Positions 1 to 33,214 of a DNA stretch of 33,214 nt are shown piece by piece (position 1 is the first letter of the stretch; each line of letters starts with the position of its first letter). The stretch lies in the NCBI GenBank assembly GCA_018396635.1, contig JAGTQE010000015.1, positions 1 to 33,214 on the forward strand. The letters run 5' to 3'. Both the position numbers and the translations under genes were made by a program. Source of the DNA: Candidatus Bathyarchaeota archaeon (GTDB lineage Archaea > Thermoproteota > Bathyarchaeia > Bathyarchaeales > DTEX01). Below the pieces are notes generated by a model, which had not been told where the DNA came from, did not search any database, and saw only the letters and a program-made list of their open reading frames with translations.

Positions 1-2
1 AT

Positions 3-749
3 GGGATTCAAAATTGGAATAGGCCTTCGGCTTTAACTCTAGCTTCATGTATACTTTTCGGCGGCTTTCTCGGACTTTTAGATGATTGGGCCGATATTAA
101 ATGGAGATATAAGGCTCTTTTACCGCTTATAGCATCCCTGCCCTTGATAGTAATCCGTGAAGGCGACCCATATATGAGCACTTATTTTTGGGGCAAAGTT
201 AACTTCGGAATATACTATTATCTATTAATCATCCCGACAATAGTTACAATAACAACCAATGCTGTTAACCAGCTAGGTGGATTAAATGGATTAGAAACTA
301 TATGTCCCTCAATAGTTTTAACTGGACTATTCATAACTTCAATAATTCATGGTCGAGAAGTGAGCGTCCTCCTCTACGCTCCGCTGGCGGTTTCCTGGGC
401 TCTAGCATACTATAATTTTAGGGGCAAAATATTTGTTGGGAATACAGGATCTTTTGCCTTAGGAATCACATTAGCCTCCTATGCAATAATATCTAATATA
501 GAACAAACCCTAGCCATCTCTATACTACCCTTCATATTTAACTCATCGCTTGTATTAATCAACATTCTATTTTTTAAGCGCAGAGCCAAGATTGAGATGG
601 ACGGACTCGTACTTAAAGCCTCTCATAGAAGAAGTCTCTTAACTCTAATAGCCTACTACCACCCGACAACTGAGCGAAAACTAGTCTTATTAGTGGCATC
701 ACTCTTTACACTTACGACTACAGCCGCCGTACTGATATCTATAGCCTGA
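3..749 (+). CDS. AglH/WecA-like polyprenyl-phosphate sugar-1-phosphate transferase, 5' truncated
   Basis: The frame is open from the left edge, so the true start lies outside the window. An internal ATG at 144 is not the start, because the conserved GLLDDWADIKWRYK segment (about 78-113) lies upstream of it. That segment matches the cytoplasmic Asp-Asp loop of the MraY/WecA/ALG7 family, which moves a sugar-1-phosphate from a UDP-sugar to a polyprenyl or dolichyl phosphate lipid. Further family motifs are NAVNQLGGLNGLE (about 258-296), close to the ALG7/AglH version, and VGNTGSFALG (about 433-462). Several hydrophobic segments indicate an integral membrane protein. The Asp of the bacterial DGLNGL motif is Gly here, and the GD of the GDTGS motif is GN. 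With the following DUF354 gene 17 bp downstream it suggests a lipid-linked glycan or N-glycosylation locus. The family is clear; the sugar is unknown. Confidence 0.8.
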   Translation, partial: GIQNWNRPSALTLASCILFGGFLGLLDDWADIKWRYKALLPLIASLPLIVIREGDPYMSTYFWGKVNFGIYYYLLIIPTIVTITTNAVNQLGGLNGLETICPSIVLTGLFITSIIHGREVSVLLYAPLAVSWALAYYNFRGKIFVGNTGSFALGITLASYAIISNIEQTLAISILPFIFNSSLVLINILFFKRRAKIEMDGLVLKASHRRSLLTLIAYYHPTTERKLVLLVASLFTLTTTAAVLISIA

Positions 750-766
750 TAAGGAGTGAAAAAGCC

Positions 767-1747
767 ATGAGGATATGGTATGATGCATGCACGGGAAAAC
801 ACATACGGTATGGTGCTGCTATAACAAAGCGTCTAGAGGAGAAAGGGCATGAAATAATATTCACGACAAGAAGACACCCGGACACTATACCGCTAACAAA
901 GCATCTAAACCTAAAAGTCGAAGTGATTGGAAAGTATGATCCAAGAACCTTATATACAAGGCTTTATGAAAGTTTAAAAAGGCAGTTAAAGTTTTCTAAG
1001 ATTTTTATGGGGAATCCGCCTAACTATGCAATTTGTCATTGTTCTGTCGACCTCTGCCGAGTCGCTTTCGGCCTCGGCGTGCCAATAATTTGCACATTTG
1101 ATACACCACATGCGGATGCGGTAAATAGATTAACGGTTCCACTTGCAAGCGTTGTAGTTGCATCGAAAGCTATTCCTCAAGAGGTAATACGAAGCTATGG
1201 CGCGAGAAAAATAGTCCAATTTGATGGTGTAGACGAGGTTGCGTGGATGAAGAACTTTAAGCCATTTGCGGAGTTTAATTTTAAAAGACCTCTTATAGTT
1301 GTTAGGCAAAGCGAAATTAAAGCGGCGTACGCCAAGGGAACCGTAGATATAATGGAGAAAATTGCCGAAAAGCTTACTTCACTCGGGCAAGTAATATATT
1401 TAAGCAGGTATAGTAGAAGGCGAAGGCGGGGGCTACTTATCCCTAAAGGCTTTATCGATTCAGCTAGTTTAGCTGCTCAAGCCGATCTGGTAGTCAGCGT
1501 GGGTGGAACAATAGCGAGAGAAGCCGCATTATCTGGCACACCGAGCATAGTAATCGATGTTTTCGGCAAAATACATGTAAACGAATATTTAGCTAACAGA
1601 GGTTTTCCAATATACATTACAAAGCCAGAAGATGTCTTAAGAAAAGCCGAAAAGCATCTGGGGAAAAGGCTCGATGTTAAAACACTTCTTATGGAGCTTG
1701 AGGACCCAGTGGATGTGGTTGAGAGTATAATTGAGGAGAAAGGCTAA
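767..1747 (+). CDS. DUF354 family protein (GT-B-like, predicted glycosyltransferase)
   Basis: 326 aa. The N-terminus (MRIWYDACTGKHIRYGAAIT, then EKGHEI) is typical of DUF354, a GT-B-like family related to nucleotide-sugar epimerases and glycosyltransferases and common in archaeal and bacterial surface-polysaccharide loci. A C-terminal nucleotide-sugar-binding-like region with VVSVGGTIAREAALSGTPSI lies at about residues 243-262, which is the expected layout for the second Rossmann domain. No signal peptide or membrane segment is visible. It follows the AglH-like gene by 17 bp on the same strand, with GGAG upstream of the ATG, so co-transcription is likely. Its last 4 bp overlap the end of the convergent acyltransferase gene. 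Exact substrate unknown. Confidence 0.75.
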   Translation: MRIWYDACTGKHIRYGAAITKRLEEKGHEIIFTTRRHPDTIPLTKHLNLKVEVIGKYDPRTLYTRLYESLKRQLKFSKIFMGNPPNYAICHCSVDLCRVAFGLGVPIICTFDTPHADAVNRLTVPLASVVVASKAIPQEVIRSYGARKIVQFDGVDEVAWMKNFKPFAEFNFKRPLIVVRQSEIKAAYAKGTVDIMEKIAEKLTSLGQVIYLSRYSRRRRRGLLIPKGFIDSASLAAQADLVVSVGGTIAREAALSGTPSIVIDVFGKIHVNEYLANRGFPIYITKPEDVLRKAEKHLGKRLDVKTLLMELEDPVDVVESIIEEKG

Positions 1748-2247
1748 GTTTCTCCAATAAACATTCTTCTTTTATTTTCGTACTCTTCTCTTCTCATAAA
1801 GGCTTTTGCCGGTATACCCTTAACCACCGCTCCTGAATTCACGTCTCTTGTAACAATGCTTCCAGCAGCTATAACTGCTCCATCACCTATCACTATGTTG
1901 GGCATTATTATTGCACCACCACCAATTATAACATCATTTCCTATCACTGGCGGCGTCACGCGCTTACTCACGGGGTACTTATCATTTAAGATAGCTACAT
2001 TCGGTCCTATGAAAACGTTATTCCCTATTTCGCAGCCATTTGAGATCGTTACGTGCGCCTGAATATTGCAGCCTCTACCTATTTTAACATCCTTACCTAT
2101 ATCGCAGAAACTTCCAATTTTCGTTTCATCACCCACTATAGTGTTATCGCCTATCACAACATAATTCCATATGATTACACCAGCGCCTAATCGAACATTA
2201 TTCCCTAACACTACACCAATACCAAACTTAGGCTTAAATTCCTTCAA
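1744..2247 (-). CDS. Left-handed beta-helix (hexapeptide repeat) acyltransferase
   Basis: 167 aa made almost entirely of [LIV]-G-x4 hexapeptide repeats (for example IGDNTIVGDETKIGSFCDIG and VIGNDVIIGGGAIIMPNI), so a trimeric beta-helix O/N-acyltransferase of the WbbJ/LpxA-like class. The NDKYP segment at about residue 88 and the C-terminal VVKGIPAKAFMRREEYE tail are characteristic of sugar acetyltransferases such as those acting on UDP-amino sugars. The start is a TTG at 2247, supported by a GAGGTGA ribosome site 7 nt upstream (2255-2261 on the minus strand). It is convergent with the DUF354 gene and plausibly belongs to the same glycan pathway. The acyl donor and acceptor cannot be told from sequence. 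Confidence 0.8.
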   Translation of the reverse strand: MKEFKPKFGIGVVLGNNVRLGAGVIIWNYVVIGDNTIVGDETKIGSFCDIGKDVKIGRGCNIQAHVTISNGCEIGNNVFIGPNVAILNDKYPVSKRVTPPVIGNDVIIGGGAIIMPNIVIGDGAVIAAGSIVTRDVNSGAVVKGIPAKAFMRREEYENKRRMFIGET

Positions 2248-2367
2248 ACAAAAGTCACCTCATAAACATTATTCTCCAGAAATAAAAAATATTTACGTGA
2301 GCAAAGGGTTAAGCATATATGCTCCATAAAACAAGTTAATCCATGAGGTCTGGAGACAGAGCTTCTT

Positions 2368-2772
2368 ATGGTTAGAGCTGAAGCTTTAAATTGGTTTAGG
2401 GAGGCTATTGTTGATTTTGAGAGGGCTAAGAGGGCTATTAGGGATAGAGATTGGGCTTTGACCGCATTCATGTGCCAGCAGGCTTGCGAGAAAGCTTTTA
2501 AGGCGGTTTATATTGGTGTTTTGAGAGCTAGGCCTCCTAGGGGACATGATTTAGTTATGCTCTATAGAGGTTTGTCTGCAGTTCTTAGATTCAGCGAAAG
2601 TGTTGTTGGAAGAATCCCAGAGGTCTCGCAATATTACATAGTTGCAAGATATCCTAATGCTGGGCTTGAGGTTCCTTCAGAGAGTATCTCCGAGGAGCAA
2701 GCTAGGAGAGCCCTTGAAGTTGCTGAGGAGGTCATTAGGATTGTTAGAGAGGTTATCGAGAGATCTTCCTAA
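2368..2772 (+). CDS. HEPN domain protein, predicted toxin of a HEPN/MNT pair
   Basis: 134 aa, helical. The start AEALNWFREAIVDFERAKRA and the AFMCQQACEKAFKAVY segment (about residues 36-51) are typical of HEPN proteins (PF05168). The segment RPPRGHDL contains an R-x4-H motif, the catalytic signature of HEPN ribonucleases. The next gene encodes a minimal nucleotidyltransferase and overlaps its 3' end, the standard two-gene HEPN/MNT arrangement. In characterised pairs the HEPN protein is an RNase toxin and the MNT protein neutralises it by AMP transfer. An RNase role here is inferred from that family knowledge. ATG start at 2368 with a weak GGAG about 12 nt upstream. Confidence 0.85.
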   Translation: MVRAEALNWFREAIVDFERAKRAIRDRDWALTAFMCQQACEKAFKAVYIGVLRARPPRGHDLVMLYRGLSAVLRFSESVVGRIPEVSQYYIVARYPNAGLEVPSESISEEQARRALEVAEEVIRIVREVIERSS

Positions 2773-3079
2773 GAGCGTGTTAGATGCTATAAAAATTTTC
2801 CTAGAAAATCTAGTCAGGGAGATTGGTGAGGCTGAAGTCTATCTTTTCGGGAGCTATGCGAGGGGAGATTGGATTGAGGGCAGCGATATAGACTTGATAG
2901 TTATCTCATCGAAGTTTAGAGGAATGCACATATATGATAGGATGAGCATGCTAAGAAAAATCGCGCCAGACACGCATGGATTCGAAATACTTGCCTATAC
3001 CCCTGAGGAGTTTGAGTTGGTTAAGCATAGCAGCGTTATAATTAAGGATGCTAGTGAATACTGGATAAAACTTCTATAG
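2741..3079 (+). CDS. Minimal nucleotidyltransferase (MNT), predicted antitoxin
   Basis: About 112 aa. The motif GSYARGDWIEGSDIDL is the pol-beta-type nucleotidyltransferase signature GSxxRGx(4-5)SDxDL, with the two metal-binding Asp residues present. The open frame extends back to 2642, deep inside the HEPN gene, but the TTG at 2741 is preferred. It has a strong GAGGAGGTC at 2725-2733, 7 nt upstream, and gives the usual MNT length (about 100 aa). A GTG at 2777, just after the HEPN stop, is the alternative. From TTG 2741 the gene overlaps the HEPN gene by 32 bp, suggesting translational coupling. Family assignment is firm; the start is probable. Confidence 0.82.
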   Translation: MLERLSRDLPKSVLDAIKIFLENLVREIGEAEVYLFGSYARGDWIEGSDIDLIVISSKFRGMHIYDRMSMLRKIAPDTHGFEILAYTPEEFELVKHSSVIIKDASEYWIKLL

Positions 3080-3226
3080 CGGCCAATGGGCTGAGAAATT
3101 TAAAGTTAGCTTGAAAGAAATATTATGGTAAGCGAAAAATGCTGAAAAAAGAAATGTATAGAGAAGATATTTTACATGTGTTTATACTATTGAGCTTTAC
3201 TCTTACAGACATGACTGACTATATAT

Positions 3227-4381
3227 TTAGCTGCGCAAAGCACTAGAAAACCGCATGTCACGTAGGGGATACTTTCCATATTTCCTCCCTTCCTTCACCA
3301 TCACATGAATGTTTTCCACTTTAACGTTAGCATGCAGTGAGTTGCTTGATGTCAGGATGAAGCCCCCGCCTGCCGCGGCTGCATTAATGCATCTTCTTAC
3401 GTCCCTTTTAACGTCGTTTTCATCGCCGAAGGGGAGGACGTACTTGCAGTCAACGTTTCCAGCTAGACAGATTTTTGAACCATATCTATCCTTAATATCC
3501 TCTAGGCTCATCACTTCGGGCTCTATGGGATGCAGGCAATCTATTCCAGACTCAATTATATCTTCCAGTATTGGATAAATATTTCCGTCCGTGTGTTTTA
3601 ACACTGGTATGCCATGCCGCCTCCCAATGTTAACTATCTCCTTTAGGTTAGGTAATTCGTATTCCCTAAAGATTTTCAGGTTCATGAATGGGCCCTTTCT
3701 GTCGGCATAGTCATCGGTCACAAAGAGTGCGTCTACGCCAGCTTCAGCCATAACCTTAGCGAATCCTTGACAGGATTTTGCGATCTTATCCATAAGCTTT
3801 TTTACAAATGATGGGTTACGATAGAAGTCTATTAGAATCTTGTCTATTCCACCTCTCACTTGAAAGGCCATGTGCCACCCGCTATGACATTGCGCTATAA
3901 TGGCGATATTCTCGCCCTTCAACTCCCCCATAATCTTGTCGATAGCTTCGATGACATCTGGATGATATGGGTCTGGAGGCTCGTATGACTCTAGATCCTC
4001 ATAGGAGTTAACTGTGCCGCCAACGAAGAACGTTGTTTTCGCCCCTACACTAACCTGCATTATTCTGCCCCAATGATCAATATACCTTTTTCCGTCAATA
4101 TATTTGGGCTTATAGTCTTTTGTTGTGAGCGAGTAGTCAGATAAGGCTGGTACTGCGTCAAAACCCAGCTTTTTACATGCCTCGACTAGGGCGAGCCTAT
4201 AGCTCAGTGACTTCTCCCATCCTACGCTTCCACCAGCCATAGTGAAAACTTCACCTGAAAATCTTTTTCCTAGAATTGCATCGACTATTGGCGGGTCAAG
4301 GGCGAGATCTGTCACAGGAATATAATCTGGCTCTTCCAAATCTAAAGCCCTAAAAAATCTTTCTCTTGGATCCATTCCCAA
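3227..4381 (-). CDS. Uroporphyrinogen decarboxylase (URO-D/MtaA) superfamily protein, zinc ligands incomplete
   Basis: 384 aa. The start MDPRERFFRALDLEEPDYIPV is typical of the URO-D superfamily members that act as methyltransferases on corrinoid proteins or on unknown substrates, rather than in heme synthesis. At the position of the MtaA zinc motif H-x-C it reads HTDGN (H263, D265), and the later Cys position is replaced by FILTSSNS (341-348). Only one MtaA-type ligand is therefore conserved. No corrinoid protein gene lies nearby. It is 113 bp downstream of the RsmC-like gene on the same strand. Two paralogs are at 17242 and 18980. Catalytic role unknown; a second in-frame ATG two codons in could be the start. 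Confidence 0.75.
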   Translation of the reverse strand: MGMDPRERFFRALDLEEPDYIPVTDLALDPPIVDAILGKRFSGEVFTMAGGSVGWEKSLSYRLALVEACKKLGFDAVPALSDYSLTTKDYKPKYIDGKRYIDHWGRIMQVSVGAKTTFFVGGTVNSYEDLESYEPPDPYHPDVIEAIDKIMGELKGENIAIIAQCHSGWHMAFQVRGGIDKILIDFYRNPSFVKKLMDKIAKSCQGFAKVMAEAGVDALFVTDDYADRKGPFMNLKIFREYELPNLKEIVNIGRRHGIPVLKHTDGNIYPILEDIIESGIDCLHPIEPEVMSLEDIKDRYGSKICLAGNVDCKYVLPFGDENDVKRDVRRCINAAAAGGGFILTSSNSLHANVKVENIHVMVKEGRKYGKYPLRDMRFSSALRS

Positions 4382-4494
4382 TCACAAGAAAGGAAGTGTC
4401 TTCCATTAACTTTAAAGTTTCGGAAAGGAAAAGATATGCAGTGAGCTGATCACGCGAGAGGATTGAGGGGTTATGGTATAGAGTCACATATTGC

Positions 4495-5112
4495 TTACCT
4501 CTTCTCAGCCATCAGGACACGATACCCACTCCTTCTCACAAGGACCGTGAATTTGCCAAAGGTCTCTTCAAGCATTTGTGCAATTCGCTCCCCGCCAACC
4601 CTTGACCTCACAACCATTTGCAACGTGCCACCATCATACATGTGTTTTGGCGCGTCAGTTACCATGGCTCTAACCGTTGCTAGCCCAGCACTTATAGGTG
4701 GATTAGATAGTATGCAGTTAAACATCATGCCTTTAACTGGCTCATATAGACTGCCACATCTAGCTTCGGCGTTACTTACCCTGTTGATCCTAATGTTGTG
4801 TTTGGCTAGGTTCACTGCCCGCCTATTTATATCAACCATGAGCACGTAAATATTTGGATTTAGTGCGGCGGCGACTATTCCGATGACTCCATATCCACAG
4901 CCGACATCCAGGACGTATCCTTTATCCGGTAGAATCATGTGCTCAACTAGGACTTTTGTACCTAAATCAATGCGGCTCTTGGAGAAGACTCCTGCGGATG
5001 TTAAAAATAGGAATTCTCTCCCACGTAGGTGGGCGCGTATTAACTTAAACTCTGGTTTAGACTTCGGTTTAGGAGTGAAATAATGCTCCACTCCATTGGA
5101 TTTCATGCGCAT
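4495..5112 (-). CDS. RsmC-like class I SAM-dependent RNA methyltransferase (MTS domain)
   Basis: 205 aa. It begins with the HYF(T/S)PKPxSKPE-type segment seen in archaeal RsmC/RlmG-like proteins and contains the SAM-binding motif VLDVGCGYGVIGI (about residues 67-79) and the catalytic motif NPPISAG (about 137-143), the N-P-P-[FYI] signature of N2-guanine and N6-adenine methyltransferases. Family members are short versions of bacterial RsmC, which methylates 16S rRNA; the exact RNA site is not predictable. It follows pyrB by 31 bp on the same strand and is probably co-transcribed with it. Confidence 0.82.
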   Translation of the reverse strand: MRMKSNGVEHYFTPKPKSKPEFKLIRAHLRGREFLFLTSAGVFSKSRIDLGTKVLVEHMILPDKGYVLDVGCGYGVIGIVAAALNPNIYVLMVDINRRAVNLAKHNIRINRVSNAEARCGSLYEPVKGMMFNCILSNPPISAGLATVRAMVTDAPKHMYDGGTLQMVVRSRVGGERIAQMLEETFGKFTVLVRRSGYRVLMAEKR

Positions 5113-5143
5113 AGATCTAATAGTCTCCCTCTAATAGGGCCTC

Positions 5144-6079
<936 letters not shown>

Positions 6080-6147
6080 CTAAAAGCACCCAAAATAAGC
6101 ATAAGTGTCCCATCCATAAAAATTTTAAAATCCTGCCGCTACGTAAA

Positions 6148-6186
6148 AGTTATATATATGTATCAAAATTGATATCAATGGTGATA
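6148..6186 (+). promoter_or_regulatory. PadR promoter with overlapping palindromes, likely operator
   Basis: A TTATATATA box lies at 6150-6158, preceded by an A-rich BRE-like stretch (TAAAAG). Directly downstream are two overlapping palindromes: TATCAAAATTGATA (6161-6174, 6-bp arms) and TTGATATCAA (6169-6178, perfect). A TSS about 25 nt after the TATA box would fall near 6178-6180, so a protein bound to the palindromes would block initiation. PadR regulators commonly repress their own gene, so autorepression is the simplest inference. GGTGAT (6180-6185) is the ribosome site for ATG 6189. The region also carries the divergent pyrB promoter, so pyrB control is possible. Confidence 0.6.
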
Positions 6187-6188
6187 TA

Positions 6189-6803
6189 ATGTCCAATTCT
6201 GGTAGAGAAGATCATTGGCATCATCGTTGGCACCCTCCGCCGCCTCTACATCCACCAATTTCACCCCCACCGCATAGCCCACGAAGGAATCTATGTAAAC
6301 ATTTGGCTTGCGTCCCAAAGGGTTTTCTAAGATTTCATGTGCTTTGGCTGTTGAAGGAGAAACCAATGTCAGGCTCGGAGATTATGGATGAGATTGAGAG
6401 GGAGACACACGGCTTCTGGAAACCTAGCCCAGGCTCAATTTATCCGCTTTTAGCTTGGCTGCAGGATAAGGGTTATATCAGAGAGGTTCCGAGCGGAGAG
6501 GTTGGAGTAAAGCGCTATACTATTACTGATCAGGGTATAAAGCTTCTGGAGGAGCAGGCTAGATTACAGGAAAAGATGAGAAAAATGATCTTTTTCGCTC
6601 CACGCTTCATATGGTTTATTCCACCAATGAGGAAGCTTACTGAGATGCGAGATTCTCTTGAGAAAACACTCAAGTCCCTTATGGATTTAGGTGAGGCTCT
6701 TGAGGAAAAATTTGATGAGCAATCTCTTAAAGAGGCTGCCAAAATTTTAAGTGATGCCGCCGACAAAATCGAGGAAATAGCTAGGAGAGTTAGGGAGAAA
6801 TAA
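6189..6803 (+). CDS. PadR-family transcriptional regulator with a His/Pro-rich N-terminus
   Basis: 204 aa. The winged-helix domain starts near residue 45 (GFLRFHVLWLLKEKPMSGSE) and contains GFWKPSPGSIYPLLAWLQDKG, the diagnostic PadR recognition-helix region. A C-terminal helical coiled-coil-like dimerisation segment covers roughly residues 130-204. Unusual is a 44-residue leader rich in His (H9, 11, 12, 15, 21, 29, 38) and Pro, with Cys36 and Cys41, which could bind metal. Direct autoregulation through the palindromes upstream of the ATG is likely. Targets other than itself are unknown; candidates are the divergent pyrB and the downstream ThuA-like gene. Confidence 0.88.
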   Translation: MSNSGREDHWHHRWHPPPPLHPPISPPPHSPRRNLCKHLACVPKGFLRFHVLWLLKEKPMSGSEIMDEIERETHGFWKPSPGSIYPLLAWLQDKGYIREVPSGEVGVKRYTITDQGIKLLEEQARLQEKMRKMIFFAPRFIWFIPPMRKLTEMRDSLEKTLKSLMDLGEALEEKFDEQSLKEAAKILSDAADKIEEIARRVREK

Positions 6804-6889
6804 GCCAAACCGTCCCTAATATTCAGAAAAACATTAATAGCTAAAATAAATAAGTAGAAAAGAATACAGCGTCTTGGAGGCTTAAGATT

Positions 6890-7558
6890 GTGAGAAGGCT
6901 CCTTATGATAACACATTCAGCAGGCTTTAAGCACGACTATCTGCCAGTTGCCAGAGAGACTGTTGAAAGTATTGGCAGAGAATCGGGAGAATTTAACGTT
7001 GTTGCCACAGATGAGTGTAACCTTTTAAACCGTGAAGACTTAAAGAAGTTTGATGCTGTGCTCTTCGCAACCACAGGCGAACTGCCCATATCCGACGAAC
7101 AAAAGATGGACTTCATAAATGCGATTAAAGGCGGGATGGGCTTTATAGGCGTTCATAACGCGGCTGACACATTCTATAAGTTTCCAGAGTATGGAAGGAT
7201 GCTCGGCGGATACTTTCACAGCCACCCATGGACCCAAGAGGTTGCAGTCATAGTTGAGGATAGAACTCATCCAGCTACGAGACATCTGCCGGAGAGGTTT
7301 ACCGTTAAGGAGGAAGTTTATACTTTTAGGGACTGGTCTCGTGAGAGGACTCATGTTCTAATAAGGCTAGATAATAGCTCAGTTGACTTAAGTAAGGGGA
7401 CCAGACCAGATAACGATTATGCGCTATGTTGGTGCCATAACTATGGGGAGGGTAGAGTCTTCTATACAGCATTTGGGCATTTTAAGGAAATATGGCGTGA
7501 AAAGTGGTTCCAAATACACCTATTAAATGGCATACTGTGGGCCATGAAGGTTCTGTGA
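6890..7558 (+). CDS. ThuA-like domain protein (trehalose-utilisation family)
   Basis: 222 aa. The N-terminus RRLLMITHSAGFKHDYLP, the segment GFIGVHNAADTFY (about residues 83-95) and the C-terminal GEGRVFYTAFGHF (about 188-200) are the conserved features of the ThuA family (PF06283), a class I glutamine amidotransferase-like fold. Bacterial ThuA is tied to trehalose and disaccharide catabolism, but most members have no known reaction. GTG start at 6890 with GGAGG about 10 nt upstream. It stands alone after the PadR gene, 86 bp away on the same strand. No signal peptide. Family confident, function open. Confidence 0.8.
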   Translation: MRRLLMITHSAGFKHDYLPVARETVESIGRESGEFNVVATDECNLLNREDLKKFDAVLFATTGELPISDEQKMDFINAIKGGMGFIGVHNAADTFYKFPEYGRMLGGYFHSHPWTQEVAVIVEDRTHPATRHLPERFTVKEEVYTFRDWSRERTHVLIRLDNSSVDLSKGTRPDNDYALCWCHNYGEGRVFYTAFGHFKEIWREKWFQIHLLNGILWAMKVL

Positions 7559-7603
7559 GTTTAGCACCAACTACATAGCACAAGATATTTAGGTCATACA
7601 GCT

Positions 7604-7954
7604 TTACTCTTCCCAGACTATCCCAAGATGCTCTGAGATCCTTTCCTTTAATATTTTTATTAGGTTGGGGTCATTTCTTGGATAAATGTCCGGCACATTA
7701 AGCACAACAGTCTTATTTTCAGCTTCTGGTTTTAGGCTCACTATAACTTCTTTATGATAATCTTCCATTGCAAATATTATGTCCGCCCAGTCGATAAGCT
7801 CCTTAGTTATTCTTCTTCTGGCGTTAGGCCATATTCCAGCAGATTGAACCTCAAATCCCTTAATGCCCTTCAAGATGGCTTCAGCGGTCGGACTTCTATC
7901 TACATTAGCAGTGCAAACGAAGAGGATCCGTTTAGGTCTTTTGGGAATAGTCAT
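7604..7954 (-). CDS. Low-molecular-weight protein-tyrosine-phosphatase-like protein
   Basis: About 116 aa from the ATG at 7954. The P-loop VCTANVDRSPTAEA near the N-terminus fits the C-x5-R-[ST] phosphatase signature with a following SPTAEA helix. DIYPRNDP near residue 93 occupies the region of the general-acid Asp in LMW-PTPs. Members dephosphorylate phosphotyrosine proteins; some relatives are arsenate reductases. The open frame starts at a GTG (7972) with no ribosome site, whereas ATG 7954 has GGTGGATTAGGG immediately upstream, so 7954 is preferred. It lies about 25 bp after the MDR dehydrogenase gene and is probably co-transcribed with it. Confidence 0.75.
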   Translation of the reverse strand: MTIPKRPKRILFVCTANVDRSPTAEAILKGIKGFEVQSAGIWPNARRRITKELIDWADIIFAMEDYHKEVIVSLKPEAENKTVVLNVPDIYPRNDPNLIKILKERISEHLGIVWEE

Positions 7955-7978
7955 CCCTAATCCACCATCCACCTTAGG

Positions 7979-8992
7979 CTAATAACTTTTGAATTGGAGG
8001 ATTACACCCATGGCGTTAGCCCTATCTCTTAGGAGCATTCTATAAGCTTCTTCTGCATCTCGCCAGAAGTATCTATGCGTCACTAAATGGTTGACTTTAA
8101 CATATCCGGCTGAGAGGAGGTCAAAGAATAGCTCCACATTCCTTTTCCTCGTCCATGGATTGTACGGTGTCTCATACTCTGGTTGACTACTGAAGTGCGT
8201 TCCAATTATTATCCTACTTGGCCTATTGACTTCATCATGAAAGTCCATTGTTGTCTTCCCCCTCGGTGAACTCAAAACCACGAAGCATCCTAGGGATCTG
8301 GTGAGAGTTATGGCTTTAGGTATAACCTCTGGGTTCCCTGTTACCTCAAAGACTTTATCTACCATTCTACCTTTAGTTATCTCTCTAACGGTCTCCACCA
8401 CATTCTCCCATCTATCAGCGCGTATAGTATGCGTGGCTCCTGATATTCTTGATAGATTCAACCTAAAATCTGAGATATCTATAGCTATCACTGGATAAGC
8501 TCCAGATATTCTGGAGAAGATTACAGCCATCTGCCCAAGAAGCCCAAGACCCACAACTGCGACGGACTCTCCCAAAGAAACCCTTGCAAGCCTAACTGAG
8601 TTCATTACTCCAGCCGCTATTGTGTGAAAACATGCCTCCTCAACACTAATTTTGCTCGGTATACTTATGAGCTGGGCTGAGCTGACAGTAGCATGAGTTG
8701 CGTGCGGTGATGTTGCGGCAACCAAATCGCCAACAATAAATCCTCTAACTTTGGCGCCGCATTTAACTACTCTGCCAACGCTCGAATAGCCCGGCACAAA
8801 AGGATATTTAACATATGTTGACCAAGCAGATTGCTCGGGAAAATCTCCCATGAGAGCCGTTAGCTCAGTCCCAGTACTTATTAATGTTGCAATTGTCTCT
8901 ATTAAAACTTCGTCTTCAGATGGCTCCCTAATATCAAACTCCTCGATGGCAATATTATTTGCCGATGGAAAGACGATCCTAAAACCCTTCAA
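7979..8992 (-). CDS. Medium-chain dehydrogenase/reductase lacking zinc ligands
   Basis: 337 aa. The GroES-like N-terminal domain is followed by a Rossmann domain with VAVVGLGLLGQMAV (about residues 144-157) and a typical MDR C-terminus. Where zinc alcohol dehydrogenases have the catalytic Cys it reads STGTE (39-43), and the GHE motif is replaced by PGYSSVG (67-73); the four-Cys structural zinc loop is also missing. It is thus probably a zinc-independent NAD(P)H oxidoreductase, similar in style to the STGTE/SAGTE-bearing MDR proteins related to BchC. Substrate unknown. TTG start at 8992 with GGAGGG about 10 nt upstream. Confidence 0.8.
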   Translation of the reverse strand: MKGFRIVFPSANNIAIEEFDIREPSEDEVLIETIATLISTGTELTALMGDFPEQSAWSTYVKYPFVPGYSSVGRVVKCGAKVRGFIVGDLVAATSPHATHATVSSAQLISIPSKISVEEACFHTIAAGVMNSVRLARVSLGESVAVVGLGLLGQMAVIFSRISGAYPVIAIDISDFRLNLSRISGATHTIRADRWENVVETVREITKGRMVDKVFEVTGNPEVIPKAITLTRSLGCFVVLSSPRGKTTMDFHDEVNRPSRIIIGTHFSSQPEYETPYNPWTRKRNVELFFDLLSAGYVKVNHLVTHRYFWRDAEEAYRMLLRDRANAMGVILQFKSY

Positions 8993-9112
8993 GATAGAGA
9001 TCCCTCCATCAATAGCATACTAGGGGCTCTTCCTTTTAAGTAATTGCCAGAAATCTATGTAGCTGCCGACCGCATGAACAGTGGTAATCATTTAAAGGTT
9101 GTTAGAAGATTC

Positions 9113-9148
9113 AAAAATCTTTAAATTTATACTGTTATAAAGATTTTT
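9113..9148 (+). promoter_or_regulatory. Perfect 11-bp inverted repeat spanning a TATA box
   Basis: AAAAATCTTTA (9113-9123) and TAAAGATTTTT (9138-9148) are perfect reverse complements with a 14-nt spacer. The spacer side includes a TATA-like TTTAAATTTATA (9120-9131), and the right arm covers the expected TSS about 10 nt before ATG 9160. The geometry suggests an operator for a dimeric regulator; an RNA hairpin at the very 5' end of the message is the alternative. Confidence 0.55.
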
Positions 9149-9159
9149 TGGTGGGCGGT

Positions 9160-9438
9160 ATGAGCGTTAGTGACGCTATGCGTGAAATACAAGCCATAAA
9201 GAGCCTTATTGGACCCTATGAATACTATTCCTATGAGGCGAGGAGAGCCCTTAATGTCTTAAGGGACCTGGAAAGAGCTCTTGAAAGGATGGATAAAGAG
9301 AGCATAAAGCGCTTTATAAATGATGTGGCGAACATTGAGGAGCTTGCGGCTCCATACAGAGGATACACTTTTGTTGAGGAAGCTTTAACTCATGCGAGAG
9401 AATTACTTAATCAGTTGAAAAGGATTGTTGGCGAGTGA
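9160..9438 (+). CDS. Small helical protein of unknown function
   Basis: 92 aa from ATG 9160, which directly follows the purine-rich GGTGGGCGGT ribosome site; upstream TTG/GTG codons (9148, 9151) are less likely. The protein is predicted all-alpha, charged and without membrane segments: MSVSDAMREIQAIKSLIG, then amphipathic helices with heptad-like Leu/Ile spacing up to ELLNQLKRIVGE. I do not recognise a family. It is monocistronic, flanked by a divergent gene and a convergent one, and has its own promoter with a strong inverted repeat, suggesting a regulated small protein. Confidence 0.65.
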   Translation: MSVSDAMREIQAIKSLIGPYEYYSYEARRALNVLRDLERALERMDKESIKRFINDVANIEELAAPYRGYTFVEEALTHARELLNQLKRIVGE

Positions 9439-9497
9439 ATTTTCAGCAAAAATAGTTATTCCATTTTTTTATAAACGCTCATTTGATGACGCCCCTC

Positions 9498-10052
9498 TTA
9501 AAGTCCTATAATATGTCTCACTTTAACTGCGCACTTCTCGCAGAATCTACGCGTCTTTCTATCAGTCATACCTATATGAAGTGAAAAGAACATAACGCAT
9601 AAAGGGTTTTTACAATGTCTCAGCCCGAGGGCATGCCCCAATTCATGAATGGCTTCTTTAATTGCTCTATCTATGAGGAGATCCTTATTTGGCTCTTCTC
9701 CATAAAATTCAGGTCTAAGCCTGAAGAGCGATATCAGAGCGGACTTTCCGGGACACTGTGCTTCGCCAAAAATGAAATTCATTCCCCTGGCGTAGATATC
9801 GACGCCTGTAACGCCTAGTACTATACACACCTCTCCAGTCTCCTTTTCCATCTTCATTGCGAGATTTAGCACCTTACTCAGCAATATTTCTGAGAGGAAT
9901 TGCCGCCTGACACGATCATATGCTTCCATGGGTATTGATATTGCTTCATCAATGAGCTCGCAATTCACATTGAATGTTTTAGCAACCTCTCTCCTAATAG
10001 GCTCTAGGACGCTTGTTTCAACATCGCCAACCCGAACTATGTAGATTTTCAT
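9498..10052 (-). CDS. amzA: Archaemetzincin (M54 zinc metalloprotease)
   Basis: 184 aa from ATG 10052, which gives the family N-terminus MKIYIVRVGD; the longer frame back to 10130 overlaps the RNase gene and is not used. The active site HELGHALGLRHC (residues 136-147) followed by C152 and M154 is the archaemetzincin signature HExxHxxGxxHCx4CxM. C171 and C174 complete the second, structural zinc site with C147 and C152. Members are soluble, neutral aminopeptidase-like proteases of unclear biological role. It starts 11 bp after the stop of the aCPSF2-type gene on the same strand. Confidence 0.93.
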   Translation of the reverse strand: MKIYIVRVGDVETSVLEPIRREVAKTFNVNCELIDEAISIPMEAYDRVRRQFLSEILLSKVLNLAMKMEKETGEVCIVLGVTGVDIYARGMNFIFGEAQCPGKSALISLFRLRPEFYGEEPNKDLLIDRAIKEAIHELGHALGLRHCKNPLCVMFFSLHIGMTDRKTRRFCEKCAVKVRHIIGL

Positions 10053-10063
10053 TAAACATAACC

Positions 10064-11320
10064 CTATATAATGAATTTTTCTCCAGGATCTGGCGCATTT
10101 GCCTCTAAGCCAACCTCCTCCTCGATCCATTTAGCGAATTTTTGGCAGTTTCCTTCTGCTCCATGAATAGTGAATACTTTAGGCTTACCCTTAAGCATCT
10201 TAATGGTGTTCTTAAGTTCCTTTGCACCAGCGTGCGATGAGAAGTCAAAGAAGCCAACTCTAGCCTTAATTTTGCGAACCTTACCATTTATAACACATCT
10301 ACCACTTTCCAGCAATTCGCGTCCAGGGGTTCCGGGAACTTGATATCCAACTAGGAAGATTGCGTTCTTAGATTTTTTTCCAACTATCTGGGTATAGTAT
10401 GTTGCCGGGCCACCCTTAAGCATTCCAGCTGGCGCTATTATTACGCCCGGCCGCTTCGCTGCCCTCTTACGCTCCCTCCAATCATCCACCCAACCGATCA
10501 TATGAATGGCGTCCATATAGAGCTTTGGATCCCTAAGGAATTCTAGATGGCTCATTAGTATTCTGCTTGCTTCCCGCGCCATACCATCCATAACGACTGG
10601 GTATTCAAAGTGATGGGCTGCTAGGACGCATGCTATCTCTTGGGCACGGCCTACGCTGAATGCTGGAACCAGAACCGTGCCGCCTGACTCAACAACCTCA
10701 ACAACCTCCTTAATAAATCTCTCTTCGAGTTGTCTACGCTCTGTGTGCTCTTCATCAGCATATGTGCTCTCGATTATGACAGCGTCCAATTCTCCAAAAT
10801 TTAGATCTGCGCTCGGTAGGAGCCTAGTCTCTATAGTGTTAAAGTCGCTTGTGTAGAGGAGCCGCTTACCCTCAGCCTCAATTAAGACGGATGCCCCTCC
10901 AGGAATGTGGCCTGAGTTCAAAAGTGTGAATTTTATGTCGCCAACTTTAACCTCTTCCCTAAAATTCACGCTAACGTAGCTTCTGACCATAGAGTTGAGC
11001 TCTATGTATTCGAAGGGTAGATAATAGCCTGATAAATGGATGAAGTCTTTAATCAATAGGCTTGTTAGCTCTAGATTTAATTTTGTTCCATAGACTGGCG
11101 TCCGCTCGCTTATGTGAAATATTGGTATAGCGCCAGTGTGGTCTAAATGGCTGTGTGTAGCTATTATTGCGTTAACTTCCTTTGGCGGAACATGCATTGG
11201 AAAACCAGGTGTATGATTGAGCATAACGCCATAATCAAGTAAAATTTGGGTCTTGTCCGTCTTAACAGCTATAGCTGTCCTACCAATTTCTCTAGCTCCG
11301 CCTAAGAATCTTATTTCCAA
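10064..11320 (-). CDS. aCPSF2-type beta-CASP metallo-beta-lactamase ribonuclease
   Basis: 418 aa. The metallo-beta-lactamase motif HSHLDHTGAIP lies at residues 56-66, followed by GHIPGGA, the beta-CASP domain, and the C-terminal motifs DFSSHA and IHGAEGNC. There is no N-terminal KH extension, so it matches archaeal aCPSF2 (the short form) rather than aCPSF1. Characterised relatives are 5'-3' exo/endoribonucleases involved in mRNA decay and 3'-end formation. TTG start at 11320 with GGTGGAG about 10 nt upstream. It is followed by the archaemetzincin gene. Confidence 0.9.
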   Translation of the reverse strand: MEIRFLGGAREIGRTAIAVKTDKTQILLDYGVMLNHTPGFPMHVPPKEVNAIIATHSHLDHTGAIPIFHISERTPVYGTKLNLELTSLLIKDFIHLSGYYLPFEYIELNSMVRSYVSVNFREEVKVGDIKFTLLNSGHIPGGASVLIEAEGKRLLYTSDFNTIETRLLPSADLNFGELDAVIIESTYADEEHTERRQLEERFIKEVVEVVESGGTVLVPAFSVGRAQEIACVLAAHHFEYPVVMDGMAREASRILMSHLEFLRDPKLYMDAIHMIGWVDDWRERKRAAKRPGVIIAPAGMLKGGPATYYTQIVGKKSKNAIFLVGYQVPGTPGRELLESGRCVINGKVRKIKARVGFFDFSSHAGAKELKNTIKMLKGKPKVFTIHGAEGNCQKFAKWIEEEVGLEANAPDPGEKFII

Positions 11321-11401
11321 CGAATTTTCTCCACCGTCAATAGATCGCTATTTAGTCCTTAATTTTATCTCTTAGAATAATATTAATTTTTTGAATCTAT
11401 G

Positions 11402-12970
11402 CTAATCTAAGAAGACGAGTATGTCAACCTTAACCTCCCTTTCCCTAATTTTTCTAACGCATAGATTCGCTGCTTCCTCACTCCAGCCCCCTCTGTCCGC
11501 CAAAAATATAACTCTCATATATGAGTTAGCAGCAATATATTCTGAGACCCACTCAGCAATCGCCTCTATCGTCTCATGATCCGGTGGGTAAGCATACTCA
11601 TACTGGTATAGTGGGTAGGTTTCGGCGAGCTCTATCGGAATAACCCCGAAGGGCGGCGAGTAGAAGCATACATGTATTTCACCTGGATATAAGCCAAGTC
11701 TCCTACATACTCTTGAGACGACCCTTTTAACATATTTTCTCCTACGGTTCATCTTTGTTTCAGAATCGGGGATTAAAACCAGCGTCTTAGCCCACTTTGG
11801 AGGAGCATATCTCTCTTTCAGTCTTCTGTAATGTCGGATGACTTCGGGTCTAATTAAGTCTATTGAGCCAAAGAAGAATAAGCCCTTCTTCTTCGAATAG
11901 GGACTGCCCCTTTCAATATACTCGCAGTACTTCTTTAATCTCTTAAGCGCCTTTAGAAGCGAGGGGTGGGTGTGCGCCCGCGCCTCCAAATACTCCCATA
12001 GCCTGCCCTCAACTATAGCCTGCTTAATCCTTCTGATTTCAGTGAAGCAGACGTATAGATTGTGTCTGCTCAACTCCCTTTCCCTATCCTTGCTTGGCAT
12101 ATCCATGAGATCCCTTGGACTATACTTTACGCATACGGGGCAGGAGCATGGAAGATACTCGATGTCTTCGATGCGAATTGTTCCATGATCTGTTAAATAT
12201 CTGCCCTCGCGGGCGAAGATTGAGTATGCCGCTGAATCGAAGAGATCGCATCCCAAGGCGACGGCTAGGGAGAACATTATTGGATGGCCTGCCCCAAAGA
12301 GGTGGAATGGTCTCTCTATTGGAGAATTCATTTTAGCGGTGACTATCATATCGACAAGCACGTCAAATAGATATTGCTCCATGACTCTGGTTGGGCTTCC
12401 CAGCGCATGTATATCAAATGGCAGCTTCCCCATATCTCTAGCTGATTCGGCTATAAGATCTATGTAGCGTCCTCCTTGTATCGGCCCAACCCAAACTATA
12501 TCCGTCCTACTCCTTATATCCGCCCACTCCCTAGCCCTCCTCAAAGTCTCCTCAACAGTATATTTTGCGTAGTCTACTGAGACATCCCAGCCTGTTGGTA
12601 AATCTAGTATTGTCGCGATGTCTGTGTTTATCTCCTCCTGATACCTTATGATCTCATCGTTAGTTATTTCCAGGCTCCCATATACGAGGATCTGATAGGC
12701 GCCGGAATCGGTCATGATAACCCCCGGATATTTAAGTATCTCATGTATGCCCTTCAATTTCGCATCGTCGCCGAAGTGTTTCTTCACAATGTACGCATTT
12801 GTTATTAAAGCTTTGCAGTTGAAATTCTCCCATAATTCTTTAGGCTCAACGCTCTCCCTAACTGGATTTATGACTGGCAGGAAACTTGGAGTCTCAATGA
12901 CTCCGCTCTTGGTTTTGATCCTCCCGATCCTCGCAAGCAAGTCTCTCTCAAAGACTTCGAACTCCACCAT
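11402..12970 (-). CDS. tgtA: tRNA-guanine(15) transglycosylase, archaeosine pathway, without PUA domain
   Basis: 522 aa. It exchanges guanine-15 of tRNA for preQ0 in archaeosine synthesis. The catalytic domain shows MTDSGAYQ (general acid/base D88), DLFDSAAY (nucleophile D245) and the zinc site C275-x-C277-x2-C280...H303. Residues about 385-522 (KTLVLIPDSETKMNRRRKYV onward) form the DUF5591-type domain shared with ArcS. The protein ends there: the C-terminal PUA domain of the single-chain euryarchaeal enzyme (about 580 aa) is missing, as in lineages with a split TgtA. No PUA gene is present in the window. ATG start. Confidence 0.93.
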   Translation of the reverse strand: MVEFEVFERDLLARIGRIKTKSGVIETPSFLPVINPVRESVEPKELWENFNCKALITNAYIVKKHFGDDAKLKGIHEILKYPGVIMTDSGAYQILVYGSLEITNDEIIRYQEEINTDIATILDLPTGWDVSVDYAKYTVEETLRRAREWADIRSRTDIVWVGPIQGGRYIDLIAESARDMGKLPFDIHALGSPTRVMEQYLFDVLVDMIVTAKMNSPIERPFHLFGAGHPIMFSLAVALGCDLFDSAAYSIFAREGRYLTDHGTIRIEDIEYLPCSCPVCVKYSPRDLMDMPSKDRERELSRHNLYVCFTEIRRIKQAIVEGRLWEYLEARAHTHPSLLKALKRLKKYCEYIERGSPYSKKKGLFFFGSIDLIRPEVIRHYRRLKERYAPPKWAKTLVLIPDSETKMNRRRKYVKRVVSRVCRRLGLYPGEIHVCFYSPPFGVIPIELAETYPLYQYEYAYPPDHETIEAIAEWVSEYIAANSYMRVIFLADRGGWSEEAANLCVRKIREREVKVDILVFLD

Positions 12971-13040
12971 ATCTTAAGCACCAGCACGATGTTTAATTAT
13001 CGCCTTAATCATCTTATAGGTTAGACTGGTGGAGTGAGGT

Positions 13041-13787
13041 TTGGTCTGTAAAGTAAAAATATATGAAAGGCCTAAATTAACTGATCCGGTTCTCATTGAG
13101 GGGCTGCCGGGCATAGGGCTTGTCGCAAACATAGCAGTAGCCTACCTCATAAAGAAGCTTGATGTAAGGCTCTTCTGCGAGATAACGTCCTCACATTTCC
13201 ACGACATGGTTATAACTGGTGAGGGGGGCATTCTAAAATATCCAGTCAACCAGCTGTATTATTTTAGGGGAAGTGGGTTTGGAGGGCGGGATCTAATACT
13301 TTTATATGGAAACACGCAGGCGCTCACGCCACGCGGCCAATATGAGCTCTGCGGATGCATACTTGATGTTGCCGAAGAACTTGACTGTAAATTCGTCATA
13401 ACTCTTGGGGGATATAGACCCAACAGAACAGTTGTTAAGCCGAAACTTTATTTTGCAGCATCAGATGATGAGACCGCGAAGATTGCTAGAGAATTGGGCG
13501 CTGAGCCGCTAAAAATTAGTATTTTTGGCGTGGCTGGCCTCTTGATAGGTCTATGCAAAATACGTGGTATGAGGGGACTTTGCCTGCTCTCCGAGACGCC
13601 TGGAAACTATCCTGATAGGGAGGCTGCAGCCGAACTCTTAAAGGCTCTATCTCAGGTATTAAAGATTAAAGTTGACGCAAGCGGTTTAGGTAGGCCGGAA
13701 GACCTAATAAATGTTTTGTCGCCGTTCGATTTTGGAGCCTTGTCCAGAAGGAGAGAGGTTACAGCTAGGCCAGAATGGTTTATTTAA
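13041..13787 (+). CDS. PAC2-family (proteasome assembly chaperone-like) protein
   Basis: 248 aa. PVLIEGLPGIGLVANIAVAY (about residues 17-36) and the later FVITLGGYRPNRTV segment are the conserved signatures of the archaeal PAC2/COG2047 family, related to eukaryotic proteasome assembly chaperone 2; members have no established reaction in archaea. The start is TTG 13041, preceded by GGAGTGAGGT; no better in-frame start exists. It is divergent from tgtA and convergent with the SmAP gene. Cytoplasmic; no membrane segments. Confidence 0.82.
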   Translation: MVCKVKIYERPKLTDPVLIEGLPGIGLVANIAVAYLIKKLDVRLFCEITSSHFHDMVITGEGGILKYPVNQLYYFRGSGFGGRDLILLYGNTQALTPRGQYELCGCILDVAEELDCKFVITLGGYRPNRTVVKPKLYFAASDDETAKIARELGAEPLKISIFGVAGLLIGLCKIRGMRGLCLLSETPGNYPDREAAAELLKALSQVLKIKVDASGLGRPEDLINVLSPFDFGALSRRREVTARPEWFI

Positions 13788-13810
13788 AGGTTTAATTTAA
13801 GGTTTAATTT
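13787..13810. repeat. Two tandem copies of a 12-mer after the PAC2 gene
   Basis: AAGGTTTAATTT occurs twice head to tail (13787-13798, 13799-13810), beginning at the stop codon of the PAC2 gene. It is A/T-rich and followed by a TTTTT-containing stretch, so it may be part of a terminator rather than a functional repeat. Confidence 0.5.
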
Positions 13811-13854
13811 TTAAGATAATTAACAAAAAGGGAAGAATTATACCGATGATACCT

Positions 13855-14280
13855 CTACTCTCCTCTTATTTCCTGTAAGAATTGTTGGTATATTTTTTGG
13901 ACTCTTTCCGCAGCTGGCCCGGTTCCCTCGACAACGCCATCCTGTGTTACTTTAATCTTATCCATGACCCATATGAAGCCCTCTTTCTCGTAAAGCTTAA
14001 CCATTTTGGGGAAGACTCTTTCAAGCCTTTCAGCTAAGCCTTTAAGATCGAAGGGCTTCTCAACCGATAGGATCTCAGCAACCCTGCCTCCACTTAATAC
14101 AATCTTCGGTATAATTTGACCCTTCTCATCCCTAGCATCTGATAGGCATAGGCTTAAATTGGCCGGGTTTATTCCGACAAGGATTCCAACATATGTTTTC
14201 CCGTCAACGGTTATAACGCTGACCATCTTATCAATGAGTGAGGAAATTTCTGTAATGAATCTTCTCTCGGCTGTTGACAT
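13855..14280 (-). CDS. Sm-like archaeal protein with C-terminal domain (SmAP3 type)
   Basis: 141 aa. The Sm1 motif is visible as VITVDGKTYVGILVGINPAN (about residues 22-41) and Sm2 as IVLSGGRVAEI (about 60-70). Beyond the Sm fold there is a further domain of about 70 residues (from about 72), which matches the two-domain SmAP3 architecture known from crenarchaea rather than the short SmAP1/2. Sm proteins form rings that bind U-rich RNA. ATG 14280 is preceded by GGAGAGGAAAT. It lies 47 bp after the nucleotidyltransferase gene on the same strand. Confidence 0.82.
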   Translation of the reverse strand: MSTAERRFITEISSLIDKMVSVITVDGKTYVGILVGINPANLSLCLSDARDEKGQIIPKIVLSGGRVAEILSVEKPFDLKGLAERLERVFPKMVKLYEKEGFIWVMDKIKVTQDGVVEGTGPAAERVQKIYQQFLQEIRGE

Positions 14281-14327
14281 ATTTCCTCTCCTATTTGAAA
14301 TAAATGTGTATTTTGATGCTTATTACT

Positions 14328-15614
14328 TTATTGTATGGCTTCGAGGGATCTATGTTTAACTTGCTGCTCTAATATTAGAATTGTGTTTGGAGGGACATCA
14401 TCATAAACTACTATGTTCGGGCCAATCCAGCAGTTGCATCCTACTGTTACCCCCGGCATGAATAGGGCGCCTACGCCGGTCATGACATTATCGCCCATAA
14501 TAACCCCCATCTTTGTCCTACCGGTATCGATCACCTCTCCTCTAACCCTCATCCTTATAGTTCTTTTATCGAAGCGGAGGTTGGCTGATATGAATCCGGC
14601 CCCAAGATTACAATTTTCCCCTATTATGCTGTCGCCAACATAGGAGAGATGCCCAACATGAACGTTATCCATCAATATGCTATTCTTAACCTCACATGCA
14701 TTTCCAATCCTAACATTTCTACCTATACTCGTATATGAACGTATATAGCAATTCGGACCTATGTCGCATCCATCGCCTATAAAAACAGGGCCCTCAATAT
14801 ATGAGCCTGAGCGGACAATAGTTTCCTCCCCTATAAAAGCTGGGCCTCTAATGTGAGCGCCTTCTTCAACCTTCCCTAAAATTTCCGGTCTAATTGTTTT
14901 AAGCACACGCATATTTGCGTCAAATAGATCCCAAGGCCTTCCGATATCAAGCCACTCATCGCCCGAAATCTTTGTAACCGAGACCTTTTCTCCTCTACTT
15001 ATGGCTAGCCGGATGGAATCGGTTATCTCCAGCTCTCCTCTTTCAGATGGCTGAGTATCCTCTATAAAATCGAAGATTCTTGTTGTAAAAACATAAATTC
15101 CCGCATTAACTAGATTCCAGTTCCCCGCTAATTTCATGGCGGGTTTCTCGAGTATGTCGACAAGCCTTCCACCCTCTACCCTTAGTACACCATAATCCTC
15201 CGGCCTCTCAGTTTGGACGGCTGCGAGAGTTACTGCACTCTCATCAATGCTATGTGCATGAATAATACTCCTTACTGCATTGCTCGATACTAATAGATCA
15301 CCATTAATAGCTAAAAAATCGTCATCAACATAATTTTTTGCAGAGTAGATTGCACCAGCTGTTCCGTTAACCCTCTCTTGGAAGATATATCTTATCTTTA
15401 CGCTATGTTTTGAGCCGTCGCTAAAATAGGCTTTTATAGCTTCAGCCTTATAATTAACGACCAGTAAAATTTCATCTATCTCCGGAATCTTAAGAGCGTT
15501 TATCAGGTGCTCTAAGATTGGTTTTCCGCCAACTGGTATCATGTGTTTCGGGCGGGTGAAGGTTAAAGGTCTGAGTCTATGTCCTTCGCCAGCGGCCAAT
15601 ACTACAGCCTTCAT
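14328..15614 (-). CDS. Bifunctional sugar-1-phosphate nucleotidylyltransferase/acetyltransferase (GlmU-like)
   Basis: 428 aa. The N-terminal nucleotidyltransferase domain has LAAGEGHRLRPLTFTRPKHM (residues 6-25), a variant of the GxGTRLxPLTxxxPK signature, with GDL near residue 105 and EKPA near 156. From about residue 255 the chain consists of hexapeptide repeats forming a left-handed beta-helix. This is the layout of archaeal GlmU-type enzymes (such as Sulfolobus ST0452) that make UDP-GlcNAc, UDP-GalNAc or dTDP-glucose. The product probably feeds glycan synthesis. ATG 15614 with GGTAGGAGT just upstream. The substrate cannot be fixed from sequence. Confidence 0.88.
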   Translation of the reverse strand: MKAVVLAAGEGHRLRPLTFTRPKHMIPVGGKPILEHLINALKIPEIDEILLVVNYKAEAIKAYFSDGSKHSVKIRYIFQERVNGTAGAIYSAKNYVDDDFLAINGDLLVSSNAVRSIIHAHSIDESAVTLAAVQTERPEDYGVLRVEGGRLVDILEKPAMKLAGNWNLVNAGIYVFTTRIFDFIEDTQPSERGELEITDSIRLAISRGEKVSVTKISGDEWLDIGRPWDLFDANMRVLKTIRPEILGKVEEGAHIRGPAFIGEETIVRSGSYIEGPVFIGDGCDIGPNCYIRSYTSIGRNVRIGNACEVKNSILMDNVHVGHLSYVGDSIIGENCNLGAGFISANLRFDKRTIRMRVRGEVIDTGRTKMGVIMGDNVMTGVGALFMPGVTVGCNCWIGPNIVVYDDVPPNTILILEQQVKHRSLEAIQ

Positions 15615-15642
15615 ACTCCTACCTTTGAGAAATCTTATTATG

Positions 15643-16137
15643 TTATGTTGTCATTGCCTTAGAAATCTTTACCACTAGATTGGCGAATTTATATCCGAAT
15701 TCTCTACAAAGATTCTTATCTTCCTCGCTCTCCGGAGCGCCGACTATGGCCAGCCCATAGTGCTTGTCTTCAGGGTCGCCTTTAACTATCATCCCGTGAA
15801 TTAGCATAGCTTCAATCATAGATAGTAGTGTTGTCTCAGCTCCCGTTGCGGTTCCACCTGAGGTTGTAAACGCTGCCCCAACTTTCCCCTCAAGCTTGCC
15901 GTGAACCTTAACGCTTCTATCAAATAAATCCTTTATCTTTGCGCTCATGCCGCCATAATATGTTGGCGACCCCACCATTATTCCATTGGCATTAAGGAGA
16001 TCGTCTAATGTAACATCGTCAACCCTCTTAACTACACAGTTTACGCCACTAACCTTTCTCACTCCCTCAGCCACAAGAAAAGCTGCCTTTTCAGTATTCC
16101 CAGTTCTTGAATCGTAAACTATCAGTATATTTACCAT
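15643..16137 (-). CDS. Flavodoxin-like NAD(P)H:quinone oxidoreductase (WrbA-type)
   Basis: 164 aa. The FMN phosphate-binding loop YDSRTGNTEKAA (about residues 8-19) and the PTYYGGMSAKIKDLFDRS segment (about 59-76) are WrbA/flavodoxin features, and TTSGGTATGAETTLLSM matches the WrbA stretch after the second FMN loop. WrbA proteins are FMN-dependent two-electron quinone reductases. It is upstream of and on the same strand as the GlmU-like gene (28 bp apart), probably co-transcribed. ATG start. Flavodoxin-like fold certain; the specific WrbA role likely. Confidence 0.85.
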   Translation of the reverse strand: MVNILIVYDSRTGNTEKAAFLVAEGVRKVSGVNCVVKRVDDVTLDDLLNANGIMVGSPTYYGGMSAKIKDLFDRSVKVHGKLEGKVGAAFTTSGGTATGAETTLLSMIEAMLIHGMIVKGDPEDKHYGLAIVGAPESEEDKNLCREFGYKFANLVVKISKAMTT

Positions 16138-16260
16138 TCTAAACCCCCAACTTCATCTAATTGGATTCCTCCTAATAATATTTAGCTAAATTAGGGCTCA
16201 AATAGCAAAAATTATTCTATGAAAGCAAGTAATAATATGTTTGATGGGGGTTAATCGCCT

Positions 16261-17181
16261 TTGAGGAGGATTATTCTTGACACGGATATTGGAACCGATG
16301 TCGACGATGCATTGGCATTAGCCCTCGCCATACAGTCAAAGAAGGATATTGAGTTGAGAGCTGTGACAACAGTTCACGGCAACGTTAACCTTAGGGCGAA
16401 AATAGCTAAGAAAATGCTGAAAATTGCTGGGTTAGAGAATGTTCCCGTAGCTCCTGGAATAGCCCAGCCGCTTATGAGAGATAGGCCAATTTTAGGATGG
16501 GCGGGGCATGAGGGTAGCGGGATTTTAACTCCGGAAGATGATGGGCTAGAAATTTCTAAATTTCATGCCGTCGACCTGATAATTTCAGAAGTAATGTCTA
16601 TGAAGGGTGAAATTACGCTGGTCGCCATAGGGCCTCTAACTAACCTAGCAGCCTCAATTATCAGGGAACCGGATATAGTTAAAAACGTTAAGGAGATAAT
16701 AATTATGGGCGGGGTAACTAGGCTATTTAACGGCCTAAATCTTCCATATAGAGAGCATAACATTTTATGTGATCCTGAGGCTGCCAAGATAGTTTTCAGC
16801 TCCGGAGCGCCAATAACCATGGTTCCACTCGATGTAACGCTTAAAGTCTACATAGATCGGAAAGATCTCGGCGAAATATCGGCCGTTAAATCCCCTCTAG
16901 CTAACTTAATAGTCTCGATGGTTGAAGAATATTTAAGGATCGTCAAAAGGGATTACACGTGGCTTCACGACCCCCTAGCGCTCTCAGTTTCAATAGACCC
17001 CAGCTTAGTGAAAACAGTAGATATGAAGATACTTGTGGAGACTAAGGGCGAATATACTACTGGGCAGACAATAGCCCTTCCAGCTAGGCCGGAAGATAAC
17101 CCTGTAAAAGTATGCGTAGACGTAGATGTAGCTGGATTCAAGGATTTCTTTATGACCAGAATCTGCTCCAAGAACACTTAA
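16261..17181 (+). CDS. Inosine/uridine-preferring nucleoside hydrolase family protein
   Basis: 306 aa. The N-terminal ILDTDIGTDVDDALALA is the calcium- and ribose-binding signature of nucleoside N-ribohydrolases. VAIGPLTNLA (about residues 121-130), the IIMGG segment and the active-site HDPLA near residue 238 are also present. It hydrolyses nucleosides to base plus ribose for salvage. TTG start at 16261; a purine-rich GATGGGGG lies about 10-17 nt upstream. The next gene downstream is a URO-D-family protein 60 bp away on the same strand. Confidence 0.9.
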   Translation: MRRIILDTDIGTDVDDALALALAIQSKKDIELRAVTTVHGNVNLRAKIAKKMLKIAGLENVPVAPGIAQPLMRDRPILGWAGHEGSGILTPEDDGLEISKFHAVDLIISEVMSMKGEITLVAIGPLTNLAASIIREPDIVKNVKEIIIMGGVTRLFNGLNLPYREHNILCDPEAAKIVFSSGAPITMVPLDVTLKVYIDRKDLGEISAVKSPLANLIVSMVEEYLRIVKRDYTWLHDPLALSVSIDPSLVKTVDMKILVETKGEYTTGQTIALPARPEDNPVKVCVDVDVAGFKDFFMTRICSKNT

Positions 17182-17241
17182 AGGCTGATTATTACGTCGT
17201 AGCATGAGAAGCAAACAGCGTTGATTGGATGAGGTAATGCT

Positions 17242-18306
17242 ATGGGCTATGAAAGGGCCCTATCGGCACTTTATCTTGAGGAGAGCGAGAAAATCCCTCA
17301 GATAGAGTTTCTCCAGCACAGCGAGTTTATAGCTAAGGTCTCAGGCTTAGACCCGCTTAAGGAGCCTAGGGAGGCGCAGAGCCTAGCATTCGCTAATTTA
17401 GACCTTGACATGGTTTGGTTTACATATACGCCTTTTGAGGAGTTTATTGCTAAGAAATATGAAGGCGTTGAAGAGAGGAGGGACTCTTGGTCAAAAGCCT
17501 ACCCAACAGTCTGGAGGAAATTGGCGGAGGTCAAGTCCATCGATGAAATCTTAGATTTTGATCCATTTGAGGAGTGGAATATACCGCCGCTGAACAGCCT
17601 CGTAGAACACTTTGAAGAGGTTCATAGAGAATATCAGTCAATTTATAAAAATCAGCTTGTTCCAGGAGGAACATATCACACCTGCATGATGTGGCTAATC
17701 AAAATGTTCGGCTTACGCTGGGTAATAAGGGCAGCATATATGGATCCAAAAAGGTTTGAGAAGCTCCTGGATAGATTTGGCAGACTCTCACTGCTCGAGG
17801 CGAAGGCCTGGTCCCAGACAAATATAAAGGCTTTCATAAGCCATGATGATATATGCTCAACGCGCGGCCCATTCTTCCCAATAAGCTGGATGCGCAGATA
17901 CCTTTTCCCATGGTATAGCCGCATATGGCGGGAGCTAGGGTCGAAGGGAATAATCGTCCTCTTCTGTACTGATGGCGACATAACTCCTATAGTAGACGAC
18001 ATCGCCGAGGCTGGCGCAGATGGATTTATAATTGAGGAGTGCTCCAATCTAAATCTCATAGCTGAGAAGTATGGGAACCATAAAGTTATTATTGGCGGCG
18101 TAGACGTAGGCAAACTAACATATGGCTCCGCAGATGAGGTTATTAATGAGGTTAAGAGGTGTATCAAAACAGCAGGCCCCTATCCAGGCTACTTTATAAA
18201 CGTTTCAGGCTCAATTCCAGACAGCGTGCCAATAGCAAACCTTGAAGTATATTTCAGGGCAACCAGGAAGTATGGGCGGAGGCAAAGGTTGTCTGCGTTG
18301 AGATAA
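17242..18306 (+). CDS. URO-D/MtaA superfamily protein lacking the zinc triad
   Basis: 354 aa with the URO-D superfamily fold signatures MGYERALSALYLEESEKIPQ and the late KYGNHKVIIGGVDVGKLTYG segment. At the MtaA zinc motif H-x-C the sequence is FCTDGD (C242, D244), and the C-terminal Cys of MtaA is absent (YFINVSGS). It therefore should not be an MtaA-like zinc methyltransferase without another ligand set; HDDICSTRGP (201-210) could supply His/Asp/Cys. ATG 17242 with GAGGT 5 nt upstream. It lies between the nucleoside hydrolase and a Nudix gene, both on the same strand. Function unknown. Confidence 0.75.
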   Translation: MGYERALSALYLEESEKIPQIEFLQHSEFIAKVSGLDPLKEPREAQSLAFANLDLDMVWFTYTPFEEFIAKKYEGVEERRDSWSKAYPTVWRKLAEVKSIDEILDFDPFEEWNIPPLNSLVEHFEEVHREYQSIYKNQLVPGGTYHTCMMWLIKMFGLRWVIRAAYMDPKRFEKLLDRFGRLSLLEAKAWSQTNIKAFISHDDICSTRGPFFPISWMRRYLFPWYSRIWRELGSKGIIVLFCTDGDITPIVDDIAEAGADGFIIEECSNLNLIAEKYGNHKVIIGGVDVGKLTYGSADEVINEVKRCIKTAGPYPGYFINVSGSIPDSVPIANLEVYFRATRKYGRRQRLSALR

Positions 18307-18346
18307 TTATGTCTTTGCATCAGATCTTATCAAGGAGAGAATTGAG

Positions 18347-18880
18347 TTGGATAAAATTGAAATAATTAGTAAGAACCTAGAACCTTTCTCTGAGCGCCTG
18401 GAAAAGTCTGCTAACGCGGCAGTAGCAATTATACTCAAGGCGCTCAACTCAAACATATACTTGTTGGTGGTGAAGAGAGCTATATCTCCACGTGATCCTT
18501 GGTCTGGACACTTCTCTCTTCCAGGAGGGAAGCGCGAATTGAGGGATGGGAGCTTGCTGGAGACTGTTATGAGGGAGGTGAATGAGGAGACAGGCATAGA
18601 TCTTAGAGAAGGAGTTCTTCTCGGCGTGGTTGAACCTGAAAGATCCAAGTCAAATCCCAATATTATAGTTCTTCCCTTCGTCTTCCTGCTTAAAAATGAG
18701 GTGCCGATCAACCTAAATAAGCGTGAGCTAGAAAGCTATGTTTGGGCTCCTCTAGACGCTCTGCTTGTTAGCGAGAGAACAATTAAAATTGGGTCCCAGG
18801 AGCATCAAGCATTCGTCATTGATGATATGGTTATATGGGGGTTAACTTACAGAATCTTAAGAAAAATCTTTAAGGATTGA
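18347..18880 (+). CDS. Nudix hydrolase (CoA pyrophosphatase-like)
   Basis: 177 aa. The segment LPGGKRELRDGSLLETVMRE followed by NEETG at about residues 61-86 is a Nudix box of the CoA diphosphatase (NudL) type, in which a D-x-S-L-L-E-T insert-like spacing replaces part of the classic GX5EX7REUXEEXGU; the REVNEETGI core with its catalytic Glu residues is intact. Relatives cleave CoA or other nucleoside diphosphate derivatives. TTG start at 18347 with GGAGAG about 9 nt upstream. It follows the URO-D gene by 40 bp and may be in the same transcript. Substrate inferred only from the box type. Confidence 0.83.
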   Translation: MDKIEIISKNLEPFSERLEKSANAAVAIILKALNSNIYLLVVKRAISPRDPWSGHFSLPGGKRELRDGSLLETVMREVNEETGIDLREGVLLGVVEPERSKSNPNIIVLPFVFLLKNEVPINLNKRELESYVWAPLDALLVSERTIKIGSQEHQAFVIDDMVIWGLTYRILRKIFKD

Positions 18881-18979
18881 GTAAGGCATCATTCAAAGCC
18901 ACAGCCTTAATCCGTACAATAGCCCATTTATAGTTCCTAGAGTCTAAATTAGAGATAGTCAATTATCGGGGTGTAGGTT

Positions 18980-20116
18980 GTGGATAATGATTTCAACCGG
19001 TTAGAAGTCGTTCTACACCTTGAGGGTGAACCCGACAGGGTGCCATTCTATGATCTGTTTGCCGATCCAGAGGTTATTGAAGCCATAACTGGCGAACTTC
19101 TCCCGAATGGAATGGTGACGTTATCTTCCGACCAGATGAAGCTCATCGCTACTGGGGAGCGGCGTCAGGAGATTATTGAAAGCTTAAAGCGTAGCCTAAA
19201 GATTCAGGTAGATTTCTACTCGAAGATGGGATATGACTATGTAGTTCTCCATTTACCCTCACCATTTCCCAGATGGAATATTTTGTTGGCTAATGACACT
19301 GCCCCATTACCGCGGCGCAAGAGGACGTGGCAGAATGAGAATAGGGGCACCATAGAGGATAGAGAGGACTTTGAAAAGTATTGTTGGCCAGATTTGGATA
19401 ATATAGAAAGCGCCTGCGGATTGCTGCTTGACGTATTGAGGAAAATGTTACCCCAAAATATGAAAATAATACCTCTGACTCCAGGCGGGGTCTTAGAGAA
19501 CGTCATGTGGCTTATGGGTTCAGTAAACTTCTTCAGGTCGCTTTACATGGATAGAGCCTTAATTGAAGATATGTTCCAGAAAATAGGCCCGGTCATACAG
19601 TTTTACTGCGAGGTTTGCTCTGAGGATAGGGATGTTGGAGCGATGTCTATGGGCGATGATATGGGGTATAAGACGGGGCCGATGATTCACCCAAACTTTT
19701 TAAGAAAATATGTTTTTCCATGGCATAAAAAGTGTGTCGAAAGTGTTCATAGACGTGGAAAACCCTTTATACTCCATAGCTGTGGAAACCTGAAGATCGT
19801 TATGGAAGACTTAATCGAATATGTTGGAATAGATGCAAAGCACTCTTATGAGGATGTATCATATCCAGTTGTGGAATATAAGAGGCTTTACGGTGACAGA
19901 ATAGCTATTCTGGGGGGCGTTGACATGGATAAGCTTGCCAGATCCCCCACAAATGATTTTGAGATATATGTCAGAAACATTATACGTGAATGTGCTCCTG
20001 GAGGAGGCTACGCGCTAGGCTGCGGTAATACGGCAGCCAACTATATTCGGCTGGAAAACTACATGCTTATGTTTAATGTTGGCAGAAAATACGGCAGATA
20101 TCCCATAAGATCCTAG
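18980..20116 (+). CDS. URO-D/MtaA superfamily protein with intact zinc ligands (methylcobamide:CoM methyltransferase-like)
   Basis: 378 aa. Unlike its two paralogs in the window, it keeps the complete MtaA-type zinc triad: H266 and C268 in LHSCGN, and C348 in GYALGCGN. In MtaA these ligands activate a thiol that accepts a methyl group from a corrinoid protein. No corrinoid-binding protein or substrate-specific methyltransferase gene is adjacent, so partner and methyl acceptor are unknown; coenzyme M is one possibility only. GTG start at 18980 with GGGGTGTAGG upstream. Terminal IRLENYMLMFNVGRKYGRYP is typical of the family. Confidence 0.8.
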   Translation: MDNDFNRLEVVLHLEGEPDRVPFYDLFADPEVIEAITGELLPNGMVTLSSDQMKLIATGERRQEIIESLKRSLKIQVDFYSKMGYDYVVLHLPSPFPRWNILLANDTAPLPRRKRTWQNENRGTIEDREDFEKYCWPDLDNIESACGLLLDVLRKMLPQNMKIIPLTPGGVLENVMWLMGSVNFFRSLYMDRALIEDMFQKIGPVIQFYCEVCSEDRDVGAMSMGDDMGYKTGPMIHPNFLRKYVFPWHKKCVESVHRRGKPFILHSCGNLKIVMEDLIEYVGIDAKHSYEDVSYPVVEYKRLYGDRIAILGGVDMDKLARSPTNDFEIYVRNIIRECAPGGGYALGCGNTAANYIRLENYMLMFNVGRKYGRYPIRS

Positions 20117-20138
20117 ATTACCAATGCATTTTCAGCCG

Positions 20139-21071
20139 TTAAGCATAGTAGGGCTTCCTAACATACTTATACGCTTCCGTAGCTGCAACTATCGCTTGCC
20201 CAACAGCTGTTCCCACCTGCTTTACTGGAAATGAGGTTACGTCTCCGGCGGCATAAACCCCCGCAATATTAGTCCTTTGATAGGCATCCACAATTATGTA
20301 GCCTTGATCATCAACCTTTACCCCTAATGCCTTTACAATTTCGCTGTTTGGGATTTCACCAACGCAAACGAAAACCCCGTCGATTGGCAGCGTCATTTCT
20401 TCACCGGACCGATTATTAAAGAGCGTTACGCTTCTAACTCTGGAATCACCATTAATCCTCTTAATTTCCGTATTCCATAGTATCTCGACTCCACTCTTTA
20501 TGAGACCGCTAACGTAAACTTCCTCAGCCCTCAAACTCTCCCTCCTATGGGCTAAGTAGACCTTTGCTGCAATCTTAGATAGGTAGATGGCTGACACAAC
20601 CGCGGTGTTGCCTCCGCCGACAACGAGAACCCTTAAACCCTTAAAGAAAGCCCCATCGCAAAGGGCGCAATAGCTAACTCCTCTACCCTCAAACTCATAT
20701 TCGCCCGGGACTCCTAGTCTTTTATGCCTAGATCCTGAGGCAATTATGATAGCATTTGCGGTATACTCAGCCTTGTCTGTCCTGACAATCTTACTCCCAT
20801 GTTCCCCCAGCTTTAACTCGATTACACCCTCATATTCATGTATGCTGGCGCCAAACCTCAGGCACTGAGCAATCATTTTTCTAGCAAGATCTTCTCCGCT
20901 TATACCCTCTGGAAAACCCGGGTAATTTTCTATCCAAGGCGCCATTAGAAGAGTACCCCCAGCCTGCTTCTCCTCTAGAATTAGAGTTTTGAGGTTGCTT
21001 CTGGCAGCATATATTCCAGCCGTTAAGCCAGCTGGCCCAGCTCCAATTACTATCAGATCCCACCCATCCAT
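20139..21071 (-). CDS. trxB: Thioredoxin reductase (NAD(P)H-dependent, flavin)
   Basis: About 310 aa from the ATG at 21071 (protein start MDGWDLIVIGAGPAG). The FAD motif GAGPAG, the redox-active CALCDGAFF (CxxC) and the NAD(P)H-binding GGGNTAV motif occur in the order of low-molecular-weight thioredoxin reductases, with C-terminal YAAGDVTSFPVKQVGTAVGQ. It reduces thioredoxin or glutaredoxin-like proteins. The reading frame extends upstream to 21134, but a TATA-like CAATATATAGG (21092-21102) lies about 26 bp before ATG 21071, which fits leaderless transcription from that ATG. It is divergent from the archease gene. Confidence 0.92.
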   Translation of the reverse strand: MDGWDLIVIGAGPAGLTAGIYAARSNLKTLILEEKQAGGTLLMAPWIENYPGFPEGISGEDLARKMIAQCLRFGASIHEYEGVIELKLGEHGSKIVRTDKAEYTANAIIIASGSRHKRLGVPGEYEFEGRGVSYCALCDGAFFKGLRVLVVGGGNTAVVSAIYLSKIAAKVYLAHRRESLRAEEVYVSGLIKSGVEILWNTEIKRINGDSRVRSVTLFNNRSGEEMTLPIDGVFVCVGEIPNSEIVKALGVKVDDQGYIIVDAYQRTNIAGVYAAGDVTSFPVKQVGTAVGQAIVAATEAYKYVRKPYYA

Positions 21072-21170
21072 ACTTAATAATGAGCTGACAAACCTATATA
21101 TTGGCCCCGGAATAAACTTATATGATATAATCATAATCTTGAGTTGGGGCTATTCTGTGGGGGCTTCATT

Positions 21171-21617
21171 ATGTCTGCGGGTTATGGAGGCAAGAGGTTT
21201 GAGTTTCTGGAGCATACTGCCGACGTCTATATAGCTGCTTACGGTGGGGATCTATGCAAAGCGTTTGAGAATGCTGCTCTAGCCATGTTTGAAACCATGA
21301 CCGACACTGTGGATGTGAGGCGTGAGCGCGAGGATATTGTCGAGGTCGAGGGAGAAGATCTTGAGTCTCTGCTATATAATTGGCTTGAAAATCTTTTAGT
21401 GAAGTTTGAGGTTGAAAACATGCTGTACTCAGAATTCAATGTATTGAGCATAGAGAGATATGATGGAAAGCTGAGACTTAAAGCAAAGATTTATGGGGAG
21501 CCGTTTGATCCTGAGAGACATAAGCAGAAGGTTGGGATAAAAGCGGTGACATACCATCGAATGGAGGTCAATGAGACATCTGAGGGGATCACGTTGAAGT
21601 TTATCCTCGACATATAA
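21171..21617 (+). CDS. Archease (RtcB RNA ligase activator)
   Basis: 148 aa from ATG 21171, preceded by GTGGGGG at 7-8 nt; the TTG at 21144 would add an uncharacteristic tail. It opens with FEFLEHTADVYIAAYG, has ENAALAMFETM, EVEGEDLESLLYNWLENLL, and ends with GIKAVTYHRMEV, all archease signatures including the metal-binding Asp in HTADV. Archease activates RtcB, the 3'-P RNA ligase that joins tRNA exons after intron excision, which fits the intron-containing tRNA found at 25024. RtcB is not in the window. Confidence 0.93.
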   Translation: MSAGYGGKRFEFLEHTADVYIAAYGGDLCKAFENAALAMFETMTDTVDVRREREDIVEVEGEDLESLLYNWLENLLVKFEVENMLYSEFNVLSIERYDGKLRLKAKIYGEPFDPERHKQKVGIKAVTYHRMEVNETSEGITLKFILDI

Positions 21618-21626
21618 AAATAAACG

Positions 21627-22220
21627 TTAGACGAAGAATATTCTGAGACCATTTATAATATATTGAATTGCTATAGCCGCTATTAAGAGCGCCATAACCT
21701 TAGCGATAACCGCTGATCCGCTTCTTCCAAGCACTTTGTATAGCAGCTCAATATACCTCAATATTAACCATGTAAGCGTAAACACTATTATCACTGCGGA
21801 GACAGTTATCAGCATGCCATACTCCTGTAAACTTAAAATTGTAGTCGTTATAGCTCCGGGACCTACGAGGAGTGGAACGGCTATTGGCACAGCCCCTATA
21901 CTCTCAGGGGGCATTCTATCTTCATCTCTCCAGCCTATTAATATTCTGATGGCGAGCACTAATAGAAGAATGCCTCCGGCAATCATGAAGCTTGGCAAAC
22001 CTACTCCGAATATATTCAGTATCTCGTTGCCTGCTATGGCAAAGGCTAGAAGCAAAACGAAGCCTGTTATCGCTGCTGTATGAAAGACTCTTCTTCTCTC
22101 AGCCTCTCCAATCCCTTGAGTTAAACTTATGAAGATTGGTATGTTTCCAAGAGGGTCAACAATTATGAAGAGAGAGATAACGCTTTTAGTGAGTGCTAGT
22201 AAAAAGGCAGACAGCTCCAT
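21627..22220 (-). CDS. MarC family integral membrane protein
   Basis: 197 aa with six hydrophobic segments. The N-terminal FIIVDPLGNIPIFISLT and the IPIAVPLLVGPGAITTTI motif are the hallmarks of the MarC (UPF0056) family, small inner-membrane proteins of unknown transport function. It is convergent with archease (9 bp between ends). A TATA-like box at about 22244-22251 lies 24-31 bp upstream of the ATG, so the mRNA could be leaderless, and the box overlaps a 10-bp inverted repeat. Confidence 0.88.
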   Translation of the reverse strand: MELSAFLLALTKSVISLFIIVDPLGNIPIFISLTQGIGEAERRRVFHTAAITGFVLLLAFAIAGNEILNIFGVGLPSFMIAGGILLLVLAIRILIGWRDEDRMPPESIGAVPIAVPLLVGPGAITTTILSLQEYGMLITVSAVIIVFTLTWLILRYIELLYKVLGRSGSAVIAKVMALLIAAIAIQYIINGLRIFFV

Positions 22221-22243
22221 AAATAATTCTCTGAAGAGTGAAG

Positions 22244-22276
22244 TATATTAGCCTAACAGTGAAGTGGGCTAATATA
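22244..22276. promoter_or_regulatory. 10-bp inverted repeat over the marC promoter, between marC and the homocysteine operon
   Basis: TATATTAGCC (22244-22253) and GGCTAATATA (22267-22276) are perfect reverse complements with a 13-nt spacer. On the minus strand the left arm contains the TATA box expected for a leaderless marC. On the plus strand a second promoter-like GAATATATGG at 22304-22313 would serve the DUF39 operon with a leader of about 35 nt. This geometry suggests an operator acting on marC and perhaps also on the sulfur operon. Confidence 0.5.
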
Positions 22277-22369
22277 AATATTTTTGCATAACTGTATGTA
22301 AAAGAATATATGGAAGGCTATTTCTAAATAATAGACATCCTATGTAGCGTCTAGCTGGGAGGTTATTCT

Positions 22370-23899
22370 TTGATTGATGAGGAAGAGAATCTTCGCACTA
22401 TTAGCGAGATAAATGAGAAGATAAAGCGAGGCGACGTCGTCGTCTTAACAGCCGAAGAAATGATTAAGCTTGTTGAGAGTAGCGGCCTTGAGGTGGCCGC
22501 CAAAGAGGTTGATGTTGTAACCACGGGAACATTTGGCGCGATGTGCAGTTCAGGGGTCTTCCTAAATTTTGGACACTCAGATCCTCCAATAAAGATGACT
22601 AGATGCTGGTTGAATGATGTCCCGGTTTATAAGGGGCTTGCTGCTGTCGACGGCTATCTTGGAGCTTCCTCCATAAGTGAGACTAGGGGGATAGAGTATG
22701 GTGGGGGGCATGTTATAGAGGATTTAGTCTCTGGTAAGGAGGTTGTTTTGAGGGCTGAGTCCTATGGTACGGACTGCTACCCTAGGCGGCACATAGAGAC
22801 AGTCATAACTATTGATGATTTAAATCAAGCTGTCTTGGTTAATCCGAGAAACTGTTATCAAAGATATGATGCTGCCACAAATAGCTCTGACAGGGTTCTA
22901 TACACTTACATGGGCACCCTCCTACCAAACTATGGGAACGTGACTTTTTCCGGCGCCGGGCAGCTTAATCCGCTCTGTAAAGACCCTAATTACGAGACTA
23001 TTGGTTTCGGGACAAGGATATTTCTCGGAGGTGGAATAGGCTATATAGTTGGCGAGGGAACGCAACACAGCCCCGAATCGGGCTATGGAACACTCATGGT
23101 TAAGGGAGATCTTAAGCAGATGAGCAGCAGATACCTAAGGGGCGCATCCTTCCACCGCTATGGCCCAACCCTCTATGTCGGCATAGGCATACCCATACCT
23201 ATAATAAATATTAGGGTTGCTAAGAGCGCTGCCATGAAAGATGACGAGATCTTTGTTAATATACGTGATTTCGCAGTACCATCCAGACCAGACCTGAGGC
23301 CTGTTGTTAAGAGAGTCTCATATGCTGAGCTTAGGTCTGGAAAAGTATACTTGGGCGATAAGAGTGTGCCATCCTCCTCCCTCTCAAGCTATAAGATGGC
23401 GAGGGAAATATCTGAAGTCCTTAAGAAGTGGATTTCGGAGGGCATGTTCCTCTTAACGGAGCCCCTTGAACCCTTGCCAAGAAAGGGAAGACTTAAACCT
23501 CTCGAGATTAAGAGGAGGGAGCTTAAAGTTGGCGACATAATGAGCCGTAATGTTATTATGGCAAAACCCACGGATGATGTGAAGAGCGCGGCTGCAAAGA
23601 TCATTGAGAAGGGTATAGATCACCTGCCAGTTATCGATGATGAGGGCAAGCTTATTGGCATAGTAACCTCATGGGATTTAGCTAAGGCTATAGCGTATAA
23701 CAAGAGTAGGCTTGAGGAGATTATGACTAGGAAAGTTATAACAGCCTTTGAGAATGAATCTATAGATGTTGTTGTACGTAGAATGGCTCAACATAATATC
23801 TCTGGTGTTCCAGTCGTAGATAGAATGAATCGCGTTATTGGAATACTTACGACTGATGATATTTCCAGAAAAATTGTTGGAGGCAGGAACGTAATATGA
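22370..23899 (+). CDS. Homocysteine biosynthesis protein (DUF39, HcyBio) with CBS pair
   Basis: 509 aa. Residues about 1-390 are the DUF39/COG1900 domain, known from Methanosarcina MA1821, where it is needed to make homocysteine from aspartate semialdehyde and sulfide. TTGTFGAMCSSGVFLNFGHS places a candidate catalytic Cys at 59, with a second conserved-looking Cys at 136 (GTDCYPRR), 77 residues later. Two CBS motifs follow: KVGDIMSRNVIMAKP (from about 387) and LEEIMTRKVITAFENESIDV (from about 443), suggesting ligand regulation. TTG start at 22370 with GGGAGGTT 6 nt upstream. It overlaps the next gene by 4 bp (ATGA) and precedes UPF0280, a classic three-gene set. Confidence 0.93.
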   Translation: MIDEEENLRTISEINEKIKRGDVVVLTAEEMIKLVESSGLEVAAKEVDVVTTGTFGAMCSSGVFLNFGHSDPPIKMTRCWLNDVPVYKGLAAVDGYLGASSISETRGIEYGGGHVIEDLVSGKEVVLRAESYGTDCYPRRHIETVITIDDLNQAVLVNPRNCYQRYDAATNSSDRVLYTYMGTLLPNYGNVTFSGAGQLNPLCKDPNYETIGFGTRIFLGGGIGYIVGEGTQHSPESGYGTLMVKGDLKQMSSRYLRGASFHRYGPTLYVGIGIPIPIINIRVAKSAAMKDDEIFVNIRDFAVPSRPDLRPVVKRVSYAELRSGKVYLGDKSVPSSSLSSYKMAREISEVLKKWISEGMFLLTEPLEPLPRKGRLKPLEIKRRELKVGDIMSRNVIMAKPTDDVKSAAAKIIEKGIDHLPVIDDEGKLIGIVTSWDLAKAIAYNKSRLEEIMTRKVITAFENESIDVVVRRMAQHNISGVPVVDRMNRVIGILTTDDISRKIVGGRNVI

Positions 23900-24285
23900 A
23901 GGTTAAGCTAATATATTCACGTGAGGTCGTTGAAAAGCCTATTCTGGCAAATGTAGTGCTGAGGGCTGGCGTACCAATTAATATACTTGAGGCGAGGGTA
24001 AACGCTCAGAAAGGCGAGTTGATTGTCTCAATACTGGCGGATGAAGATAAAATCAAAGAAGTACTCAACTTATTCAGAGAAGCTGGCGTTCAGGTTCAAG
24101 AATTCGCTGAGACCTTAAGGATAGACTGGGATAAATGCATAGCATGCGGCGCATGCGTATCACCATGTCCAACAGGCGCTCTGAGGTTTAAGGAGGATTG
24201 GTCGATAAAATTCGATGATGAAAAATGTATAGCATGTAAGATCTGTGTTACCGCCTGCCCGGTTAGAGCTATATCAATACCGTGA
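23896..24285 (+). CDS. NIL domain + two [4Fe-4S] clusters (ferredoxin-type), MA1822-like
   Basis: 129 aa. The N-terminal NIL domain (about residues 1-75) is followed by two 4Fe-4S binding motifs: CIACGACVSPCPTGAL and CIACKICVTACPVRAI, each C-x2-C-x2-C-x3-C. The same architecture is found in Methanosarcina MA1822, partner of MA1821 in homocysteine synthesis, where it probably supplies electrons. The start codon overlaps the stop of the DUF39 gene by 4 bp, so translation is coupled. Soluble and oxygen-sensitive by nature, consistent with an anaerobe. Confidence 0.92.
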   Translation: MKVKLIYSREVVEKPILANVVLRAGVPINILEARVNAQKGELIVSILADEDKIKEVLNLFREAGVQVQEFAETLRIDWDKCIACGACVSPCPTGALRFKEDWSIKFDDEKCIACKICVTACPVRAISIP

Positions 24286-24291
24286 TAAATC

Positions 24292-24996
24292 ATGATCTAC
24301 GAGTACGGTTTCCTCATGAAATACTCAAAGATCCACATTAAGAGTGATAGGAAAGAGGCTATTTTCAAATCAGCTGAGGAGATTAAGCGTCACATAAAGG
24401 AACTTTTAAGATATGTTGGGGAAAACCCTTACTTTAAATATTCTCTAGAGCCATTAGATGTCGGCTCAGAAGTACCAGTTATTGTTCAGAGAATGGTTGA
24501 AGCCTCAAACATTGCTGGAGTTGGCCCTATGGCTTCAGTCGCTGGCGTGATAGCCGATCTAGGGCTGGAAGCATTACTTAAGGCAGGTGCTTCAGTCGCC
24601 CTTGTGGAGAACGGCGGCGAGTTTTCAGCCTACACAGCCGGCGAAGATATAGTGGCATCAATCTCAACAGGTGAGCCGCTACTCTCCGGTAAAATAGGCT
24701 TCCTAATAACTAAGAGTGATTCACGGCTGGGTGTAGGGACGAGCTCTGGAAAAGTGGGCCGGACAGTGAGTTTTGGAGAAGCCGATTCCGTAACAGTTGT
24801 CGCCGACAATGCAGCCATAGCCGATGCTGCAGCAACATCTATATGTAACGCTGTCACGGGCTCTGATGTTAGAGGCTCTATAGCTAAGGGGTTAGAGAAA
24901 GCCAAAAATATTAGGGGGGTTAGGGGGGTGATAATAGTACGAGAGAGCTGTGTGGGATTGATGGGAAAACTGCCAAAGATCATCAGAATAAGATAA
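24292..24996 (+). CDS. UPF0280 family protein (ApbE-like; sulfide assimilation partner)
   Basis: 234 aa. The glycine-rich GVGPMASVAGVIADLGLEALL segment (about residues 82-102) and the EADSVTVVADNAAIADAAAT stretch (about 164-183) are characteristic of UPF0280/COG2122, an ApbE-like fold. The Methanosarcina homolog MA1715 promotes efficient sulfide assimilation, and the family co-occurs with DUF39 and NIL-ferredoxin proteins. It begins 6 bp after the NIL-ferredoxin stop, forming a three-gene operon. The ATG at 24292 is taken as start; a second ATG at residue 9 could also work. Confidence 0.9.
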   Translation: MIYEYGFLMKYSKIHIKSDRKEAIFKSAEEIKRHIKELLRYVGENPYFKYSLEPLDVGSEVPVIVQRMVEASNIAGVGPMASVAGVIADLGLEALLKAGASVALVENGGEFSAYTAGEDIVASISTGEPLLSGKIGFLITKSDSRLGVGTSSGKVGRTVSFGEADSVTVVADNAAIADAAATSICNAVTGSDVRGSIAKGLEKAKNIRGVRGVIIVRESCVGLMGKLPKIIRIR

Positions 24997-25023
24997 ATCC
25001 TACAAATCTATAGATATCTATGA

Positions 25024-25141
25024 GGGCCCGTGGCCTAGTTTGGATAGGGCGCAGCCAGAAACATAATTGGCCGTAAGCCTTCGGAGGCCAGATACCAAGG
25101 AGAGCCTGAGGTCGGGGGTTCAATTCCCCCCGGGCCCGCCA
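25024..25141 (+). tRNA. tRNA-Arg(TCG), interpreted as containing two introns; CCA encoded
   Basis: Acceptor GGGCCCG (25024-25030) pairs with CGGGCCC (25131-25137), followed by discriminator G (25138) and encoded CCA (25139-25141). The T arm is GGGGG-TTCAATT-CCCCC (25114-25130), the D arm 25033-25050, and the variable loop AGGTC. The body resembles archaeal tRNA-Arg. No single-intron reading gives a valid anticodon loop. Removing about 25055-25076 (22 nt, position 29/30) and about 25085-25102 (18 nt, position 37/38) yields a perfect CAGGC / CTTCGGA / GCCTG arm with anticodon TCG (25081-25083) and a 75-nt body. The middle exon is only about 8 nt (25077-25084). Splice sites are uncertain by 1-2 nt, and I could not draw clean bulge-helix-bulge motifs by hand. 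Confidence 0.78.
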
Positions 25142-25155
25142 GTTTATTTGTTGCC

Positions 25156-25161
25156 TTTTTT
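25156..25161 (+). terminator. T-run after tRNA-Arg
   Basis: Six consecutive T residues lie 15 nt after the encoded CCA. A short T-run is enough for archaeal RNA polymerase termination. Confidence 0.4.
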
Positions 25162-25179
25162 AAACGGGGCTTAAAATGG

Positions 25180-25683
25180 GCTCTGTTTTTGGGAAGCATT
25201 TTGCCATAGGGGGCCGCCCCCGATAGGAGTGTGCACTTAAGGCACGTATTTATGCTCATGCCCGCCTACTTAGCCCTGGTCTTCAGCAGCTCGTAGATCT
25301 CTTAAATCCTCCCTTTTTCCCAGTATCTTCTCCCGGGTTAATGTTTTTCCTTCCAGCCGCACATCATACAGAATATCTTAACCCTATCAGCCTTTTCCGG
25401 AGGTAGACGCCCCTAACCAGAGAGCAGATACTGGAGGGGCATTAGCAATGAGGGCCCTATGACCCTTGAGACCCCAGCCCAGGTTAAGGAGCTATTAGAG
25501 AAGATCTCCGCTGAATTAGGCTATAGGACGCCCAACCAGCTCCTCGAAATCATCCTAAGAGAACAATTCCTAACAGCAAGGCTAAGGGTGCACCCTGCAC
25601 GGCAAAATGTCCCCCGCAAACAGCCCCAAACCTTTATATACCAATAAAGCGGCAAATTTCAGGCTGCTTTCCAAAAACAGGGC
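25180..25683. repeat. Imperfect inverted repeat pair and a third partial copy between two tRNA genes
   Basis: The 19-mer at 25180-25198, read on the minus strand (TGCTTCCCAAAAACAGAGC), matches 25665-25683 on the plus strand (TGCTTTCCAAAAACAGGGC) at 17 of 19 positions. The shared 9-mer GGCAAAATG adjoins the left copy (minus strand, 25197-25205) and recurs at 25601-25609, followed by a looser copy of the same C/A-rich pattern; GGCAAA recurs at 25651. The repeats frame about 470 bp that is less gene-like than the flanks. A small non-autonomous element or remnant inserted next to tRNA-Arg is possible. No target-site duplication or transposase was found. Confidence 0.45.
25459..25647 (+). CDS. Possible small protein (62 aa), uncertain
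   Basis: The N-terminal 42 residues (TPAQVKELLEKISAELGYRT, then PNQLLEIILREQF) look like a real helical protein, perhaps a ribbon-helix-helix or other small DNA-binding fold, but no family is recognised. The C-terminal 20 residues coincide with the repeat copy at 25601 and are low in plausibility. A strong GGAGGGG (25433-25439) sits better for an ATG at 25448 that encodes only four codons and overlaps this ATG as ATGA. The rest of the region between the tRNAs holds no other convincing gene. It may be a remnant. Confidence 0.3.
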   Translation: MTLETPAQVKELLEKISAELGYRTPNQLLEIILREQFLTARLRVHPARQNVPRKQPQTFIYQ

Positions 25684-25695
25684 AAGATTTTTGGC

Positions 25696-25784
25696 TGGCG
25701 CCGGGTGCGGGATTTGAACCCGCGAGGCGCAAACGCGCCACAGGCTTAGCAGGCCTGCCCCCTACCAGGCTAGGGTAACCCGGC
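25696..25784 (-). tRNA. tRNA-Ser(GCT), CCA encoded
   Basis: On the minus strand the acceptor GCCGGGT (from 25784) pairs with ACCCGGC (ending 25700), followed by discriminator G (25699) and encoded CCA (25698-25696). The anticodon arm CAGGC-CTGCTAA-GCCTG gives anticodon GCT. The long variable arm GGCGCGTTTGCGCC is the class II hallmark of serine tRNAs, and the T arm is GCGGG-TTCAAAT-CCCGC. No intron. Confidence 0.95.
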
Positions 25785-25895
25785 CAAGTATATTTTTCAT
25801 TTTATTGGGTGAGCTTTTCGCATACTATTTCTAGTTGATCTGAAGAATTTAAAAGTTTTGTATGTGGTGGGTTGGTTTCGGTTGTTTGGGTTTTC

Positions 25896-27089
25896 TTATT
25901 TGGTAGCTGTCCGGATGCCGAGTAGGGTTATTGCTAGAATTGAGAGTGTGATTAGGATTATGGTATATGTGTCTAAATATATTTGTATGCTGTGGGATAA
26001 TATTTGGAGCAGCCCGCTTTCAAGGATATAGCCCAAAAGAGAAGCAGCTAGCGTAGTGCCTAATGCTGAGGCCAGTAGCGATATTGGCGCTATCTTAAGC
26101 GTGAGGTCTCTCACCAAGATCTTTCTCGACGCTCCTATAAATCTTAGGATTCTAATTTCGCGGCTGTGCTGTGATATTAGTGCTTGCGTGGATAGGAGGA
26201 TTACGGATCCGGAGAATATTAGCGTCGCGGCGGAGAGGACTATGATAGTCTCCCTAGTTACACCATACCTCTCCATGTAATCTATTAGAAACCTCTCGGC
26301 CCCTTCAACGCCGATATCCTCAGCCCTGAATCTTATTGGAAGCCATCTTACAGGAGCCTGCTCAAATGATCCCTGTCCGCTTGGCTGGGTCTGCCCTCCC
26401 TCTCGGCTTGGCTCCGTGGATGCCTTTGATATGACGCTTAAGACTTCTTCTTGAACGTTTATATCGTGCACCTTTACCCTGATGATTGTTACGTGGTTGT
26501 ATCCGGCCCCTCGAAGCCACTGCCCAACGTGTAGCGGCGCTATTATTTCGTCGTCTAGTGGGCTGCCTGATGCGAATACCCCCTTAATATGCAGTTCTAG
26601 GCATGTCTGTGAGAGTACTCCTGTGACTAGGACTTTGTCGCCAGCTTTTAGGCCGGTCTTTTCGGAAGCCCTTATTCCAATCATAGCGTAGTTCAATTCC
26701 TTAGGGCTCAGTTTTTTCCCATCAATTATGGATATGCCGTTTATTTTTAGGAACTCTTCTGGGAGGACTCCCCTGAGGAAGATTGGTTCTCCCTTAACTA
26801 TACATGGTGCTATGACCTCTGGGCTGCATGCTAGGACGCTGTCTACAGCCATTATTTTATCGGCGAGGAAGGCTGGTACGAGGCCTGTGAATGGCGTTCT
26901 GCTCCCCATATCATAGACGATGATGACGTTTTCTCCCTCGCCCATATAGGCGCTGAGCCCCTTATAGAAGCTTAGGAGGCTGAGGGCTGTCAGCGAGGAT
27001 AGCATTGAAGAGAGCGTTAAGACTACCATAAACGCTAGGATGCGCCTCAACCTTAGGTATTTGAATTGTGTTAAGCCCAAGCGGAACAC
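25896..27089 (-). CDS. FtsX-like ABC transporter permease (second of a pair)
   Basis: 397 aa. One N-terminal membrane helix (about residues 18-40), a large extracytoplasmic region (about 45-285) and three C-terminal helices (about 285-390) form the FtsX/MacB-type permease topology; SREIRILRFIGASRKILVRD (about 313-332) is the conserved cytoplasmic coupling segment. Its GTG start abuts the stop of the preceding permease gene (TAG|GTG). Such permeases export lipids or proteins or drive surface events with an ATPase partner, but no ATPase gene is present in the window. A Gln/Gly/Ser/Pro-rich linker sits near residues 230-245. Confidence 0.85.
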   Translation of the reverse strand: MFRLGLTQFKYLRLRRILAFMVVLTLSSMLSSLTALSLLSFYKGLSAYMGEGENVIIVYDMGSRTPFTGLVPAFLADKIMAVDSVLACSPEVIAPCIVKGEPIFLRGVLPEEFLKINGISIIDGKKLSPKELNYAMIGIRASEKTGLKAGDKVLVTGVLSQTCLELHIKGVFASGSPLDDEIIAPLHVGQWLRGAGYNHVTIIRVKVHDINVQEEVLSVISKASTEPSREGGQTQPSGQGSFEQAPVRWLPIRFRAEDIGVEGAERFLIDYMERYGVTRETIIVLSAATLIFSGSVILLSTQALISQHSREIRILRFIGASRKILVRDLTLKIAPISLLASALGTTLAASLLGYILESGLLQILSHSIQIYLDTYTIILITLSILAITLLGIRTATK

Positions 27090-28220
27090 CTACAGTAATC
27101 TTTCGGTATACTTCATTTTGGCCGCTCTATGGGCTGGCGGGATACATCCCATGATCGCTGAAAATATTGTTGTGAGAAGGATTTGGAGGGCTTGCTGCGG
27201 CTCGAGGAATGGCGCCATCCTTATGCTTGGAGTAAGCCACGATAATGCCGCTGAGATCATCTGCGTCCCGATAAGTCCCAGGGCTGAGCCTAGAATTGAG
27301 CCTGATGTCGCTACAATAATGATGTAGGAGATTATTAGCGTGAAGATGCTTAGTCTCCTAGCTCCCAGCGCCATGAGCATGCGTATCTCATAGCTTGTTT
27401 CCTCAATGAGTCTCGTTGCTATGATGTATGATGCTGAGGCGACTACAGCGTGTACTGCAAGCGACCAGAAGGCTAGGAATCTGATTATTTGGGTATTGAT
27501 TTGTCTTGCGAATAATGTGGGCTGCTGGGTGCAGACTATTCTAGCGTCCCTCGGCAGCAGCCCAGCCACTTCTTTAAGCGCCTCCGATACGTCTGCGCCC
27601 GCCTTAAGCGAGAACTCTATAAGCGATGCTTCTTCTTCGCCGGTTAGGTTAAATGCCGCCACAATTGGCACTATTATCTCAGAGTCTATTTCTGTTTGGG
27701 TTCTAAAGAGCCCGGTGACGGTGAGGATTAGGCTCCTACCATTATAGGTTAGGTGTATTTTTGATCCAACGCCTATGGAATATGCTTTTGAGACCAGCTC
27801 ACCGATAACAGCCTCAGCCATATTCGTGGCGGCGGATCCATTCAAATACGCTTTCCTCATGGACAAGAATTCTTTAACGTTGCTGACACCTCTAACAAGG
27901 GATTCGAATCTTATTGGGCCGACTGATACGTTTGACCAGAAGATCCTCTCAGCTGTAACATTGCCTATATGTTGGAGGGAACGTAAGCTGTCTGCGAGTA
28001 GGGGGTTGAGTCTGCTATTGCTGATCGACTCTCCTCCCAAGATAACGTATTTTTTCCCAGCTGGCTCCCTTAAGCTGGCTAGGGCTTCTATTTGGGCGTT
28101 TAGGAAGCTGTTAATGGAGTATGCTGAGGCGAGCATGGCGGCGAGTAGCGCTATTATGAGGATTGAGTGAGATGTGTCGTTTCTTCTGAGGAATATTTTT
28201 AGGTAGAGCAAATCCAACAA
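27090..28220 (-). CDS. FtsX-like ABC transporter permease (first of a pair)
   Basis: 376 aa. An N-terminal helix (about residues 17-38), an extracytoplasmic domain, and three C-terminal helices with the coupling segment SYEIRMLMALGARRLSIFTL (about 273-292) define an FtsX-like permease. It is a diverged paralog of the following gene and ends directly against its start, so the two likely form a heterodimer. The assigned start is TTG 28220 with no ribosome site; it may lie elsewhere. The CPBP protease gene ends 39 bp upstream on the same strand, tying the pair to the surface-processing cluster. Confidence 0.83.
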   Translation of the reverse strand: MLDLLYLKIFLRRNDTSHSILIIALLAAMLASAYSINSFLNAQIEALASLREPAGKKYVILGGESISNSRLNPLLADSLRSLQHIGNVTAERIFWSNVSVGPIRFESLVRGVSNVKEFLSMRKAYLNGSAATNMAEAVIGELVSKAYSIGVGSKIHLTYNGRSLILTVTGLFRTQTEIDSEIIVPIVAAFNLTGEEEASLIEFSLKAGADVSEALKEVAGLLPRDARIVCTQQPTLFARQINTQIIRFLAFWSLAVHAVVASASYIIATRLIEETSYEIRMLMALGARRLSIFTLIISYIIIVATSGSILGSALGLIGTQMISAALSWLTPSIRMAPFLEPQQALQILLTTIFSAIMGCIPPAHRAAKMKYTERLL

Positions 28221-28259
28221 TAATTTAGGTTATATGATGTTTCTGATTTAAATGTATGC

Positions 28260-29036
28260 TTATATTAGGAATGGGAGGACGCTCAATAATATTGTGTTTC
28301 CTACTCCATGCGCTACTGTAGGCGGTATTAGGCTTCGGCCCCTCTTGAAGAGTAGGCCAAAGATTATTCCCGCAGCGAATACGAAGGCTACCTCCAGGGG
28401 TATGCGCCATGTTAGGTGTAGGATGGCGAATATCAGCGATTGGAGTATTAATGCAGGCTTTCCGCCCATATGCTTCTCTAGGCTTGTCATAAGCATCCCC
28501 CTGAAGAGTAGCTCTTCGCAGAAGCCGACGAAGGTGAGCATGTATAGGGCTGTTTGGAGGAAGTGCGCTATGGAGAATGTTGGTGTTGGGGGCGGCGGGC
28601 GCAGTATATAGTATTCGGCTGCGCCTAGCGGTATCCCAGATAATACTCCAATAAAGATATGCTTCAGCCCAGCTTTTCTGAATCCCATCTCAGCCAGCGT
28701 CATGCCTGAGTCTTTTATGTGCCATATGCAGAGGGCCAGTAGAATCGAGTATGTTGCTGGGATGAGCAGTTCTTGGCTCACGAAGAACCATGGTAGCGAG
28801 GAGATGAGGAGAGTGTATATTTGTATTAGGCATATTATTTCTATGCTCTCCCTTAAAGCCTGATTAAGTCTACCGCTGAGTAGTGAGAGCGCTAAGTATA
28901 GGGCTGTAACTGATGCTAGGGCGGAGAGTATTCCTAGGGCTGGGTTTATGAAGGCGAAGAAGTACTGTGTGAGCGTTGTGAGAGCTATAGCTGAGGTCAG
29001 CATTAAGATCTCTATTTTACTCCTCGGTTTCCCCAT
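28260..29036 (-). CDS. CPBP family intramembrane metalloprotease (CAAX protease-like)
   Basis: 258 aa from ATG 29036 (a TTG one codon earlier is possible), with several hydrophobic helices. The conserved motifs of the CPBP/Abi family are in order: EELLFRG (about 174-180), FAILHL with His (about 203-208) and HGVGNT (about 243-248), which provide the Glu and His metal ligands. Family members include Rce1-type prenyl proteases, bacteriocin-immunity proteins and membrane-protein processing proteases. It sits between the glycosyltransferase-archaeosortase fusion and the FtsX pair, so a role in processing membrane proteins of this cluster is possible but inferred. Confidence 0.87.
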   Translation of the reverse strand: MGKPRSKIEILMLTSAIALTTLTQYFFAFINPALGILSALASVTALYLALSLLSGRLNQALRESIEIICLIQIYTLLISSLPWFFVSQELLIPATYSILLALCIWHIKDSGMTLAEMGFRKAGLKHIFIGVLSGIPLGAAEYYILRPPPPTPTFSIAHFLQTALYMLTFVGFCEELLFRGMLMTSLEKHMGGKPALILQSLIFAILHLTWRIPLEVAFVFAAGIIFGLLFKRGRSLIPPTVAHGVGNTILLSVLPFLI

Positions 29037-29101
29037 CAAATTTAAGCCTAGGCCCCCATCTATGGGTTTTGCTTAATTCTCCATTACAGGGCTGCTTATT
29101 G

Positions 29102-31186
29102 TTAAGGTTTTGTTTTCTGGACGCTTCTTATATAGATGTATGTGAATACCATGAAATATATTGGGAAGAGTATGTAGCCTAGGTATTTGTGGGCTGTGAG
29201 GAATGCTTCTAGGCCGTAGTTTGCGCCTATTATGCCCATTATGATTAGTCTTAGTGTTGCTTGGGCTATTGTCCCTAGGCTTCCGGCAGCTAGGAAGGCC
29301 GCTATCTTCCATGGGGGTTTGGGCTGCAAGTCTATTGTTATTAGTGTGAATAGGCATGTGAAGACTGAGAGCGATGTGCTTCCTGCGCAGACGTGGTCTA
29401 TGTAGGCGTTTATCGCTCCGCCTACGGCTGTAGGTATTCTTATGTGTGCTCCGTATGCTGAGGATTGTATGCCTAGGGCTCTTAGGGCTAGGGCTGTTGC
29501 ACCTGCCGAGAATTCTGAGAGCTGCTTGTCGGCGAATGTTCCTATGATTGTTGGTAGGGCTATCCCCGCTATGTAGGCGCATGATATTGCTAGTGGGGTT
29601 AGGCTTCCGAGCGCTGCGAATGCTCCTGAGATGAATATGGATGCTGGTATAGCCGCCGTGAAGAAGTCTTGGGTCTTGAATGTTAGCTGTGTTGTCAGCG
29701 AGGCTATGCATAGTGCTAGGCCTAGTATTGCGTGTGCTGGGCTGGCTGCAATCTTCCCATGGCCCATTATGGCTTGGGCTATATTTCTCCATTTTAGGAT
29801 CAGCCATAGTATGCAGGCTGATAATGTAACCCAGCTGTATAGGAGCTCGTCTTGTATGCGGGCGGCTCTTAATGTGAGGTTGCCTATGGTTGGCAGCATG
29901 TAGATGGCTTGGGCTAATATGGCGGCCGCTATGATCAGGGGTTTTGCTATTTGCGCCCCCCTTAGGCTTTCTTCGGATTCGCCTTTCTTCTTGTTTATGA
30001 GGCTCATGTACATGTTCAGCTCCCTCTCGGCCAGTCTCCTAACATCGTATTCTTCGGCTTTTTCGGCAGCTTTTTCGGCTATGGTTTTTGCTAAATTCCT
30101 ATTCTTTAAGACTTTTATTACTGCATTGGCTATTTGGTTTGGGTTTTCCGGGTCTACCAGGATCCCCGTTTCGCCATCTTTTATGATTTCTGTTATTCCG
30201 CCTACCCTTGTGGCTATGACTGGTTTTGCAGATGCCATAGCCTCTATTATGCTTGTTGAGTGGCCTTCTATAAGGCTTGGGATTACGACTACGGTTGAAG
30301 ATTTTATTAGGCTTGGTATCTGCTCGTATGGGACTAGCCCTAAGAAGGCTACGTGGCTTGCCACGCCAAGAGCCTCGGCGAGACTCTTTAGGCGCTGTTT
30401 TTCCGGGCCTTCCCCTGCTATTATAAGCTTTGCCTTTGGGGCCTCCTCTATTATTTTTGGCATGGCTTCGATTAGGGTTTTTATGCCTCTCTTCTGGACT
30501 AGGCGTCCGTGGTGGAGTATTATGGGCTTGTCTAGCCCGCTTAGTTCCTTTATTGGCTGGGCTTCCTTGAACTTTCTGGTGTCTATTCCTGGGTATGGTA
30601 GCGCCTGTATTTTCTCTTTTGGTATGCCTATGTTTCTCAGCGTTCTGTAGGTGTATTTGTCTTCTACGAGGATTTTATCGTATAGTTTTAGGCGTAGGTA
30701 CGCTTTCTCGGCGGCTGGAATTATCCATGATAGCGGCGGCTTGGCGGCTTTACTGTAGTGTCCTAGGAATGTGCCGTGCATGGTTATTATGAGCGGCTTC
30801 CGGGCTAGTAGTTTTGTTATTGATGCTGGTAGGGCTGATAGGGCGCATAGGCAGTGGACGTGCATTATCTCCGCGCCAGTCTCCTTTACGGCTTTTATCA
30901 GGTGTATGGGTAGCGTGAGCAGGAATAGCGCTCTGGCAACTATGCCATACAATGTTCCATGGCTCTTAAGCCTAGATGTTAAAGTCCCTATTAAGCCGAG
31001 GAGTTCGATTCTCCTCACTTCAAGGTTCCCTTTGCGCTCATGTTTTGGGAGGCCCTTCTCTGAGCATGTTAGGAGCGTTACCTTGGCGCCTAGCTCCGCT
31101 AGGGCTGTGGTAAGCTGATGGAGGCATGTCTCTATTCCGCCCACGTATGTTGGGTATGTGAACTCCCTCACCTTAATAACTCTCAT
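29102..31186 (-). CDS. Fusion: GT4 glycosyltransferase + archaeosortase/exosortase-like membrane domain
   Basis: 694 aa. Residues about 1-395 are a GT-B glycosyltransferase of family GT4: VGGIETCLHQL at the start, a sugar-binding segment around HGRLVQKRGI (226-235), and the E-x7-E motif at E307 and E315. After a charged linker (about 396-412) follow eight or so hydrophobic helices. The last part carries the exosortase/archaeosortase pattern: a Cys in DHVCAGSTSL (C600) where the family has CSG, an Arg in QATLR (R646) where the family has NxxR, and a His in AHKYLGYILF (H666). This is the order and approximate spacing of the proposed Cys-Arg-His transpeptidase residues. It starts 6 bp after the ArnD-like gene. 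The sortase assignment rests on motif spacing, not on a search; a fusion of these two activities is unusual. Confidence 0.8.
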   Translation of the reverse strand: MRVIKVREFTYPTYVGGIETCLHQLTTALAELGAKVTLLTCSEKGLPKHERKGNLEVRRIELLGLIGTLTSRLKSHGTLYGIVARALFLLTLPIHLIKAVKETGAEIMHVHCLCALSALPASITKLLARKPLIITMHGTFLGHYSKAAKPPLSWIIPAAEKAYLRLKLYDKILVEDKYTYRTLRNIGIPKEKIQALPYPGIDTRKFKEAQPIKELSGLDKPIILHHGRLVQKRGIKTLIEAMPKIIEEAPKAKLIIAGEGPEKQRLKSLAEALGVASHVAFLGLVPYEQIPSLIKSSTVVVIPSLIEGHSTSIIEAMASAKPVIATRVGGITEIIKDGETGILVDPENPNQIANAVIKVLKNRNLAKTIAEKAAEKAEEYDVRRLAERELNMYMSLINKKKGESEESLRGAQIAKPLIIAAAILAQAIYMLPTIGNLTLRAARIQDELLYSWVTLSACILWLILKWRNIAQAIMGHGKIAASPAHAILGLALCIASLTTQLTFKTQDFFTAAIPASIFISGAFAALGSLTPLAISCAYIAGIALPTIIGTFADKQLSEFSAGATALALRALGIQSSAYGAHIRIPTAVGGAINAYIDHVCAGSTSLSVFTCLFTLITIDLQPKPPWKIAAFLAAGSLGTIAQATLRLIIMGIIGANYGLEAFLTAHKYLGYILFPIYFMVFTYIYIRSVQKTKP

Positions 31187-31192
31187 GGGGCT

Positions 31193-32041
31193 TTAGTCCT
31201 CCTTGGATGTTAGCCATCTGGCTATCTCGCTCATTGTGGCCGTCCAGAGCTTATCCCTGTTTTCGGCAACATACTTTAGTATTGCTTCTAGCTGGCTTCT
31301 CTTCCAGAGCGCCTCGTAGGATGGATGTATCAGTAGGACTGCCAGCCCGCCGGAGTTGATCTTAGCCTCAATCGATTCTATTATAGCCTTCACCGCCTTG
31401 TTGTCGCTTAGTCCAGTCCAGCTCAGCTCCTCCAGGTTTGGCAGCGTTACTGGTATCTGTATTGTCTTGTAGGCTCTCCCGCCTATTATAGGCTTGAATG
31501 GCGCTTCAGCCCTGAAGTCGCTTCCATATAGGAAGCCGAGCTCATCTAGTAGGCTTAGGGTTTTTGGCGTCCACTTGAATTCCGGTGAGGCGAATCCAAG
31601 GGGCTTTTTGCCGAATACCTGCCTGTATTCATTGTAGCCTCTCATGAAGAGCGCTCTAACTTCTCTAGGCGTCTTTCTACGTATCGATTTAGCCCAGCCA
31701 GCATGATTGTATCCGTGTAGTGCGATCTCATGGCCATTTAGATTGCTTAAGCCCATTTTGGCGCATAGCTCACCCATATCTACTCTTGGATTAGTTAGCC
31801 AGCCTAGAATCGTTTTTAACCCGAACTTTTTAATGGGGCTAAGCCTGAGGTAGCTCTTCAACCTAGACCTATCGAAGCCGATCAGCGTTCTGTCTGGGCC
31901 CATGGGTATGAAGAGTGTTGCCTTAAGACCGTATTCTTCTAGGATTTTTAGTAGCGCTGGAACGCCTTTTAGTAGGCAGTTTGAGGTTTCGACATCGGCT
32001 CTTAGCGTGAAGGCTGCTTTTGAGCCGTTCGGCCACTTCAT
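31193..32041 (-). CDS. Polysaccharide deacetylase, ArnD-like
   Basis: 282 aa. FTLRADVETSN (about residues 11-21) holds the catalytic/metal Asp region of NodB-homology enzymes, and GHEIALHGYNHAGW contains the HxxxH metal-binding pair (H110, H114). The N-terminal half closely follows bacterial ArnD, which deformylates an undecaprenyl-linked amino-arabinose, including the GVPALLKILEEYGLKATLFI and MGPDRT segments. It probably deacylates a lipid-linked or surface sugar. Its start overlaps the preceding gene by 4 bp (ATGA), and the fusion gene follows after 6 bp, suggesting that it modifies the glycan handled by the GT4 domain. Confidence 0.85.
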   Translation of the reverse strand: MKWPNGSKAAFTLRADVETSNCLLKGVPALLKILEEYGLKATLFIPMGPDRTLIGFDRSRLKSYLRLSPIKKFGLKTILGWLTNPRVDMGELCAKMGLSNLNGHEIALHGYNHAGWAKSIRRKTPREVRALFMRGYNEYRQVFGKKPLGFASPEFKWTPKTLSLLDELGFLYGSDFRAEAPFKPIIGGRAYKTIQIPVTLPNLEELSWTGLSDNKAVKAIIESIEAKINSGGLAVLLIHPSYEALWKRSQLEAILKYVAENRDKLWTATMSEIARWLTSKED

Positions 32042-32439
32042 CCCTCATCGGCTCTAATGTAATGTTTTACTTCATCTATTAGCTGTTCTCCCCACCAGAT
32101 CTTAATATTTACAATTATCGTTTCATTTTTCTCGGGCTTTATGTTGAGGGCGTATGTGAAGCTGTTCGGCGGCTCAATATATCCCGTATCCGAGTAGCTG
32201 ACTACGCCTATTGAGGAGTTATGGATCATGGAGTAGCGGTAGAATCCGCTTATAGGGCTTTTCAATGTGAAGCCGACAATCCAGAGGTCGGCGACCTTAA
32301 TTCGGAAATGATCGACCTTCACATCGGTCTCCTGATGCATAATCCTCATGAAGGATGATACCGCTAAAGCTAACGCAACAGCTAAAGCTATCATCGTGAC
32401 TAGGAGAAGCATATGGATTCTAGGCTTCAAAGAGATCAT
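32038..32439 (-). CDS. Membrane-anchored small extracytoplasmic protein, family unknown
   Basis: 133 aa. A short basic N-terminus is followed by one hydrophobic helix (about residues 10-30), then a mainly beta-type extracytoplasmic domain with two N-glycosylation sequons (N74-S-S, N105-E-T). It looks like a signal-anchored surface protein; the N-terminus is not a clear type III pilin signal. Both ends overlap neighbours by 4 bp (ATGA), so it is translationally coupled between the putative sorted protein and the deacetylase. It may be a partner or chaperone of the substrate. No family recognised. Confidence 0.7.
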   Translation of the reverse strand: MISLKPRIHMLLLVTMIALAVALALAVSSFMRIMHQETDVKVDHFRIKVADLWIVGFTLKSPISGFYRYSMIHNSSIGVVSYSDTGYIEPPNSFTYALNIKPEKNETIIVNIKIWWGEQLIDEVKHYIRADEG

Positions 32440-33164
32440 GCCCTAAACCTTACAATACGCCTCTTCAAAATAAAGTAGGCTGAGAGCAGGGCTGGCGGCA
32501 GAAAGACTGCGCCGAACGGAAACTCAGATACTTGCTCAGCGCTGATCTGACTTATCGGCGGGGTTATAATCCGCGTCTTTTGATTAACCCCATCATAATA
32601 GAAAGTGGCACTTTGACCCTGACCCTGGAAGCCATATGATGAAATAGTAACATCTATAAATAATCTTGAGCCAGATTTAATACTTACACTTTCTCCTTTG
32701 TATACTGTAATATTGTACCAGGTTATTGTATCCTCAGAAGGTGTTAGGCCCGTTCTTTGACCTGTTACGATAGGTATCCTATGACCAGTAGCATTTATAT
32801 AACCGAACGTAAAAGAAACATTAACAGCGATCTTCCAGTGAGTCCTCATAATCCAGAACGTGAAATTATACATTCCTGAACCTATAGTCCAGTCATTTTG
32901 CGCTGCTGTCTCATTAACCCATCTTCGAGTGGCGCTACCATCGCCTTCTATGGTTATGGTTTCTGCGGTGGCGTTTGTTGGCTCTGCTGTTGTGAGGTTG
33001 TTAGATGTGTATCTTCTGAGGTATAGTGTGTCATCGTTTCCCTTCTCGGCTTGAGTGGATATTTTGCTGGGTGTGCTCTTTGCCGCCGCCTGCTTCATGG
33101 CCGCCATAGGAGCCGCCAATAACGCTAGGATGAGCATGGATACAATTAATACAATCCTCCTCAT
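32436..33164 (-). CDS. Secreted protein with PEF/EFP-type C-terminal sorting signal, putative archaeosortase substrate
   Basis: 242 aa. A Sec signal peptide (RR, hydrophobic stretch to about residue 19, AAA region) opens the protein. The mature part is Ser/Thr-rich and holds seven N-x-S/T sequons (N56, N64, N84, N100, N115, N124, N151), implying heavy N-glycosylation. The last 30 residues form a tripartite tail: SEFPFG (213-218), a hydrophobic helix (219-233) and a basic cluster KRRIVRFR (234-241). This resembles the PEF/EFP-type C-terminal signals recognised by archaeosortases, and the fusion gene carrying an archaeosortase-like domain is three genes downstream. It overlaps the next gene by 4 bp. 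GTGAT upstream of ATG 33164 is the ribosome site. Confidence 0.75.
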   Translation of the reverse strand: MRRIVLIVSMLILALLAAPMAAMKQAAAKSTPSKISTQAEKGNDDTLYLRRYTSNNLTTAEPTNATAETITIEGDGSATRRWVNETAAQNDWTIGSGMYNFTFWIMRTHWKIAVNVSFTFGYINATGHRIPIVTGQRTGLTPSEDTITWYNITVYKGESVSIKSGSRLFIDVTISSYGFQGQGQSATFYYDGVNQKTRIITPPISQISAEQVSEFPFGAVFLPPALLSAYFILKRRIVRFRA

Positions 33165-33214
33165 AATTTATCACATTCCATAAACTATGAATATTATTTT
33201 TGTGGCTACCATAG

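Follow-up and report, generated by a model that had tools for sequence, protein, structure and literature searches.

A GT4 glycosyltransferase–archaeosortase fusion in a predicted surface-anchoring gene cassette of Bathyarchaeia

Introduction

The acceptor onto which exosortases and archaeosortases transfer their substrates is a long-standing question, and that of exosortases has been called 'an unidentified compound' (PMC7468200). For the archaeosortase ArtA, archaetidylethanolamine is the proposed target: the ArtA thioester would be resolved by this amine lipid, which is made by PssA and PssD, and artA clusters with archaetidylethanolamine synthesis genes in Methanosarcina (PMC7157517). In the type IX system, an amide bond links cargo proteins to a deacetylated amino sugar (PMC7468200). 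Among bacterial exosortases, epsH homologues lie among exopolysaccharide genes in genomes that also carry PF00534 and PF01522 proteins, and EpsH–EpsI fusions have been published (PMC1569441). The curated family TIGR04162 consists of an exosortase fused to a CPBP protease.

Here we describe a locus in a bathyarchaeal contig of 33,214 nucleotides (the window, meaning the whole stretch of DNA analysed) in which a GT4 glycosyltransferase and an archaeosortase domain are encoded as one polypeptide. The enzyme family is known, but this architecture is new, as is the gene cassette that holds it.

Results

Domain organisation of the fusion protein

The fusion is encoded by a single uninterrupted frame of 694 codons that runs from 31186 to 29102 on the minus strand, with a GGAGG sequence 11 nt ahead of its ATG; the plus strand in this interval is full of stops.

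29102..31186, minus strand: GT4 glycosyltransferase–archaeosortase fusion, 694 aa (Pfam and NCBIfam matches above cut-offs, orthologues, conservation of C600, R646 and H666)
29387..29389, minus strand: C600, predicted nucleophile, at the start of helix 603–620 after a beta hairpin (alignment, AlphaFold model)
29249..29251, minus strand: R646, conserved Arg (alignment)
29189..29191, minus strand: H666, conserved His of the third motif (alignment)

The GT4 domain occupies residues 1–400 and is followed by a linker (400–410) and an eight-helix archaeosortase domain (411–690). The N-terminal half matched PF13439 (residues 15–204, E 4e-19) and PF00534 (residues 208–375, E 8e-47), both above the Pfam gathering score, and these two profiles together with the motif E307-x7-E315, whose glutamates are invariant among the fusions, place it in the GT4 family. 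In the C-terminal half, PF09721 matched residues 450–684 (E 5e-15; 56 bits against a Pfam cut-off of 25.7), and the C-terminal domain alone scored 36.3 bits with the NCBIfam model TIGR04178 (cut-off 23), so that by curated profile cut-off it belongs to the archaeosortase/exosortase family. None of the archaeosortase subfamily models reached its cut-off with this domain, TIGR02602, TIGR03110 and TIGR03762 all remaining below, and the XrtA model TIGR03109 was absent from its matches; with a partner tail that reads EFP, the system falls outside the XrtA/PEP-CTERM group. The original prediction had described one 694-residue chain carrying E307-x7-E315, C600, R646 and H666, all of which are found at those positions on the minus strand, and the profile scores bear out its assignment of the two halves. 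Sequence comparison thus confirmed the protein as a predicted GT4 glycosyltransferase covalently joined to an exosortase/archaeosortase domain.

Structural matches of the GT4 part were MshA, BshA, PimA and PglA, its fold being closest to the first three of these enzymes. MshA and BshA act together with a deacetylase, and PimA acts on a phospholipid. A PDB fold search with the archaeosortase domain returned nothing significant and hence no solved template. The two AlphaFold models had a mean pLDDT of 78.8 for the whole fusion and 85.9 for the archaeosortase domain, with values >90 across most of residues 560–690.

Catalytic residues and membrane topology

To assess the conservation of the predicted catalytic residues, the three fusions were aligned with 24 other archaeosortase domains, either unfused or in other kinds of fusion (n = 27). 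C600 and H666 were invariant (27/27 each), and R646 was Arg in 25 domains and Lys in the remaining two; the triad named in the original prediction is therefore conserved in homologues, in the Cys, Arg, His order expected of the family. The neighbourhoods of the three motifs are kept between fusions that share 56% overall identity. The Asn of the N-x-L-R motif, present in all 24 other domains, is replaced by Ala (A643) in 3/3 fusions. As this conserved position is none of the three predicted catalytic residues, we did not take the replacement as disqualifying.

A hand count guided by the AlphaFold model gave eight membrane helices from residue 411 onwards. If the GT4 domain lies in the cytosol, this topology would have C600 and H666 facing outwards and the K/R-rich loops inside.

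The gene cassette around the fusion

The fusion lies in a compact run of minus-strand genes.

32436..33164, minus strand: secreted protein, 242 aa, predicted substrate, with the C-terminal tail SEFPFG, a hydrophobic stretch and RR (G125 orthologue at the same place)
32038..32439, minus strand: small protein, 133 aa, with an N-terminal membrane anchor, cassette-specific (G125 and G277 orthologues at the same place)
31193..32041, minus strand: ArnD-like deformylase/deacetylase, 282 aa (NF011923, PDB 8t0j, G125 and G277 orthologues)
28260..29039, minus strand: CPBP/Rce1-like intramembrane glutamic protease, 259 aa (PF02517; orthologues beside the fusion in G004 and G277)
27090..28220, minus strand: FtsX-type permease, probably not part of the core cassette (found in G004 but not in G277)
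25896..27089, minus strand: second FtsX-type permease, probably not part of the core cassette (found in G004 but not in G277)

Read along the minus strand, the order in the window is substrate, small protein, ArnD-like enzyme, fusion and CPBP protease. The substrate and small-protein genes overlap by 4 bases, as do the small-protein and ArnD-like genes, while gaps of 6 and 62 bases separate the fusion from the ArnD-like and CPBP genes, respectively. Overlapping parts of this order recur in three other genomes: substrate, small protein, ArnD-like enzyme and GT4 start in G125; small protein, ArnD-like enzyme, fusion and CPBP in G277; and fusion and CPBP, then the FtsX permeases as in the window, in G004. 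All five core genes stand on one contig in the window only, since the loci in G004, G125 and G277 are cut by contig ends. Orthologue identities were 41–46% for the small protein, 63–75% for the ArnD-like enzyme, 63–70% for the CPBP protease and 38% for the substrate. Further along the window, at 22370–24285, a homocysteine biosynthesis HcyBio-CBS protein is followed by a NIL-ferredoxin, forming a sulfur-assimilation pair.

The predicted substrate ends in a tripartite C-terminal signal that is shared by its G125 orthologue at the same locus position (SEFPFG in the window, VPEFPAG in G125, with a hydrophobic stretch and then basic residues), the arrangement known from archaeosortase signals. The tail matched none of the curated CTERM models, and BLAST, which is weak for such short tails, found no further copies in the genome. 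No substrate homologue was found in G004 or G277, where both contigs stop before that gene. The CPBP protein scored 73.5 bits with PF02517 (cut-off 22.4), and its G004 and G277 orthologues keep EELLFR, H208 and H244; its Mrt_core score (NF040914) was 45.7 against a cut-off of 100, and it stayed below the cut-offs of all Mrt models, which does not assign it to the myxosortases. The identification of the locus as a sorting cassette is well supported.

The ArnD-like enzyme

The best NCBIfam match of the adjacent enzyme was NF011923 (ArnD; 99 bits, E 3e-28, over 250 residues), and its closest solved structure was ArnD 8t0j (E 1e-15). The equivalog cut-off of NF011923 is 382, and we therefore term the enzyme ArnD-like rather than ArnD. 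It also matched TIGR03006 weakly (21 bits, against 99 for ArnD). The H-x3-H motif and the C-terminal His are conserved. The first motif reads D-x-E in the ArnD-like enzymes of the fusion clade and D-x-D in ArnD and in the G311 homologue. The substrate of bacterial ArnD is a lipid-linked amino sugar.

With the three orthologues as a profile, genes of this kind were found in 2 of the 257 genomes of the class (G000, G125) and in 3 of 398 across the phylum (G000, G277, G311), the two sets overlapping. Each of these four genes adjoins this GT4, and an archaeosortase lies beside or near the ArnD-like gene in all three loci with a long enough contig. The gene is missing from the G004 assembly because the contig ends inside the fusion.

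Distribution of the fusion

The wider search for GT4–archaeosortase fusions identified two more, both in draft, MAG-type assemblies of many contigs like the other genomes studied. The first, in another genome of the same genus (G004, L073, record JZ_bin_23), is 75% identical with its start cut by a contig end; the second, in a genome of another class (G277, L063, record SKYB62), is full length and 56% identical. In another family of the same order (G125, L086), the GT4 start of the fusion is followed by the contig end. The GT4 domains of the window, G004, G277 and G125 form one clade (100/99). The distribution is patchy, with the fusion present in 2 of the 11 genomes searched in the genus. A contig search with a three-row alignment matched G004 and G277 only; the same search with a single C-terminal sequence gave no match, and none was found in the viral contigs searched. 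Outside the phylum, GT–archaeosortase fusions were sought by these two narrow contig pattern scans only.

An unfused version of the partnership

In a genome of another class (G311; L105, contig C142), ArnD-like, GT4 and archaeosortase genes stand side by side unfused, the stand-alone archaeosortase being read divergently from the other two. The 16-kb contig also encodes a CPBP protein, a second GT4, a type I phosphodiesterase, an XrtA-like deacetylase (TIGR03006, 117 bits) and a UDP-GlcNAc 2-epimerase (wecB; TIGR00236, 353 bits, over cut-off). Identity to the window proteins is 34% for the GT4, 34% over 161 residues for the archaeosortase and 33% for the ArnD-like enzyme, and the G311 archaeosortase falls, on a long branch, into a group that also holds the fusions and three other archaeosortases (96/93). 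The existence of this partnership in unfused form argues for a shared function, and the G311 envelope locus is possibly the ancestral, unfused anchor pathway.

Other archaeosortases

Two groups of long PF09721 proteins were considered as further GT fusions and ruled out. In about 40 genomes of the order (L013–L042), proteins of ~690–755 aa combine an N-terminal archaeosortase with a zinc ribbon and a further ~350 residues whose end weakly matches a winged helix, with no GT domain; we found no description of this architecture in the literature. Two archaeosortase–zinc-ribbon proteins (L071:1573-3747 in G423 and L070:351-2615 in G473) have Ser in place of the catalytic Cys (GEPSSGLFS against DIACSGIYS) and keep the Arg and His motifs. 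In the ~550 aa proteins of other classes (L064–L069; G579, G457, G546, G534, G522 and G408), PF09721 is the only domain, and the C-terminal extension had no Pfam match in the three tested.

Five stand-alone archaeosortases (L061, L072, L076, L078 and L080) each adjoin one protein with an EF motif, a helix and a basic tail. The window genome's own stand-alone archaeosortase, on contig C9, is one of the five. From gene order and tail features, we regard these as predicted one-sortase-one-substrate pairs.

The original prediction took known archaeosortases to be stand-alone membrane proteins, which is too strong in view of TIGR04162, the EpsH–EpsI fusions (PMC1569441) and the ~700-residue zinc-ribbon proteins common in this order. 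In the open-access literature searched, we found no paper naming a GT–exosortase fusion or describing the present architecture.

Discussion

We propose, with about an even chance of being right, that the cassette is self-contained and serves surface anchoring: the GT4 domain and the ArnD-like enzyme would together produce a glycolipid bearing a free amine, to which the archaeosortase would join the C-terminus of the partner protein. More tentatively, and at somewhat under even, we suggest a minimal archaeal GPI-like pathway in which the GT4 of the same polypeptide and its ArnD-like partner would supply the acceptor, a de-N-acylated amino-sugar lipid, for one dedicated surface protein. The amino-sugar nature of the acceptor is what we infer. 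The GT4 domain would transfer an N-acyl amino sugar onto a membrane lipid acceptor at the cytosolic face, the ArnD-like enzyme would strip the acyl group to leave a free amine, and the glycolipid would be flipped to the outer face. There, C600 would attack the partner protein at the EFP site to form a thioester, which the sugar amine would resolve, so that an amide bond would hold the protein on the glycolipid. Disposal of the released tail, or further processing of the partner protein, may fall to the CPBP protease. With the maker of the acceptor and the transpeptidase in one chain, acceptor supply would be coupled to sorting.

This glycolipid reading accords with the literature on archaetidylethanolamine and ArtA (PMC7157517) and on the type IX amide link (PMC7468200). 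It is also favoured by both domain profiles being over cut-off, the further fusions of G004 and G277 and the GT4 start in G125, the ranking of ArnD as the best NCBIfam and PDB match of the adjacent enzyme, the near-exclusive pairing of the ArnD-like gene with this GT4, the unfused G311 version, the matching position of an EFP-tailed substrate gene in two lineages, the topology (eight helices, GT4 predicted inside and C600 outside) and a GT4 fold near MshA, BshA and PimA. Against it stands the fact that GT4 enzymes require a pre-formed acceptor, yet neither a lipid-carrier enzyme nor a flippase was found within the cassette. The ArnD-like enzyme scores far below the ArnD equivalog cut-off and has D-x-E in place of D-x-D, so its substrate may differ. 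The Ala in N-x-L-R of the fusions, the tail without a curated CTERM match and the presence of all five core genes on one contig in the window only also weigh against the reading, and the link to G311 rests on 33–34% identity and long branches.

The main rival likewise takes the locus to be a dedicated archaeosortase cassette, but lets the GT4 and ArnD-like enzymes act in assembling a surface glycan or in decorating the substrate, with another acceptor such as archaetidylethanolamine, so that the fusion would merely co-localise secretion and glycan assembly. The exopolysaccharide setting of the bacterial epsH homologues and the weak TIGR03006 match of the window's ArnD-like enzyme fit this, and the second GT4, XrtA-like deacetylase and UDP-GlcNAc 2-epimerase of G311 are as expected of a glycan locus. 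The window cassette, however, holds one GT4 and neither polymerase nor export gene, and fusion to just one GT4, strictly paired with the ArnD-like gene and not with glycan genes, fits a short anchor better; we consider the rival unlikely, although it retains appreciable weight.

It is considerably less probable that the archaeosortase domain no longer sorts and serves the GT4 as a membrane anchor or sugar-related module, a myxosortase-like CPBP enzyme being the true sorter of the EFP protein. CPBP myxosortases do cut C-terminal tags (PMC11980579), the window enzyme has protease motifs and a sub-threshold Mrt_core match, and all fusions carry the Asn-to-Ala change; but C600 and H666 are fully conserved, R646 and the motif surroundings are kept in fusions at 56% identity, and stand-alone archaeosortases likewise adjoin EF-tailed proteins. 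An assembly or annotation artefact of two neighbouring genes, a concern with draft assemblies, has a negligible probability: the same fusion and junction occur without stop or frameshift in the separate G004 and G277 assemblies, which refutes it, and the window gene is a single frame with a good start site.

Returning to the glycolipid reading, the original prediction suggested that the enzyme may attach its substrate to a glycan or lipid-linked sugar that the same polypeptide produces. The ArnD-like gene, the operon substrate and the unfused G311 version lend this real support, and the reaction itself we infer; that mechanistic guess is plausible but unproven. A GT fusion with a strictly paired, putatively amine-exposing partner and one dedicated predicted substrate offers a concrete candidate for the acceptor, and the cassette is a compact gene set for testing it. 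The mechanism would extend the published ArtA and amine-lipid idea (PMC7157517) and match type IX amide chemistry (PMC7468200).

Relation to known systems

The window domain shares the C-R-H motifs, about eight membrane helices and a partner with a C-terminal motif, helix and basic tail with the archaeosortase/exosortase family (PF09721, TIGR04178; ArtA, ArtC, XrtG), whereas it sits behind a GT4, has Ala for Asn in N-x-L-R and reaches no subfamily cut-off. In haloarchaeal and Methanosarcina ArtA with PssA/PssD, the archaeosortase is genetically tied to enzymes for an amine lipid, the proposed acceptor (PMC7157517); that system has separate genes and an amine carried by a phospholipid head group, whereas in the window the amine would be on a sugar whose maker is fused to the sortase. 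The bacterial PEP-CTERM/XrtA exopolysaccharide system similarly associates a GT4, a polysaccharide deacetylase and an exosortase (PMC1569441), but unfused and with a PEP tail rather than EFP, and the window deacetylase is nearer to ArnD than to TIGR03006 (99 against 21 bits).

Bacterial ArnD resembles the window enzyme over 250 residues, including H-x3-H and the C-terminal His, and differs in the score (99 against 382), in D-x-D for D-x-E and in that the cassette has no other Arn gene. The pairing of exosortase with CPBP protease, and the CPBP domain itself, are shared with exosortase E/protease (TIGR04162) and the myxosortases, while the window CPBP is a separate gene below the Mrt cut-offs. 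The likeness to eukaryotic GPI anchoring (PIG-A, PIG-L, GPI transamidase) is one of logic, not homology: a GT4 step and de-N-acetylation, with a protein C-terminus transamidated to a lipid-linked amine. The amine used in GPI is that of ethanolamine, not glucosamine, and the window transamidase and deacetylase are not known to be homologous to their GPI counterparts. The type IX linking sugar (Wbp/Vim) follows the same logic as that proposed here, a protein C-terminus being joined to a deacetylated amino sugar (PMC7468200).
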